This document shows, piece after piece, positions 1 to 64,000 of a stretch of 64,000 nucleotides of DNA. Below the pieces are notes generated by a model. It worked only from the letters and a program-made list of their open reading frames with translations. It was not told the DNA's origin and did not search any database. This stretch comes from Flagellimonas marinaquae (GTDB lineage: Bacteria; Bacteroidota; Bacteroidia; Flavobacteriales; Flavobacteriaceae): NCBI RefSeq assembly GCF_023716465.1, contig NZ_CP092415.1, positions 3,664,408 to 3,728,407 on the forward strand, in the 5' to 3' direction. The stretch's first letter is position 1, and each line of letters opens with the position of its first letter. A program made the position numbers and the translations under genes.

Positions 1-531
1 TACCAAGGTGACTCCAAAGAGGCATTACGTTCCGCTATCCGAATTATGAAGGAAAGTGGGGCCCACGCCGTAAAGGTGGAAGGTGGTGAAGAAATAAAGA
101 TATCCATTAGCCGAATTCTTGAGGCGGGCATCCCTGTAATGGGGCACTTGGGACTTACCCCACAATCCATCTATAAATTTGGAACCTACACGGTACGCGC
201 CAAAGAAGAAGAAGAGGCCGAAAAATTAAAGTCCGATGCCAAATTATTGGAAGAACTGGGCTGTTTTGCCATTGTTTTGGAAAAAATACCTGCAAAATTG
301 GCCAAAGAGGTGGCAGAAAGCGTCTCCATTCCCATAATCGGAATAGGTGCAGGGGGCGATGTAGATGGGCAGGTTCTGGTAGTGCACGATATGCTGGGAA
401 TGACGCATGAATTCAACCCAAGATTTTTACGAAGGTATTTAAACCTCTACGATGAAATGAGCAATGCCATTTCCCAATATGTGGATGATGTTAAAAGTCA
501 GGATTTCCCGAATGAAGAAGAATCGTATTAA
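1..531 (+). CDS. panB: 3-methyl-2-oxobutanoate hydroxymethyltransferase, 3' part
   Basis: C-terminal 176 codons of PanB; the reading frame is open from base 1, so the gene starts before the window. PanB transfers a hydroxymethyl group from 5,10-methylene-tetrahydrofolate to 2-oxoisovalerate, giving ketopantoate for pantothenate and CoA synthesis in the cytoplasm. Family stretches seen are [21 protein letters not shown], the glutamate of IVLEKIP and the [20 protein letters not shown] region near the end. No defect is visible. The pseudouridine synthase gene follows after 14 bases on the same strand, so the two may be co-transcribed. The identification is firm; only the missing N-terminus limits it. 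Confidence 0.95.
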
Positions 532-545
532 ATTACAATTTACAA

Positions 546-1256
546 TTGTCAGTTAGCAATAAAGAGTATTCCGTCCCCTCCAACCTTCAAGTGCTTTTTG
601 AAGACAATCATCTCATCGTTGTAAATAAACGTGTCGGGGATATCGTCCAGGGCGACAAAACCGGGGACGACCCTTTGAGCGAAGTCGTAAAAAAGTACAT
701 AAAAGCAAAATATAACAAACCTGGCAATGTGTATTTGGGTGTTGTGCACCGATTGGACAGGCCTACTTCTGGAATAGTTCTCTTTGCAAAAACATCGAAG
801 GCTTTGCCCCGTTTAAATAAGATGTTTGCAGAGGGTGATACCAAAAAAATATATTGGGCGGTCGTTAAGGATGCACCTCCAAAAGAAAAAGACACGCTGA
901 CCCATTGGTTGGTCAGGAATCCAAAACAGAACAAATCCTATGCCCATAACAAGGAGGTGCCCAATAGCAAAAAAGCAATTTTAGAATATAAGGTTATTAA
1001 AAAATTGAATAGTTATTATTTATTGGAAATTGACCTTAAAACTGGCCGACACCACCAAATAAGGGCGCAATTGGCAGCTATCGGCTACACTATTAAGGGC
1101 GATTTAAAATATGGCGCTGACCGCAGCAACAAAGATGGTGGAATCCATTTACATGCCAGAAGTTTGGCCATGTTGCACCCGGTAAAAAAAGAACCGATTG
1201 CATTTTTGGCCCCACCACCGATCGATCCTGTTTGGAGCGCTTGCCTTAACGAGTAA
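546..1256 (+). CDS. RluA-family RNA pseudouridine synthase
   Basis: A 236-residue protein with the RluA-type catalytic motif HRLDRPTSG (about residues 75-83), in which the Asp is the nucleophile that isomerises uridine in rRNA or tRNA. The N-terminal LFEDNHLIVVNK strand and the later KTGRHHQIRAQL motif also fit the family. There is no N-terminal S4 domain, so it is the short form; the RNA target cannot be told. The chosen start is TTG at 546, since no ATG precedes the conserved strand; a GTG a few codons before VLFEDNH is an alternative. It overlaps the opposing gene at its 3' end by 11 bases. Confidence 0.88.
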   Translation: MSVSNKEYSVPSNLQVLFEDNHLIVVNKRVGDIVQGDKTGDDPLSEVVKKYIKAKYNKPGNVYLGVVHRLDRPTSGIVLFAKTSKALPRLNKMFAEGDTKKIYWAVVKDAPPKEKDTLTHWLVRNPKQNKSYAHNKEVPNSKKAILEYKVIKKLNSYYLLEIDLKTGRHHQIRAQLAAIGYTIKGDLKYGADRSNKDGGIHLHARSLAMLHPVKKEPIAFLAPPPIDPVWSACLNE

Positions 1257-2790
1257 GAGCCAAGGCTTTTTCCCTGATGACTTCGGAAACGGGTTTGTTG
1301 TGCAAATGACTTTCCAGCCAAGATAAAATGTCCAAATAGAGAAATGCCCTTTTCTCGTAAGGATGGTTCTCATATTTTTTAAGCTCGTTGTACAATTTCT
1401 GAAACTCGCCTTTTAAATCGGTCGGATAGATGTCCCCAAGGTTTCGAAGAAACTTTATCATCTCCTTTTGAACTTCATGTAAATCGTTCATTTTCAACAA
1501 AAACTTGTACGTACTTTTAAGTTGTACTTCCAAATGATAATCCATACCGGCCTCATAATGCGCAACAAGGCTCAAGACCCTTGCAAAACACATCAAATCC
1601 TCGCGCATTTTAAGTTGCTTGTTGGATATTATCTTTTTTAGATAGGCAATACAGTTCTTGTTATCTCCATTTCCAAAATACAAACACGCGATTTTATAAT
1701 AGAGCAACATAATATGGTGCTCATCTATCTGTTGCCGATGTTTTTTGATACCATATTCTATAATATTGACCAAATAAATGCCTTTATCGAACGTGCCTTC
1801 CAAAAAATGAAGGTTCAATTTATTGGTATTGATGTACAAAAACGCAAGCGAGGCAATGTTGTCGTTCTTGGGGAACCTGTCATCACCTACCTGTTGTTCC
1901 AAACGCTCCAGCGTCTCCCTAAACTGTGATGCATATTTTACGAAGAAAAGAGATTCCAACAGATAATGGTTCCCTTTTAAAAAGAATACTGGGTTCAAGG
2001 ATATCATATGATCGTTCTCATAGAAAAGGTCCACCCATTTGCTGGAATATTTATAGGCTGACAAAAAGTCCTGAATTAACAAACTGTACCATAAATGAGC
2101 TTTGTACAGCCATAATTTTTCCCGAAAACCCATTTTCTCAATTGTATAGTCCGGCATATGTGCATCAAAATACGTCTTGACCTTATTAAGATCCTCGTCA
2201 CTTCTTGCATAGCCAACTTTCAACATCATTCCGTACAATTGTAAAGACAGGTTGGAAAGCTTACTGGTCAACACATTGAGCTCCGACAATTCCTTGGCTT
2301 CCACAGCAAGTTCGTCCGCTCTATCGGGAATACTTCGGGTAATGTATTGGGTCTCTATTACTTTTTCCAGCTCTACAATTTCGTATGCCACATTTTTCTC
2401 CTCGTTTTCGATAGCAAAGCTTTTGGCTTTCTCTAAAATCTTCAAGCTTTGCTTGTACAGTCCCTTCTGGTATAGAATTGTAGCAAAATCCAATTGTTCC
2501 CGAATTTGGATACGGACGTTCTGGTTTACCGGATTCAATCGCAGGCTCACCAATATTTGCTTGTACAAATGTGCCTTGAGGTTGGAGAGTTGTGATTTTT
2601 TGACAATGCCACTATCCAAAATCTGCTTTTCATCATACTTACGGAGTTTGTCCAAAAGATTGAACAATGCCAAAAATTTAGCATCGGCGTTTACACCCAA
2701 TCTCCCAACATACAGCTTAAATTGGCGTTTTTCGGATTTTGATAGCGACTTTACCAAAACGAACAAAGCATCCTTATGGGCATTTGTCAT
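1246..2790 (-). CDS. conserved helical-repeat protein of unknown function
   Basis: A 514-residue protein with no signal peptide and no clear membrane segment. The sequence is almost entirely predicted helical, with TPR-like stretches such as FATILYQKGLYKQSLKILEK (about residues 105-125) and YYKIACLYFGNGDNKNCIAY further on. This looks like a cytoplasmic alpha-solenoid scaffold. I know similar unnamed proteins in Flavobacteriaceae but no function. Its 3' end overlaps the pseudouridine synthase gene by 11 bases tail to tail. Upstream it is divergent from leuA across 147 bases. No catalytic motif is visible, so protein-protein binding is the most that can be inferred. Confidence 0.75.
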   Translation of the reverse strand: MTNAHKDALFVLVKSLSKSEKRQFKLYVGRLGVNADAKFLALFNLLDKLRKYDEKQILDSGIVKKSQLSNLKAHLYKQILVSLRLNPVNQNVRIQIREQLDFATILYQKGLYKQSLKILEKAKSFAIENEEKNVAYEIVELEKVIETQYITRSIPDRADELAVEAKELSELNVLTSKLSNLSLQLYGMMLKVGYARSDEDLNKVKTYFDAHMPDYTIEKMGFREKLWLYKAHLWYSLLIQDFLSAYKYSSKWVDLFYENDHMISLNPVFFLKGNHYLLESLFFVKYASQFRETLERLEQQVGDDRFPKNDNIASLAFLYINTNKLNLHFLEGTFDKGIYLVNIIEYGIKKHRQQIDEHHIMLLYYKIACLYFGNGDNKNCIAYLKKIISNKQLKMREDLMCFARVLSLVAHYEAGMDYHLEVQLKSTYKFLLKMNDLHEVQKEMIKFLRNLGDIYPTDLKGEFQKLYNELKKYENHPYEKRAFLYLDILSWLESHLHNKPVSEVIREKALALTR

Positions 2791-2937
2791 CGTAAAAAAT
2801 ATTATTTACACAATTGATTATCAGCGTATTGAATCAACCTAAAAGCAGTTTAACGTTGTAACGGTTACGCAATTGCTTTTCGTCTTCAGCCCTCCTTCTC
2901 TATTTTCGTAAGTCATAGAAAAAAACAGGTTGATATA

Positions 2938-4110
2938 ATGGGTAAAGATAAGGTAGAAATTTTTGATACAACGCTACGGGATGGAGAACAGGTACCAGGC
3001 TGTAAACTGGATACCGAACAAAAATTAATCATTGCCGAAAGACTGGATGAGCTTGGTGTTGATGTAATCGAAGCAGGGTTCCCCATATCTAGCCCAGGTG
3101 ATTTTACATCTGTCAACGAAATTGCCAAATTGGTCAAAAATGCAACGGTCTGTGGATTGACCCGCGCGGTAAAAAAAGATATTGAAGTTGCCGCCGAAGC
3201 CATAAAAGATGCCAAAAGACCTAGAATTCATACTGGAATCGGAACTTCCGAATCCCATATTAAATATAAATTCAATTCCACACAAGATAAAATTATTGAA
3301 CGTGCCGTTGAGGCCGTTTCCTATGCGAGGTCTTTTGTGGAGGACGTTGAGTTTTATGCAGAAGATGCAGGTAGAACCGACAATGAGTTTTTGGCCCGAG
3401 TCTGCGAAGCGGTGATCAAAGCAGGGGCCACAGTGCTCAATATTCCAGACACCACGGGTTATTGCCTGCCCGAAGAGTACGGTGCAAAAATGAAGTACTT
3501 GAAGGAGAACGTAACCGGAATCGACAAAGCTATTCTATCTTGTCACTGCCACAACGACCTGGGATTGGCCACGGCCAACTCCATTGCGGGAGTTATCAAT
3601 GGTGCCAGGCAAATCGAGTGTACCATAAACGGTATTGGGGAAAGAGCCGGGAACACTTCTTTGGAGGAAGTGGTAATGATCATGAGGCAACATCCTTACT
3701 TAAATTTGGACACGGACATCAATAGCAAATTGCTTTGGGACACCAGTACCATGGTTTCACAAAAAATGGGTATGCCGGTTCAACCGAACAAAGCCATTGT
3801 GGGGTCCAATGCATTTGCGCATAGTTCTGGAATCCACCAAGACGGGGTGATCAAACAAAGAGAGACCTACGAGATCATAGATCCAAAAGATGTAGGAGTG
3901 AGCGAATCATCCATTGTGCTTACGGCACGTAGCGGGCGTGCTGCCCTCGCCTATCGAGCAAAAAATATTGGTTACGAACTCACCAAGCTTCAATTGGATA
4001 CGGTATATCAGAACTTTTTACAGTATGCCGATAGAAAAAAGGAAATTATGGACGAGGACATTCACGAAATTGTGGAAACCAGCAATATTGGAATGAAGAG
4101 TTTAGCATAA
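2938..4110 (+). CDS. leuA: 2-isopropylmalate synthase, short form
   Basis: Condenses acetyl-CoA with 2-oxoisovalerate, the first committed step of leucine synthesis. The TIM-barrel signature DTTLRDGEQ (residues 9-17), the metal-binding HCHNDLG motif and [10 protein letters not shown] are present. At 390 residues it has the catalytic and linker parts but lacks the roughly 120-residue C-terminal LeuA dimer domain that mediates leucine feedback in the long enzymes. Citramalate or homocitrate synthase cannot be excluded by motif alone, but leuB follows 12 bases downstream, which favours leuA. leuC and leuD are not adjacent. A TATTTTCG word about 20 bases upstream is a weak -7 candidate. Confidence 0.9.
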
Positions 4111-4122
4111 CAACAATTGTAT

Positions 4123-5241
4123 ATGGCATTAAAAATAGCATTGCTCCCCGGAGATGGTATTGGACCGGAAGTTTTGGCCCAAACGGTGAAATGTTTGGAG
4201 GCGGTCGAAGAAAGATTCAATCAACATTTTCTTTTTAAAGAGGCACCGGTAGGCGCTATCGCCATAGACAAAAAAGGAGTTCCCCTACCCAATAACACAC
4301 TAAAATTGTGCAAAGAGGCAGATGCTGTACTTTTTGGTGCCATTGGCGACCCAAAGTACGATAATGACCCTGAGGCCAAGGTTCGTCCGGAACAAGGTTT
4401 ATTGCAATTACGCAAGGAACTTGAATTGTTTGCGAACATTAGGCCGGTTAATGCCTACCCAACTCTTTTGGACAGGTCGCCTTTAAAAAAAGAAGTAATC
4501 CAGGGAACGGATTTTGTAATCTACAGAGAGCTTACCGGAGGTATATATTTTGGCGAGAAAAAACTGAACGAGGAAGGCACTAAAGCATCCGACCTTTGCG
4601 AATATACCGAAGAAGAAATAAGCCGAATTGCACATTTGGCCTTTAAAGCTGCGAAAGGCCGAAATAAGAAACTTACCTTGGTTGACAAGGCCAACGTACT
4701 GGAGTCCTCGCGTTTATGGCGCAAAGTGGTGACCAAAATCGGCGAAAGTTATCCGGAGGTTACATTGGACTATTTATTTGTGGACAATGCGGCAATGCAG
4801 ATTATATTGAATCCCAAACAGTTTGATGTTATCCTGACAGAAAATATGTTCGGGGATATTATTTCCGACGAAGGCAGTGTAATTGGTGGTTCTATTGGGT
4901 TATTGGCATCCGCCTCCATAGGAGAGGAAAATGCATTGTTCGAGCCCATACATGGCTCCTACCCACAAGCCAAGGGCAAGGATATTGCCAACCCGATCGC
5001 ATCTATACTCTCCGCAGCCATGCTTTTGGAGCATTTTGGCCTTAACGAAGAGGCTTTGGCCGTTAAAAAAGCAGTGGATAAATCACTGAAAAAAGGAATA
5101 GTCACCCCAGACTTAAAGAAGGATAGCCCATACGGCACCAATCACGTCGGGGACTTTATAGCGCATAGTATAGTCGACTTTGAGGACGACACCCTTATGA
5201 ACGATGAAAATATAGATTTAGGCAAGTCGACCATTATATAG
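4123..5241 (+). CDS. leuB: 3-isopropylmalate dehydrogenase
   Basis: NAD-dependent oxidative decarboxylation of 3-isopropylmalate in leucine synthesis. The N-terminal LLPGDGIGPEV motif, the RELTGGIYFGEK substrate loop, DNAAMQI and the NMFGDIISDE metal/NAD region are all present in the expected order. The length (372 residues from ATG 4123) is normal for the family; an in-frame TTG six bases upstream is a poorer start. It sits 12 bases after leuA, clearly one operon. The gene ends one base before the convergent thioredoxin lipoprotein gene, so there is no room for a separate terminator. Confidence 0.96.
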   Translation: MALKIALLPGDGIGPEVLAQTVKCLEAVEERFNQHFLFKEAPVGAIAIDKKGVPLPNNTLKLCKEADAVLFGAIGDPKYDNDPEAKVRPEQGLLQLRKELELFANIRPVNAYPTLLDRSPLKKEVIQGTDFVIYRELTGGIYFGEKKLNEEGTKASDLCEYTEEEISRIAHLAFKAAKGRNKKLTLVDKANVLESSRLWRKVVTKIGESYPEVTLDYLFVDNAAMQIILNPKQFDVILTENMFGDIISDEGSVIGGSIGLLASASIGEENALFEPIHGSYPQAKGKDIANPIASILSAAMLLEHFGLNEEALAVKKAVDKSLKKGIVTPDLKKDSPYGTNHVGDFIAHSIVDFEDDTLMNDENIDLGKSTII

Positions 5242-5242
5242 A

Positions 5243-6490
5243 TCAATTACCTAAATTAACATCTTCGGTATTGACCAGTTCCTGTATGGTCTTGTTGAAC
5301 TCCTTTTTAAATTCAACAAACTTATCTCCAGTTGCCGGGCCGTTAAAACCTGTATGGATTTTCCTTACATCCCCATTTTTATCTATATAAATAGTTGTTG
5401 GGTAGGACAAAATGTGGTTTAACATAGGTAATTTTTCGTTCGCCTTTTGCTTATTGGATGTTCCGTATTGCGCCAATAAAATTGGATAAGGGACCTCTTC
5501 CCTTTCTTTTAAGCGTTGAATCCCTTCAAATGCTTTTTCCTCGGTTTTAGCATACTCAAAAGCCAACCCAACAAATTGTACGTCCAGTTCTGGATTGTTT
5601 TTTATATAATCCACATAAAGACGCGTCTCATCCAAACAATTGGGGCACCAAGTACCCATAATTTGCACCAAAACTGTCTTGTTTTTGAACATGGGGTCGT
5701 CCAAGGACACTTCTACCCCTTCTGTATTGGGAAAAGAAAAATTGAATCTATCGTAGCCTTCCCTCAAATAAGTTAAACTATTCGAGTCGGGCAGTTCAAA
5801 AGCTTCGTTTCTTGCTCCCATAAACTCCTGAACGGTATGTTCTCCAGAGTAAAATGTACCGTTTAGGGTGCTATCGGTCACTTGGGCCAAGAACAAAAAT
5901 ACATGTGAACCATCAAAAGCGGATAGTTTTAGACTATCTCCCGTAACCACCCCATCCAAGTAACGGTAATCTCCCGTATTGGTCCTAAAGGTGCCCTTTA
6001 CTTTGTTTCCATTTTGCATAAAAATACCCTTGGCAGGGTATTCCCCTTCGGTATTTACATTAAAATAGGTTTCCCAGATACCGGAAATGTTCACTTGAGC
6101 GTCTTTTGCAGTTTTAAAGCGTTCGGAAAAACCATAAGTAGCTTTAAACGGCACACTCCTGCCTTTACTTTCTTCCAAAAATTGTCCCGTGATCTGCTCA
6201 TCAGTAAATGTTCCGGATATGTGACCCTCAAAAATGGGCATACGGATATCAATGGAATCACCATTAAATTCAAATTCATCAATGGTAATTACTTCTTCAG
6301 CATTAAAAACTTTCATAACGTAACCACTGTCCATGTTTTTGGACAAAGTAAACTCAAAAGGCAAGCGTTGCCCATTCGAAACTTCGATTTCGGCAAGCCA
6401 TTGCCCCTCCTTAAGCTCTGGTGTTTTATTATTCTTGCAAGAGGCCAATAACAAAAAAAGTCCAGCCATTACCAAGGCTATCCTATTCAT
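5243..6490 (-). CDS. TlpA-type thioredoxin-fold lipoprotein
   Basis: A 415-residue exported protein. The signal MNRIALVMAGLFLLLASC ends in an SPII lipobox, so it should be lipid-anchored facing the periplasm. The N-terminal half is beta-rich without a recognised name; the C-terminal half is a TlpA/ResA-like thioredoxin domain with the active-site motif GTWCPNC (about residues 285-292) and the cis-proline-type segment LSYPTTIYIDKNG. It probably reduces or rearranges disulfides in the envelope. I chose ATG 6490 over the ATG ten codons earlier because it starts directly at the signal peptide. It is convergent with leuB and divergent from pheT. Confidence 0.85.
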   Translation of the reverse strand: MNRIALVMAGLFLLLASCKNNKTPELKEGQWLAEIEVSNGQRLPFEFTLSKNMDSGYVMKVFNAEEVITIDEFEFNGDSIDIRMPIFEGHISGTFTDEQITGQFLEESKGRSVPFKATYGFSERFKTAKDAQVNISGIWETYFNVNTEGEYPAKGIFMQNGNKVKGTFRTNTGDYRYLDGVVTGDSLKLSAFDGSHVFLFLAQVTDSTLNGTFYSGEHTVQEFMGARNEAFELPDSNSLTYLREGYDRFNFSFPNTEGVEVSLDDPMFKNKTVLVQIMGTWCPNCLDETRLYVDYIKNNPELDVQFVGLAFEYAKTEEKAFEGIQRLKEREEVPYPILLAQYGTSNKQKANEKLPMLNHILSYPTTIYIDKNGDVRKIHTGFNGPATGDKFVEFKKEFNKTIQELVNTEDVNLGN

Positions 6491-6569
6491 ATAGTGAGAG
6501 ATTTTTCTTAAATGTAGCAATTACATTTTAATTTGAAGAATCAGTTACGGTCTAAGGTCATTATAATCG

Positions 6570-6600
6570 TTGAATCTGTTGCTCTATTGTTATATATTTG
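6570..6600 (+). promoter_or_regulatory. Bacteroidota-type promoter of pheT
   Basis: TTG at 6570-6572, exactly 20 bases of spacer, then TATATTTG at 6593-6600. This is a full match to the Bacteroidota vegetative consensus TTG-N(19-21)-TAnnTTTG. The start of transcription would fall near 6607, about 13 bases before the ATG at 6620. Confidence 0.8.
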
Positions 6601-6619
6601 TGCCCTCTAAAAATGGGGT

Positions 6620-9031
6620 ATGAAGATTTCTTACAACTGGTTAAAGCAATTTGTGCAAATTGATTGGGATGCTCATAAAACAGGTGAGCTATTAACGGAT
6701 TTAGGCCTGGAGGTTGAGGGTATTGCCCAATTCGAATCAGTTAAAGGTGGTTTAAAGGGCATAGTGGTCGGACAAGTTCTGACCTGCGAAAAGCACCCAA
6801 ATGCAGATAAACTTAAACTGACCACCGTAGATGTTGGACAAGAAGCCCCATTGCAGATTGTATGTGGCGCTCCAAACGTAGCTGCCGGCCAAAAGGTACC
6901 GGTTGCCATCGTTGGGACCACATTGTACACTAAAGAAGGTGAGGCTTGGACGATTAAAAAAGGAAAAATCCGAGGCGAAGTAAGCCAAGGTATGATCTGT
7001 GCAGAAGATGAAATAGGTCTTGGTGACGGTCATGATGGTATTATGGTCCTAAATGATGACTTGGTTCCCGGAACTCCATGCGCCCAAGTTTTTGATATTG
7101 AGAACGATGAGGTTTTTGAAATAGGACTGACCCCTAACCGTGCCGACGCCATGAGCCATTTTGGTGTGGCTCGCGATCTTAAGGCCGGGCTGGAACAACA
7201 AGAGATACAGAAAGAACTGGTTACACCATCTACCAGTAACTTCTCCGTTGACAATAGATCTTTAAAAATTGATGTTGAGGTCAAGGATAGTGATCTAGCA
7301 CCAAGATACTGCGGGGTCACTATTAGCAACTTGATTGTTCAGGAGTCGCCAGATTGGCTAAAAAATCGCTTGAAATCCATTGGACTTACCCCCATTAACA
7401 ATGTAGTGGATGTAACCAATTATGTATTGCACGAATTAGGACAGCCTTTGCACGCTTTTGATGCTTCGAAAATAAAGGGCAACAAAGTTGAGGTCAAAAC
7501 ACTACCAGCAGGCACAAAGTTTACTACTCTGGACGAGGTGGAACGGGAATTGCACGAGGACGACCTCATGATCTGTGATGGTGAAAAGCCCATGTGTATT
7601 GCCGGTGTATTTGGAGGTATTCACTCCGGGGTCACCGAGCACACTACATCTATCTTCCTGGAGAGCGCTTATTTTGACCCTGTATCCATCCGGAAAACAG
7701 CCAAAAGACATGGTCTGAGCACGGATGCTTCCTTCAGGTTTGAAAGAGGTATCGATATCAACCTTTCCAAATATGCACTAAAAAGAGCCGCCTTGCTTAT
7801 TAGGGAGATAGCTGGGGGATATATCACTTCGGATATTATTGATCTTTTCCCTAAAAAACCACAGGACAGACAGGTTTTCTTGACTTTTAATAAAATAAAC
7901 TCACTAATTGGACAGGAGATACCCCAAGATACCATAAAATCGATATTATCCTCGCTAGAAATACGCATCAACAATGTAACAGAGTCCGGATTGGGTCTTA
8001 CCATCCCTACCTACAGAGTCGACGTAACAAGAGAGGTGGATGTTATTGAGGAAATTTTAAGGGTGTTCGGATACAATAATGTTGATTTTAAGGAAAAACT
8101 AAACGCATCCATTGCCAAATCTTCCCGCTTTGAAAACCACAGATTACAGGATATCATCGGGAATACCTTGGCTGCAAAGGGATTCTATGAGATCATGACC
8201 AATAGCTTGGTTTCTTCGGATTTTGTTGAGGAAAATACATCTGCCGTGGAAATGTTGAACCCATTAAGTTCGGACCTATCCATCTTAAGAACCTCCATGC
8301 TGCACTCTGGTCTACAAACTGTGAACTACAATCATAATAGGCAAAAAAACGACCTAAAATTGTTCGAATTTGGGAAAACCTACCACAAAATGGATGAAGG
8401 TTTCCAAGAAAATCAGCATTTATCCATTTTTATCTCGGGAGAACGCACGGAAAATAGTTGGGCAACAAGTTCACGAAAATCCGATTTTTTCTATTTAAAA
8501 GGAATTGTTGAAATTCTTTTTGAACGCCTTGGTCTAGGAAACTTGGACGTTGAGCCAGCTACTGACGATAATCTTGCCGAGGGCATTACCTTTGTGAAGG
8601 GCAGCAATCAAATAGCTTCCATTGGTTTGGTGGCTAAATCAGTATTGAAACGTTTTGATATTAAGCAAGAGGTATTCTATGCCAATTTGGATTGGGATTC
8701 CGTTCTCAATGCCGTTAACAGGAACAATATTACTTTTAAAGAAATTCCAAAATTCCCAGAGGTAACAAGGGATTTCGCCCTGTTATTGGACGACTCCATT
8801 ACTTTTAAAAAGGTGTACGATATTGCTTGGAGCACGGAGAAAAAGTTACTTAAAAAGGTAAACCTATTCGATGTTTATACAGGTAAAAATCTTCCTGATG
8901 GTAAAAAATCCTATGCGGTAAGCTTCACCCTTATGGACGAAAACAAAACCCTTACCGATAAGCAAATCGACAAAATAATGGGGAAATTATTGACCCAATA
9001 CCAGAAGCAACTGGGAGCTGAACTTCGATAA
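6620..9031 (+). CDS. pheT: phenylalanine-tRNA ligase beta subunit
   Basis: Large subunit of the tetrameric PheRS that charges tRNA-Phe. At 803 residues it has the usual bacterial length and domain order: an N-terminal tRNA-binding OB fold (about 40-155, with GQVLTCEKHPNADKL), the B3/B4 editing domain (about 215-390), the B5 domain (about 410-480), the class II-like core, and the C-terminal ferredoxin-fold anticodon-binding domain (FPEVTRDFALLLD, about 715-800). It is transcribed alone from a clear promoter at 6570-6600; pheS is not in the window. The stop is adjacent to the end of the convergent fasciclin gene. Confidence 0.97.
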   Translation: MKISYNWLKQFVQIDWDAHKTGELLTDLGLEVEGIAQFESVKGGLKGIVVGQVLTCEKHPNADKLKLTTVDVGQEAPLQIVCGAPNVAAGQKVPVAIVGTTLYTKEGEAWTIKKGKIRGEVSQGMICAEDEIGLGDGHDGIMVLNDDLVPGTPCAQVFDIENDEVFEIGLTPNRADAMSHFGVARDLKAGLEQQEIQKELVTPSTSNFSVDNRSLKIDVEVKDSDLAPRYCGVTISNLIVQESPDWLKNRLKSIGLTPINNVVDVTNYVLHELGQPLHAFDASKIKGNKVEVKTLPAGTKFTTLDEVERELHEDDLMICDGEKPMCIAGVFGGIHSGVTEHTTSIFLESAYFDPVSIRKTAKRHGLSTDASFRFERGIDINLSKYALKRAALLIREIAGGYITSDIIDLFPKKPQDRQVFLTFNKINSLIGQEIPQDTIKSILSSLEIRINNVTESGLGLTIPTYRVDVTREVDVIEEILRVFGYNNVDFKEKLNASIAKSSRFENHRLQDIIGNTLAAKGFYEIMTNSLVSSDFVEENTSAVEMLNPLSSDLSILRTSMLHSGLQTVNYNHNRQKNDLKLFEFGKTYHKMDEGFQENQHLSIFISGERTENSWATSSRKSDFFYLKGIVEILFERLGLGNLDVEPATDDNLAEGITFVKGSNQIASIGLVAKSVLKRFDIKQEVFYANLDWDSVLNAVNRNNITFKEIPKFPEVTRDFALLLDDSITFKKVYDIAWSTEKKLLKKVNLFDVYTGKNLPDGKKSYAVSFTLMDENKTLTDKQIDKIMGKLLTQYQKQLGAELR

Positions 9032-9562
9032 TTACATTTGTGCAGGCAAAATAACACTGTCAATCTCGTGGATAACCCCTTTGTTCTCGAGATTTAAGTC
9101 TGCCGTAGTAATTCTGGCCGTGTTTCCGACCGGATCGGTCAGTACAATGTCGTAACCATCCAAATGAGCCGTGAGCTTTTTGCCCTGAACTGTGGTAAAA
9201 GCCGCTGTGCCATTTCCTCTACCGATAGCTCTCAACATTCTTGATGCCGTTAATTGGCCAGCTACAATATGGTAGGCCAACAATGATTTTAACGCACTCT
9301 TATCCTCTGCATTGATCAATTCCGTTATCTTATTATTGGAAAACTTAGCGAACGCTGCATCGGAAGGTGCAAATATGGTAAATGGGCCCGATTTAGCAAG
9401 AAGAGACCCCAATTCGGTTGCATTTACAGCATTGAACAAGATTTTGTGATTATCGAGTTTATCTGACCCATAGGCCAATGCGTTCGATGTATTTTGTGCA
9501 GAGGCAAAAAGGCTAAAAGCCAAACCAAGGCCAAGTAGGAATTTAGAGATGGGGGTCTTCAT
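9032..9562 (-). CDS. secreted fasciclin-domain protein
   Basis: A 176-residue protein with an N-terminal signal peptide (cleavage probably after FASA, near residue 22) and one fasciclin (FAS1) domain. The H1 motif appears as GPFTIFAPSDAAFAKF (about residues 59-74) and the H2-type region as the final KGVIHEIDSVILP. FAS1 domains mediate adhesion or matrix binding, but the ligand here is unknown. There is no lipobox, so the protein is periplasmic or secreted. The spacer upstream (9563-9743) is shared with a divergent gene and carries a TTTAAC direct repeat. Confidence 0.88.
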   Translation of the reverse strand: MKTPISKFLLGLGLAFSLFASAQNTSNALAYGSDKLDNHKILFNAVNATELGSLLAKSGPFTIFAPSDAAFAKFSNNKITELINAEDKSALKSLLAYHIVAGQLTASRMLRAIGRGNGTAAFTTVQGKKLTAHLDGYDIVLTDPVGNTARITTADLNLENKGVIHEIDSVILPAQM

Positions 9563-9687
9563 TATACTGCGATCAAAAGCCGAAACTTTATATTTTAAGG
9601 TACTGTTATACGATTAAATGCCAAAAACTTCGATAAGATACATCTTTTTACGAGAGAACGAAGTACTTTTTTACAACCAAGATTTCA

Positions 9688-9704
9688 TTTAACACAAACT
9701 TAAC
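9688..9704 (+). promoter_or_regulatory. TTTAAC direct-repeat box
   Basis: TTTAAC at 9688-9693 and CTTAAC at 9699-9704, repeat starts 11 bases apart, in the spacer between the divergent fasciclin gene and the gene at 9744. The same half-site and spacing recur at 12191-12239 and 44543-44582. One-turn direct repeats are typical of OmpR/PhoB-family sites; the assignment is inference. Confidence 0.4.
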
Positions 9705-9743
9705 ATTCATGGTTTATGATGGATGTCATGATCAAAAAATCAA

Positions 9744-12172
<2,429 letters not shown>

Positions 12173-12190
12173 CTAATTTAAATGCCCATA

Positions 12191-12239
12191 TTTAACCGAT
12201 CAAAAATAACCGTTTAACAACATTTAACTACACGTTAAC
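12191..12239 (+). promoter_or_regulatory. array of four TTTAAC half-sites
   Basis: TTTAAC occurs at 12191, 12213 and 12223, and GTTAAC at 12234. The steps are 22, 10 and 11 bases, so all lie on one helix face. The array sits in the spacer between the divergent ABC-F and 12294 genes, upstream of a TATTTTTG word at 12262-12269. It resembles the boxes at 9688 and 44543 and may bind an OmpR-family regulator (inference). Confidence 0.45.
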
Positions 12240-12293
12240 AAGTTAGGCTAATCGGGTTGTTTATTTTTGATTCAATTGTATCCTTAGCTATAT

Positions 12294-13685
12294 ATGGTAA
12301 GATTATTACTCGGCCTCACTGTACTTTCTTCACTTGTATCTTGTTCTGGTACGTCAGAAAACAAATCCTCCATCTATTTTGGGGGTGAAATTGTGAACCC
12401 CACTAGTGATTATGTGGTGCTGTATCACAACGATGCCTATGTTGATTCCGTAAAGTTGGACAACAACAACCATTTTGCTTTCAGGTTTGATAACATAGAA
12501 GAAGGGCTATATCATTTTGATCATGCCCCAGAACTACAGTATGTCTATTTAAGCAAAGGGGATAGTCTTTTGGCCAGACTGAACACGGTTGAGTTCGACG
12601 AATCTTTGGTCTACTCCGGAAAAGGAAGCGAAATCAATAATTTCTTGATCGAGGTTTTCCTCAAGAACGAAAAAGAGGAGGATATCGTTAAAGATTTTTA
12701 CGTAATGGATCCAGAAACTTTTAGCAAAAAAATAGATTCATTGCATACCGCTAAAATGAATCACTTAAAAGATTTGGCCCTGGAGAACGAATTCTCCGAT
12801 CGAGCTTATGCAATGGCGGAGGCTTCCATAGATTACAACACCTACATTACCAAAGAGAAATATCCTTTTTATCATAAAAAACGAACCGGGGAGGAAACCA
12901 TCCACGAGTTGGACGACAGCTTTTACGAATACCGAAAAAAGATAGATCTAAACAATAAGGACCTGACTTATTTTAGACCCTATTTTGATTTTATGAAATG
13001 GCATTTTGGCAATATGTCCTATACCGCTTGTTTGGAAGATTGTACTTCCGACAATAAAGAGCCTGTTGTAGATAGATTGCACTTTAACAAACATAAATTG
13101 GCCCTTGTTGACAGTTTGGTGCATCAGGTAGAGCTAAGAGACATTTTATTTAGAAATGTTGCCATGGATTACTTATTGAGGGAACACAAAACCAGCGAGG
13201 AGGCATCAGCTTTTATCGAGAAGTTCAAAAAGCTATCATCCAACGATCAACACAAGGAAGAGATCGATCTACTTTACAAAGGCATCAAAAATTTGCAGCC
13301 GAACACGGCTCTGCCCAATTTGTTGGTCAAAAACATGAACAATGAGGAAGTGTCCATAAAGGAACTGGCCAACAACAAAAAGAATACGGTGTTTTACTTC
13401 TGGACCGCTGAGCAAAAAAGACATTTTAGAAATGTAAACCAGCATATTACATCTCTTGAAGAAAAATACCCGCATTACAATTTTATAGGGATTAACCTAA
13501 GAACCAATTACAACCAATGGCAACAGCTAATGGAAGAGTATCAGTTGGACACCAATAAACAGTATTTTGGAGAAAACTTTAAGGAGCTCCAGATGGCCAT
13601 GATCATTGACGGGCTCAACAAATGCGTTATTGCCAAGGATACGGTAATAGTAGATGGGTTTGCCAATCTTTACACTTCCTTATAG
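12294..13685 (+). CDS. lipoprotein with degenerate thioredoxin-like domain
   Basis: A 463-residue protein with signal MVRLLLGLTVLSSLVSC and an SPII lipobox. The N-terminal part (about 25-125) resembles the DUF4369-type beta domain that precedes thioredoxin domains in many Bacteroidota lipoproteins. The last 120 residues have the outline of a TlpA/AhpC fold: NTVFYFWTAEQKRHF occupies the place where FWCxxC would be, but no cysteine remains there. It therefore probably has no disulfide activity and may act as a binding or structural protein. The gene stands alone, preceded by TATTTTTG (12262-12269) and followed by a bidirectional hairpin. Confidence 0.75.
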   Translation: MVRLLLGLTVLSSLVSCSGTSENKSSIYFGGEIVNPTSDYVVLYHNDAYVDSVKLDNNNHFAFRFDNIEEGLYHFDHAPELQYVYLSKGDSLLARLNTVEFDESLVYSGKGSEINNFLIEVFLKNEKEEDIVKDFYVMDPETFSKKIDSLHTAKMNHLKDLALENEFSDRAYAMAEASIDYNTYITKEKYPFYHKKRTGEETIHELDDSFYEYRKKIDLNNKDLTYFRPYFDFMKWHFGNMSYTACLEDCTSDNKEPVVDRLHFNKHKLALVDSLVHQVELRDILFRNVAMDYLLREHKTSEEASAFIEKFKKLSSNDQHKEEIDLLYKGIKNLQPNTALPNLLVKNMNNEEVSIKELANNKKNTVFYFWTAEQKRHFRNVNQHITSLEEKYPHYNFIGINLRTNYNQWQQLMEEYQLDTNKQYFGENFKELQMAMIIDGLNKCVIAKDTVIVDGFANLYTSL

Positions 13686-13696
13686 CGAATAAAAAA

Positions 13697-13721
13697 GCCC
13701 CGAACGATTTTCATTCAGGGC
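13697..13721. terminator. bidirectional terminator hairpin
   Basis: Stem GCCCCGAA (13697-13704) pairs with TTCAGGGC (13714-13721) with one mismatch; an A-run precedes it (13691-13696) and a T-rich stretch follows. It lies between the convergent lipoprotein and transaldolase genes and can serve both. Confidence 0.65.
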
Positions 13722-13746
13722 CTGTTTAATTGTTTATTCTTTTCTA

Positions 13747-14403
13747 TTAGGAATTTCCCTTTCTATAATCCGCCAAGAATTTTTCCAATCCAATATCGGT
13801 CAAGGGGTGTTTCAACAATCCATCGATTGAGGACAATGGGCCGGTCATTACATCGGCACCCAACTTTGCACAGTCGATTACGTGCATCGTGTGACGGATT
13901 GATGCTGCCAATATCTGGGTATCAAAATTGTAGTTATCATAAATCAAACGGATTTCCGCGATCAGGTTAAGTCCATCGGTGGAAATATCGTCCAATCTAC
14001 CCAAGAAAGGGGAAACATAAGTTGCTCCGGCTTTAGCGGCCAACAGCGCTTGCCCTGGTGAAAAAACCAAAGTACAATTGGTACGGATACCATTATCGGA
14101 AAAGTATTTCAATGCCTTTACCCCATCTTTTATCATAGGGACTTTTACCACGATCTGATCGTGCAATTTGGCAAGCTCCTCACCTTCCTTCACCATTTCG
14201 TTGAACTCCGTGGCCACCACTTCGGCAGAAACGTCACCATCCACAATATTGCAAATGTCCACATAATGTTTAAGGATATTATCTTTTCCAGTAATACCTT
14301 CTTTGGCCATTAGGGAGGGATTGGTGGTTACACCGTCCAGTACGCCCAACTCTTGGGCTTCCTTAATCTGGTCCAAATTGGCAGTATCGATAAAAAACTT
14401 CAT
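13747..14403 (-). CDS. transaldolase / fructose-6-phosphate aldolase family
   Basis: A 218-residue enzyme of the short TalC/FSA class. [16 protein letters not shown] and DGVTTNPSL mark the N-terminus; the Schiff-base lysine is in VVKVPM (about residue 85), and SPFLGRLDD and [18 protein letters not shown] follow. In this subfamily most bacterial members are transaldolases of the pentose phosphate pathway, while a few cleave fructose 6-phosphate; the sequence does not settle which. It is cytoplasmic, full length and ends close to the terminator at 13697-13721. The SDR gene lies 37 bases upstream on the same strand, so joint transcription is possible. Confidence 0.9.
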
Positions 14404-14440
14404 TTCTAAGTATTTATATAGGTTCGTAAGAGGTATAAAA

Positions 14441-15250
14441 TTACAATTTATAATGGTTGAGGAGTAATTTTTCGTAGACTTTATCGGGTAATATCTTCTT
14501 TAACCTAAGTGAAAATTTTTGTAAAAATGCCCCTACCGGATTATGGACCTTGGGTTTCTTTTGGTTTATGATCTTATATACAGCCTCAGCTACTTGAACG
14601 GGGTCCCCCCCACTATCCACATCTTCATCGATCCCTTTAAGGGTTTGACCATATTTTTCTGCATAAGCCGAACCTTTGATAACCGGGGAATGGTACCTGC
14701 CAGAGGCTATGTTGGTCGCAAAATCCCCTGGTGCGACATTGGTAATGGTAACGCCAAAATCTTTGGTCTCCATACGCAATGCCTCTGTGATTAGCCCCAA
14801 AGCACCTTTGGTGGCAGAATAGAATCCTCGGAAAGGCAATCCCATATATCCTGCAATAGAGGTTATATTGATGATGGTACCCCCACCCTGTTGGCGCATT
14901 TGTGGCAATACCGCCTTCATTACATGTACTGGACCATGAAAGTTTGTATCGAAAACATGTAGAATTTCCTCGTGTGGTGTCTCTTCAATAGGCCCTGTAA
15001 TGCCGACACCGGCATTGTTGATCAAAACATCCAATCGGTTTTCCTTGGAAATAACGTAAGAAACTGCTTTTTGTATACTTTCCACGTCCTTCACGTCCAA
15101 TTGGACCAGTTCAAAATGATCAAAGTCGGGATAATTTTTAGGATTTCGCGTAGTACCATAAACCGTAAGGCCTTTTTGGGTCAAAAATGAGCCAATGGAC
15201 TTACCAATTCCTGAAGAACCGCCTGTGATCAGTACAACTTTTTTATCCAT
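14441..15250 (-). CDS. short-chain dehydrogenase/reductase
   Basis: A 269-residue classical SDR. The Rossmann motif TGGSSGIG lies at about residues 8-15, NNAG at about 80, the catalytic Ser in NITSIAG and the YSATK Tyr/Lys pair at about 145-149. It should oxidise or reduce an alcohol/ketone with NAD(P); the substrate is not evident. I chose ATG 15250, which begins [11 protein letters not shown]; in-frame codons further upstream would run into the SRP RNA tail. The gene follows directly after ffs, whose T-run ends before it, so some transcription may come through from the ffs promoter. Confidence 0.88.
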
Positions 15251-15278
15251 GATCATCTGATTTTTGGGTACAAAAAAA

Positions 15279-15372
15279 GGCAAGCTACCTACATCGCACC
15301 GCTACGACCACATACCCTTGCTGCGTTCCCGCCCTGGGGGATTCTGCAGGAGCTGGTCGTGTAGGACTTGCC
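15279..15372 (-). ncRNA. ffs: signal recognition particle RNA, small bacterial type
   Basis: About 94 nt. The ends GGCAAG and CTTGCC pair to close the long hairpin, and the conserved apical part reads GGCGGGAACGCAGCAAGGGT on the - strand, the SRP domain IV loop that binds Ffh. A run of seven T follows the 3' end (complement of 15272-15278), a fitting terminator. A full-consensus promoter at 15378-15408 places the start of transcription at about 15372. The RNA with Ffh targets nascent membrane proteins. No protein is encoded here, although open frames cross it. Confidence 0.93.
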
Positions 15373-15377
15373 GAGTG

Positions 15378-15408
15378 CAAATATACGACCTTTTAAAATT
15401 TGTGGCAA
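15378..15408 (-). promoter_or_regulatory. promoter of ffs
   Basis: On the - strand: TTG (complement of 15406-15408), 20 bases, TATATTTG (complement of 15378-15385). The predicted start at about 15372 coincides with the first base of the SRP RNA, so RNA and promoter support each other. Confidence 0.85.
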
Positions 15409-15430
15409 TCCCATTTCATTCTTAATTTCG
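15400..15430 (+). promoter_or_regulatory. promoter of the glutaminyl cyclotransferase gene
   Basis: TTG at 15400-15402, 20 bases, TAATTTCG at 15423-15430 (one mismatch to TAnnTTTG). It overlaps the -33 element of the divergent ffs promoter, so the two polymerases would compete for the same DNA. Confidence 0.55.
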
Positions 15431-15450
15431 AAGATTCTTGATAACTTGCT

Positions 15451-16512
15451 ATGACACAAACACTCAAAACCATGGGCAAACTTTTTTTCGCAACAACTAC
15501 ATTGCTTTTCTTTTTGGCCTGTGGCGGTAATCCCGACCCGGCCAAGCACTTCTCCATTCAGCTGGAAAACAAATCAATACAGCTAAACCAGCAGGTGGGT
15601 GTTGCTTTAAAGAACAAAAAGGACATCGAAATTTCGAATCTGCAGTACTTAATAGATGGTAAGGAAATGCCCCTCACCAATGGAAAATTGACCATGGCCC
15701 TGCCCACTTTGGGCACCAAAACACTTATTGCCAAGTTCAATATTGAAAATCAAACCGTAGAAGTTGAAAAAGAGATCAGGGTATTGGCGGAGTCGGCACC
15801 AGAAATTTACACCTACGAAATTTTGAACACCTACCCCCACGATACCGGGGCCTATACACAGGGCCTGGAGTTTCATGAAGGAGTTTTATATGAGAGTACA
15901 GGCAAAAAAGGAGCTTCCACTGTGCGAAAGGTCAATTTTGAGACGGGAGAAGTTATGCAACAGATCGATATGGATGCCTCTATATTCGGAGAGGGCATTA
16001 CTATACTGAACGATAAATTGTATCAACTTACCTGGCAGAGCGGTATCGGCTTTGTGTACAACATTGGCGATTTGGAAAAAATCAAAAACTTTACCTATGG
16101 TAAAAGTCGCGAAGGATGGGGCCTGTGCAACGATGGCGATAAAATATTCAAGAGCGACGGCACCGAAAAAATATGGTTCTTGGACCCAGATACCCTTGAA
16201 GAAACCGGATACATTGAGATAGCGACCAACAAATCAATTTTTAATAAGGCCAACGAACTGGAATATGTGAACGGAAAAATTTATGCCAACGTGTACCAAA
16301 AGGAGAGCATGATGATCATAGATGCAACATCCGGTGCTATAGAGGGTGTAATTAATTTTGGAGGTCTAAAAAATAAAGTGAAGAAAGGTGCTGAATGGGA
16401 CGATAACAATTCGGTGCTCAATGGGGTTGCCTATCATCCAGAAAAGAAAACTTTTTTTGTGACCGGTAAAAACTGGGACAAACTTTTTGAGGTAAAAATC
16501 CTTAAGAAGTAG
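15451..16512 (+). CDS. glutaminyl-peptide cyclotransferase, lipoprotein
   Basis: A 353-residue exported protein. The lipobox FFLAC is near residue 24, followed by an unassigned beta domain (about 30-110). The rest is the five-bladed glutamine cyclotransferase propeller: TYPHDTGAYTQGLEF, LYESTGKKGAS, GEGITILNDKLYQLTW, GWGLCNDG and NELEYVNGKIYANVY are the family's repeated signatures. The enzyme turns N-terminal glutamine into pyroglutamate; in Bacteroidota this matters because many exported proteins begin with Gln after signal cleavage. Start ATG 15451 or ATG 15472. The thioesterase gene follows after two bases. Confidence 0.92.
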   Translation: MTQTLKTMGKLFFATTTLLFFLACGGNPDPAKHFSIQLENKSIQLNQQVGVALKNKKDIEISNLQYLIDGKEMPLTNGKLTMALPTLGTKTLIAKFNIENQTVEVEKEIRVLAESAPEIYTYEILNTYPHDTGAYTQGLEFHEGVLYESTGKKGASTVRKVNFETGEVMQQIDMDASIFGEGITILNDKLYQLTWQSGIGFVYNIGDLEKIKNFTYGKSREGWGLCNDGDKIFKSDGTEKIWFLDPDTLEETGYIEIATNKSIFNKANELEYVNGKIYANVYQKESMMIIDATSGAIEGVINFGGLKNKVKKGAEWDDNNSVLNGVAYHPEKKTFFVTGKNWDKLFEVKILKK

Positions 16513-16514
16513 TA

Positions 16515-16904
16515 ATGCGGAGTTATACCGAAACCTTAAAGGTTGTCCAAAATGATCTGGACGACCTGAACCACGTAAACAATATCCGGTATATTGAATG
16601 GATTCAGGATATTTCCAAAAAACATTGGACTTCTGCTACGTCGCAAGGAACTCAAAAGAGTATGATCTGGGTGGTCCGCAACCACAATATCACATACCAT
16701 AAATCCGCCTTATTGGGCAATACCCTACACCTGAAAACGTACATAAAAAGCAGCAAAGGGCCCATATCGACCCGTGTGGTGGAAATTACAGACCGCAAAA
16801 CGGGAGATCTTTTGGTAAAAAGTGTAACGGAATGGTGCCTGTTGGACGCAAGGACTTTCCGTCCCAAACGAATTCCTGAAGAAATCAAAGCACTTTTTGA
16901 ATAA
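16515..16904 (+). CDS. acyl-CoA thioesterase, hotdog fold
   Basis: A 129-residue single-domain 4HBT-like hotdog protein. The motif DLDDLNHVNNIRYIEWIQD (about residues 14-32) includes the Asp/His-Asn region that marks the YbgC/FatA-type active site. It probably hydrolyses an acyl-CoA or acyl-ACP; the chain length is unknown. The start codon lies two bases after the stop of the cyclotransferase gene, so they are one transcript, though no functional link is obvious. It is a different paralogue from the one at 63458. Confidence 0.85.
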   Translation: MRSYTETLKVVQNDLDDLNHVNNIRYIEWIQDISKKHWTSATSQGTQKSMIWVVRNHNITYHKSALLGNTLHLKTYIKSSKGPISTRVVEITDRKTGDLLVKSVTEWCLLDARTFRPKRIPEEIKALFE

Positions 16905-17369
16905 CAACACCTCTCCCTTGTACGACTAAGACTCTGTAAAACAAAGTTTTGACCATGTTTTTTCGCTTTGATCCCATTAAAAAACAGCAGTTCATCGAAT
17001 TTATAGGGCAAAACCGAAATTCTTCCGATTAAAATTTTGAGCCTTATAGTACAAATTGTAATATAGTAGTAGACCAAACATAAACCAAAGCTATTTATTG
17101 AACCTACTAAACACACATCTTTCCAAACCCTATTTTGATTTTTTCTTAAAAAACTTGTAATAAAAAAGGGTGTGGACCACCATTAATTCTGACCTAAAAT
17201 TTGGGTTAAAAATTCTCCAAGAAAAATTACAGTTATTTCCTGTTTAACGTTTTTTTATGGAAAACTGTAGGAAAATAACCCGTTTTAGGAAGAAATCCCT
17301 AGTTTTTTTAAGGGAAAACTGCAATGAGTTTTTTTCGTGCGTTAGTAACTTGCAATCAGCAATTTGTAA
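16905..17369. other. 465-base spacer rich in repeats
   Basis: No credible gene on either strand. The left part (16905-17200) is AT-rich and I see nothing definite in it. The right part (17227-17330) carries two nearly identical 19-20 base direct repeats and several ACAGTT-like words described separately. It is the probable control region of the LytTR gene. Confidence 0.6.
17227..17324 (+). promoter_or_regulatory. candidate LytTR binding region
   Basis: Three copies of an ACAGTT-type word: TTACAGTTATTTCC on + (17227-17240), CTACAGTTTTCC on - (17259-17270) and TTGCAGTTTTCCC on - (17312-17324). The latter two lie in direct repeats GTTTTTTTATGGAAAACTG (17249-17267) and GTTTTTTTAAGGGAAAACTG (17302-17321), 53 bases apart. 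AgrA-type LytTR proteins recognise ACAGTTA-like half-sites, and a LytTR gene starts at 17370, so autoregulation is plausible (inference). Confidence 0.4.
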
Positions 17370-18104
17370 ATGGAATACACCTATAACATAATAGACTCGG
17401 ATGCATCTTCTAAGCTACAGTTACAGCTGTACTTGGAGGAATACGATGATTTTATGTGCACAAGTGTCGACACCAATGCCTCGGCAGGTCTAAATTCCAT
17501 TTTAAAGTTCAACCCCGATGTGGTGCTTATCAATCTAGGTAAAGATGGTGTGGATTACTTCCAAATGGTCGCGGAACTCAACCAATATACGCAGACACTT
17601 CCCTTAATAATAGGGTACGCCAAAACCAAGGCATATGCATACAATGCCATTAAGAGCGGATTTTTTGATTATTGGATCCTGCCCCATAACGAGTTTGATA
17701 TAAGAAAAACAGTTTTGCGTTTGCGCAAGATGCATCCAAAGCAAGATACCCCCTCCACTATCTGTTTAAAATCATATAAAGATTACAGATACTTGGATAT
17801 GAACAACATCCTATATCTAAAATCCGATAACAACTCTACCGATTTTTTTATGAAGGACGGGAGCGTTGTCAGCGCTTTTAAAACCCTGAAATCTTTCGAA
17901 AAACAATTGCCAGGGCAATTTATCCGGGTACACCAGAGTTATATCATCAACAGCCGATATGTTTCTCGGATAAACTATGGCAAATCCATTTGCAGCCTTA
18001 ATTATGGTAAAGTAGAGGAACTTCCTTTTTCCAAGACCTACAAGGACAAGGTGGATCTTTTAAAGCAAACACTCTCCAAAACAGCAACAAAGGCCCTTAA
18101 TTAA
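17370..18104 (+). CDS. LytTR transcription factor with pseudo-receiver
   Basis: A 244-residue protein: a receiver-like domain (about 1-125) and a C-terminal LytTR DNA-binding domain (about 135-235, with ICLKSYKDYRYLDMNNILYL and FIRVHQSYIIN). In the receiver, the strand that should end in the phospho-acceptor Asp reads PDVVLINL, giving Asn at residue 55; the acidic pair is IIDSD rather than DD, and the conserved Lys-Pro is replaced by ILP. Phosphorylation is therefore unlikely and the protein may be constitutive or controlled otherwise. No partner LytS-type kinase is adjacent. Repeats upstream suggest autoregulation. It opens the signalling island running to 21.5 kb. Confidence 0.85.
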   Translation: MEYTYNIIDSDASSKLQLQLYLEEYDDFMCTSVDTNASAGLNSILKFNPDVVLINLGKDGVDYFQMVAELNQYTQTLPLIIGYAKTKAYAYNAIKSGFFDYWILPHNEFDIRKTVLRLRKMHPKQDTPSTICLKSYKDYRYLDMNNILYLKSDNNSTDFFMKDGSVVSAFKTLKSFEKQLPGQFIRVHQSYIINSRYVSRINYGKSICSLNYGKVEELPFSKTYKDKVDLLKQTLSKTATKALN

Positions 18105-18140
18105 CAGAATTCTAACAGATCATAATCAAATTCTAGCAGA
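18102..18140 (+). promoter_or_regulatory. in-phase direct repeats upstream of the small lipoprotein gene
   Basis: TAACAGA at 18102 and 18113 and TAGCAGA at 18134; the larger repeat unit AATTCTAACAGA (18108-18119) / AATTCTAGCAGA (18129-18140) is 11 of 12 identical with starts 21 bases apart. Spacing of one and two helical turns suggests a dimeric activator site for the LytTR protein or an OmpR-type regulator (inference). Confidence 0.45.
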
Positions 18141-18206
18141 AACCTTGGCTTTACTACTCCCCGGCCAAAACTACTTCGCTTACTTAAAATGCCCCATAAT
18201 TTAGCC

Positions 18207-18229
18207 GGTATAAACCTAATATTTATACC
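18207..18229 (+). promoter_or_regulatory. perfect inverted repeat before the small lipoprotein gene
   Basis: GGTATAAA (18207-18214) and TTTATACC (18222-18229) form a perfect 8-base inverted repeat with a 7-base spacer. It interlocks with a 12-base direct repeat, AAACCTAATATT at 18212-18223 and 18232-18243, the second copy ending exactly at the ATG. It could be an operator or a hairpin in the leader. Confidence 0.45.
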
Positions 18230-18243
18230 AAAAACCTAATATT

Positions 18244-18417
18244 ATGAAAAAAGTATTTAGCATTTTAGCATTGGCCTTGTTAACAGTAGGATTCTACTCT
18301 TGTGAAACCGAAACGGATGTACAGGAAACCGAGGCCCTGTTCGAACAACTTACCATTGACGAGAGCGCAAACGATGATGATGTTATTCCTCCTGACGGAC
18401 GTGGTGACAACGAATAA
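18244..18417 (+). CDS. 57-residue acidic lipoprotein
   Basis: A short reading frame with a clear SPII signal: MKKVFSILALALLTVGFYSC, Cys at residue 20. The mature part is only 38 residues and strongly acidic (ETETDVQETEALFEQ, then ANDDDVIPPDGRGDNE at the C-terminus). No known family is recognised. It lies 139 bases after the LytTR gene, behind dense repeats, and 15 bases before a second small gene; a strong terminator follows that one, so the two form their own transcript. The position next to a TPR kinase and response regulator suggests a sensed or signalling envelope peptide, which is only inference. The signal peptide makes coding very likely. Confidence 0.75.
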   Translation: MKKVFSILALALLTVGFYSCETETDVQETEALFEQLTIDESANDDDVIPPDGRGDNE

Positions 18418-18432
18418 TTGATCTTGCTAATT

Positions 18433-18642
18433 ATGCCAAAACCTCACATAAATAAACTTTTTGCCTTAGTTCTGATTGTATTGACCATACTTTTATATAA
18501 AAAAGACGAGAAATTGGAGCAGAGCCTAGCGCTTACCACTGAATTAAGTCAACAAGAGATATCGTTACAACAAAGAATTGAAATGGGCCTGAGAAAGAAT
18601 AGCCTTATAAGGTTACAACAAAGCCCCACGGATATTCGCTAA
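18433..18642 (+). CDS. 69-residue membrane-anchored coiled-coil protein
   Basis: Starts at ATG 18433, 15 bases after the lipoprotein stop. One N-terminal hydrophobic helix (KLFALVLIVLTILLY, about residues 8-22) is followed by a charged, Gln/Glu/Leu-rich stretch of heptad character (KLEQSLALTTELSQQEISLQ and on) ending in SPTDIR. It is probably a single-pass inner-membrane protein with a short coiled coil outside. I do not recognise a family. A Rho-independent terminator lies 28 bases downstream, which separates it from the kinase gene. Codon use resembles the neighbours, which supports real coding. Confidence 0.6.
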   Translation: MPKPHINKLFALVLIVLTILLYKKDEKLEQSLALTTELSQQEISLQQRIEMGLRKNSLIRLQQSPTDIR

Positions 18643-18670
18643 AACCAATGTAACAATACTATAAAACCAC

Positions 18671-18702
18671 GCCCCAAACTAAACTGCTTTGGGGCTTTTT
18701 TT
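18671..18702 (+). terminator. Rho-independent terminator
   Basis: Perfect stem GCCCCAAA (18671-18678) / TTTGGGGC (18688-18695), 9-base loop, then seven T. It ends the small lipoprotein/coiled-coil transcript ahead of the kinase gene. Confidence 0.9.
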
Positions 18703-18731
18703 GTTACCTTGGTTAAATAAATCACATTAGT

Positions 18732-20816
18732 TTGAAGAACGTAACCTTTGCTATACTGGCAGTATTGATCTGGGGGTGCACCAAGCAGTCCCCTAAAACC
18801 GAGGCAACTACCAGCCCGGAACTAGATTCCATACAGGAGCTGGTAAACATTGCCAAGACCGCAAAAGAGCTGTCCTTGGAGGACAAAAAGGTCTATTTAA
18901 AACAAGCGGAAGAAAAATCCATGGCCCTTTCGAACGACTCCATCAAGCTTGAACAACTCTCTAAAATTTCTTTGGCCTATTTAAAACTAAGGGACTCTTT
19001 AAATTTTAGGAGATCCAATCAAGAATTGATCAAGCTATCGCAGAACGCTAAATCAAACAAGGTGTTGGGCTATTCCAATTGGGACTTGGCTCTTTTTTTA
19101 CAATCCAAAGGCGTTATGGACAGTGCTATGTTTTATTATCGCAATGCATTAAAAAGTTTCGAAAAAATGCCTGTGGACTCCACTTCAAAATCACTCCGCG
19201 CAAGAATGTATTACGGAATGGCTCGGGTACAAGACTCTTACAAGGATTATTTGGGCGGTGAGATCAGCACCACTGCCGCCATAAAAATATTCGATGACCT
19301 GGAAGATAATTATAGACTTCATAGTAGTTACAATTTACTAGGTGTGCTTGCCAAAGGATTGGGAAATACCGAAAAATCGATTGAATCCTACAATAAAGCC
19401 CTCGAATATCTAGATAAATCAGATAATCCCGGTAAAAACAAATCGAAATGGGTTATCCAAAACAATATCGCCAGTGTGTATTTAAATGCAGGGGATTATG
19501 AAAAAGCTAAGCAAGAATACAAACAGCTTTTATCGGATAATGCTTTTAAGCAAAACTTACCGGGCACATACCAAAAAGCCTTGGGCAGTTTTGCCTACAC
19601 TGTTTTAAAACTGGACAACGATGCCGAGCAAGCAGAACAGCTCCTAAACGAAGCTTTTGTGGTAAACGCAGAATATGGCGATTTATACGATCGTGCCCGC
19701 CTTAATTATTACTATGCAGAGGTCTTGGCCGCTAAAAAAGACACCCTACAAGCTATTGCCCAAGCCAAGGAATCGTTCGAGGTTGCCAAAGAAACCTACA
19801 ACAACGACCGTATGTTGGACGCACTGCGGTTGTTGAACGGCCTAGATCCGGCCAATTCTAAATCGTATTTTGAGGAATATGCCCAATTAAGCGATATTAT
19901 AAAGGTAGAGGAACGAACCAAACGAGATAAATTTGCCAGAATACGATTGGAAACCGATCAAGTTATCGAAGCCAACCAAATTTTGATCAAGGAAAAACAA
20001 GTTTGGATATACTTTACCGCTCTTTTTATAACTTTTGGTATCGGATTTTTGATCATTATTTCCCTTTATGTGAGCAACAGTCAATTAAAATCGAAACAGC
20101 GCCTACAGGAGAGCAATCAAGAAATTTACAATTTAATGCTATCCCAACAAGGAAAGTTTAAAGAAGGTAAACAATTGGAACAAAAACGAATATCCGAAGA
20201 GCTGCACGATGGTATTTTGGGAGAAATGCTGGGCATACGACTTATTTTAAGTGGATTGAACGAAAGAAACGACCAAGCCTCAATTGACCAAAGAACCAAT
20301 TTAATAGAAAAACTACGTCTTGTTGAAGAGGAAATTCGCACAATTTCCCATGAACTGAACCATGCATCCTATGAAAAATTTCATAATTTTATCGTGTCCA
20401 TGGAAGACATGATCAACGAAATTGAGAAATCGTCCGGCATGAATTGTTCCTTTGCTTACGACAAAAAATTAAATTGGGACAATTTGCTGGGAGACATTAA
20501 GATCAATGCCTATAGAATAGTTCAAGAATCATTAAAAAACTGTGTAAAACACGCAAAAAGTCAAAATGTATCCATATCCTTTCAATCAACCAACGGCAGA
20601 TTAAAACTAACCATAACCGACGACGGTGTTGGTTTTGATCCCAGTAGAAAAAAGAAAGGAATCGGGTTAAGGAACATTGTTTCCAGAGTTAAAAAAGTTA
20701 AAGGAGTTTTGGACATTGACAGTCGGCCCGGGAAAGGCACCTCTATAATGGTTACCATGCCGGCCAAATATGTTGAGTTCGAAACAACGGACCAAAACCA
20801 TGTTGTAAACGCATAG
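18732..20816 (+). CDS. TPR sensor histidine kinase, NarL/HisKA_3 class, lipoprotein-like N-terminus
   Basis: A 694-residue kinase. The N-terminus (VTFAILAVLIWGC) looks like an SPII signal, then a periplasmic TPR array covers about 45-400. A transmembrane helix (about 424-447) leads to a coiled coil and a HisKA_3 domain with the phospho-acceptor His in EELHDGILGEMLG (His492), then an HATPase with HELNHASYEKF, the N-box region and the GIGLRNI and GKGTSIMV glycine motifs. It should phosphorylate the adjacent response regulator in reply to an envelope signal bound by the TPRs. The start is TTG at 18732; no good ATG precedes the signal. The regulator gene follows after 27 bases. Confidence 0.88.
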   Translation: MKNVTFAILAVLIWGCTKQSPKTEATTSPELDSIQELVNIAKTAKELSLEDKKVYLKQAEEKSMALSNDSIKLEQLSKISLAYLKLRDSLNFRRSNQELIKLSQNAKSNKVLGYSNWDLALFLQSKGVMDSAMFYYRNALKSFEKMPVDSTSKSLRARMYYGMARVQDSYKDYLGGEISTTAAIKIFDDLEDNYRLHSSYNLLGVLAKGLGNTEKSIESYNKALEYLDKSDNPGKNKSKWVIQNNIASVYLNAGDYEKAKQEYKQLLSDNAFKQNLPGTYQKALGSFAYTVLKLDNDAEQAEQLLNEAFVVNAEYGDLYDRARLNYYYAEVLAAKKDTLQAIAQAKESFEVAKETYNNDRMLDALRLLNGLDPANSKSYFEEYAQLSDIIKVEERTKRDKFARIRLETDQVIEANQILIKEKQVWIYFTALFITFGIGFLIIISLYVSNSQLKSKQRLQESNQEIYNLMLSQQGKFKEGKQLEQKRISEELHDGILGEMLGIRLILSGLNERNDQASIDQRTNLIEKLRLVEEEIRTISHELNHASYEKFHNFIVSMEDMINEIEKSSGMNCSFAYDKKLNWDNLLGDIKINAYRIVQESLKNCVKHAKSQNVSISFQSTNGRLKLTITDDGVGFDPSRKKKGIGLRNIVSRVKKVKGVLDIDSRPGKGTSIMVTMPAKYVEFETTDQNHVVNA

Positions 20817-20843
20817 TCCCCCAAATTAATAAGAATACCTACG

Positions 20844-21512
20844 ATGAAAACACTACGAATACTTGCAATAGACGACCATGAAATGACCATGCTCGGGTAC
20901 AAGTTTATACTCGAAGGCATAGAATTCGATGGCCACAATATTATAGTCGATACAGCTACCTCTTACCACACAGGTAAAAAACTGATAGAGGATTCCGTGA
21001 ATACCTTTAAATACGATATCCTTTTTTTGGATGTCCAACTTTTTGCCCCAAATGAAGACCAGCCCTATACCGGTGAGGATCTTGGTATTTTGGCCCGTAA
21101 AATTGTTCCCGAGAGTAAAATTGTTTTTATGTCTTCCTTTAGCGACAACTTTAGGATCAACAGTATATTGAAATCCGTGGATCCAGATGGTTACCTGGTT
21201 AAAACGGATATTGACCCCAAAACGCTGGAAGAAGCCGTTAGAACCATAATGACAGAGCCTCCTTATTATTCGTCCAAGGCATTGGGGGCCATAAGAAAAA
21301 AGATGGCCAATGACATAGAAATAGACGAGAAGGACAAACAAATACTATATCACCTTTCCAAAGGAACAAAGAACAAGGATCTGGAAAAATTTATCAGGCT
21401 CTCCCCATCTTCCATTGAAAATAGAAAAAGGCACCTAAAGACATTGTTCGGAACCGAAAACGAAAACGATCTTGCCCTTATCTTAGCCGCAAAAAACCGA
21501 GGTTTTATTTAG
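20844..21512 (+). CDS. response regulator, partner of the TPR kinase
   Basis: A 222-residue two-domain regulator. The receiver (about 4-145) has the acidic pair IDD (residues 9-11), the phospho-acceptor in LFLDVQL (Asp63) and the lysine in YLVKTD. The C-terminal part (about 158-220; DEKDKQILYHLSKGTKNKDLEKFI, then LSPSSIENRKRHLKTLFGTEN) is a divergent LuxR/NarL-type helix-turn-helix. It sits 27 bases after the kinase, so the two are a pair. A longer than usual segment follows the phospho-site (FAPNEDQPYTGEDLG). The targets are unknown; the small lipoprotein operon nearby is the obvious candidate. Confidence 0.88.
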   Translation: MKTLRILAIDDHEMTMLGYKFILEGIEFDGHNIIVDTATSYHTGKKLIEDSVNTFKYDILFLDVQLFAPNEDQPYTGEDLGILARKIVPESKIVFMSSFSDNFRINSILKSVDPDGYLVKTDIDPKTLEEAVRTIMTEPPYYSSKALGAIRKKMANDIEIDEKDKQILYHLSKGTKNKDLEKFIRLSPSSIENRKRHLKTLFGTENENDLALILAAKNRGFI

Positions 21513-21600
21513 GCTCGAATACCGTAAAATAAGGCGTTGTGACGATTTTGTGGTTGGTTTAGGCTCAAAAAATCAAAAAAAACTTACAAACAAGGGAAAA

Positions 21601-21630
21601 CCCCCAGAATTTTTAAGGATAATCTGTAAT
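21601..21630 (+). promoter_or_regulatory. third copy of the LytTR-upstream motif
   Basis: This stretch aligns with 17295-17325: both contain a CCC block, AG, a T-run, AAGG and then AAnCTGnAAT-like sequence. The - strand reads TTACAGATTAT inside it, close to the ACAGTT word before the LytTR gene. It lies 60-90 bases before the gene at 21693. Confidence 0.35.
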
Positions 21631-21692
21631 CCCATGCAAAAGATTCATCCTAATTTTATGTTGAAGGAATCACGAAGTTCAATCAACTCCAC

Positions 21693-22361
21693 ATGTCATC
21701 ATCAAATAAACCAAATAACAATCATAAAAAATCTGGTCCAAAAACCTATTTGGCCACCGATGGATTGGATGATTTTTTACGCGTACTCGAAAAGTATTTT
21801 TTCGCTACTGCCAAAGTAATTTGCAGGCACGATTCAAAAAACCATTCCACTAATCTGGTCATCGACCTTCATCATAATTTTGGTATAGGGGAATGCCTAC
21901 GTCATTTTAACAATGGCGATTGGGGCAATTATAATTTTGTAGAAGAGACCCACTCGGACATATCCAAATCGTTGGACAAAGCACTGGAGGTCCTGAACAA
22001 TAAAAGTCCCTATCCCATGGACATTTTAGAGCTATCTCTCCATTTTAAGGATACCTCTATCGTTATAACCCGTTTGCACAAGAACAGCATCCTCGAAGAG
22101 GCCAGCAATATTTTAACGGCCATAGGCAAACACTTTGTCTATTTTACCAAAGGATTGACCGAAATGCCGTATGAGATTTTTGTTCCTGTTTTTGAAGACA
22201 ATAACGCCGCTATCCAAAAGAAAACCTCTACACTAAGAACAAAATGCGGTTATTACGATTATTGGGGCCTTTACTTTGATAAAGGACAAAAGCACAAGGC
22301 CCTAATATATTCCCTACGAAAGAAAAAACTGTTCGACGAAAGTATTTTCTTGTACGAATAA
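21693..22361 (+). CDS. conserved protein of unknown function
   Basis: A 222-residue soluble protein with a basic, Asn/Ser-rich N-terminus (MSSSNKPNNNHKKSGPK) and no signal or membrane segment. The body has mixed alpha/beta character, e.g. TNLVIDLHHNFGIGECL and DILELSLHFKDTSIVITRLH, and ends FDESIFLYE. I recognise no family or catalytic motif. It lies 180 bases after the response regulator, behind a spacer that carries a sequence resembling the region before the LytTR gene, so it may share that control. Overlapping frames in the spacer lack support. It is convergent with glyA. Confidence 0.6.
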   Translation: MSSSNKPNNNHKKSGPKTYLATDGLDDFLRVLEKYFFATAKVICRHDSKNHSTNLVIDLHHNFGIGECLRHFNNGDWGNYNFVEETHSDISKSLDKALEVLNNKSPYPMDILELSLHFKDTSIVITRLHKNSILEEASNILTAIGKHFVYFTKGLTEMPYEIFVPVFEDNNAAIQKKTSTLRTKCGYYDYWGLYFDKGQKHKALIYSLRKKKLFDESIFLYE

Positions 22362-22380
22362 CGCTTTACGCTAGCGATTA

Positions 22381-23655
22381 CTAAACACTGAACAAGGGTC
22401 TCGATTTCATTAAATCGTTGACCTTTTGTTTTATCTGGGCAATTTTGGCCTCGTTCTCAGCATCCATTAAAATTTCATCGATGAACCCAACAATGGTCTC
22501 CATATCTTCTTCTTTAAGGCCTCTTGTGGTTATTGCCGACGTTCCAAAACGTATACCTGAGGTTATAAATGGTGATTTATCATCAAAAGGTACCATATTC
22601 TTATTGGCAGTAATATCCGCTTTTACCAAAACTTGTTCGGCTTCCTTGCCGGATATGTTTTTATTCCTCAAATCGATCAACATCATGTGGTTGTCCGTAC
22701 CGCCCGATATTACTTTGTAGTCCTTATCCATAAAGGCTTTGGCCATGGCAGCGGCATTTTTCTTCACCTGTACCATATAGTGTAAGAACTCGTCGGAAAG
22801 TGCTTCACCAAAAGCAACCGCTTTGGCAGCGATCACATGCTCCAGTGGGCCTCCTTGGTTTCCTGGGAAAACCGCTAGGTCCAAAAGTGCCGACATTTTT
22901 CTAAGGTTACCATTCTTTAATCGTATGCCAAATGGGTTATCAAAATTTTCACCCATTAAAATAAGGCCACCACGCGGACCACGCAATGTTTTGTGGGTAG
23001 TGGTAGTCACAATATGGCAATGCGGAATAGGATCGTTCAAAATTCCTTTTGCGATCAATCCTGCCGGGTGCGATATATCGGCCAACAAAATAGCGCCTAC
23101 ACTATCGGCAATTTCCCTAAATCGTTTAAAATCCATATCGCGCGAATAGGCAGATGCCCCGGCAATGATCAATTTGGGTTTTTCCTTATCAGCAATCTCC
23201 TGAATTCTGTCGTAGTTCAGCATGCCTGTTTCCTCGTCCACACCATAAAAGACCGGGTTGTACAATTTTCCGGAGAAGTTTACGGGCGAACCATGAGTTA
23301 AATGCCCGCCGTGGGAGAGGTCGAAACCTAAAATAGTGTCACCCGGCTTTAAACATGCATGGTAAACCGATGCATTGGCCTGCGAACCCGAATGTGGTTG
23401 TACATTGGCGTATGCCGCTCCAAAAAGTTCCTTGGCCCTGTCAATGGCCAATTGCTCTACTTGGTCCACCACTTCGCAACCACCATAATAGCGCTTTCCA
23501 GGATATCCCTCTGCATATTTATTGGTAAGTACTGAACCTGCAGCTTCCATTACCTGTGGACTTACAAAGTTTTCTGAAGCTATCAATTCAATACCTTCCA
23601 ATTGTCTATCCTTTTCTTGTGCTATTAGTTCAAAAATTTTGTGGTCTCGTTGCAT
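22381..23655 (-). CDS. glyA: serine hydroxymethyltransferase
   Basis: A PLP enzyme interconverting serine and glycine and feeding one-carbon units to tetrahydrofolate. It is 424 residues, the normal length. The PLP lysine is in [15 protein letters not shown] (about residue 222); [25 protein letters not shown] and [14 protein letters not shown] are all present. Nothing is odd. It is a single-gene unit: the unknown gene at 21693 converges on its 3' end and its 5' end is divergent from the lipoprotein at 23904 across 248 bases. Confidence 0.97.
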
Positions 23656-23846
23656 TTGCCTTTGTTTTTAATAAGCGGTAAAATTACGAATTGCCAGTAG
23701 ATTTTTATCTATAAAAAACCGTTAGCTGTGTATTTTTATTAAACAACAGTTAACAATGTGCCAAATCCCAAAAAGTAATAAAAACCCTGTTTTTAAGCCT
23801 TTTGGTCCAAGATATACTACCCTTCGACCTTTTTCGTTTATAAATT

Positions 23847-23877
23847 GGGGAATTTTGGCACAGCTATTGAATTCCCC
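23847..23877 (+). promoter_or_regulatory. inverted repeat in the glyA/lipoprotein spacer
   Basis: GGGGAATT (23847-23854) and AATTCCCC (23870-23877) form a perfect inverted repeat with a 15-base spacer, 26 bases before the ATG of the lipoprotein gene. It could be an operator or a leader hairpin; no T-run follows. The rest of 23656-23846 shows nothing certain. Confidence 0.35.
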
Positions 23878-23903
23878 CTAATCAAACCAATAAAGTTGAA
23901 CCT

Positions 23904-25088
23904 ATGAAAAAAATTTTACTCTTAACCGCAATAATTGTTTTTAGCGCTTGCAGCGGCGTAAAGAAAACACAGGAGGCCCTCAATACGGGCAACTACATTA
24001 CAGCAATGAACAAGGCCATAAAGAACCTGGCCGAGAACAAGACCAAAAAAGGACATCAACAGTACATTGTTTTATTGGAAGAGGCCTTTGCTAAAAATGC
24101 CGCGAGGGAGCAACAAGAAATTTCATTTCTTCAGAATGATGGCAATCCCGCGAATTTGGAAAACATCTACAATAAATATTTACAGTTAAAACAAATCCAA
24201 CAGCGTATAAGACCTTTACTACCTTTGTATATTTCAGATGAAGGAAGAAACGCCGAGTTCAATTTTGTAAACTACGATAACAATATCTTAAATACCAAGG
24301 ACGAACTTTCCGAGCATTTATACCAAAATGCCCTGAACCTACTATCCACGGCCAAGTATAAATCGGATTACAGAAATGCCTATGATGATTTAAAATATTT
24401 GCAGGAAATTAACCCGGGCTACCGGGAAACGGTAGCAAAAATGGATGAAGCCTACAATAAAGGTTTGGAATTCGTAAGGGTGGACATTGCAAATCAGACA
24501 CAACAGATCATCCCGGAGCGATTGGAGTCGGAGCTTTTGGATTTTAATGCCTTTGGCATTGATAACTTCTGGTTGCAATACCACACCAACCCCTTGAAAA
24601 ATGTAAAATATGATTATGCCATGAACTTGGATTTTATGGAGATCAACGTGTCTCCGGAGCGTATTAACGAAACCCAAGTGATAAAAGAGAGACAAATCAA
24701 AGACGGTTGGCAATACCTCTTGGACAACGATGGCAATGTGGTAAAGGATAGTTTGGGAAACAAAATAAAAGTAGATAAAATGCGAACGGTTACTTGTAAA
24801 TTGTTCCAGTTTACCCAGACCAAAAGTGCTCAAATTGGCGCAAAAGTGAGTTTTACAGATTTACGGAGCGGACAGGAAATCAACTCCTACCCCCTATCGA
24901 GCGAATTTATTTTTGAACATATCTTCGCCAATTATCAAGGAGACAAAAGAGCCTTGGAAGACGACCTTTTGTTGTACCTGAACGCTAGGGAAGTTCCCTT
25001 TCCGTCGAACGAGCAAATGGTCTACGATGCAGGCGAAGATCTAAAAGCACGCCTAAAGAACATTGTATCCAAGTACCAGTTCAATTAA
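23904..25088 (+). CDS. TPR-like lipoprotein of unknown function
   Basis: A 394-residue protein with signal MKKILLLTAIIVFSAC (Cys16, SPII lipobox). The mature N-terminal half is helical and TPR-like (TGNYITAMNKAIKNLAENK, about 27-45; LYQNALNLLSTAKYKSDY, about 140-157). The C-terminal half is beta-rich, with a repeated theme of residue-rich strands (TVTCKLFQFTQTKSAQIG). It is probably anchored in the envelope. I know comparable unnamed Flavobacteriaceae lipoproteins but no function. It is a single-gene unit; a hairpin repeat lies just after the stop codon. Confidence 0.7.
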   Translation: MKKILLLTAIIVFSACSGVKKTQEALNTGNYITAMNKAIKNLAENKTKKGHQQYIVLLEEAFAKNAAREQQEISFLQNDGNPANLENIYNKYLQLKQIQQRIRPLLPLYISDEGRNAEFNFVNYDNNILNTKDELSEHLYQNALNLLSTAKYKSDYRNAYDDLKYLQEINPGYRETVAKMDEAYNKGLEFVRVDIANQTQQIIPERLESELLDFNAFGIDNFWLQYHTNPLKNVKYDYAMNLDFMEINVSPERINETQVIKERQIKDGWQYLLDNDGNVVKDSLGNKIKVDKMRTVTCKLFQFTQTKSAQIGAKVSFTDLRSGQEINSYPLSSEFIFEHIFANYQGDKRALEDDLLLYLNAREVPFPSNEQMVYDAGEDLKARLKNIVSKYQFN

Positions 25089-25098
25089 AAAATGGTTA

Positions 25099-25149
25099 CG
25101 TATCGAGCATGGTCGAGATGTATTAACGTTCTTGGCCACGCTCGAGTCG
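25099..25149. repeat. hairpin repeat element
   Basis: Imperfect inverted repeat: arms 25099-25117 and 25131-25149 pair at 14 of 19 positions, with cores TCGAGCATGG and CCACGCTCGA. The GCTCGA-rich arms resemble the dispersed palindromes at 47178 and 59367. It lies between the convergent lipoprotein and ytxJ genes and might also help end transcription. Confidence 0.5.
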
Positions 25150-25164
25150 AAACCTATTCAAAAC

Positions 25165-25554
25165 CTACAGGTACTGTTTCAAATCTACATCCGAAATAGC
25201 TCCGTGGGATGTATGGAAAACCACTTCGCCATTCTTGATTACTAGCAATTGTGGCGACTCATGCCGTACTTTGAACTGGTCCTCTATCGCGTTCGATACA
25301 TCCCGATTGCGCTGAATCGTTAAAAAATGAATATCGACCTCCAAATCCATATCATATCCTTCGGTAAACATGCCCAATACCATTCTGCTGATACCGCATG
25401 TACTGGAATGCTTATAAACAATTTGGGGTCTCTCTTTTGATTTCTCCTTAATCGTCTCCAATTGCTCCAATGACTCCAATGGAACCCAGGGCAATTCCTT
25501 CTTTTCCGTATTGGTTTTCTCCTTTTTTCCGAAAACACTGTCAAATAATCCCAT
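25165..25554 (-). CDS. ytxJ: bacillithiol system redox-active protein YtxJ
   Basis: A 129-residue thioredoxin-like protein of the YtxJ (DUF2847) family. A single active-site cysteine lies in HSSTCGISR (Cys53), the monothiol arrangement of the family, followed by VRHESPQLLVIKNG with the cis-proline region. In Bacillus and other bacillithiol producers such proteins are proposed to remove bacillithiol from protein cysteines; many Bacteroidota also make bacillithiol. The gene is monocistronic, divergent from clpB, with which it may share stress regulation (inference only). Confidence 0.85.
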   Translation of the reverse strand: MGLFDSVFGKKEKTNTEKKELPWVPLESLEQLETIKEKSKERPQIVYKHSSTCGISRMVLGMFTEGYDMDLEVDIHFLTIQRNRDVSNAIEDQFKVRHESPQLLVIKNGEVVFHTSHGAISDVDLKQYL

Positions 25555-25697
25555 ATTACAAATTTACAGGATAAGTCGGCGGGGAACAAAAAGCTTACAA
25601 CTGACTAAATGTCTTATTTTTATTGAGTTTTACAGACATTTTGACGGTATCTTCTTCGTGGTAAGGTTGTTGACTTAATTTAAAAAAAACAACAACT

Positions 25698-28298
25698 ATG
25701 AACTTTAATAATTTTACCATAAAATCACAAGAAGCCATTCAAAGGGCTCAACAGTTGGCCCAAGAATTTGGGCATCAACAAATCGAAAACGAGCATTTGT
25801 TCAAGGCTATTGCCGAAGTCGATGAAAACGTATTGCCTTTCATACTAAAAAAATTGAACGTCAATACCAACCTCATCAACCAAATATTGGACAAAGAACT
25901 GCAGAGTTTTGCCAAGGTCTCGGGAGGGGAAACAATGCTATCCAGAGAAGCAGGTAAAACGGTGAACGAGGCCAGCATCATTGCAAAAAACATGGGCGAT
26001 GAATATGTTTCGGTCGAGCATTTGCTATTGGCCATTTTTAAATCCAAAAGTAAAATTGCCCAGATCTTAAAAGATCAGGGTGCTACGGAGAAAGATTTTA
26101 AAACTGCCATTCAAGAACTGCGAAAAGGTGGAAAGGTTACCTCGCAAAGTGCCGAGGACACCTATAATTCCTTGGATAAATATGCAAACAACCTTAACCA
26201 AATGGCCGATAGCGGCAAATTGGACCCCGTAATCGGGAGGGACGAAGAAATTCGAAGGGTACTGCAAATTTTGTCCCGTAGAACAAAAAACAATCCCATG
26301 CTCGTTGGTGAGCCCGGGGTAGGTAAAACCGCGATCGCGGAGGGTCTGGCGCACCGAATTATTCAAGGAGACGTACCGGAAAACCTAAAGGACAAAGTAA
26401 TCTATTCGCTCGATATGGGTGCCCTCATTGCAGGGGCAAAATACAAGGGCGAGTTCGAGGAGCGCCTTAAGGCCGTAATCAAGGAAGTTACCTCCTCCGA
26501 TGGCAATATTGTACTATTTATAGATGAAATTCACACACTGGTAGGTGCAGGTGGCGGACAGGGTGCAATGGACGCTGCAAATATTCTAAAACCTGCGTTG
26601 GCACGTGGTGAACTCAGAGCCATAGGAGCCACAACTTTGGATGAATATCAAAAATATTTTGAAAAGGACAAAGCCCTGGAGCGCAGGTTCCAAAAGGTAA
26701 TCGTGGACGAACCCGATACCGAAAGTGCCATTTCCATACTTAGAGGTATAAAGGAAAAGTACGAAGCCCACCACAAGGTCCGAATTAAGGATGATGCCGT
26801 GATCGGCGCCGTGGAACTATCTCAACGCTACATTACCAATCGTTTTTTGCCGGACAAGGCAATCGACCTTATGGACGAGGCCGCTTCCAAACTTCGAATG
26901 GAAATTAATTCCAAACCCGAAGAACTGGACGTTTTGGACCGAAAGATCATGCAACTGGAAATTGAGGTCGAAGCCATTAAACGAGAAAACGATACGACCA
27001 AACTAAAGTCGTTGAATTTGGAACTGGCCAACCTTAAGGAAGACCGTAACGAAATTTTTGCCAAATGGGAGAGTGAAAAAACCGTGGTGGACAATATCCA
27101 AAAAACCAAAGAGGATATCGAACACTATAAAGTAGAGGCCGAACGTGCCGAACGCAACGGCGATTACGGTAAGGTAGCAGAATTGCGGTATGGCAAGATC
27201 AAAGAAGCCCAGGAAAAATTGGACAAGTTACAAGAAGAGCTTGCAACGCAGCAAACCGCTGGTACTCTGATCAAAGAAGAAGTAACCTATGAGGATATTG
27301 CGGAAGTAGTTGCCAAATGGACAGGTATCCCGGTCAACAAGATGATGCAGAGCGAAAGGGAGAAACTTTTAAAATTGGAAGATGTACTCCACAAGCGCGT
27401 AGTGGGCCAAGATGAGGCAATAATTGCCGTCTCCGATGCCATCCGAAGAAGTAGAGCCGGATTGCAAGATGCCAAAAAACCTATAGGCTCTTTTCTATTT
27501 CTAGGTACAACAGGGGTAGGTAAAACCGAGTTGGCAAAAACCCTGGCCTCATACTTGTTCGATGATGAAAATGCAATTACACGGATCGATATGAGCGAGT
27601 ACCAAGAACGCCATTCCGTTAGCAGGTTGGTCGGGGCCCCTCCGGGGTATGTAGGATATGATGAAGGTGGACAATTAACGGAAGCCGTGCGGCGGAAGCC
27701 TTATTCGGTAATCCTGTTGGACGAGATAGAAAAAGCGCACCCAGATACGTTCAACATCCTTTTGCAAGTGCTGGACGAGGGAAGACTGACCGACAACAAA
27801 GGTCGAGTGGCAGATTTTAAAAACTCCATTATTATAATGACCAGTAACATGGGCAGCCACATTATCCAAGAGAAGTTCGAAGATGCCGTGGATGTGGAAA
27901 GTGCTTCCGATGCAGCTCGAGTAGAGGTGCTGGGATTACTAAGGAAAACCATTAGGCCAGAGTTTTTGAACCGAATAGACGACATTATCATGTTTACCCC
28001 GTTGAGCAAATCGGATATCAAGGACATTGTAGGGCTTCAATTGGAAAACTTAAAGAAAATGTTGTCCAAGCAAAATATTACGTTGGATGCCACACAAGAA
28101 GCCATCGCTTATTTGGCAGAGAAAGGTTACGACCCCCAATACGGCGCCAGACCGGTCAAAAGATTGATTCAAAAAGAAGTATTGAACAGCTTGTCCAAAG
28201 AACTGCTTTCGGGCAAAATTAGTTCGGACAGTATTGTTCTACTGGATTCTTTTGACGACCAATTGGTGTTCAGAAATCAGAACGAATTGGTGGAATAA
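25698..28298 (+). CDS. clpB: ATP-dependent disaggregase ClpB
   Basis: A Hsp104/ClpB-type AAA+ chaperone that, with DnaK, pulls proteins out of aggregates. At 866 residues it has the N-domain (about 1-145), the first AAA domain (Walker A GEPGVGKT near 205), the long M-domain coiled coil (about 410-530; KAINRE-type charged helices), the second AAA domain (GTTGVGKT near 605, LLDEIEKAH) and the C-terminal D2-small domain. The M-domain separates it from ClpC/ClpA, and the lack of an IGF/L loop shows it is not a ClpP partner. It is a single gene closed by a strong terminator at 28320. Confidence 0.97.
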
Positions 28299-28319
28299 CA
28301 TTAAATCGCCCTTAAAACG

Positions 28320-28350
28320 AGCCCTTACTTTGTTAAAGTAGGGGCTTTTG
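28320..28350 (+). terminator. Rho-independent terminator of clpB
   Basis: Stem AGCCCTTACTTT (28320-28331) / AAAGTAGGGGCT (28335-28346), 12 base pairs with one G-T wobble, a 3-base loop and a T-rich tail. Confidence 0.88.
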
Positions 28351-28363
28351 TTTTGGAAAATAC

Positions 28364-28376
28364 CAGACAGTATCTG
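28364..28376. promoter_or_regulatory. candidate TetR operator
   Basis: CAGACAGTATCTG holds CAGA and TCTG in inverted order around a 5-base centre, 44 bases before the TetR-type gene. TetR regulators often bind a palindrome just upstream of their own start. The match is short, so the call is weak. Confidence 0.3.
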
Positions 28377-28419
28377 ATTTTTTATATCTTAGTTTCCACC
28401 AATACCAACCTTTACTAAA

Positions 28420-29016
28420 ATGACCAAGAAAGCCGAAAGGACCACAGCGTACATTATTGAAACCGTGGCTCCCATTTTCAACAAACATGGCTACGTGGGC
28501 ACCAGTATGAGTGATCTTACAGAGGCCACCGGCCTGACCAAAGGTGCTATTTATGGTAATTTTGAAAACAAAGAGGCCCTGGCCCTTTCTTCTTTCGAGT
28601 ACAATAGAAATTTGTTGTTGTCGGCCATAGACCATAAACTGGAGTTTGGAACGGCTGCTTTGGATAAACTGTACTCCTTACTGGGTTTTTACAAACAATA
28701 TGACGTATTTACACTGCCCATGGGTGGATGCCCACTGCTAAATGTTGGTGTTGATGCACAAGGAAACAACAAGCTCTTGGCCGCTGCCGTAAAAGAAACC
28801 ATAAAGGAGGTCGAGGGCAAAATCGCACTCGTACTAGAAAACGGTGCCAAACAAAACGAAATCAGACTTGCGGTCCCTCCTCTGCAGTTTGCCAAGCAAT
28901 TATTCACCATGATCCAAGGCGCCATTGCAATGAGTACGATGACACAGGATCGCAAATATTTGATGAACACCATCACCTATTTGGAATATTTGATAAAACA
29001 AGAGCTTAGAAAATAA
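28420..29016 (+). CDS. TetR/AcrR family transcriptional regulator
   Basis: A 198-residue regulator. The N-terminal helix-turn-helix is complete (GTSMSDLTEATGLTKGAIYGNFENKEAL, split here as about residues 27-54). The ligand domain has MGGCPLLNVGVDAQG, a motif common in one TetR subgroup of uncharacterised effector range. It probably represses itself or a distant operon, as no transporter or enzyme gene is adjacent. It stands alone: the clpB terminator lies upstream and a convergent gene downstream, after 120 bases with no feature that I can name. Confidence 0.88.
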   Translation: MTKKAERTTAYIIETVAPIFNKHGYVGTSMSDLTEATGLTKGAIYGNFENKEALALSSFEYNRNLLLSAIDHKLEFGTAALDKLYSLLGFYKQYDVFTLPMGGCPLLNVGVDAQGNNKLLAAAVKETIKEVEGKIALVLENGAKQNEIRLAVPPLQFAKQLFTMIQGAIAMSTMTQDRKYLMNTITYLEYLIKQELRK

Positions 29017-29137
29017 GACGAATCCTTTGGTTGCTTTCAAAATGGTTCGGACAGGAAAGAATGCATTGCGACCAGCCCCCCTTTTCGCCACTATCGATGA
29101 CTTACAACTTGAGGCAAACATGGATAGTTGAATAGAA

Positions 29138-30556
29138 TTAATTCCCTCTCACCCTAAAAATCCATGTTTTGTACACGTATTTACCATAAAATTTACTGTC
29201 CCTTGCTTTTCTGGCCTCTTCCATGGTGTTATACCTTTCCAAGTATACATAATTATATCTATTGGATTTTCTGTAGAAAGATTTGGGCTCTAGTCCCATC
29301 TCACGGACCGTTTCCATAAAACTCTCGAAATATTTCTTTGTGCCGTACACATTGGCGATCAGATAAAAACCGGCTTGCAGACCGTCTTCGCTTTCAACTT
29401 CCTCATATCGTTCATTGGGTTTTACTTCCACTGTTTGATTCTGTAAACGTGAAATACTATCTTTTTTACGTTGAAGCTCCAATTGCCCGTTCTTTCGTTG
29501 GATTTCGGACAACGAATCTTTCTCTCGCTCCATCTCTCTTCTAGCTTGGAGTTCCCTTTGTTCCTTTTCTTTGCGTTGTCGCTCGATTTCTTCTTCGAGC
29601 TGCCTTGATTTTTCTTTGTCATCTTCAGGGTCTTGATGCTTTTCCCTGGATTTTGTTTTTCCAAAGTGATAAGACGCTACAATTTCTATGGTAGTATCTT
29701 CATCGGTCAATAGATCGTCTGTTCCAAATTCCATAAGCCCACCTACGGAAAAAGTATTGGCTATAGTAACACCCAGCCCTCCGGATGCACCATAAAAACT
29801 ATTATACCCGCCCTGCACCCAAAACTTGGATGTGGACAAAAGCCCATTAATGCCATATTGGGTATCGCCCTCTGGCACAGATTTTACATACACCACAGGC
29901 CGAACAAAACTGTCCCCAAAAGCATCTGATATCGTTACTGGAAAGTCGTTGGCCAATGTTCCGGTAACCACCTGAAAACTATCCATATTCTCGCCATTCC
30001 CGGATACACTAAAACCCACAGCATTTTCAAATGCCACACCAACACTAAAACGATTGACCATTAGTCGAAGAGCTGGTGAAAATTGGACCCTAAACCCCTC
30101 AAGATCTTCCAATTCCTCAGGTGTCAGTTCGTCTTCCAGCCCAAACCGCTCATCTGCCACGGTTTGCCTAAAAGCAAATGTATTTAGTCCGGCCATTAGG
30201 TCGACCCCATCATCGAGCTGAAAAGTTTGCGCAAAATTCAAATTGCCTCCCGTGTATAAAAATAAGCCCGTATTATGTTGCAAAAAACCACCTGCGACAA
30301 CGGCCATCGGATTTAATTGATGGGTATAATTTACAAAGATAGATGTTGGGTCTCCGTCGATACCCTGCCATTGCCAACGCGTCCAAATGGATAGTGAGTT
30401 CGGCCTGTTCCAATCCAGGGAATAGGTAGGGTTCCACAAACTGGCATTGAACTGAGTGAGCGTATGTTGCCTAAAATCCGACGGCAAAACAAGTTCTTGC
30501 CCCCTACTAAACCAGAAATTTACCAGTACCAAAATACAAACCACTAATTTTCGCAT
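29138..30556 (-). CDS. PorP/SprF-type outer membrane protein with coiled coil and SPOR-like domain
   Basis: A 472-residue protein in three parts. Residues 1-20 are a signal peptide. About 20-300 form a PorP/SprF beta-barrel (WNPTYSLDWNRPNSLSIWTRWQW; FASYHFG-like end at ASYHFGK). About 305-390 are an extremely charged Glu/Arg/Lys coiled coil. The last 75 residues (GFYLIANVYGTKKYFESFM, then YNYVYLERYNTMEEARKAR) look like an SPOR/sporulation-related fold, which binds peptidoglycan glycan strands. PorP/SprF barrels usually work with type IX-secreted giant adhesins, but no such gene is adjacent. The fusion suggests a barrel tied to the cell wall (inference). Confidence 0.8.
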   Translation of the reverse strand: MRKLVVCILVLVNFWFSRGQELVLPSDFRQHTLTQFNASLWNPTYSLDWNRPNSLSIWTRWQWQGIDGDPTSIFVNYTHQLNPMAVVAGGFLQHNTGLFLYTGGNLNFAQTFQLDDGVDLMAGLNTFAFRQTVADERFGLEDELTPEELEDLEGFRVQFSPALRLMVNRFSVGVAFENAVGFSVSGNGENMDSFQVVTGTLANDFPVTISDAFGDSFVRPVVYVKSVPEGDTQYGINGLLSTSKFWVQGGYNSFYGASGGLGVTIANTFSVGGLMEFGTDDLLTDEDTTIEIVASYHFGKTKSREKHQDPEDDKEKSRQLEEEIERQRKEKEQRELQARREMEREKDSLSEIQRKNGQLELQRKKDSISRLQNQTVEVKPNERYEEVESEDGLQAGFYLIANVYGTKKYFESFMETVREMGLEPKSFYRKSNRYNYVYLERYNTMEEARKARDSKFYGKYVYKTWIFRVRGN

Positions 30557-30625
30557 ACAAGAAAATAAAAATTAAACGTTACTTTTAAACGTACAAATAA
30601 AAACTAGGGAACTTTGAATAGAACT

Positions 30626-31150
30626 ATGCGAACCATCAAACCGCTAATTGCTCTTGCAATTATACTCGTTGGAAGTATCGGATGCAAAAAAGATACAAAA
30701 ATTGTGGAAGACCCTGTTATCTCCACCTTTTATTTTATTCGTCATGCAGAAAAGGACAGGACCGATCCGGACAACCCGGACCCGGAGCTAAATCAAGATG
30801 GTCTCGACAGAGCTATTCGCTGGGCAGAAGTTTTCGACCCTATTTCTTTGGACAAAGTGTATTCCACCAATTACGAGCGCACATCCATGACCGCTGCGCC
30901 GACCTCTATCAAAAAAGATATCGATATTGAGTACTACGATCCACAAACTTTGGATATTGAGGAGTTTAAGCTTCTTAATGAAGGTAAGAACATATTAGTG
31001 GTAGGCCACAGCAATACCACCCCCATGCTGGTAAATAAAATTTTAGGCTTGGAAAAATACGATCAAATGGACGACTCGGACAACAGCAGTCTTTTTATTG
31101 TTCGTTTTATCGATGGTGTCCCAACCGACATTCGACTAAAAATGGATTAA
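30626..31150 (+). CDS. histidine phosphatase family lipoprotein
   Basis: A 174-residue phosphoglycerate-mutase-like protein. The signal MRTIKPLIALAIILVGSIGC ends in an SPII lipobox, so it is exported and lipid-anchored. The catalytic RHG-type motif reads FYFIRHAEKDR (His about 45) and the second histidine is in ILVVGHSNTTP (about 131). RHAE rather than RHGE is common in the SixA/exported group. The substrate could be a phosphate ester in the periplasm; it is not known. I chose ATG 30626 over the in-frame TTG 12 bases earlier because it begins the signal peptide. Divergent from the PorP/SprF gene. Confidence 0.85.
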   Translation: MRTIKPLIALAIILVGSIGCKKDTKIVEDPVISTFYFIRHAEKDRTDPDNPDPELNQDGLDRAIRWAEVFDPISLDKVYSTNYERTSMTAAPTSIKKDIDIEYYDPQTLDIEEFKLLNEGKNILVVGHSNTTPMLVNKILGLEKYDQMDDSDNSSLFIVRFIDGVPTDIRLKMD

Positions 31151-31191
31151 CCAATTCTATTCCAAAAAAATTGTATTGACCAAAGATAGCT

Positions 31192-31941
31192 TTATTCCGA
31201 TTCGTCCGTAACGGTAATATTTTTAGTTTCTATTTTGGATATTAGTTCCAGCCCGTCCGTATGGAACAACTGGCCAATTTCCAATATATCGCTTCCTTCT
31301 TGTTTGGGTTTATAGTTTTCATAATCCACAAAACGGATACCGCCAATATAACGCTCGTTATATGCCTTTCTAAATCGCTGTCCACCACCGTTTACATGGA
31401 AGCTATAGGCCAAGTAATCAGGTTTAAATGATTCTGTATTAAACCAATACACATAAGTATCTTCGAAATCGACCCCTCCTCCTTGTTGGTCGAATGTTAC
31501 CTTGATCTTGTAGTATTCTTTATTTTTAATGGTCTCCTTGCCCAATAGCTCTTTGTTTACTGCGGCATCGTTCAACCCCAATGGCAACCGCACAAAATAG
31601 TGGACAGAGTTAATGGAGTTGGTGTAAAGTTGAGCCATGGAATCCTTGACTTTTACCAAGGAGTCGTTCATGTATCGCTCAAAATTATCCATGGTCATAA
31701 TATCTTTTACGATAACCGAGTCCAAATCCCTTGTACGCGTATAAACCCGATTACCGTCAATATTTTCCGATCTATATTTTAAATCCCTAAAATCGAAGGT
31801 CACTTCATGGGTTTCGAACAGTTTACCCCCGCTATCTTCAATGGATTTATTTACAATATCTTGGGCGGTCAGTTCTTTTTTAGGTTCTTGTTTGCAACCA
31901 ATAACAATAACTAAGAGGAGCAGGGATAAAATTCTTTTCAT
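31192..31941 (-). CDS. DUF6503-like lipoprotein
   Basis: A 249-residue lipoprotein (MKRILSLLLLVIVIGC, Cys16). The mature protein is beta-rich, with ELTAQDIVNKSIEDSGG at its start and DTYVYWFNTESFKPDYLAY near residue 160, a pattern I associate with the DUF6503 family of Bacteroidota and, more loosely, with LolA/LppX-like half-barrels that carry lipids. No catalytic residues stand out. It is convergent with the histidine phosphatase gene and divergent from smpB. The family name is from memory and should be taken as likely rather than certain. Confidence 0.65.
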   Translation of the reverse strand: MKRILSLLLLVIVIGCKQEPKKELTAQDIVNKSIEDSGGKLFETHEVTFDFRDLKYRSENIDGNRVYTRTRDLDSVIVKDIMTMDNFERYMNDSLVKVKDSMAQLYTNSINSVHYFVRLPLGLNDAAVNKELLGKETIKNKEYYKIKVTFDQQGGGVDFEDTYVYWFNTESFKPDYLAYSFHVNGGGQRFRKAYNERYIGGIRFVDYENYKPKQEGSDILEIGQLFHTDGLELISKIETKNITVTDESE

Positions 31942-32007
31942 AGATGAGTTTTGATACTTATTCGTAAAATCTAACGTAACATTACAAAAATCTTGCTAAA
32001 GAGTTTA

Positions 32008-32015
32008 TATTTTTG
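32008..32015 (+). promoter_or_regulatory. -7 element of smpB, probably leaderless
   Basis: TATTTTTG is a full match to TAnnTTTG and ends seven bases before the ATG at 32022. Transcription would begin at about the start codon, so smpB mRNA may be leaderless. No TTG is found at the expected -33 distance. Confidence 0.45.
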
Positions 32016-32021
32016 TCCCCA

Positions 32022-32483
32022 ATGCAGAAAAATATCAACATAAAAAACAGAAGAGCCCGGTTCGATTACGAAATCCTGGATACCTACACAGCAGGTATAG
32101 TTTTGGGCGGTACCGAAATTAAATCCCTTCGATTGGGCAAAGCCTCTATTTCGCAAAGTTTTTGTGAGTTTAATCCCAAGGGCGAGCTGTTTGTGATCAA
32201 TATGCAGATCGATGAGTATAGCCATGGTGGGCATTACAACCATAGACCAAAAGCAGAACGTAAATTATTGCTCAACAAAAGGGAGTTGAAAAAACTTCAA
32301 AAAGAGGTCGCCACAACCGGATTGACCATTGTTCCCTTAAATGTTTTTATAAATGATCGAGGTCTCGCCAAAATGAATATTGGACTTGCCAAGGGGAAAA
32401 AACTGTACGATAAGCGGGAAACCATAAAGGATCGTGACAATAAGCGCAATCTCTCCCGGATCAAAAAGAGTTTCAACAATTAA
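32022..32483 (+). CDS. smpB: SsrA-binding protein SmpB
   Basis: Binds tmRNA and brings it to stalled ribosomes for trans-translation. It is 153 residues. The family stretches [32 protein letters not shown] and the C-terminal tail [18 protein letters not shown] are intact. I use ATG 32022; the in-frame TTG at 32013 lies within the promoter-like TATTTTTG and would be an unlikely start. The tmRNA gene is not in this window. Its stop overlaps the end of pcm by four bases. Confidence 0.96.
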
Positions 32484-33121
32484 TTTTTGTCTTCCAACAG
32501 CGGAACAAACCGAAACGACCCAAATTCCTTTTTCTCGAATTCCTTTTCAGACTTACGCACAAATAGTGTCATGATCTGCTCGTCAACACCCACCGGGATT
32601 ACCAGCCTACCACCTATTTTTAGTTGGGACAATAATGGTTTGGGCACTTCTGGGGCGCCAGCAGTAACAATAATACCATCAAAAGGAGCTTCTTGCGGCA
32701 ATCCTTTATATCCATCCCCAAAAATCATCTTCTTGGGGCGATAGTGCATTTTATTAAAAAACAATCGGGTGGATTTAAACAGTTCCGATTGTCTTTCAAT
32801 GGTGTACACTTTAGCCCTTAAATACAATAAAACAGCAGTTTGATACCCGCTCCCGGTACCTATCTCCAAAATCTTGGCATTGGGTTCAACCTGCAACAAT
32901 TCCGTCTGGAAAGCTACGGTATACGGTTGGGAAATCGTTTGATCCGCACCAATGGGAAATGCCTTGTCCTGATACGCATGATCTTCAAAACTGCTATCTA
33001 AAAACAAGTGCCTTGGAATAGTCTTTATGGCCTCTAAAACTTTTTGATCGGTAATTCCCTTGGCCGCTACAACTTCTGCCAAGTTCTTGCGCATTCCCCT
33101 ATGTTTGAGCGTATCCTTCAT
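32480..33121 (-). CDS. pcm: protein-L-isoaspartate O-methyltransferase
   Basis: A SAM-dependent repair enzyme for isoaspartyl residues in damaged proteins. At 213 residues it has the usual length. Key motifs are [16 protein letters not shown] (about 80-95), the SAM-binding [15 protein letters not shown] (about 103-117), [26 protein letters not shown] and GGRLVIPVG. Its 3' end overlaps smpB by four bases tail to tail. It is monocistronic as far as can be seen, and divergent from the oxidoreductase at 33237. No odd features. Confidence 0.95.
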
Positions 33122-33213
33122 GGTCTGTGGTCTGGAGGCACGAATTTAAAAAGTTCCCTAAAAATATCCCTCTACTTCCGATCAAAAATTTATGGAAACT
33201 GACATCATATCCT

Positions 33214-33221
33214 TATTTTTG
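33214..33221 (+). promoter_or_regulatory. -7 element of the Gfo/Idh/MocA gene
   Basis: TATTTTTG, full match to TAnnTTTG, 15 bases before ATG 33237. Because it lies downstream of the in-frame ATG at 33192, it supports 33237 as the real start. No clear -33 TTG is found. Confidence 0.5.
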
Positions 33222-33236
33222 ACGAAAACAGGAAAT

Positions 33237-34202
33237 ATGCTAAAAGTTGGTGTCCTTGGAGCAGGACATTTAGGGAAAATACACCTGAGGCTCCTAAACC
33301 AATCGGACAAATACGAACTGGTCGGGTTTTATGACCCCGATGAGATCAACGCCAAGAAAGTCGCAGCGGAATTTGGATATAATTATTTTGAGAACATCAA
33401 TAAATTGATCGATGCCGTTGATGTTGTAGATATTGTAACCCCTACCCTTTCACATTTTGATTGTGCCAAAAAGGCCATTGAAAAAGGCAAGCACATATTT
33501 ATTGAAAAACCTATCACCAACACACTTGAAGAAGCCGAAGAATTGCTCGAACTTACCAAACAGCATGGCGTAAAAGGGCAAGTGGGACATGTGGAGCGAT
33601 TTAACCCTGCTTTTTTGGCCGTAAAGGACAAGATCGACAATCCCATGTTCATAGAAACGCACCGTTTGGCAGAATTTAACCCCAGGGGAACCGATGTTCC
33701 CGTGGTCTTGGATTTAATGATCCATGATATTGACGCTATTTTAAGCGTTGTTCCATCCGAAGTCGAAAAAATAAACGCAAGTGGCGTTTCGGTGATCAGT
33801 CAATCCCCAGACATAGCAAACGCCCGAATCCAATTTAAGAACGGCTGTGTCGCCAATCTAACATCGAGTCGGATTTCCTTAAAAAATATGCGTAAATCCA
33901 GGTTCTTTCAGCGCGATGCCTACATATCCGTCGACTTTTTAGAGAAAAAGGTAGAGGTTGTAAAAATGAAGGACGCACCAGAAAACCCTGGTGATTTTGA
34001 TATGATTCTCCAGAATGCCGAGGGCGATAAAAAGCAGATCTATTTTGAAAACCCCGAAATAGACGCCAACAATGCCATTTTGGACGAATTGGAAACCTTT
34101 GCCAATGCCATCAACAACGATACTACACCGATCGTGAGCTTGGAGCAAGGTGCCAATGCCCTTAGAGTGGCCCTTCAAATAATCGAATCCTTTAAAAATT
34201 AA
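33237..34202 (+). CDS. Gfo/Idh/MocA family oxidoreductase
   Basis: A 321-residue NAD(P)-dependent dehydrogenase. The Rossmann motif VGVLGAGHLGKIHLRLL is at the N-terminus, and the family's HIFIEKPITNTLEEAEEL (EKP motif, about 85-102) and GQVGHVERFNPAF follow; VLDLMIHDIDAILS carries the catalytic His region. Substrates of this family are mostly sugars or their derivatives; this one cannot be assigned. Chosen start ATG 33237, since a promoter-like word lies between it and the ATG at 33192. The 3-hydroxyacyl-CoA dehydrogenase gene follows after 49 bases holding a small inverted repeat. Confidence 0.85.
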   Translation: MLKVGVLGAGHLGKIHLRLLNQSDKYELVGFYDPDEINAKKVAAEFGYNYFENINKLIDAVDVVDIVTPTLSHFDCAKKAIEKGKHIFIEKPITNTLEEAEELLELTKQHGVKGQVGHVERFNPAFLAVKDKIDNPMFIETHRLAEFNPRGTDVPVVLDLMIHDIDAILSVVPSEVEKINASGVSVISQSPDIANARIQFKNGCVANLTSSRISLKNMRKSRFFQRDAYISVDFLEKKVEVVKMKDAPENPGDFDMILQNAEGDKKQIYFENPEIDANNAILDELETFANAINNDTTPIVSLEQGANALRVALQIIESFKN

Positions 34203-34210
34203 CTCAGTGT

Positions 34211-34230
34211 TGTTCTCCGTTCCGAGAACA
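34211..34230. repeat. small perfect inverted repeat
   Basis: TGTTCTC (34211-34217), spacer CGTTCC, GAGAACA (34224-34230). It lies between two same-strand genes and may be a hairpin in the transcript or an operator. No T-run follows, so it is not a normal terminator. Confidence 0.4.
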
Positions 34231-34251
34231 AAGCCATACAAACTAAATACA

Positions 34252-35139
34252 ATGAAAAAAATAGCTGTAATCGGTGCCGGAACCATGGGTAATGGAATTG
34301 CCCATGTATTCGCACAAAACGGATATCATGTAAATCTTGTGGACATTTCCCAAGTATCTTTGGACAAAGGAATGGCCACAATAACCAAAAATTTGGACCG
34401 TATGATCGCCAAGGAAGTGATAGACGAAGCCAAAAAAGAGGGTACATTGGCCAATATAACCACTTACACCAATGTAAAGGACGGTGTAAACGATACCGAT
34501 CTTGTGGTAGAGGCAGCTACGGAAAATTTGGACATCAAACTAAAGATCTTCAAGGATTTGGATGAAATATGCAAGCCCGAAACCATTTTGGCAACCAACA
34601 CCTCTTCCATTTCCATAACACAAATAGGAGCGGCCACCAAACGCCCGGAAAAAGTAATCGGAATGCATTTTATGAATCCTGTGCCAATTATGAAATTGGT
34701 AGAGATCATAAGGGGCTACAGTACCTCAAACGACGTTACCCAAACCATTATGGAGCTATCCAAGAAATTGGGCAAAATCCCGACCGAGGTAAACGATTAT
34801 CCTGGATTTGTGGCCAACAGGATCTTAATGCCCATGATCAACGAATCTATCGAAACCTTGTACAACGGTGTCGCCGGCGTTAGAGAAATAGATACGGTAA
34901 TGAAATTGGGAATGGCTCACCCCATGGGCCCATTGCAACTTGCCGACTTTATTGGATTGGATGTATGTCTTTCCATCCTAAATGTGATGTACGATGGTTT
35001 CAAAAACCCAAAATATGCCCCATGCCCTCTACTTGTGAATATGGTGATGGCCGGTAAATTAGGGGTAAAATCAGGTGAAGGCTTTTACGATTATTCCGAG
35101 TCCAGAAAAGCCGAAAACGTTTCCGCACAATTTAAATAG
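34252..35139 (+). CDS. 3-hydroxybutyryl-CoA dehydrogenase-type enzyme
   Basis: A 295-residue member of the 3-hydroxyacyl-CoA dehydrogenase family. The NAD-binding GAGTMGNGIAHVFA (about 8-21), ATNTSSISITQIG, GMHFMNPVPIMKLVE (with the catalytic His) and the C-terminal dimer domain NDYPGFVANRILMPMINE are complete. It oxidises 3-hydroxyacyl-CoA in fatty acid degradation or runs in reverse for butyryl-CoA synthesis. No thiolase or crotonase gene is adjacent, so the pathway is open. Start ATG 34252 begins MKKIAVIGAG; a GTG further upstream overlaps the inverted repeat and is unlikely. Confidence 0.92.
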   Translation: MKKIAVIGAGTMGNGIAHVFAQNGYHVNLVDISQVSLDKGMATITKNLDRMIAKEVIDEAKKEGTLANITTYTNVKDGVNDTDLVVEAATENLDIKLKIFKDLDEICKPETILATNTSSISITQIGAATKRPEKVIGMHFMNPVPIMKLVEIIRGYSTSNDVTQTIMELSKKLGKIPTEVNDYPGFVANRILMPMINESIETLYNGVAGVREIDTVMKLGMAHPMGPLQLADFIGLDVCLSILNVMYDGFKNPKYAPCPLLVNMVMAGKLGVKSGEGFYDYSESRKAENVSAQFK

Positions 35140-35157
35140 GATTAAAAAGAATTTGAT

Positions 35158-35239
35158 CGTTATTCCAACAGAACAAAGCGACGAGGAATCTCATAACTTT
35201 AAATCACTACCGAGATTTCTCACTACATTCGAAATGACA
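35158..35239. repeat. dispersed palindromic repeat
   Basis: The left arm ends CGACGAGGAATCTCA and the right arm begins GAGATTTCTCACTACATTCG; they pair imperfectly around a centre near 35200. The sequence type (GAGGAATCTC ... GAGATTTCTCAC ... CGAAATGAC) is one I know as a repeated hairpin unit in Flavobacteriaceae genomes. A short open frame crossing it is not a gene. Confidence 0.6.
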
Positions 35240-35321
35240 AAGAAGACCAAGTATTTTGAAATTAAGTAGCGATAATTAATAATTAGAGGGAAGCACCTCT
35301 TTTAACTATATAAGGAATTTC

Positions 35322-36557
35322 ATGGCCATAGTTAAGCCTTTTAAGGCCATTCGCCCCACAAAGGACAAAGCTTTTTTTGTTGCATCGCGCTCCTACGAGG
35401 AATATTCAAAAGAAGAGCTCAAGGCTGTACTGAAGTACAACCCGTTCTCGTTTTTACATATCATCAATCCAGGATTCAAGTTCGATAAAAACATTAAGGG
35501 TAAGGAGCGTTTTGGACTTGTACATAATCGGTATTTGGAGTTTTTGGAAGAAAACATCTTTTTGAAAGACGAAGAGCCCAGTTTTTATCTCTATCAAATA
35601 GAAAAGGATGATTTTAAGAGTTTAGGCTTCTTTTGTGCATGTAGCGTGGATGATTACAGGAGCAACGTCATCAAAAAACATGAGGACACCATACAAGACC
35701 GGGAAGAACTTTTTGCAGATTACCTGCACACCGTAGGTTTTAATGCAGAACCGGTTTTAATGACTTACGAGGACAGTGATTTGGTAGATGAAATATTCCA
35801 ACGAAAAATACAGCGCGAGCCCGAATATGATTTTACCACTACGGACAAAGTAAACCACAAGCTTTGGAAAATTTCATACCCCGAGGGCATAAAAAAACTG
35901 GAAAGTGCTTTTGGAGACCTAAACTCGCTCTACATAGCGGACGGACACCACCGTAGCGCCTCTTCCAGTTTGTTGGCCGATATTAAAAAGACCGAAAACC
36001 CCAACCATACCGGAGAGGAAGCCTACAATTATTTTATGGCTTATCTGATTCCTGAGTCCCAGATGAAAATTTTTGAGTTCAATCGAATGGTGAAGGATTT
36101 GAACGGATTTTCCAAGAAAGAATTCCTTATCCAGTTGGACGAACATTTCCGTATCGAGAAAAGAATGGACGGACTGAGAAAACCCTCCAAAAAACATGAG
36201 TTCAGCATGTATTTGGCCGGAGAGTTTTATACCCTTCATTTTAGAAAAACCAATCACGTTTTTCCCGATGCTTTGAGTAAATTGGACACTCAAATTTTGT
36301 ACAAAACTGTTTTGGAACCCATTTTGGGGATTACAGACCTACGAAACGACGACCGGATTTGTTACGGTTATGGCAAAAACAACCTGATCCAAATGAAAGA
36401 TATGGTGGATTCGGGAGCTTTTGCCGTTGGTTTTAGCCTTGTTCCCACAACCATAGAAGAAATTAAGGCCATTGCCGATGCAGGTTTGGTAATGCCCCCA
36501 AAAAGCACGTATATTGAGCCTAAGCTCCGCAGCGGGCTGGCGATTTATGAATTATAG
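35322..36557 (+). CDS. DUF1015 family protein
   Basis: A 411-residue soluble protein of the DUF1015 family. The typical start is IVKPFKAIRPTKDKA; LYIADGHHRSASS (about 204-216) is the conserved His-rich signature that looks like an active site, and GFSLVPTTIEEIKAIAD and MPPKSTYIEPKLRSGL form the family's C-terminus. The reaction is unknown; in several bacteria such genes accompany serine or one-carbon metabolism (serA/serC), but those are not adjacent here. It opens a long + strand series reaching gntP; yggS follows after six bases. Confidence 0.88.
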   Translation: MAIVKPFKAIRPTKDKAFFVASRSYEEYSKEELKAVLKYNPFSFLHIINPGFKFDKNIKGKERFGLVHNRYLEFLEENIFLKDEEPSFYLYQIEKDDFKSLGFFCACSVDDYRSNVIKKHEDTIQDREELFADYLHTVGFNAEPVLMTYEDSDLVDEIFQRKIQREPEYDFTTTDKVNHKLWKISYPEGIKKLESAFGDLNSLYIADGHHRSASSSLLADIKKTENPNHTGEEAYNYFMAYLIPESQMKIFEFNRMVKDLNGFSKKEFLIQLDEHFRIEKRMDGLRKPSKKHEFSMYLAGEFYTLHFRKTNHVFPDALSKLDTQILYKTVLEPILGITDLRNDDRICYGYGKNNLIQMKDMVDSGAFAVGFSLVPTTIEEIKAIADAGLVMPPKSTYIEPKLRSGLAIYEL

Positions 36558-36563
36558 AAAACT

Positions 36564-37223
36564 ATGTCCATAAAAGATAATCTCGATAAAATAAAATCCG
36601 AACTCCCTTTAGGGGTTACCTTGGTTGCCGTTTCCAAAACCAAGCCCAATAAAGATATTATGCAAGCCTATGATGCCGGACAACGGGTGTTTGGAGAAAA
36701 TAAAGTACAGGAGATGGTCCAAAAATGGCAAGATTTGCCCAAGGACATCGAATGGCACATGATAGGCCACCTACAACGCAATAAGGTAAAATACATGGCC
36801 GAGTTTGTCTCCTTGATCCATGGGGTGGACAGCCCTCGGTTACTCAAGGAAATCAACAAACAGGCAAAAAAGCATGACCGTGTAATACCTTGCTTACTAC
36901 AAATACATATTGCCGAAGAGGACACTAAATTTGGTCTTGATAAGAACGAACTCGATCAACTCATCAATTCCGAGGAATTTAAGACCATGGAAAACATCAA
37001 AATTGTTGGTTTGATGGGCATGGCAACTTTTACGGATGACAAAAAACAAGTTAGTAAGGAATTTGCCCTACTTAAGTCTTTGTTTGATGATCTTAAAACA
37101 GAATTGCCCGACATCGGCATTCTTTCCATGGGAATGAGCGGTGATTACCAATTAGCCATAAAGGAAGGCAGTAACATGGTGCGGATCGGAAGCAGTATAT
37201 TTGGGGCTAGAAACTATTCATAA
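36564..37223 (+). CDS. yggS: YggS/PLPBP pyridoxal phosphate homeostasis protein
   Basis: A 219-residue PLP-binding barrel protein. The PLP lysine is in LVAVSKTKP (about residue 26), followed by FGENKVQEM, WHMIGHLQRNK, the GLMGMATF strand and the phosphate-binding LSMGMSGDYQLAI. It is non-catalytic as known and buffers PLP and amino-acid pools. Length and motifs are ordinary. It begins six bases after the DUF1015 gene, so the two are co-transcribed. The exonuclease gene follows after 13 bases. Confidence 0.94.
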   Translation: MSIKDNLDKIKSELPLGVTLVAVSKTKPNKDIMQAYDAGQRVFGENKVQEMVQKWQDLPKDIEWHMIGHLQRNKVKYMAEFVSLIHGVDSPRLLKEINKQAKKHDRVIPCLLQIHIAEEDTKFGLDKNELDQLINSEEFKTMENIKIVGLMGMATFTDDKKQVSKEFALLKSLFDDLKTELPDIGILSMGMSGDYQLAIKEGSNMVRIGSSIFGARNYS

Positions 37224-37236
37224 CCAGTAATTTTCC

Positions 37237-38568
37237 ATGTACGCGATACTCGACATTGAAAGCACCGGAGGAAAATATAACGAGGAGGGCATTACAGAGA
37301 TTGCCATCCATAGGTTCAATGGGCACGAGGTAGTCGATAAATTTATCTGCTTGATCAACCCAGAGAGGGAAATACAGCCATTTGTGGCCAAACTTACCGG
37401 TATCAACAATAAAATGTTGCGGTCGGCGCCAAAATTTCATGAAGTGGCCAAGCGTATCGTTGAAATTACCGAAGGAGCTGTTCTAGTGGCACATAATGCC
37501 CAGTTCGACTATCGCATCCTTAGAACGGAATTTAGGCGATTGGGCTATGATTTTCAACGCAAGACACTTTGTACCGTGGACCTTTCCAAACAACTCATTC
37601 CCGAAGCAGAATCGCACAGTCTGGGTAAATTGGCACGATCACTGGGTATTCCCATGAGCGATAGGCACCGTGCCAATGGCGACGCCCTTGCTACTTTGAA
37701 GCTTTTTAAATTGTTGCTGAACAAGGACTCGGAAAAAAAGATCATTACCGAAGTCATACGCGAAGAAACCCACGGAGAACTATCCCCCAATCAATTGGAC
37801 ATGGTTTTTAACCTCCCATCCGATACCGGTGTATACTATATGCACAACAAGGATGGCGAAATCATCTATTTAGGAAAAACAAAAAACATTAAAAAGCGTG
37901 TGAACCAGCATTTTACCAATGTTGGGAAATTAGCTCGCAAACTGCAAAAAGAAACCAAAAAGGTTACCTACGAAACTACGGGCAGTGAACTTATTGCCAT
38001 TCTAAAAGCATATTTAGAGCAAACGAGAACCAAACCACGGTACAATCATGTTTCCAGAAAGAAACTGTTTACCCACACCATAGACTTTAATCGGAACGGA
38101 ACGGACCACATAATTCTGGACGTGGAAAAAAGCAAGGCTTTGGAATACAAAAAAATGGCATTCAACGGAACGCAAGCTGCAAAAAGCTTTTTAAAAAAAG
38201 TTGCTGAAGAGTTTGACCTGTGCCCCGCGTCTCTCGGATGGGAAACCAATAACCAAGAAAAGGAAAATCGATCCAATCCAGATTGTTGCAACAAAAAAGT
38301 ATTGTCCGTTTTTGAAAAGTACAGTATTCAAGATAAAAACATTGCATTAACAGATCGTGGGCGCGAGACCGGGGAACGAAGCTTTGTTTTGGTTAAAAAT
38401 GGTAAGCTTCAAGGATTTGGGTACGTTGAACTCAATCATCAGATCAATAATATTCATATCTTAGAATCGATTATGACTCCGTTGCGTAGCGATGAAAACA
38501 CTACTTTTATAGTGGAAACCTACTTAAGAAAAAACCATCGACTAAAAACCATACCGTTAACCACCTGA
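37237..38568 (+). CDS. DnaQ-type exonuclease fused to GIY-YIG domain
   Basis: A 443-residue two-domain protein. Residues 1-165 are a DEDDh 3'-5' exonuclease: DIES (Asp6, Glu8), HNAQFD (about 89-94) and HRANGD (about 145-150) keep all acidic residues and the His. Residues about 195-285 are a UvrC/Cho-like GIY-YIG domain: GVYYM, IIYLGKTKNIKKRV and KPRYN. The place of the UvrC catalytic Glu appears to be Ala in ELIAILKAYLE, so that nuclease may be inactive. The C-terminal 150 residues are unassigned. Such fusions are widespread in Bacteroidota and probably act in DNA repair. The channel gene follows after seven bases. Confidence 0.85.
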   Translation: MYAILDIESTGGKYNEEGITEIAIHRFNGHEVVDKFICLINPEREIQPFVAKLTGINNKMLRSAPKFHEVAKRIVEITEGAVLVAHNAQFDYRILRTEFRRLGYDFQRKTLCTVDLSKQLIPEAESHSLGKLARSLGIPMSDRHRANGDALATLKLFKLLLNKDSEKKIITEVIREETHGELSPNQLDMVFNLPSDTGVYYMHNKDGEIIYLGKTKNIKKRVNQHFTNVGKLARKLQKETKKVTYETTGSELIAILKAYLEQTRTKPRYNHVSRKKLFTHTIDFNRNGTDHIILDVEKSKALEYKKMAFNGTQAAKSFLKKVAEEFDLCPASLGWETNNQEKENRSNPDCCNKKVLSVFEKYSIQDKNIALTDRGRETGERSFVLVKNGKLQGFGYVELNHQINNIHILESIMTPLRSDENTTFIVETYLRKNHRLKTIPLTT

Positions 38569-38575
38569 CCTTCTT

Positions 38576-39424
38576 ATGGACAATAAACCACTTCCCAAAT
38601 GGCAAAATACCCTTCATGAAATAATTTATGAAGCGGATACCCCTGCGGGCAAGTTTTTTGACCTGATGCTCTTTGTATTGATCATTATCAGTGTAATTCT
38701 GGTAATGCTGGAAAGTGTTCAGGAAATCGATCAGAAGTACCACAAGAGCCTTCTTGCAATGGAATGGATTGTGACCATCTTTTTTTCCATCGAATATATT
38801 GCAAGGATCATCAGTATAAAAAAACCATGGAAATACATCTTTAGTTTTTATGGCATCATAGATTTTTTATCGACCATTCCCTTGTACCTTTCCTATATTT
38901 TGGCCGGCTCACAAGTACTTTTGGCGGTAAGGGCTTTTCGCTTGCTAAGGATTTTCAGGATATTAAAGCTCGTCAAGTTCATTGGGGAAGCCTCACAGCT
39001 AAAAAAAGCACTAAAAGCCAGTAGAACTAAAATCGCAGTATTTATTTATGTGGTCTTGATCCTTTCGGTGATCCTGGGTACTATGATGTACATTGTTGAA
39101 GGAAACGAAGCTGGTTTCACGAGTATCCCAAGGAGTATCTATTGGACCGTTGTTACCCTGACCACCGTAGGCTATGGCGACATTACGCCTGTAACCAGTT
39201 TAGGACAGTTTTTGGCCACGGTTATTATGATCTTGGGGTATGGTATTATTGCGGTGCCCACTGGAATTGTGACCGCAGAAATTGCCAAGAGCGGTAAAGA
39301 TGACAAAAAGGATATTGATAAAGAACCCATGGTCCACGTAAATACACAAGCTTGTCCATGCTGTGGTATTGGGGGGCACAGAGACGATGCATCGCATTGT
39401 TATAACTGCGGACATGGTTTATGA
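38576..39424 (+). CDS. voltage-gated K+ channel-type protein with C-terminal zinc ribbon
   Basis: A 282-residue six-helix channel. Hydrophobic segments S1-S4 lie at about 25-140 (with an Arg-containing S4 at AVRAFRLLRIFRILKL), the pore loop carries the selectivity filter TTVGYGD (about 194-200), and S6 follows (VIMILGYGIIAVPTGIV). After the membrane part the tail has two cysteine pairs, CPCC (260-263) and CYNC (275-278), a zinc-ribbon-like knuckle. It probably passes K+ across the inner membrane; the ribbon may sense metal or redox state or bind a partner. Its stop overlaps miaA by four bases. Confidence 0.85.
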   Translation: MDNKPLPKWQNTLHEIIYEADTPAGKFFDLMLFVLIIISVILVMLESVQEIDQKYHKSLLAMEWIVTIFFSIEYIARIISIKKPWKYIFSFYGIIDFLSTIPLYLSYILAGSQVLLAVRAFRLLRIFRILKLVKFIGEASQLKKALKASRTKIAVFIYVVLILSVILGTMMYIVEGNEAGFTSIPRSIYWTVVTLTTVGYGDITPVTSLGQFLATVIMILGYGIIAVPTGIVTAEIAKSGKDDKKDIDKEPMVHVNTQACPCCGIGGHRDDASHCYNCGHGL

Positions 39425-40347
39425 GCACTAAGATCCTACTTGCTATAGTTGGCCCAACTGCAATCGGCAAAACAGCGTTGGGCATTACACTGGCCAAATA
39501 TTTCGATACGGAGATCATATCGGCAGATTCCCGTCAGTTTTTTAAGGAAATGAATATCGGAACTGCAGTGCCCTCCCTGGAGGAGCTACAAGAAGCCAAC
39601 CATCATTGTATTCAGCATAAAAGCATTTTTGAACCCTATTCCGTAGGCGATTTTGAAAAAGATGCCATTGCATTGCTCACACACCTATTTAAGGAAAACA
39701 ATATTGCCGTAATGGTTGGTGGCAGCGGACTGTATGTGGATGCCGTGGTCAACGGACTGGATGAATTTCCCCATGTTGACCCGGAAATTAGACTGGCACT
39801 GAACCAAACTTTGGAAAAGGAAGGCTTAAAAAGCCTTCAGACCGAACTTAAAAAGAGAGACCCGGAATACGCCCAAAAAGTGGATATGGAAAATCCGCAT
39901 AGATTGATCCGTGCCCTTGAGGTTTGCAGAACTTCCAATCAACCTTATTCTTCTTTTCTAAACCGACCCAAAGCCAAAAGACCCTTTAAAACACTCTATA
40001 TTGGAATTGATGCCCCCAGGGAAATCATTTACCAAAGAATAAATAAGCGCGTAGATCTAATGATGGAGGCCGGATTATTGAACGAAGCCAGAAAACTACA
40101 CGAGCATAAAAGACTTAATGCACTGCAAACTGTTGGTTACAAGGAACTTTTTGAATATCTTGACGATAATTGCACTTTGGAATTTGCCGTATCTGAAATC
40201 AAGAAAAATACCCGAAGATTTGCAAAACGGCAGCTAACATGGCTGCGAAAAAATAATTCTATTTTGTGGGTCCCTTTTGATGGTAAGCCGGAAAAAGTGA
40301 TACAAATGGTTACAGACCAATTAAAAACCGACCTTTATGCCTCATAA
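39421..40347 (+). CDS. miaA: tRNA dimethylallyltransferase
   Basis: Adds a dimethylallyl group to A37 of tRNAs reading UNN codons. It is 308 residues. The P-loop VGPTAIGKTALG is at about 9-20, ISADSRQFFKEMNIGTA at about 33-49, and VGGSGLYVDAVVNGL and RFAKRQLTWLRK near the end match the family. Start ATG 39421 overlaps the channel stop (ATGA). The gluconokinase gene begins within its last 11 bases, so the three genes are translationally coupled although functionally unrelated. Confidence 0.96.
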   Translation: MSTKILLAIVGPTAIGKTALGITLAKYFDTEIISADSRQFFKEMNIGTAVPSLEELQEANHHCIQHKSIFEPYSVGDFEKDAIALLTHLFKENNIAVMVGGSGLYVDAVVNGLDEFPHVDPEIRLALNQTLEKEGLKSLQTELKKRDPEYAQKVDMENPHRLIRALEVCRTSNQPYSSFLNRPKAKRPFKTLYIGIDAPREIIYQRINKRVDLMMEAGLLNEARKLHEHKRLNALQTVGYKELFEYLDDNCTLEFAVSEIKKNTRRFAKRQLTWLRKNNSILWVPFDGKPEKVIQMVTDQLKTDLYAS

Positions 40348-40831
40348 TAAAACCGTGCTCGTAGTTATGGGAGTCAGTGGCTCCGGTAAATCCAAAATCG
40401 GCAAACTGCTTTCAAAAAAACTCAACTTGCCTTTTTATGATGGCGATGACTTTCACCCCGAAGCCAATATCGAAAAAATGAGCTCCGGCACCCCATTGAA
40501 CGATAACGATCGAAAAGAATGGCTTATCGAACTCAATAAATTGGCGTTGAAAAACAAAAAAGTCGGTGCAATAATAGCATGTTCGGCACTTAAAAAAAAC
40601 TACAGGAGCATCTTACGAGCAGGAATGGGAAATTGTATGGCGTTTGTTTATTTGAACGGCACTTTTGAATTAATTCGGTCCAGATTGGAAACCAGAAAAG
40701 ACCATTTTATGCCCATGGACCTGCTAAAATCACAGTTCGATACATTGGAACCTCCTTCCAACGAAATTTCGGTTTCCATTGACAAGTCTCCCGACGGTAT
40801 TGTCAAGGACATACTCAAACAACTTAACTAA
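40337..40831 (+). CDS. gntK: gluconokinase
   Basis: A 164-residue GntK-type kinase: P-loop MGVSGSGKSKIGK (about 11-23), YDGDDFHPEANIEKMSSGTPLNDNDR (the family hallmark, split at about 33-58), ACSALKKNYR and HFMPMDLLKSQFDTLE. It phosphorylates D-gluconate to 6-phosphogluconate, feeding the pentose phosphate or Entner-Doudoroff route. It overlaps miaA by 11 bases and precedes the permease by two bases, so uptake and phosphorylation are one unit. No gluconate-responsive regulator gene is near. Confidence 0.93.
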   Translation: MPHNKTVLVVMGVSGSGKSKIGKLLSKKLNLPFYDGDDFHPEANIEKMSSGTPLNDNDRKEWLIELNKLALKNKKVGAIIACSALKKNYRSILRAGMGNCMAFVYLNGTFELIRSRLETRKDHFMPMDLLKSQFDTLEPPSNEISVSIDKSPDGIVKDILKQLN

Positions 40832-40833
40832 CC

Positions 40834-42168
40834 ATGGAAATTAATCTACTGTTGGCCGTTCTTATTGGAATAGCCATTCTATTATTCCTGATTTTGAAAC
40901 TCCGCATTCACGCGTTCGTTGCTTTATTGATCGGTAGTATTACCGTTGGCCTTATTGCCGGGCTGGATCCCGGCCAGATCACCGGAACGGTACAGAAAGG
41001 GATGGGCGGGACCTTGGGTTTTGTGGCAACGGTGGTAGGTTTGGGCGCTATTTTTGGTGGAATTTTGGAAGCATCGGGCGGTGCAAAGGCCATTGCCGAT
41101 TTTATGGTTGCCAAGTTTGGATTAAAAAAAGCTCCTTCAGCTATGGTAATTTCAGGTTTTCTGATTGCTATTCCCGTTTTTTTCGATGTAGCTTTTATCA
41201 TATTGGTCCCCATGATCTATGCCCTACAGCGTAGGACCGGTAAATCACTTCTCCTATATGCCATACCCCTGTTGGCAGGTTTGGCTATTACTCACGCTTT
41301 TATCCCCCCAACACCAGGACCAATAGCAGTGGCCGACATTATTGGAGTAGATCTGGGCTGGGTAATATTGATGGGCTTTGCCGCAGGAATTCCAACAGCA
41401 TTGATCGCCGGGCTATGGTTCGGAAAACACATTTCGAAAAAGATATTTGTTGCAGCACCGGAAGAAATTGAAGAAGAAAACCACCCTAAACTCCCCCCAA
41501 TTACTCAAGTATTACTAATTATAGGGCTGCCCATCGTTTTGATTTTGTTGAATACAATGGCTTCTGCGGGAACTTTTGGAACTTTAAATACCAATTTATT
41601 GAATATTATCGCATTGGTCGGCCATCCATTTTCTGCATTGATCATTGCGAACTTATTGGCCTGGTACTTTTTTGGGCTAAAAAAAGGATTTACCAAAGAC
41701 CAACTATTAAAGATATCCACCAAATCCTTGGCCCCAGCAGGAACCATAATCCTTTTGACGGGTGCAGGAGGCGTTTTTAAACAAGTGTTGACAGATACAG
41801 GGGCAGGCGAACTTTTAGCCTCCTCTTTAAGTAATGCAGGAATTCCTGTTTTGGCCTTTGCCTTTATTAGTGCTGCTATAGTCCGTATTGTTCAGGGTTC
41901 GTCCACAGTTGCCATGATTACCGCGGCAGGTTTGGTTTCCCCCTTATTGGTCAATAGCAGTTTAAACTCTATTGAACTTGCCTGTTTGGTTATTGCAATT
42001 GCATCCGGCGCCAGTATATTTTCGCATGTCAACGATAGTGGTTTCTGGCTGGTCGGTCAGTATTTGGGCATAACGGAAAAGCAGACCTTCCGTTCTTGGA
42101 CCATAATGACCACTATATTGGCTTTTGTTGGGGTACTGACCGTTTCTATAATTTATGCCTTTGCATAA
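40834..42168 (+). CDS. gntP: gluconate permease, GntP family
   Basis: A 444-residue membrane transporter of the GntP family, which takes up gluconate and related sugar acids with protons. About 12 hydrophobic helices cover the whole length; TLGFVATVVGLGAIFGGILE, THAFIPPTPGPIAVADIIGV and SHVNDSGFWLVGQY are family signatures. It lies two bases after gntK and is closed by the strong terminator at 42174. Related carriers take idonate or fructuronate, so gluconate is inferred from gntK. Confidence 0.93.
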   Translation: MEINLLLAVLIGIAILLFLILKLRIHAFVALLIGSITVGLIAGLDPGQITGTVQKGMGGTLGFVATVVGLGAIFGGILEASGGAKAIADFMVAKFGLKKAPSAMVISGFLIAIPVFFDVAFIILVPMIYALQRRTGKSLLLYAIPLLAGLAITHAFIPPTPGPIAVADIIGVDLGWVILMGFAAGIPTALIAGLWFGKHISKKIFVAAPEEIEEENHPKLPPITQVLLIIGLPIVLILLNTMASAGTFGTLNTNLLNIIALVGHPFSALIIANLLAWYFFGLKKGFTKDQLLKISTKSLAPAGTIILLTGAGGVFKQVLTDTGAGELLASSLSNAGIPVLAFAFISAAIVRIVQGSSTVAMITAAGLVSPLLVNSSLNSIELACLVIAIASGASIFSHVNDSGFWLVGQYLGITEKQTFRSWTIMTTILAFVGVLTVSIIYAFA

Positions 42169-42198
42169 AAAAAGCCACCATAAAAGGTGGCTTTTTTT
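42166..42198. terminator. bidirectional terminator
   Basis: Stem GCCACC (42174-42179) / GGTGGC (42186-42191), loop ATAAAA, flanked by A7 on the left (42167-42173) and T7 on the right (42192-42198), so it serves both gntP and the convergent response regulator gene. Confidence 0.9.
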
Positions 42199-42214
42199 GG
42201 TCTGAAAACCTTTT

Positions 42215-42931
42215 TTATTGCTCGTTTTCGGCTTTTACCACAAGTCTAAAACCTTCGCCGTGAATATTCAAAATCTCGACCAAATCGTCTTTCTTAAGGT
42301 ATTTTCTCAACTTGGCGATATAAACATCCATACTCCTGGATGTAAAGTAGTTGTCATCTCTCCAAATCTTTGTTAGTGCCAATTCTCGTGGCATTAGATC
42401 ATTCTCATGAAGCGCCAACAAACGTAAAAGTTCATTTTCTTTTGGTGATAGTTTAATGGGCTCCTCTTCTTTATATTTTAGAAAACGTAGTTTGGAGTTT
42501 AAATGGAAGTTTCCAATTTCGAACTCGAACTGTTTGCTGTCGGCCAAGGAACTAGAGGCTTTTCTTTGCAGAATCGCCTTCAACTTCATAAGCAATACTT
42601 CAGAATCGAAAGGCTTGTTCAAATAATCGTCCGCACCTGCTTTATATCCTTTCAATACATCTTCTTTCATGGTCTTGGCCGTTAAAAAGATAATCGGAAC
42701 ATTTTCGTTCTTTTCACGGATTTCCCGTGCTAGGGTAAATCCGTCTTTATAAGGCATCATTACGTCCAAAATACAAACATCAAAATTGTCCTTTTTGAAT
42801 TTTTCGAAACCTTCCATTCCGTTTTTGGCCAGAACAACATCAAAGTCGTTCATGTTCAAATAATCTTTTAGCACAATTCCAAAATTTGGATCGTCCTCCA
42901 CTAATAGTATCTTCTTTTTCTCTGTATCCAT
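42215..42931 (-). CDS. rprY: OmpR-family response regulator (RprY-like)
   Basis: A 238-residue regulator. The receiver has VEDD (residues 11-14), phospho-acceptor Asp56 in CILDVMMP and the lysine in YLNKPFDSEVL. The C-terminal winged helix (about 140-232) ends with RSMDVYIAKLRKYLKKD and an HGEGFRLVV wing. It resembles RprY of Bacteroides and its kinase gene is upstream, 10 bases away. TTTAAC repeats upstream of the kinase gene are likely its own binding sites. Start and length are ordinary. It ends at the bidirectional terminator. Confidence 0.88.
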   Translation of the reverse strand: MDTEKKKILLVEDDPNFGIVLKDYLNMNDFDVVLAKNGMEGFEKFKKDNFDVCILDVMMPYKDGFTLAREIREKNENVPIIFLTAKTMKEDVLKGYKAGADDYLNKPFDSEVLLMKLKAILQRKASSSLADSKQFEFEIGNFHLNSKLRFLKYKEEEPIKLSPKENELLRLLALHENDLMPRELALTKIWRDDNYFTSRSMDVYIAKLRKYLKKDDLVEILNIHGEGFRLVVKAENEQ

Positions 42932-42941
42932 AGTTCGCTTT

Positions 42942-44525
42942 TTAAATTAAAGGGAGTTTTATAAAGAAAGTGCTTCCTTTTCCTTTTTCACTTTCGGCAT
43001 AAACCTCGCCTTGATGATCGTCTATTATTCGTTTTACGTAGGCCAATCCCAATCCGTGACCTTTAACGTTATGTATATCGCCGGTATGTTCCCGGTAAAA
43101 TTTTTCAAATACTTTTTTGAGTACTGCCTTGCTCATTCCCGAGCCTTGATCTTGTACTTTTATTATTATGCTGTTCTTTGCCACTTCGGTAAACACATCA
43201 ATCTTTGGTGTTTCCGGTGAATATTTTACGGCATTGTCCAAAATATTGACCACCACATTGGTCAAGTGCATATCGTTGGCCAATACCTCCGACCTTTCTG
43301 CATCGAGATGGGCATTTACATACCCCCCTCTATCCTGAACAATCAACTCGATATGGGCGATGGCATCGGTTATAATATCGTGCATGTTTACCCTATCTTT
43401 ACTTATGTCCAATTGGTTTTTCTCCAACTTGGATATTCTCAGCACATTTTCTACTTGCGCATGCATGCGCTTGTTCTCATCACGAATCATGCCCAAATAT
43501 CGCAACACCTTTTCCTTATCCTCAATGGATTTTGGGTTCCTAATGGCCTCCACCGCTAAATTTATGGTGGCAATGGGCGTTTTAAACTCGTGTGTCATGT
43601 TGTTGATAAAATCGGATTTGATCTCCGAAATCCGTTTTTGTTTGATCAACTGGTAAATGGCACTGGAATACGCCAATAAAATTACCAACGTGAACACAAA
43701 GGACAATACGGCCATTCCCATCACCGAACTGAATATGTATTTCTTCATACTCGGGAAGGTTAACAGCAATGAGAAATTGGAAACTCCCCCACTATCCTTG
43801 AAAATTGGGGCTTTGTACATTTTAGAGCCAGAGAACTTAAACTTTCTGGATCTTATTTTAGTAGGATAGCCTTGACTGTAAACACCATATTCGTAATCGA
43901 TATCAATATTCCTATTGCTCAATTCTTGACCAAGGAGAAGTTCCAGTTCTTGATTGGAAACCCGTTTGTGTATGGGTTGTGTTTTGGAATACTCCATAAA
44001 CACATCTTCCCATGCAGCCAACTCGATTTTGTCTAGCTTACCGATATTGGTTACTTTCTCAATTGGAGTTAAACTATAGCTTTTACCATCAATACCAAAT
44101 TCTTCCTTAAAAACACTTTTGGTTCTTCGGCTGGTAAAGTTTTTAAATGTAGTGGAATCGTTTCCACCCAATCCATTATCAAAGAACGCCGAGGTTATTG
44201 TGTAATCTTCTTCCAGGATACCATGTGAGTAGAAAAGGATTTCGTCCGAATTAAGGTCCCTTTCTACAAACATAAAATTTTTGTAATGGGCACTTTTTGG
44301 CTCACCAACACTATCTGCAAGAGAAGCCAAACGGTCCGAGTACTCCTTCATCTCCCGTTTCTCCACCCTACTCGCTACTTTATCCAGTATGTCCGTAACT
44401 GTTCTTGAGAATTGTTCTTCCTTGTCGTTTATGGATGTTCGAATCCAATATACCTGCACAAAAATTATCCCTAAAAGGGATAAGCTCATAAGAACAACCA
44501 GAAGAACGAATAGCTTCTTGTTCAT
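42942..44525 (-). CDS. rprX: sensor histidine kinase (RprX-like)
   Basis: A 527-residue membrane kinase. Helix 1 (about 6-27), a periplasmic sensor domain of about 245 residues, helix 2 (about 272-295), then HisKA with the phospho-acceptor in MTHEFKTPIATI (His312), and an HATPase: NILDNAVKYSP (N-box), QDQGSGMSK, GHGLGLAYVKRI and GKGSTFFIKLPL. No HAMP is evident between helix 2 and HisKA. The resemblance and gene pairing fit RprX-RprY of Bacteroidota, linked in some species to envelope and oxidative stress. The upstream gap holds three TTTAAC repeats and a TTAACAT palindrome. Confidence 0.88.
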   Translation of the reverse strand: MNKKLFVLLVVLMSLSLLGIIFVQVYWIRTSINDKEEQFSRTVTDILDKVASRVEKREMKEYSDRLASLADSVGEPKSAHYKNFMFVERDLNSDEILFYSHGILEEDYTITSAFFDNGLGGNDSTTFKNFTSRRTKSVFKEEFGIDGKSYSLTPIEKVTNIGKLDKIELAAWEDVFMEYSKTQPIHKRVSNQELELLLGQELSNRNIDIDYEYGVYSQGYPTKIRSRKFKFSGSKMYKAPIFKDSGGVSNFSLLLTFPSMKKYIFSSVMGMAVLSFVFTLVILLAYSSAIYQLIKQKRISEIKSDFINNMTHEFKTPIATINLAVEAIRNPKSIEDKEKVLRYLGMIRDENKRMHAQVENVLRISKLEKNQLDISKDRVNMHDIITDAIAHIELIVQDRGGYVNAHLDAERSEVLANDMHLTNVVVNILDNAVKYSPETPKIDVFTEVAKNSIIIKVQDQGSGMSKAVLKKVFEKFYREHTGDIHNVKGHGLGLAYVKRIIDDHQGEVYAESEKGKGSTFFIKLPLI

Positions 44526-44542
44526 TGGGGTAAAATTAAAAA

Positions 44543-44593
44543 TTTAACATTTAGTAATTTGAGCGTTTAACCAAAACTTAACATAAATGTTAA
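44543..44593. promoter_or_regulatory. TTTAAC repeats and palindrome upstream of rprX
   Basis: TTTAAC at 44543-44548 and 44566-44571 and CTTAAC at 44577-44582 (steps 23 and 11 bases), followed by the palindrome TTAACATAAATGTTAA (44578-44593), which covers the coaE stop. The half-site matches the arrays at 9688 and 12191. An autoregulatory box for the RprY-like protein is the simplest reading (inference). Confidence 0.45.
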
Positions 44594-45183
44594 AATTTAA
44601 TGGCCATTGCTAAAAGTTTGAGGTGTAGTTCTTTAACCTTTTCCTTGGTTTTCTCCAAGTCCAGGTTCTCTATTGAATAATGGGCCATTCTTTGCTTTTT
44701 TTCATCGTTCAGCTGATTTTCCATTCGGTCCAAAACCGCTTGCTTGCCCACATTGTCCCTATCGATGACCCTTTGAATTCGATTTTCGACCGGAGCGGTC
44801 ACCAAAATGGTACGATCATATTTTTCTTGCGCCCCATTCTCAAAAATCAATGCAGTCTCTTGGATTACATAGGGACTTTCTTGCGTTTTGGCCCATTCCA
44901 AAAAGTGGGTTCTAACTGCCGGATGCACAATATTGTTCAATTTTTGAAGTAGTTCCGGACTTTTAAACACCTTACCGGCAATATATTGTCTGTTTAAACC
45001 GCCATTAGCATAGGCATTGTTACCCAACAACTGCTCAATTTTGAATCTTACTTCTTTGGAGTCCACCATCAACTTTTTGGCTTCTTTATCCGAATCGTAC
45101 ACGGGCACTCCAAGCTCCTTGAACATTTTGGCCACTGTGCTCTTACCGCTGCCTATACCCCCTGTAAGTCCAACTATCATCAT
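44590..45183 (-). CDS. coaE: dephospho-CoA kinase
   Basis: Last step of CoA synthesis: ATP-dependent phosphorylation of dephospho-CoA. It is 197 residues. P-loop GLTGGIGSGKSTV (about 5-17), VYDSDKEAKKLM and the HPAVRTHF helix are present; QETALIFENGAQEKYD and VIDRDNVGKQAVLDRM (the lid) follow. The start overlaps the ybbR stop by four bases, so the pair is coupled. coaBC is in the same - strand run at 50861. Ordinary in every respect. Confidence 0.95.
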   Translation of the reverse strand: MMIVGLTGGIGSGKSTVAKMFKELGVPVYDSDKEAKKLMVDSKEVRFKIEQLLGNNAYANGGLNRQYIAGKVFKSPELLQKLNNIVHPAVRTHFLEWAKTQESPYVIQETALIFENGAQEKYDRTILVTAPVENRIQRVIDRDNVGKQAVLDRMENQLNDEKKQRMAHYSIENLDLEKTKEKVKELHLKLLAMAIKF

Positions 45184-46136
45184 TGTTGTTCCAAAACAAA
45201 GTTTACACTGTTATCTTCCAATTTAATGTCATATACTTTTAAAGGACTCTGTACCACATCCAGAAACAAGGTGCTACTGCCGGAACCTGCCAGTTGTTCG
45301 TAATCGGCCACAACTTCGAAGTCAGATGCGGCGATTTCCTTCAATCTATCTATAGTGGCCTTACAAAGTATGGTGACGGTATTCGGGAAGGTTTTAATCT
45401 GATAGCCTTCCGGCACGTTAACGACACTGATCGGAACCTCGAATATTTTTTCAGAAAACTTGGACACCTTGCCACTCATTGTAGCGGTGGAGATCGAAAA
45501 AATACTATTATCTAGACCTTTTGGAAAAGTCAAGGATACAGTTCTCGAAAAATCCGCGCTTACATCACTAAGCTGAACAATAGCGGTTTTTATGGTTTGA
45601 ATAGTATCGATTTCATTTTTAGGCCCCTTGACCACCACAGAATCGGGAGACATTGAGATTTTACCGTCCAAAATATAATTCTGTTTAAGCTTAAGGTCCA
45701 ATTTAGGCTGTATTGGTATTTTTCTGGAATTCACTTGGTACAGATCTACTTCCAACGGGTCCCTGTCCAATTCCAACAGAGAAATATTTTGGGACAATTG
45801 CTGATCCATTTGCTTTTTGAGGGCATCTTCGCCTATAACATAACCGCCATTGCTATAAATTACTTGGGACAGGTCCACATCAATTCGTCGTTTAAAAATT
45901 TTATAGTATAAAAACTGGAATCCACTGGTCCGTAGTTTTGCTTCTATTTGATTTTCGGCATTCTTACCCAACAATAATGAATCTGGCAAATTGCGATAAT
46001 TTAATGTAAAAATTGTCCGGGACTCATAGGTTTCGGAAAGATTACTGATAAACCATGCCAAAAATGAGCATAACAAGAAAAGTGAAAACACCTTCACTTT
46101 CTTTTTATTGAGGCCATGCAATACCCTTTTGAACAC
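45180..46136 (-). CDS. YbbR-like domain protein
   Basis: A 318-residue protein with one N-terminal membrane helix (VFSLFLLCSFLAWFISNL, about 15-32) and an extracytoplasmic part of repeated YbbR-like beta domains (e.g. VVKGPKNEIDTIQTIKTAIV and FEVPISVVNVPEGYQIKTFP). In Firmicutes, YbbR/CdaR tunes the diadenylate cyclase CdaA; no cdaA is visible here, so that role is not implied. It lies between coaE and a glycosyltransferase with almost no spacing, in one operon. Confidence 0.82.
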   Translation of the reverse strand: MFKRVLHGLNKKKVKVFSLFLLCSFLAWFISNLSETYESRTIFTLNYRNLPDSLLLGKNAENQIEAKLRTSGFQFLYYKIFKRRIDVDLSQVIYSNGGYVIGEDALKKQMDQQLSQNISLLELDRDPLEVDLYQVNSRKIPIQPKLDLKLKQNYILDGKISMSPDSVVVKGPKNEIDTIQTIKTAIVQLSDVSADFSRTVSLTFPKGLDNSIFSISTATMSGKVSKFSEKIFEVPISVVNVPEGYQIKTFPNTVTILCKATIDRLKEIAASDFEVVADYEQLAGSGSSTLFLDVVQSPLKVYDIKLEDNSVNFVLEQQ

Positions 46137-46138
46137 TT

Positions 46139-47146
46139 TTACTTTTTCTTGAAAAACAATTTTGGAAACAGTTCCTCTGGCTCCTTACTACTAAAGTTAA
46201 GCAACATTGTGGACTTGAAAAAACCAATTCCATATCCGGTAAACTGAATTAAAGCAGCAAATATGGCCAAAAATGACACAATTAGGTTTTTACTTTTGAT
46301 CAATGCATCCAAAAACAGGATCGAAAAATAGAATACATAGAGCAATAATGGCAACCAAAGTCCAAAGATTGAAAGAATGATCGCAACACTCAGTCCCAGT
46401 ATGAACAAAGTAGGGAACCAATAGGTCGGTTTCGCCGTTCCGGGGTGCCATTTGTTCAAAATGGGGCGTACACTGCCAAATTTATTCACCTGAATATAAA
46501 ATTTGTTCCAATCGATACGCCTCTTGTGGTAGACGTAGGCATCTGGAAACAACCTTGTATCGAAACCTGCTTTCCAAATTCGAAAAGTAAGGTCAGGGTC
46601 TTCTCCGGGATGAATCCTGCCAAACCCTCCGGCCTTTTCGAAAGCCTCTCGGGAAATGCCCATGTTAAAGCTACGGGGCTGAAATTTGCCTACTGCTTTT
46701 TTCCCCCCACGAATCCCTCCTGTGGTCAAAAAAGAGGTCATTACATAGTTGATGGCCTTCTGAATTGTAGTAAAAGAAGTGTCGGCGGCATCAGGACCGC
46801 CAAAACAATGGACAAACTCTTTTTTAAGTTCTTTATCGACCTCGGACAAATATTGTTTGGGGAGAATACAATCCGAATCCAAAACTATAAAGTAATTCCC
46901 TTTTGCGCGTTCCATTCCGTAGTTTCTGGAGTCGCCAGGCCCGGAATTTTCTTTGAAATAGTAGGAAATCTGAAGGTTTTCCCGAAAAGAGTTTACAATT
47001 TGCTCAGAACTATCGGCAGATCCGTCCTCCACAATAACCACTTCAAAATCCTCGGCATAATTCTGCGATTGCAAGCTTTCCAATAGCTCACGAACCTCTT
47101 CGGGCCTATTGTAAACCGGAATTATTATGGAAAAAAATGTGTTCAT
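46139..47146 (-). CDS. glycosyltransferase family 2 with C-terminal membrane helices
   Basis: A 335-residue GT-A enzyme. SIIIPVYNRPEEVRELLESL opens the fold, VIVEDGSAD is the nucleotide-sugar site, FIVLDSDCILP the DxD-type metal site and GEDPDLTFRIWKAG the catalytic-base region. Two or three hydrophobic helices follow (about 240-310). It probably adds a sugar to a lipid-linked or envelope glycan at the inner membrane face. ATG 47146 is chosen over the TTG one codon earlier. It lies two bases upstream of ybbR in the same transcript. Confidence 0.85.
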   Translation of the reverse strand: MNTFFSIIIPVYNRPEEVRELLESLQSQNYAEDFEVVIVEDGSADSSEQIVNSFRENLQISYYFKENSGPGDSRNYGMERAKGNYFIVLDSDCILPKQYLSEVDKELKKEFVHCFGGPDAADTSFTTIQKAINYVMTSFLTTGGIRGGKKAVGKFQPRSFNMGISREAFEKAGGFGRIHPGEDPDLTFRIWKAGFDTRLFPDAYVYHKRRIDWNKFYIQVNKFGSVRPILNKWHPGTAKPTYWFPTLFILGLSVAIILSIFGLWLPLLLYVFYFSILFLDALIKSKNLIVSFLAIFAALIQFTGYGIGFFKSTMLLNFSSKEPEELFPKLFFKKK

Positions 47147-47177
47147 CAAAAAGCGAGGTTCTGTGGCGAAACATCAG

Positions 47178-47234
47178 TACGAGCGTAATCCAAAATTTCA
47201 TTGCCTGGTTTGACAAATATTTGGGCTACGCTCG
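47178..47234. repeat. hairpin repeat element
   Basis: TACGAGCGTAATCCAAA (47178-47194) pairs with TTTGGGCTACGCTCGA (47220-47235) with few mismatches, loop about 25 bases. The GCTCGA-type core resembles the elements at 25099 and 59367. It sits between fabI and the glycosyltransferase gene and may weaken read-through. Confidence 0.55.
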
Positions 47235-47263
47235 AATTGATCTTGATTTATTGGAATGTAATC

Positions 47264-48076
47264 TTACTTTGAAAATTCATCGATCACCTCTTGGCTTACA
47301 CCTGTATTGGAGAATCCACCATCATGGAATAGGTTCTGCATGGTAACCTTTTTGGTCAGATCAGAGAAAAGAGATACCGTATAATTTGCACAATCGTCTG
47401 CTGATGCGTTGCCCAAGGGTGACATTTTCTCCGCATAGTTGATAAATCCATCAAAGCCTTTAACCCCTTGCCCTGCCGTAGTGGGTGTCGGTGATTGCGA
47501 AATGGTATTCACCCTTACTTTGTGTTCTTTTCCAAAAAAGTATCCAAAACTTCTTGCAACCGACTCCAAGTACGCCTTGTTATCGGCCATATCGTTATAG
47601 TCCGGAAATGTTCTTTGAGCCGCCATATAGGTCAAGGCAACAATACTTCCCCACTCGTTCATGGCCTCAGCTTTGTATAGCGATTGCATTACTTTGTGAA
47701 AAGACAATGCGGACACATCCCAACCCTTTTCGGTAAAGCTATAGTTCTCGTCCGTGTAATGTCTTCCTTTTCGAACGTTTACGGACATTCCGATGGAATG
47801 TAGCACAAAATCCAGTTTTCCGCCCAAAATTTCCATGGACTGCTCAACGAGATTTTTCAAATCTTCCTCGTTGGTGGCATCTGCAGGAACAATCTGAGAG
47901 TTGGTCTTTTCTGCCAATTCGTTTATTTGTCCCATTCGCATGGCAATGGGTGCATTGGTCAAAACAAACTCACCTCCTTCTTCATGAACGCGTTCTGCGG
48001 TTTTCCAAGCAATGGAATTCGAATCCAAAGCCCCAAAAATGATTCCTTTTTTACCTTTTAAAAGATTGTATGCCAT
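47264..48076 (-). CDS. fabI: enoyl-[acyl-carrier-protein] reductase, FabI type
   Basis: NADH-dependent reduction of enoyl-ACP, the last step of each fatty-acid elongation round. It is 270 residues. The SDR-like start GIIFGALDSNSIAWKTAERV, the LHSIGMSVN strand and the YxxxxxxK-type region AQRTFPDYNDMADNKAYLE match FabI. It is the expected triclosan-target type rather than FabK or FabL. A full -7 element lies at 48104-48111. The preceding gene recN is on the same strand but 202 bases away. Confidence 0.95.
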   Translation of the reverse strand: MAYNLLKGKKGIIFGALDSNSIAWKTAERVHEEGGEFVLTNAPIAMRMGQINELAEKTNSQIVPADATNEEDLKNLVEQSMEILGGKLDFVLHSIGMSVNVRKGRHYTDENYSFTEKGWDVSALSFHKVMQSLYKAEAMNEWGSIVALTYMAAQRTFPDYNDMADNKAYLESVARSFGYFFGKEHKVRVNTISQSPTPTTAGQGVKGFDGFINYAEKMSPLGNASADDCANYTVSLFSDLTKKVTMQNLFHDGGFSNTGVSQEVIDEFSK

Positions 48077-48103
48077 AATTTTTTGCGATTGTTAATTGTT
48101 CGA

Positions 48104-48111
48104 CAAAGATA
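48104..48111 (-). promoter_or_regulatory. -7 element of fabI
   Basis: The - strand reads TATCTTTG, a full match to TAnnTTTG, 27 bases before the ATG. TTA stands 18 bases further upstream in place of TTG. Confidence 0.6.
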
Positions 48112-48140
48112 TTTAAACTAATTGAATGTTAATCCTGCAC

Positions 48141-48205
48141 GAGTATATAGATTCCAGTTATACTCAACTTGTTTGTGCATACAACATCTTCAGATGCTTT
48201 TTTTT
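48141..48205 (+). other. two hairpins with a + strand T-run
   Basis: GAGTATA and TATACTC form a perfect 7-base stem (about 48141-48165). A second small hairpin, CATC-TTCA-GATG, is followed by T8 on the + strand (about 48185-48205). No + strand gene lies upstream, so this terminator-like shape points the wrong way for recN and fabI. Confidence 0.35.
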
Positions 48206-48278
48206 AATAAGGCCCTGAGCTAAATACAAGGTAATGATCAACAATTTTGATAGTGAAATTTCTATAAATCCCATGGTT

Positions 48279-49931
48279 TTACTGCAGCAGCTCCCTGGCG
48301 TGTGCCAAGGCGGATTCGGATAAGGACTTGCCCCCCAACATCTCTGCCAATTCCTGGATACGCTCATCCTTGCTCAATTGTTTAATGTGCGTACTTGTAC
48401 CTTCTGAGCTTTCTTGTTTGTAAACTTTAAATTGATAGCTTCCTTTAGATGCGACCTGCGGCAAGTGCGTAATAGAGAACACCTGCATGGTACTGCTCAT
48501 TTGTTGCATAATTTCCCCCATACGGTTGGATATTTCACCTGAGACGCCCGTATCTATTTCATCGAACATCATGGTCGGCAAACTCTCATATTCCGCCAAA
48601 ATGGATTTTATCGTCAACATTATACGGGACATTTCCCCTCCCGAAGCTACCTTTTTCAACTCTCCATAATTGGAACCTTTATTAGCTGAAAACAAAAATA
48701 CCAAATCATCTTTTCCATTGGTTTTAAATGATTTAGAAGAGTTTACCTCAATTTTAAATGTAGCGGACGGCATGCCGAGCGATGCCAGGTTTTTTTGCAG
48801 CCTTTCGTTCAATTTTGGAATTACAGCTTTTCTGCCTTCACTTATTTTTTTTGCCCAAGCATCCGTTTTTTGCGTGAGCATATCTACCTCTTCTCGTTTT
48901 TGTCCTATACTATCCTCGATATTGGCCACGGTTTCGACCTTTTTGGCCAGTTCCTCGCGAATTTCGATTAAATCCGTTACCGAATCGGTATGGTGTTTTT
49001 TCTGAAGATCGTATAATTGTTGCAATTGACCGTTAACCACTTCCAACCGTTCCGGATCGGCCTCCACTCCATCTTTTAATCGTTCCAGTTCCGAAGCAAT
49101 ATCATCGGTCTCGATCAGAACGGATTGAATTCTATCATACAATGTTTTATAGTCAGTTCCAAAATCCACTAAGCCTTGGAATGCCCGTTTTAGGTCAGTT
49201 AGGCGCCCCACGACCCCTAATTGCTCATCGTTCAACAACTGATGCCCTGCGGACAATTGCTCCATAATCTGTTCCACATTGTTCAGTTGCTCATATTCCT
49301 CCTCCAGTTCTTCCTGCATGCCTTCCTTTAACTTGGCATCCTCAAGCTCTTTCAACAAAAAGGTATTGTAATCCTGCTCTTTATCCGCCTCGGACTGGAA
49401 ATCCACTAATTTTTGGAGTTCTTTCGACACCTTTTTCAGCTCATCCAAGGACTTGGCATAATTAGAAAGATATTCTGCATTGTTTGCAAGGGCATCGAGC
49501 ACCTTCATCTGAAAATCGTTATCGGTAAGCCGCATGGTCTGGTGCTGGGAATGTACATCTACCAATTGATCGCCCAACGATCGCATTACATCAAGGGTAA
49601 CAGGGGAATCGTTTACAAACGCCCTGGATTTGCCACTGGGCAATATTTCCCTGCGCAGGATAGTGGTTTCCTCATAATCAAGGTCATTTTCCTCAAAAAA
49701 TGATTTAAGCTGGTATTTGGATATATCGAATTCAGCTTCGATCACACATTTTTGGTCCTTGCTTTTTAGAGAGGATAAGTCGGCTCGTTTTCCCAAAACT
49801 AGGGACAAACCTCCCAACAGTATGGATTTTCCTGCTCCGGTCTCCCCGGTAATTGTTGTAAAACCGTCGAAAAATGACACACTTACATCATCGATGAGCG
49901 CATAATTTTGAATGGAAAGATTTGCTAACAA
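48279..49931 (-). CDS. recN: DNA repair protein RecN
   Basis: An SMC-like ATPase of double-strand break repair. It is 550 residues, the usual length. The N-terminal FTTITGETGAGKSILLGGL carries Walker A (about 29-36), a long coiled coil covers about 150-370, and the C-terminal half has VASGGEMSRIMLTIK (signature) and MMFDEIDTGVSGE (Walker B), then FSITHLPQVAS. It is probably co-transcribed with the DUF4835 gene 46 bases upstream. Confidence 0.95.
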   Translation of the reverse strand: MLANLSIQNYALIDDVSVSFFDGFTTITGETGAGKSILLGGLSLVLGKRADLSSLKSKDQKCVIEAEFDISKYQLKSFFEENDLDYEETTILRREILPSGKSRAFVNDSPVTLDVMRSLGDQLVDVHSQHQTMRLTDNDFQMKVLDALANNAEYLSNYAKSLDELKKVSKELQKLVDFQSEADKEQDYNTFLLKELEDAKLKEGMQEELEEEYEQLNNVEQIMEQLSAGHQLLNDEQLGVVGRLTDLKRAFQGLVDFGTDYKTLYDRIQSVLIETDDIASELERLKDGVEADPERLEVVNGQLQQLYDLQKKHHTDSVTDLIEIREELAKKVETVANIEDSIGQKREEVDMLTQKTDAWAKKISEGRKAVIPKLNERLQKNLASLGMPSATFKIEVNSSKSFKTNGKDDLVFLFSANKGSNYGELKKVASGGEMSRIMLTIKSILAEYESLPTMMFDEIDTGVSGEISNRMGEIMQQMSSTMQVFSITHLPQVASKGSYQFKVYKQESSEGTSTHIKQLSKDERIQELAEMLGGKSLSESALAHARELLQ

Positions 49932-49977
49932 TATTGAAGAATTTATCCGTAAAGATAATCCTCTTTATAGAACTGCC

Positions 49978-50868
49978 CTAGTATTTTATCTCATTCCAAG
50001 TGCTAGAGTAAAATGGGGCCACCTTGTTCAAGGTTTCTTTAAGTTTTACAACATCCACCTTGGGGCCATCGGAAAAGATGTTTTGGATTTCCTCGGATTT
50101 GGCATCGAAAAAAGTTTGAATCAAAAATGCGTTCGGTCTTCTACTGATCAATGTTTCGAACAGGCGAAGGCTCCCCATAATGATTTGTTTTCCCGTACTG
50201 TTATTGTCCGCCAAAATATCGAGTCCTTTTCTGTGGTAATTGTACATGGCAATCCGATACTCCCTGAAAGAATTGCTCAAAAGATTGTCCACAAGTTCAA
50301 AACGGCTCCTATCCCCGGTTTCTTGACTCCATCCACTATAACTGGAGCTTTGTGCCTGAGTTACGATATTCTGCGCCCTACGATAAAAATCGTTGCCCCC
50401 TTCCAAAGAAAAAGTATCGGCATCCAAACCCAACATAACATAAACATAATACGAAATTACCGCAACCAAATTGGAATCGAATGAGTTTGGGTTGTATACC
50501 AAAGGCTGAAATTCCTGATATTGAAAATTAAAGGCATTGTCCTTGTAATTAAAAACAGGGCTTTCGTAAGATGTATTGAACACCGGTCTGGTGGACTGTA
50601 TTTGGATATTGGCCTCGAAACGGTCCGATTCGTATTGGGTAACCGTGATGAACATACGGGCATTGACCCGTTCGTTTTCCCTGTACACCCTATTCGTCCA
50701 TTTGGTCTTATTCACAAAATCATTGAGCGAACGCTCCAGTGTCCTGAATATCTGCTGATTGGTCTGCCCTACTTGGTCCGAGTTTACAGTCACCTGACAA
50801 TTGAGTTCCTGTGAATAGGTCCTTAAGACAGCAAACAAAAGAAAAATGACAAAAAGTATGTTACGCAT
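49978..50868 (-). CDS. DUF4835 (PorD-like) family protein
   Basis: A 296-residue exported protein (signal peptide, cleavage after TYS near residue 19). Family stretches are ELNCQVTVNSDQVG, NDFVNKTKWTNRVY and VAVISYYVYVMLGLDADTF. DUF4835 proteins are conserved in Bacteroidota and have been associated with the type IX secretion cluster under the name PorD; a direct role is not established to my knowledge. The start overlaps the end of coaBC by eight bases, so they are coupled. Confidence 0.82.
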   Translation of the reverse strand: MRNILFVIFLLFAVLRTYSQELNCQVTVNSDQVGQTNQQIFRTLERSLNDFVNKTKWTNRVYRENERVNARMFITVTQYESDRFEANIQIQSTRPVFNTSYESPVFNYKDNAFNFQYQEFQPLVYNPNSFDSNLVAVISYYVYVMLGLDADTFSLEGGNDFYRRAQNIVTQAQSSSYSGWSQETGDRSRFELVDNLLSNSFREYRIAMYNYHRKGLDILADNNSTGKQIIMGSLRLFETLISRRPNAFLIQTFFDAKSEEIQNIFSDGPKVDVVKLKETLNKVAPFYSSTWNEIKY

Positions 50869-52066
50869 GGATTCTGGAGATAATTTCTTCCCAAATATCG
50901 GAAGCCACTTCGGGCTTCGTTTTCAAATCAAACGTTTTTATCCCCGAATTCTTATCTATAAAGGTAATTTTATTCGTGTGCCCCCCAAATCCCGCGCCAT
51001 CGTCTTTTAATGAATTTAGCACAATGCCGTCCAAATTCTTTCTTTTGAGTTTGTTTTTGGCATTTTCAAGCTCATTTTGAGTCTCTAAGGCAAAACCTAC
51101 TAAGAACTGGGTGGTCTTTACCTCCCCAAGCGACATTAAAATATCCGGTGTACGTTCCAGTTCAATATTTAAATCGTCGTCCTTCTTCTTCAATTTTTCG
51201 GAAGCAATGGACTTAGGACGATAATCTGCCACCGCGGCAGCACATATAGCAATGTCGGCATCCCCATAGTGTTCGTGACAGGCTTCGTACATATTTTGTG
51301 CAGAGGCCACCCGAATCAATTGGATATTATTATGATTTACGTTCAAATGCGTTGGACCTGACACTAAAATTACATTTGCCCCCAGGTCGGCCGCTTTCTT
51401 GGCCAATTCAAAACCCATGGTGCCAGTAGAACGATTGCCCAAAAAGCGAACAGGGTCGATTGCCTCGTGTGTTGGTCCTGCGGTAATCAATACTTGCTTG
51501 CCAGACAAAGGAAGTCCTTTGCTTAAATCATTTTGTACAAAAGAAATTATATTTTCAGGTTCTGCCATTCGGCCTTCGCCATGCAAACCACTGGCAAGTT
51601 CGCCAGACTCGGCAGGAATCAAACTGTTTCCATAGGATTCCAGTTTTTTTATAGAAGCCTCGGTAGAAGGGTGCTTGTACATATCCAAATCCATCGCCGG
51701 TGCAAAATATACCGGACATTTAGCTGACAAATATGTGGCCAACAACAGGTTGTCGCAGGTTCCATTGGCCATTTTGGAAAGGGTATTGGCCGTGGCCGGG
51801 GCTATGATCATGATATCCGCCCAAAGGCCAAGTTCCACGTGGTTGTTCCATGACAGACTCCCGTCTTCCTCATTTATAAAATCGAGCAAGACCGGATTTT
51901 TGGAAAGGGAGGAAAGCGTAAGTGGAGAAACAAAAGAGCTGGCGCTCTGGGTCATAACAACTTTGACCTGTGCACCAGCTTTGATCAGTAACCTTACCAG
52001 AAATGTGGTTTTGTACGCGGCAATTCCCCCGGAAATTCCCAAAAGGATATTTTTACCGCCCAGCAT
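50861..52066 (-). CDS. coaBC: bifunctional phosphopantothenoylcysteine decarboxylase/synthetase
   Basis: Two steps of CoA synthesis: ligation of cysteine to 4'-phosphopantothenate (CoaB) and decarboxylation (CoaC). It is 401 residues. The flavin-binding CoaC half has GISGGIAAYKTTFLVRLL (about 9-26), PATANTLSKMANGTCDNLLL and PAMDLDMYKHP; the CoaB half starts at about 190 with VLITAGPTHEAIDPVRFLGN and has AAVADYRP. Its 3' end overlaps the DUF4835 gene by eight bases and the omega subunit gene lies three bases upstream. Confidence 0.96.
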   Translation of the reverse strand: MLGGKNILLGISGGIAAYKTTFLVRLLIKAGAQVKVVMTQSASSFVSPLTLSSLSKNPVLLDFINEEDGSLSWNNHVELGLWADIMIIAPATANTLSKMANGTCDNLLLATYLSAKCPVYFAPAMDLDMYKHPSTEASIKKLESYGNSLIPAESGELASGLHGEGRMAEPENIISFVQNDLSKGLPLSGKQVLITAGPTHEAIDPVRFLGNRSTGTMGFELAKKAADLGANVILVSGPTHLNVNHNNIQLIRVASAQNMYEACHEHYGDADIAICAAAVADYRPKSIASEKLKKKDDDLNIELERTPDILMSLGEVKTTQFLVGFALETQNELENAKNKLKRKNLDGIVLNSLKDDGAGFGGHTNKITFIDKNSGIKTFDLKTKPEVASDIWEEIISRIHA

Positions 52067-52069
52067 TAC

Positions 52070-52396
52070 TTAAGAGTCTTTCTCTGTGTTTCTATGGTAG
52101 ATTTTATCTTCCAACCACTCTTGTACGGCAAGCGCATGTGGTTTTGGCAGTTTCTCGTAAAACTTGGAAACCTCTATTTGCTCCTTGTTTTCGAATACCT
52201 CTTCCAAGCTATCGCTGTACGTGGCAAATTCCTCTAGCTTTTCCAACAACTCTTTTTTAATATCGGAGTTGATCTGAACCGCTCTTTTTGCCACAATCGA
52301 AATGGCTTCATAAACATTTTCGGTCTTTGCGTCGAACTCGTTTTTGTTAAGAGTAACAGTGGAAACCGGTGCCTTGGTGTTTTTCAAATCTTGCAT
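52070..52396 (-). CDS. rpoZ: RNA polymerase omega subunit, Bacteroidota type
   Basis: A 108-residue protein. AKTENVYEAISIVAKRAVQIN (about 25-45) is the RpoZ/RPB6 helix that folds over the beta' subunit. The C-terminal extension ending EWLEDKIYHRNTEKDS is typical of the Bacteroidota form. It supports assembly of the polymerase. It is three bases upstream of coaBC and 24 bases downstream of bamD in the same run; omega next to coaBC is also the arrangement in many other bacteria. Confidence 0.88.
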   Translation of the reverse strand: MQDLKNTKAPVSTVTLNKNEFDAKTENVYEAISIVAKRAVQINSDIKKELLEKLEEFATYSDSLEEVFENKEQIEVSKFYEKLPKPHALAVQEWLEDKIYHRNTEKDS

Positions 52397-52420
52397 GTGC
52401 AGTGGTTTAAAAACTAATTT

Positions 52421-53245
52421 TTATTTGGACAATGTGGTATTTTGATAAGCGCTCAATTCTTCTCGAACTGTTTCCGCGAGCTTATCAGCTTCTTTCTTAA
52501 ACTGCGTTTCTGGAAAATAACGCATTAAATTTTTATAGGAACTGAGCGCGTCTTCCAAGCGCTCCTTTTTCTTATCCTCCGTACTGTTCAATGCCAACAG
52601 AGTGGAAGCTTCTATCCTGTAGTATAGCGCTTCTTCCCTGTAAATGGAACCTGGATTATCTGTGATAAAATTGTCGAATGCCGTGATGGCGGAAACCAAA
52701 ACCGGCAAGTTAAATTCTCCCAGTTTATTGAACTGCTTGGCAATCTCAATTTGTTTCTTTTCTTTTTTCGCCGTTAACTCCTTGGCCATTGTATTGGCTT
52801 CCTCAAAATACTCCGATTCCGAATAATTATTGATGAATGTCTGGAGTTTTGCCAATGCCTTATCTGTTTCCGACTGATCCAGCGAATACCTCGGGGAAAG
52901 CATATAATAGCTTTTTGCGCCCAAGAAACTGGCTTCTTGGATTTTATCGCTACGTGGATACGACTTTACAAAACGTTCGAACTGGTATCCGGCCAAATAA
53001 TAATCCTTGTTCTTGAAATAAGAATCCGCAAAGAAAAACATAACCCTCTCCCCTTGTGGTTTGCCCACATACTTTGGCGCTATCTGTTCGAACAGACGCA
53101 CCGCTCTTTTATAATCACCTTCGTTATAAAGTTTTTCGGCCATATCGTACTTGGCCTTTACATCGGTTTCCTTAAGTACCTTTTGGTACTCGCTGCAGGA
53201 TACGAGAAAAACTGCTACTAAACAGAAGAGAAGTATTGACCTCAT
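52421..53245 (-). CDS. bamD: outer membrane assembly lipoprotein BamD
   Basis: A 274-residue lipoprotein; signal MRSILLFCLVAVFLVSC with Cys17 at the lipobox. TPR-like pairs follow (AEKLYNEGDYKRAVRLFEQI, FFADSYFKNKDYYLAGYQFE, SEYFEEANTMAKELTAKKEK), the YfiO/BamD fold. As part of the BAM complex it helps insert beta-barrel proteins. I use ATG 53245 as start because it opens the signal peptide; an in-frame ATG four codons earlier is possible. It leads the run into rpoZ and coaBC. Confidence 0.9.
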   Translation of the reverse strand: MRSILLFCLVAVFLVSCSEYQKVLKETDVKAKYDMAEKLYNEGDYKRAVRLFEQIAPKYVGKPQGERVMFFFADSYFKNKDYYLAGYQFERFVKSYPRSDKIQEASFLGAKSYYMLSPRYSLDQSETDKALAKLQTFINNYSESEYFEEANTMAKELTAKKEKKQIEIAKQFNKLGEFNLPVLVSAITAFDNFITDNPGSIYREEALYYRIEASTLLALNSTEDKKKERLEDALSSYKNLMRYFPETQFKKEADKLAETVREELSAYQNTTLSK

Positions 53246-53364
53246 TTTCAAAAACATTTTGCAAAATTAGTGATATTGAATGGATATAAAAAATGAATTT
53301 TACCTCTCAAATGTAAAGGGTACATTGGCCAACACACAACAATTTGTGCAACATTTAACTATTT

Positions 53365-54255
53365 TTAAACAGCGGCCTTGTCCAGTTTTTTCAATGAATT
53401 GTTGATTTTCTCCTTAAGGTTTTGGGAGGCTTCGACCAATGGCAACCTAACAGCGGCTGTGCAGATTCCCTTATGCTCAAAGATACTTTTGATTCCTGCC
53501 GGGTTTCCTTCTTCAAAAATCTGACCCATCAACGGAGATAATGTATGATGGATTTGGAATGCTTTCTTGGCGCTACCATCCAATCCCAATTGTATCATTT
53601 CAGAAAAAAGGGAGGGCAAACCTTGGCCCAAAACGGAAATCACACCGGACCCACCTGCCAGAACGGTAGGTAAAGCTGTGGAATCGTCTCCGGAAATCAC
53701 CAAAAATCCCTCTGGTTTTTGCTGAATGATCTTATCTATCTGAGCCATTTCCCCGCATGCTTCTTTTATGGCCACAATGTTGGGAAAATCCTTTGCCAAT
53801 CTCAACGTTGTCTCGGGCAACATGTTGCTTCCTGTCCTCGAGGGTACATTATAGAGGATTATTGGAACGGGCGATGTGCTGGCAATCTTTTTAAAGTGTT
53901 GATAAATCCCTTCCTGTGTTGGTTTGTTGTAATAGGGCGAAACAGATAAGATCGCATCAAAATCGGAAAGATCTAACATTTGCAGATCTTTGACCACAGC
54001 CATCGTATTGTTCCCGCCAACACCCAAAACCAACGGCAGTCTACCCGCGTTGGTCCGTACTACAACATCGACCACCAATTGTTTATCGGCCGGGGAAAGT
54101 GTGGCCGTTTCGGCCGTTGTGCCCAATACCACCAAATAATCCGTGCCGCCCTGAATATTGTATTCAACAATTTTTGCCAGTGCATTTGCATCCACCGAAA
54201 AATCATCTTTGAAAGGAGTGACCAAGGCCACACCTGTTCCAACAAACTGCTCCAT
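53365..54255 (-). CDS. dapA: 4-hydroxy-tetrahydrodipicolinate synthase
   Basis: Condenses pyruvate with aspartate semialdehyde, the first step specific to lysine and diaminopimelate synthesis. It is 296 residues. [17 protein letters not shown] opens the TIM barrel, [14 protein letters not shown] carries the active-site Thr pair, the catalytic Tyr is in YNVPSRTG and the Schiff-base Lys in VAIKEACG. Ordinary length. The DUF6913-like gene starts upstream and ends four bases before dapA begins, so they are one operon. Confidence 0.95.
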
Positions 54256-54259
54256 TTTA

Positions 54260-54793
54260 TTAAATTTCTTTTAAGACCTTTAAATACTTTTTTAATTCGC
54301 TCTTGAACAATTCAAAATCGTTCAAGGGTGTATTTAAAATCAAATCGTTGACCTTGGGGTCTTGGGCAGCGAGACCGACCTTTAGCCGGGCAGGTGTTTT
54401 AACGGACAACAGCTTCATCATTAAACTATCTCTTTCGTAATAATTGATAAGGATATCGTACTCCCGTCCCAAAAACTCAAGAACATAGCCATTTTCTATT
54501 TGCCCTTTCCAGCCAAGATCCTTGTCCGAAAACATTTGAATGGCGTAGGGCGAGTTTTTATCGTACTCACTTTTATAGCCGATGATCTTAATGGCATTGG
54601 GCCTTAACGAAAACTCTTCGATCAGTTCATAAAAGACCTCCGCTTTGGAGAAACTGTCCACATCCACTATACAGCCAATGCTGGCAACTCCCTTCTCCCT
54701 GGTCACGGACTTAGGAGGTTTTTCCATTTCCTCCTTTAAATATTTTAGCCCGGATTTAACTTTAAATTTGTCTTGGAGTCCTTTCAAAAACAT
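54260..54793 (-). CDS. DUF6913-like protein
   Basis: A 177-residue protein starting [19 protein letters not shown] at ATG 54793. A longer in-frame extension upstream is rejected, as it runs into the divergent nucleotidase gene. [20 protein letters not shown] (about 38-57) and [22 protein letters not shown] stretches give an alpha/beta fold of the family I know as DUF6913, conserved in Flavobacteriaceae next to dapA. The function is unknown. It lies four bases before dapA. The family name is from memory. Confidence 0.68.
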
Positions 54794-54854
54794 ATTTTTG
54801 ATGATTTTTACAAAGGTAAATATTATACCAAGACGACTTAACAAAGATACGCTT

Positions 54855-55622
54855 GTGAAGATTTTAAAAATTAAACACTTTGTTATATTTATAACATTGA
54901 TTGTTGTGGTTTCATGCAAAAATGATGCTGTCCAACTAACAGAAATCAAGGGAAAGCAGATTCCTGTGGACACCACCTTTACCGGAAACGATTCCATTGA
55001 AAAGTATATTGCTCCTTTCCGAAGTAGGATAAATGAAGTACTGGACAGTACATTGGCCTACGCCCCCCAACCTCTTTTATTGAACGATGGGAAACGCAAC
55101 ACATCCATGGGCAACCTAATGGCGGATATCGTTTTTGAAGAAACTGCGCCCGTATTTAATTCCAGAACCGGAAAAGAACTGGATTTTGTTGTACTTAACG
55201 CCGGTGGTGTTCGCTCCATAATCTCGCAGGGCAACGTAAGTGCAAGAAACGCATATGAAGTAATGCCTTTTGAAAACTATATCGTGGTAGTAGAACTGAG
55301 CGGTTCGGCCGCTAGGAAACTTATTGATTTTGTAGCCAAATCTTCGAGACCCCACCCCGTTTCCCGATTACAGATTTTAACGGACAAAAACCGTTCCTTG
55401 GAGTCCGTAAATATTAAAGGGCAACCTTTTGATGAAAGTCGAAATTACTACGTGGCCACCTCCGATTACTTGGTAAATGGAGGTCCGAGCGTTGGCTTTT
55501 TCGACGAAATCGTTTCCACAACAGAAATCGATTATCTTCTGCGCAATGCCATCATCGACCACCTAAAAAAAGTGGATACCCTAAAATCTGAAGTAGACGA
55601 CCGCATAAAACAATTGGATTAA
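54855..55622 (+). CDS. 5'-nucleotidase C-terminal-domain lipoprotein
   Basis: A 255-residue protein that corresponds only to the substrate-binding C-terminal half of UshA-type 5'-nucleotidases: TSMGNLMADIVFEETAP, FVVLNAGGVRSIISQGNVS and YYVATSDYLVNGGPS. The N-terminus (HFVIFITLIVVVSC) is an SPII signal. Start GTG 54855; longer in-frame starts run into the divergent gene. The matching metallophosphatase domain is in the next gene, which begins with no gap, so the pair probably works as a two-chain enzyme. Confidence 0.85.
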   Translation: MKILKIKHFVIFITLIVVVSCKNDAVQLTEIKGKQIPVDTTFTGNDSIEKYIAPFRSRINEVLDSTLAYAPQPLLLNDGKRNTSMGNLMADIVFEETAPVFNSRTGKELDFVVLNAGGVRSIISQGNVSARNAYEVMPFENYIVVVELSGSAARKLIDFVAKSSRPHPVSRLQILTDKNRSLESVNIKGQPFDESRNYYVATSDYLVNGGPSVGFFDEIVSTTEIDYLLRNAIIDHLKKVDTLKSEVDDRIKQLD

Positions 55623-56534
55623 ATGAAAAGAAGAGATTTTATAACCAATACCACCGCTGCCTCCACATTGGTGGGGCTTGGCGGCCTTAGCTTGGCCTCA
55701 TGCACCAACCTGGGCAAAAAGCATATCACGATTTTGCACACCAACGATGTGCACAGCCATATCGATTCTTTTCCCAATTCCCATTCCAAATATCCTAATT
55801 TGGGCGGAGTGGCCCGCAGGGCCACCTTAGTGGAACAAATTCGCAACGAAAATCCGAACACGCTGTTGTTTGATGCCGGGGATATTTTTCAAGGTACTCC
55901 CTATTTTAACTTTTATGGTGGTGAATTGGAGTTTAAACTAATGAGCGCCCTTAACTATGATGCCGCCACGGTGGGCAATCATGATTTTGATAATGGAATT
56001 GATGGCTTATTGGCCCAAATGCCCAATGCCTCCTTTGAAATGATCTCGGCCAATTACGACTTTTCCAATACCGTAATGGATGGTTACGTGAAGCCTTACA
56101 AAATTTATACTGTGGATGGCATAAAAATAGGTGTTTACGGACTCGGGATAGAGTTAGATGGTCTGGTAACCAAAAAACTGTACAAGGAAACCCAATATCT
56201 GGATCCTTTTGATATCGCCTTGGACATGGAAAAAAAACTAAAAGAGGAGGAACAATGTGATTTGATCGTTTGCCTCTCTCATTTGGGTTATGACTACAAA
56301 GAACCGGATAGACCGTGCGATACTCGATTGGCACAGCAAACGTACCACACCGACCTTATCATTGGTGGGCATACCCACACCTTTTTGGACCAGCCCGATG
56401 TGCGTATCAACCAAAACGGCAATTCAGTACTGGTGAACCAAGTGGGCTGCTACGGTATCAATGTAGGGCGAATCGATTTTTATTTTGATGCCGATAGTAA
56501 AGCCTCTGCCAAGGGAGTGAGTATTAGGGTTTAG
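55623..56534 (+). CDS. metallophosphatase half of 5'-nucleotidase, Tat-type signal
   Basis: A 303-residue calcineurin-like phosphoesterase equal to the N-terminal domain of UshA/5'-nucleotidases. The metal motifs are LHTNDVHSHI, FDAGDIFQGTPYF, VGNHDFDNG and IIGGHTHTFL. The N-terminus has twin arginines (MKRRDF) and a lipobox-like LSLASC, so it may be a Tat-exported lipoprotein. It stops before the C-terminal domain, which is encoded upstream, with the ATG immediately after that stop codon. Together they probably release nucleosides in the envelope. Confidence 0.87.
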   Translation: MKRRDFITNTTAASTLVGLGGLSLASCTNLGKKHITILHTNDVHSHIDSFPNSHSKYPNLGGVARRATLVEQIRNENPNTLLFDAGDIFQGTPYFNFYGGELEFKLMSALNYDAATVGNHDFDNGIDGLLAQMPNASFEMISANYDFSNTVMDGYVKPYKIYTVDGIKIGVYGLGIELDGLVTKKLYKETQYLDPFDIALDMEKKLKEEEQCDLIVCLSHLGYDYKEPDRPCDTRLAQQTYHTDLIIGGHTHTFLDQPDVRINQNGNSVLVNQVGCYGINVGRIDFYFDADSKASAKGVSIRV

Positions 56535-56557
56535 GAAAATCAGTAGAACCAATAAGG

Positions 56558-59761
<3,204 letters not shown>

Positions 59762-59762
<1 letters not shown>

Positions 59763-60238
59763 TATAATTTTTTAAGCATCCAGACCGGACAGGAATAATG
59801 TCCCGTACTGCCCATTGGGGCATCGATATAGTCAAATCCGTTCTTTTTGTACAGTTTTTGCGCCGCTTCCATATAAGGCATGGTTTCCAGATAACATGCC
59901 TCAAAACCGAACTCCTTTGCTTTTTTCAAGCATACATGGATCATTTGCGCGCCCAACCCTTTCCCTCTGGCCTCTTCCAAAAAATACATTTTTTGCAACT
60001 CGCATACGTTGCCATCGTAGTTGTCCAGTTGTGCTACACCGGCGCATCCGACAATCCTTCCTTGGTGCTCCACCACAAAATAAGCTGCTTTGGGCACATT
60101 GTAAGCTGAAAACATATCATCCAAGGATTTATCGGCATAGGCAGTGCCCACTTTGGGAATTCCCATATCTTCAAAAACTTTGCGTATTACCTGGGCCACC
60201 TGAGGGTTGTCATCGGGGGTTATTTCACGAATCGCCAT
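59762..60238 (-). CDS. GNAT family N-acetyltransferase
   Basis: About 158 residues from ATG 60238 (an ATG three codons earlier is possible). GRIVGCAGVAQLDNYDGNVCELQKMYFLEEARGKGLGAQ, read in parts at about 65-100, gives the acetyl-CoA site with the QxxGxG/A-type RGKGLG loop, and FEACYLETMPYM follows. Acetyltransferase of unknown substrate, perhaps an amine or a protein N-terminus. It is the first gene of the - strand run into prmC, ligA and the 97-residue gene, and divergent from ribD. Confidence 0.85.
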
Positions 60239-60265
60239 ATCTCCCATTTTGTGCTATTATTGTTC

Positions 60266-60273
60266 TATTTTTG
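60266..60273 (+). promoter_or_regulatory. -7 element of ribD, probably leaderless
   Basis: TATTTTTG, full match to TAnnTTTG, ends five bases before GTG 60278. Transcription would start at or within the start codon, so the mRNA may be leaderless. No TTG lies at the usual -33 distance. Confidence 0.4.
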
Positions 60274-60277
60274 CCGG

Positions 60278-61330
60278 GTGAAGATACATCAAAAATACAT
60301 CCTTCGCTGCATTGAACTGGCCAAAAAAGGTCTGGGAACTACAGCTCCAAACCCTCTGGTGGGCTGTGTTATCGTGCATAATAACAAAATTATTGGAGAG
60401 GGTTTTACCGATCCTTATGGTGGTCCACATGCAGAGGTAAACGCCATACGTTCGGTAAAGGACAAAACTTTGCTGAAAGAAGCCTCTTTATATGTTACTT
60501 TAGAACCCTGTTCCCACTATGGAAAAACACCTCCCTGTGCGGATTTAATTGCTAAACATAAACTAAAAGAGGTTTTTATTGGGTTACAGGATCCACATGA
60601 TAAAGTAGCCGGAAAAGGCATCAAAAAATTACAAGCTGCCGGATGTGAGGTTACGGTCGGCATTCTTGAAAACGAATGTAGGGCACACCACAAGCGGTTT
60701 CTGACCTATATGGAGAAAAAACGGCCTTACATAATTCTAAAATGGGCCGCTTCCGATGATGGTTTTTTAGCTCCAGATACCGCTAAGCGAAGTGACAACC
60801 CTGAACCTTTTTGGATCACCAATGCCCATTCCAAACAGTTGGTGCACCAATGGCGAAGTCAAGAACAAGCAATTTTGGTCGGTACCAACACGGTTTTGGA
60901 AGACAACCCAAGTTTGACCACTCGCAATTGGGTAGGCAAAAGCCCGGTTCGTGTGATATTGGACCGTGATTTAAAATTAGACCAACGTTTTCACGTATTG
61001 GATGCCTCCGTAAAAACAATCGTGTTGACCGAGGTTACCGATGAAAAAAAATATATTAAAGGAGTGGATTACGCCTTGGTTGATTTTTCAAAACCTTTGG
61101 CTCAACAAATTTGCAATGCTCTATACAGGCACAACATCAACAGTGTAATTGTTGAAGGAGGCTCACGAACACTTCAAACCTTTATAGATGAAAATTTATG
61201 GGACGAAGCACGGGTCTTTAAAGGTTCCGTTCGCTTTAAAAATGGATTGCCCGCACCAAAACATCAAGGAATATTGCAAAAAAGAACACAAATTTTAACC
61301 GACACCCTATCCATATATATAAATGATTAA
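60278..61330 (+). CDS. ribD: bifunctional riboflavin biosynthesis deaminase/reductase
   Basis: Two early steps of riboflavin synthesis: deamination of the pyrimidine and reduction of its ribosyl chain. It is 350 residues. The zinc deaminase half has HAEVNAI (about 50-56) and PCSHYGKTPPCADLI (about 75-89); the reductase half (about 145-350) has ILKWAASDDGFLA and VEGGSRTLQTFID. Start GTG 60278 gives KIHQKYILRCIELA directly; the longer frame upstream lies within the promoter region. It overlaps the HAD gene by eight bases. Other rib genes are not adjacent. Confidence 0.94.
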   Translation: MKIHQKYILRCIELAKKGLGTTAPNPLVGCVIVHNNKIIGEGFTDPYGGPHAEVNAIRSVKDKTLLKEASLYVTLEPCSHYGKTPPCADLIAKHKLKEVFIGLQDPHDKVAGKGIKKLQAAGCEVTVGILENECRAHHKRFLTYMEKKRPYIILKWAASDDGFLAPDTAKRSDNPEPFWITNAHSKQLVHQWRSQEQAILVGTNTVLEDNPSLTTRNWVGKSPVRVILDRDLKLDQRFHVLDASVKTIVLTEVTDEKKYIKGVDYALVDFSKPLAQQICNALYRHNINSVIVEGGSRTLQTFIDENLWDEARVFKGSVRFKNGLPAPKHQGILQKRTQILTDTLSIYIND

Positions 61331-61925
61331 AAATATAATTCTCGATTTTGGTGATGTACTTATTAATTTAGATAAACCTGCCACCGCAAAAGCCATGGTC
61401 CAACATGGTTTTAGAGGCATAACGCCAGATTTGGAACAGCTGTTTCAGAATTATGAGAAAGGACTATTGGATTCTTCGGAGTTTTTGGACACTGTTTCCT
61501 CCTATTTCCCAAATGCTAGCAGAGAATATTTAGTGGATGCCTGGAACTCCATATTACTGGATTTTCCCGAAAGGCGATTGAACTTTATTGAGCAGTTGGC
61601 CGCAGAAAACGAATACAAACTGTTATTGCTGAGCAATACGAACGACTTACATATAGAATGTGTAAAGCAAGAAATGGGGATGGAACGCTATAATAGGTTC
61701 AAAAATGCATTTGATGTGTTCTACCTAAGCTACGAAATTGGCATGCGAAAGCCGGACAGCGAAATATTCGAATTTGTATTACAGGAAAACAACCTAGTGC
61801 CCCAAGAAACTTATTTTGTGGACGATGTGAGCGAGAATACCGATGCCGCCGCCGCATTGGGCATAAATACTTGGAACTTAGCTATAGGGAAAGAGGACAT
61901 AACCGAATTAAAATCGAAATTATAA
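61323..61925 (+). CDS. HAD-superfamily hydrolase
   Basis: A 200-residue Rossmann-like HAD. Motif I is ILDFGDVLINLD (Asp8 is the nucleophile; Asp12 may be absent or shifted, as the second residue is DV), motif II LLLLSNTNDLH, motif III/IV KPDSEIFEF with YFVDDVSENTDAAAALG. Phosphatase or epimerase-type activity of unknown substrate. It overlaps ribD by eight bases and is followed by the DMT gene with no gap, so these are one operon; the ribD neighbour raises the idea of the missing riboflavin phosphatase, but the evidence is only position. Confidence 0.85.
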   Translation: MIKNIILDFGDVLINLDKPATAKAMVQHGFRGITPDLEQLFQNYEKGLLDSSEFLDTVSSYFPNASREYLVDAWNSILLDFPERRLNFIEQLAAENEYKLLLLSNTNDLHIECVKQEMGMERYNRFKNAFDVFYLSYEIGMRKPDSEIFEFVLQENNLVPQETYFVDDVSENTDAAAALGINTWNLAIGKEDITELKSKL

Positions 61926-62789
61926 ATGCTCTACCTAGCCCTTAGTGTACTGAGTTCCACTTGGATTTTTGTGGTATTTAAACTGTACGATGTGTACAAA
62001 GTACAAACCCTGATCGCCATTATAGTGAATTACTTTACGGCTTGCTCGGTTGGATTGCTCCTGTACGACCAACCATTGGAAATACAACAAATTTTGGGCG
62101 CATCTTGGATATGGGGACCCATATTTATGGGGGTGCTTTTCATCACTATTTTTAATTTAATGGCAAAAACATCGCAGGTTGCCGGTGTATCGGTAGCATC
62201 TGTGGCCACAAAAATGTCGCTTGTAATACCGGTATTGCTAGGCGTTCTATTATATAGGGAGCAGTTAAGTGCATTCGAGACCATAGGTATCCTGTTGGCA
62301 TTGGCCGCAGTGTATTTGGTGTCCGGTAAGGGAAAGGGAATCCATGTGGACCATAAACATTTAATACTGCCCATATTGGTATTTTTAGGCTCCGGGGTTA
62401 TTGATTCCAGCATTAAGTATTTTGAAGAAGAACATTTATCGGACCCTGAAATTCCAATTTTTTCATCCATGATCTTTGGGTTCGCAGCTTTATCGGGATT
62501 GGTATTTATCGCTATTAGACCCAACAAAAAGGAAATGAAATTGAACATGAAAAATGTACTGGGCGGAGTTGCCTTGGGCATACCCAATTACTTTTCCATC
62601 TATTTTCTTATCCGTGCGCTACGGTCGGACCTATTGGGCAGTGCCGCTATATTTACCATAAACAATGTGGCGATCGTTATGCTATCTACCTTGATCGGTA
62701 TTCTACTGTTCAAGGAAAAACTGACACCTAAAAACTGGGCAGGTGTAGCACTCTCCGTTTTGAGTATAATATTGGTAGCTTTGTTTTAA
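61926..62789 (+). CDS. DMT/EamA-type transporter
   Basis: A 287-residue membrane protein with about ten hydrophobic helices and the two-fold EamA repeat (VASVATKMSLVIPVLLGVLL and AIFTINNVAIVMLSTLIGILL). Probably an exporter or importer of a small metabolite; substrate unknown. The ATG follows the HAD stop immediately, and the YigZ gene overlaps its stop by one base, so all are co-translated. Its position between ribD and yigZ suggests no substrate with confidence. Confidence 0.85.
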   Translation: MLYLALSVLSSTWIFVVFKLYDVYKVQTLIAIIVNYFTACSVGLLLYDQPLEIQQILGASWIWGPIFMGVLFITIFNLMAKTSQVAGVSVASVATKMSLVIPVLLGVLLYREQLSAFETIGILLALAAVYLVSGKGKGIHVDHKHLILPILVFLGSGVIDSSIKYFEEEHLSDPEIPIFSSMIFGFAALSGLVFIAIRPNKKEMKLNMKNVLGGVALGIPNYFSIYFLIRALRSDLLGSAAIFTINNVAIVMLSTLIGILLFKEKLTPKNWAGVALSVLSIILVALF

Positions 62790-63400
62790 TGGAGCGACCG
62801 GATACCTACAAAACTTTACATCGACCTTCCGAGGAGATACTATATAAGGATAGAAAGAGTAAATTCTATGCACAGGTTTTCCCCATTAGATCCGAAGATG
62901 ATGTAAAACCCATCGTAGAGGAGCTGAGAAAAAAATACCATACGGCCAACCATGTTTGCTATGCATGGCAATTGGGAACGGAAAATCCAATCTATAGGGT
63001 CAATGATGATGGGGAGCCGAACAACTCCGCCGGCATGCCCATTTATGGCCAAATACAATCTTTTGATGTTACCAATGTACTCATCACCGTGACCCGCATA
63101 TTTGGCGGCACCAAACTTGGGGTCGGAGGGTTGATACAGGCTTACAAAACTGCAGCACAAATGGCCCTGGAAAATTCCAAAATCGTAAAAAAAATCATTA
63201 GGTCGCAATACCGGTTGCAATTTGGTTATGCAGACATGGATAAGGTGATGCGTATCATCAAACAGAAAAATCTGGACCTTGTTTCACAAAAAATGGAGTT
63301 GGATTGTGATTTTGTTATTTCCGTCCGGTTAAGTGAGTCCGAAGACGTGTTTCAAATTTTCGATGAAATGCAAGCTGTGGCCATAACGCCCATTACATAA
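62789..63400 (+). CDS. YigZ/IMPACT family protein
   Basis: A 203-residue protein. The IMPACT-type N-domain has SKFYAQVFPIRSEDDVK, YAWQLGTENPIYRVNDDGEPNNSAG (about 59-83, the family signature) and RIFGGTKLGVGGLIQAYKTAA; the C-terminal ferredoxin-like domain covers about 130-203. Bacterial members bind RNA or ribosomes by analogy with eukaryotic IMPACT; the exact role is unknown. Start ATG 62789 overlaps the DMT stop by one base. It ends the + strand operon; 57 bases further on lies a convergent thioesterase. Confidence 0.9.
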   Translation: MERPDTYKTLHRPSEEILYKDRKSKFYAQVFPIRSEDDVKPIVEELRKKYHTANHVCYAWQLGTENPIYRVNDDGEPNNSAGMPIYGQIQSFDVTNVLITVTRIFGGTKLGVGGLIQAYKTAAQMALENSKIVKKIIRSQYRLQFGYADMDKVMRIIKQKNLDLVSQKMELDCDFVISVRLSESEDVFQIFDEMQAVAITPIT

Positions 63401-63457
63401 TTGATAAAATATCCAGTAACTCAAAGCCTTTACCCATTACTGACATCTGAATTCCTC

Positions 63458-63874
63458 CTACGGTTCACCTAAGAATCCATCATTCAGTTTTTCCAAGATA
63501 TATTCCGGACACTTAATGGGTCTTCCCGTTTTCTTGTCCATAAAGGCCAAAACTGTATTTGCAACGGCCAACAGCTCACCAGATTCATTTATTAGCTCGT
63601 AATCGAACTCTATCTTGACCATGGGTTTGGATTTCAGCTTTGTTTTAACCGTAATAAGGTCATCGTAAAGCGCAGACTTTTTGTAATCAATACGTAAGGA
63701 AATTACGGGCAACATAACCCCATTCTCCTCCATACTTTTGTAAGTAATTCCCAAGGCCCTTAACCACTCCACCCGGCCCATCTCAAAATACTGTGCATAA
63801 TTGCCGTGATAAACGACTCCCATTTGGTCGGTTTCTGCATATCGGACCCGAAAAGAATGTGAATTTAAACCCAT
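63458..63874 (-). CDS. YbgC-type acyl-CoA thioesterase
   Basis: A 138-residue hotdog-fold thioesterase. SFRVRYAETDQMGVVYHGNYAQYFEMGR (read in parts, about 6-34) carries the YbgC active-site Asp and the VYHxxY motif. It hydrolyses short or hydroxylated acyl-CoAs and may assist in lipid or phospholipid turnover. It is convergent with the yigZ operon and faces the right end of the window. In many Flavobacteriaceae genomes the neighbour in that direction is dnaA. Confidence 0.9.
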   Translation of the reverse strand: MGLNSHSFRVRYAETDQMGVVYHGNYAQYFEMGRVEWLRALGITYKSMEENGVMLPVISLRIDYKKSALYDDLITVKTKLKSKPMVKIEFDYELINESGELLAVANTVLAFMDKKTGRPIKCPEYILEKLNDGFLGEP

Positions 63875-64000
63875 TTTTAACTTAAAAATTATATATTTAG
63901 AGGCTCGTTGATTTTGAGAGTAACATGCGAAAAAAAAACAGAACTTTCAATGACTATTTGATTTTTTTTTTAAAAGAATTGTTCACATATTTGTCGCATC
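63875..64000 (+). other. AT-rich spacer at the right edge, possible dnaA upstream region
   Basis: It holds a 10-base T-run and TTGTTCACA at 63979-63987, one mismatch from the DnaA-box TTATnCACA, then ATATTTG. No reading frame begins inside. A dnaA promoter or part of the origin is possible but the window stops before any confirming gene. Confidence 0.3.

Follow-up and report, generated by a model that had tools for sequence, protein, structure and literature searches.

Small exported proteins encoded beside TPR histidine kinases in Flavobacteriaceae: a candidate family of peptide signal precursors

Gene layout of the Flagellimonas locus

The window analysed here, a stretch of 64,000 nucleotides from Flagellimonas marinaquae, carries five open reading frames that an earlier note had described as a signalling island. 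All five were confirmed on the plus strand where that note had placed them; the list below gives them with several DNA elements.

17370–18104, plus strand: LytTR regulator with a pseudo-receiver (Pfam LytTR, 5.9e-15)
18108–18140, plus strand: direct repeat AATTCTNNCAGA with a 21-bp period, candidate LytTR binding site
18197–18205, plus strand: TAATTTAGC, possible but weak −7 promoter element (alignment across the genus)
18244–18417, plus strand: 57-residue exported lipoprotein, candidate peptide precursor (conserved leader and lipobox)
18370–18414, plus strand: C-terminal tail of the precursor, NDDDVIPPDGRGDNE, single copy, candidate signal peptide region
18433–18642, plus strand: 69-residue exported or membrane small protein with a D-x-R tail, candidate second precursor
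18671–18703, plus strand: intrinsic terminator at the end of the precursor unit (stem 18671–18695 plus T run; fold z −4.1)
18732–20816, plus strand: lipoprotein-type TPR histidine kinase, start codon TTG, candidate receptor (Pfam)
18816–19844, plus strand: TPR superhelix of the kinase, predicted to be periplasmic (model residues 29–371; pLDDT, structural matches)
20844–21512, plus strand: LuxR/NarL-type response regulator, receiver Asp present (FLDVQ; sequence)

The LytTR regulator combines its Pfam LytTR match with a sub-threshold receiver in which Asn55 occupies the position of the acceptor Asp, in agreement with the earlier description of a regulator without phospho-acceptor. Its identity within the genus is 67–91%. 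The acceptor column of 78 aligned LytTR sequences reads N31 E30 D8 H4 Q2 G1 S1 R1; the Asp is therefore missing from 70 of them, and for this reason the LytTR protein was rejected as the kinase's own response regulator in the main path. The 57-residue protein likewise matches its description as an acidic lipoprotein, with a lipobox-like FYSC and an acidic tail. The terminator was borne out as an element but not in its place: the 69-residue gene had been set behind it, whereas the stem lies downstream of that gene, such that both small genes are 5′ of the terminator and the kinase gene is 3′ of it.

The kinase is organized as a lipoprotein-type signal, TPR region, transmembrane segment and HisKA_3/HATPase portion, and has Pfam matches to HATPase_c, TPR and, below threshold, HisKA_3. 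At least 90% of the 48 kinases aligned have Cys16. The structure model has a mean pLDDT of 85.5, with 10-residue blocks of the TPR region at 88–97 from residue 31 onward, and structural matches of the modelled TPR domain include LGN, RapI, NprR and RapF. As modelled, this putative periplasmic domain resembles peptide-binding TPR proteins, including the Rap and NprR pheromone receptors. The same list of matches holds O-GlcNAc transferase, designed TPRs and BBSome subunits; TPR superhelices are common.

Behind the kinase lies a regulator with a sub-threshold Pfam receiver, a very weak LuxR-type HTH (GerE, E 0.097) and NCBIfam matches below cut-off. Of 67 named loci, 58 have a relative of this LuxR-type protein downstream of the kinase. 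The pair shows the canonical layout of TPR-kinase two-component systems, namely a HisKA_3/HATPase kinase and then a receiver–HTH regulator with its Asp, with HisKA_3 and HTH both below the Pfam cut-off. It is likely, judged from this arrangement, that the LuxR-type regulator is the kinase's partner.

Upstream of the precursor gene, the AATTCTNNCAGA repeat is exact and is the sole genome-wide match with up to three mismatches; the control pattern, read backwards, likewise gave one match in the genome, and the repeat pattern occurred 0 times in 100 window shuffles. Direct repeats at lag 21 also lie 5′ of the precursor gene in related loci, a signal that is partly present in coding DNA (6.62 against 6.11) because 21 is a multiple of 3. 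The spacing of 21 bp is LytTR-like. The earlier suggestion of LytTR control over the small transcript thus gains a conserved direct repeat in front of the gene, which falls short of proof. The TAATTTAGC element aligns across the genus and has similar counterparts in other genera; a −7-like motif within 100 nt was found in 22 of 65 named loci, compared with 2 of 65 shuffled ones. Of 62 named loci, 35 have a terminator separating precursor from kinase, compared with 0 of 62 after shuffling and 1 of 62 among upstream stretches.

A candidate precursor family linked to TPR kinases

Orthologues of the LytTR regulator, the lipoprotein and the kinase are each present in 23 of 24 genus genomes, the window's own included, and the remaining genome (G002) lacks all three alike. 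In these 23 the three genes stand side by side, apart from G003 and G012, where the kinase is split by contig breaks. From gene order, this adjacency across the genus appears to be beyond chance.

The lipoprotein gene keeps its place between LytTR and TPR kinase genes across Flavobacteriaceae. A gene for a small exported protein lies directly upstream of all 67 LytTR-near kinases in named genomes and of 29 of 30 sampled kinases that are not beside a LytTR match. Among 24 more distant TPR kinases from outside the family, by contrast, 5 have such a gene. The export-signal rule used is permissive (57 of 233 other, control genes satisfy it); a stricter rule had initially missed 5 of the 67 precursors. 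Counts from the family searches are lower bounds, because at most nine LytTR and three kinase candidates were scored per genome. Two genomes have neither precursor nor kinase at the locus and carry more distant TPR kinases elsewhere (four matches), of which L356 has precursor genes by the rule and L355, L357 and L358, with uncertain kinase starts, have none.

The earlier note had staked its reading in part on linkage of the small genes. The lipoprotein gene, far from being unlinked in most kinase-bearing genomes, is strictly linked, but the 69-residue gene is not linked beyond the genus. That gene is present in 20 of 23 genus genomes (none was seen in L016, L018 and L022) and occupies that position in additional named species of the genus too, and no counterpart was seen in the other-genus loci read. 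The body of its product evolves fast, an Arg is invariant in 20 of 20 aligned sequences, and its tail is closer to the lipoprotein tail of the same genome than in shuffled pairs, a within-genus comparison that still contains phylogeny.

A homologue search with the 57-residue lipoprotein yielded 299 related proteins. Among the best 120 of these, 117 have D/E-x-R inside the last 14 residues and 118 of the 119 that bear SC have Glu directly after it; of the ones that carry a source name, most are called 'hypothetical', 'secreted' or 'uncharacterized' protein, and three have the automatic names LolB (twice) and LpoB. Neither small window protein has a Pfam match above cut-off, and Pfam and NCBIfam together gave sub-cut-off matches or none. 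Seven precursors of other genera had no Pfam match (E 0.01) and, in NCBIfam, one sub-cut-off match among them. For the window, the PG1828 family (NF050142), also of small lipoproteins, matches residues 1–31 weakly, but the match is confined to the signal-peptide region and its score of 24 bits is below the cut-off of 50. By these comparisons, the 57-residue lipoprotein belongs, in single-copy form, to a family of small exported proteins whose genes lie directly upstream of Flavobacteriaceae TPR kinases.

Most precursors, including that of the window, are single-copy. However, in about 29 loci of other genera the C-terminal 11–41 residues are tandemly repeated, in up to 10 copies, and whole precursor genes stand in tandem at other loci. 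Repeat copies differ synonymously with the protein hardly changed, giving a pN/pS of 0.083 for 26 arrays in nucleotide-anchored regions with periods set from the protein repeats, where one array (L285) is phased wrongly and contributes three codons. Two other estimates were discarded: a whole-unit ratio of 0.43, for which the region extended into the non-repeated leader, and a regex-anchored ratio of 0.043, which is biased to conserved cores. Codon comparison thus indicates that repeated units within one gene are under strong purifying selection. In L231–L233, identical units are separated by diverged spacers. Tandem genes in L323 show tail conservation no better than that of the leader, and the best match fails for one of four Aquimarina pairs. 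After correction for kinase-domain and LytTR similarity, tail similarity is weakly related to that of the TPR domain (partial r 0.15; 0.11 for the kinase domain).

Proposed signalling and alternative readings

We consider it probable that the precursor tail is a peptide ligand of the adjacent TPR kinase, which would signal to the LuxR-type regulator, with LytTR setting precursor expression. As a peptide signal precursor, the small lipoprotein would be exported via its signal peptide; the acidic tail at its C-terminus, free or tethered, would bind the periplasmic TPR domain, altering the kinase such that the LuxR-type regulator becomes phosphorylated. The LytTR protein, whose receiver is predicted not to be phosphorylatable in the usual way, would bind the 21-bp direct repeat and set expression of a precursor unit ending at its own terminator. 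The 69-residue protein may be a second precursor at the level of the genus. This proposal draws on features read from the sequence, namely the linkage, the export signals, the repeated tails with purifying selection on their units, the 21-bp repeats and the terminator, and on the TPR fold model. From these we infer binding of tail to TPR domain, tail release and action between cells, as well as LytTR binding to the repeat, phosphotransfer and the nature of the regulon.

A lipobox is present in many precursors, that of the window among them, and would keep them tethered until a protease cut them; we identified no such protease. Tethering would suit a cis-acting co-sensor, an accessory subunit that remains in the envelope of its own cell and sets or inhibits the kinase through its tail, for instance as a readout of lipoprotein traffic or envelope state, with repeats raising the local ligand dose. 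The lipobox in the window's family, the near-constant Glu after SC and the lipoprotein-type kinase agree with this reading, which we nevertheless judge unlikely: several leaders (L160, L161, L164, L168–L171 and Flavobacterium loci) lack the Cys while keeping export signal and tail, so tethering is not the conserved property, and identical units between diverged spacers better fit units that are cut free. The earlier note had offered the lipoprotein as either signal or reporter of the envelope state. Its first option is strengthened by tail repeats under purifying selection, strict kinase linkage and joint absence from the locus; its second gained no support, since the sequences offer nothing for an envelope-stress reporter, which survives within the co-sensor alternative.

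Multi-core precursors are known among RiPPs, and glutamine cyclotransferase-type enzymes can modify peptide N-termini. An upstream glutamine-cyclotransferase-like gene, present in the window and at 32 of 80 named loci, would accord with a modified natural product (RiPP or bacteriocin) of several core peptides whose regulator or immunity sensor is the kinase. This is highly improbable given that no other modification enzyme was found among 8 window proteins and 10 proteins from the flanks of L240, L252 and L288, that export relies on an ordinary hydrophobic signal with no double-glycine leader, and that flanks vary between clades (tRNA-synthetase gene versus thioesterase), the cyclotransferase accordingly not being a constant neighbour. 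A RiPP precursor was set aside, with no modification enzyme found directly beside the precursor among the proteins scanned in the window and at those three loci. It is no more credible that a surface lipoprotein or repeat antigen lies beside the kinase by chance. Tails do differ strongly between genera, and small surface lipoproteins are common in Bacteroidota, but repeat units within genes are under strong purifying selection, and the small gene stands beside the kinase at all 67 loci and is absent from the locus along with it.

Relation to known signalling systems

Dedicated precursors for peptide signalling are known chiefly from Gram-positive bacteria, and Flavobacteriaceae are important marine polysaccharide degraders. 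The chances are about even, in our estimate, that this Gram-negative family uses a large group of linear peptide pheromones, with exported and often multi-copy precursors encoded beside lipoprotein-type TPR histidine kinases whose pheromone-receptor-like fold lies outside the membrane, diversifying between species and in places duplicated within genomes. If so, Flavobacteriaceae would gain a species-specific peptide language, density or kin sensing in them would be directly testable with synthetic peptides, and a ligand would be assigned to TPR kinases, a common sensor class for whose stimuli we know of no description. The open-access PMC titles and abstract openings surveyed contain no description of such a precursor–TPR kinase system; RiPP clusters of Bacteroidales are the subject of PMC10352776.

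A close parallel to the putative receptor is the TPR superhelix of RRNPP proteins (Rap, Rgg, NprR, PlcR and PrgX, with Phr/NprX-type pheromones), whose small exported precursor is likewise encoded beside the receptor and whose members RapI, NprR and RapF match the modelled domain. RRNPP receptors, however, are cytoplasmic regulators or phosphatases (HTH or Rap phosphatase) acting on a re-imported peptide, whereas the TPR domain here is predicted to be periplasmic within a membrane histidine kinase that has no HTH among its Pfam matches, and the hosts are Gram-negative. Several near-identical peptide units per exported precursor recall yeast alpha factor, a eukaryotic multi-copy pheromone precursor; this likeness concerns layout only, and no homology is claimed.

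In Agr and ComCDE/Blp systems of Firmicutes, a peptide precursor, a membrane histidine kinase and a LytTR-type regulator are encoded together, as they are at this locus. Here, in contrast, the kinase is of TPR-HisKA_3 type, the regulator behind it is LuxR-type, the LytTR protein has a pseudo-receiver rather than a phosphorylatable one, and no AgrB or double-glycine transporter was found among the eight window proteins scanned. The LytTR direct-repeat site that lies 5′ of the precursor in Agr and ComCDE has a candidate counterpart in the 21-bp repeats.

Gene order and conservation within the genus

Judged by its closest named relatives, the window probably derives from a flavobacterium of the Allomuricauda/Flagellimonas type. 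The window locus comprises the following features.

Features of the window locus (window coordinates)
17370-18104, + strand, LytTR gene
18244-18417, + strand, gene for the 57-aa lipoprotein (the candidate precursor)
18433-18642, + strand, gene for the 69-aa small protein
18671-18695, terminator between the two small genes and the kinase gene
18732-20816, + strand, TPR histidine kinase gene
20844-21512, + strand, LuxR-type regulator gene

The acceptor position of the LytTR protein is occupied by Asn, and the LuxR-type regulator retains its acceptor Asp (FLDVQ). The LytTR, lipoprotein and kinase genes are all present in 23 of the 24 genus genomes searched and all absent from the other (G002). 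They adjoin one another, the exceptions being G003 and G012, in which contig breaks split the kinase. Identity within the genus is 67-91% for LytTR, 49-72% for full-length kinase matches (45-88% for contig fragments) and 40-96% for the lipoprotein, in which the leader and lipobox are kept and variation falls in the tail. One Arg of this tail is invariant across the 23 aligned genus sequences, and Asp or Glu two residues before Arg, no more than 14 residues from the C terminus, is found in 117 of the best 120 of 299 protein-database relatives.

The 69-aa gene is present in 20 of 23 genus genomes; its product has a fast-drifting body and a hydrophobic N terminus, which carries Cys in some species. 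D/E-x-R occurs in both tails in 23 two-gene genomes (20 from the genus set and three named loci, that is, LytTR loci from genomes with species names). With shared ancestry left in, the two tails of a genome are more alike than shuffled pairs (BLOSUM score of 158 versus 78 ± 16; 0 of 20,000 shuffles).

Beyond the cassette, a 222-aa protein lacking a Pfam or NCBIfam match (21693-22361, +) has relatives 3′ of the cassette in 31 of the 80 named loci. A glutamine-cyclotransferase-like lipoprotein and a thioesterase lie 5′ of LytTR (15451-16904, +) and recur upstream in 32 and 31 of these loci, respectively. Between the thioesterase and LytTR, 27 related loci encode a 514-aa protein without a Pfam match, for which the window holds no match.

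Candidate precursors and kinases across Flavobacteriaceae

LytTR relatives (E value of 1e-40 or better) occur in at least 80 of 299 Flavobacteriaceae genomes, at no fewer than 84 places. Among the 81 loci inspected, representing all 82 LytTR places outside the genus, a kinase lies 3′ of LytTR within the inspected stretch in 73. An export-signal open reading frame (ORF) follows LytTR, before the kinase where present, in 72 by rule and in seven more by eye (L122, L164, L181, L192, L202, L210 and L211), which have either a disrupted ORF or a first start codon placed too far 5′. The remaining two loci, L179 and L205, have neither export-signal ORF nor kinase, and the LuxR gene directly follows LytTR. 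In the named set, a kinase lies within 1.5 kb of LytTR in 67 of 80 loci, and an export-signal ORF precedes it in all 67 (62 under a stricter rule, the other five being recognized by eye). Two Flavivirga loci of the named set, L256 and L267, likewise have neither precursor-type ORF nor kinase. The latter is identical to L205, one of six loci that occur in both sets.

Most Flavobacterium-type LytTR proteins (L275, L277 and L279-L301) carry Glu at the phospho-acceptor position, which could mimic phosphorylation. Locus L171 has a tandem pair of LytTR genes followed by a repeat-bearing precursor.

Kinases away from LytTR matches are likewise preceded by a small export-signal ORF, in 10 of 10 cases (an eleventh, L216, was left out, being cut by a contig end; L222, among the ten, does hold a distant LytTR relative) and in 19 of 20 from a second sample, in which genomes G078 and G083 carry a LytTR match elsewhere. 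Other sequence types are common among these precursors, for example ones with leader MKTLKIT and a tail ending in TNG or TQG. As controls, such an ORF lies upstream of 57 of 233 other genes and of 5 of 24 TPR kinases outside the family, which are more distant and have estimated starts. Both genomes with a shortened locus (L179 and L205) carry other, more distant TPR kinases elsewhere. One, L356, sits behind four tandem small lipoprotein-type genes whose tails read YTDGDMEQR in three and YNGNDIEQR in one; the remaining three, whose starts are uncertain, have no precursor by rule.

Repetition of the tail

The tail is repeated within the precursor in about 29 loci (17 named, three second cassettes and nine others). 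The Zobellia barbeyronii precursor carries ten copies of STDGDDVQIDRRGS, the last ending in RDS, and that of Maribacter thermophilus has three of LACDNCDNPIDRRDPPK.GIA with diverged spacers. Arenibacter precursors have four or five 28-residue units with constant core and variable spacer; the repeats are RMTDDEDDLPGQGN in one Dokdonia precursor and DIIGGSSTGGNVKVD in Flavobacterium frigidarium. By rule, 14 of the 80 gap ORFs with an export signal are repeat-bearing, compared with 3 of 668 at other positions in these loci; the three (L289, L291 and L297) lie directly 5′ of a second TPR kinase. These are Flavobacterium-type loci with two consecutive TPR kinases, the first of which follows an export-signal protein of 120-130 aa.

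Adjacent copies in 26 arrays, delimited by nucleotide similarity, give a pS of 0.331 versus a pN of 0.027 (ratio 0.083), which indicates that many copies are not recent and that the peptide, rather than the DNA, has been preserved. Multiple copies also arise through tandem precursor genes, four before one kinase, in L316, L323 and L356. Nonsynonymous changes in L316 number 3/274 in tails versus 21.5/495 in leaders; the corresponding values for L323, 13/268 and 14/475, show tails conserved no better than leaders. Four Aquimarina loci (L257, L258, L259 and L269) have two precursor genes each, and in three of them the two tails are mutual best matches.

The export leader, the short C-terminal unit, its repetition under purifying selection, the adjoining TPR kinase and the joint absence of the two from a locus together form the pattern that a dedicated peptide ligand and its receptor would show; the peptide may be free and work between cells, or may remain tethered and work in the cell that makes it.

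Elements flanking the precursor gene

The gap between LytTR and the precursor contains, in the genus, a direct repeat with a 21-bp period that is less clear in the most divergent members; LytTR sites typically have a spacing of 21-22 bp. The direct repeat of the window (18108-18140) is the sole genomic match when up to three mismatches are allowed, and a backward control pattern also gives one match. When the best 10-base match is averaged over 65 named loci, lag 21 gives 7.78 versus 6.25 (s.d. 0.17) for the 21 other lags tested. Control DNA is also raised at this lag (6.62 versus 6.11), and thus part of the signal reflects codon periodicity. Of 62 loci, 35 have a terminator 3′ of the precursor, versus 0 of 62 shuffled sequences and 1 of 62 upstream stretches.
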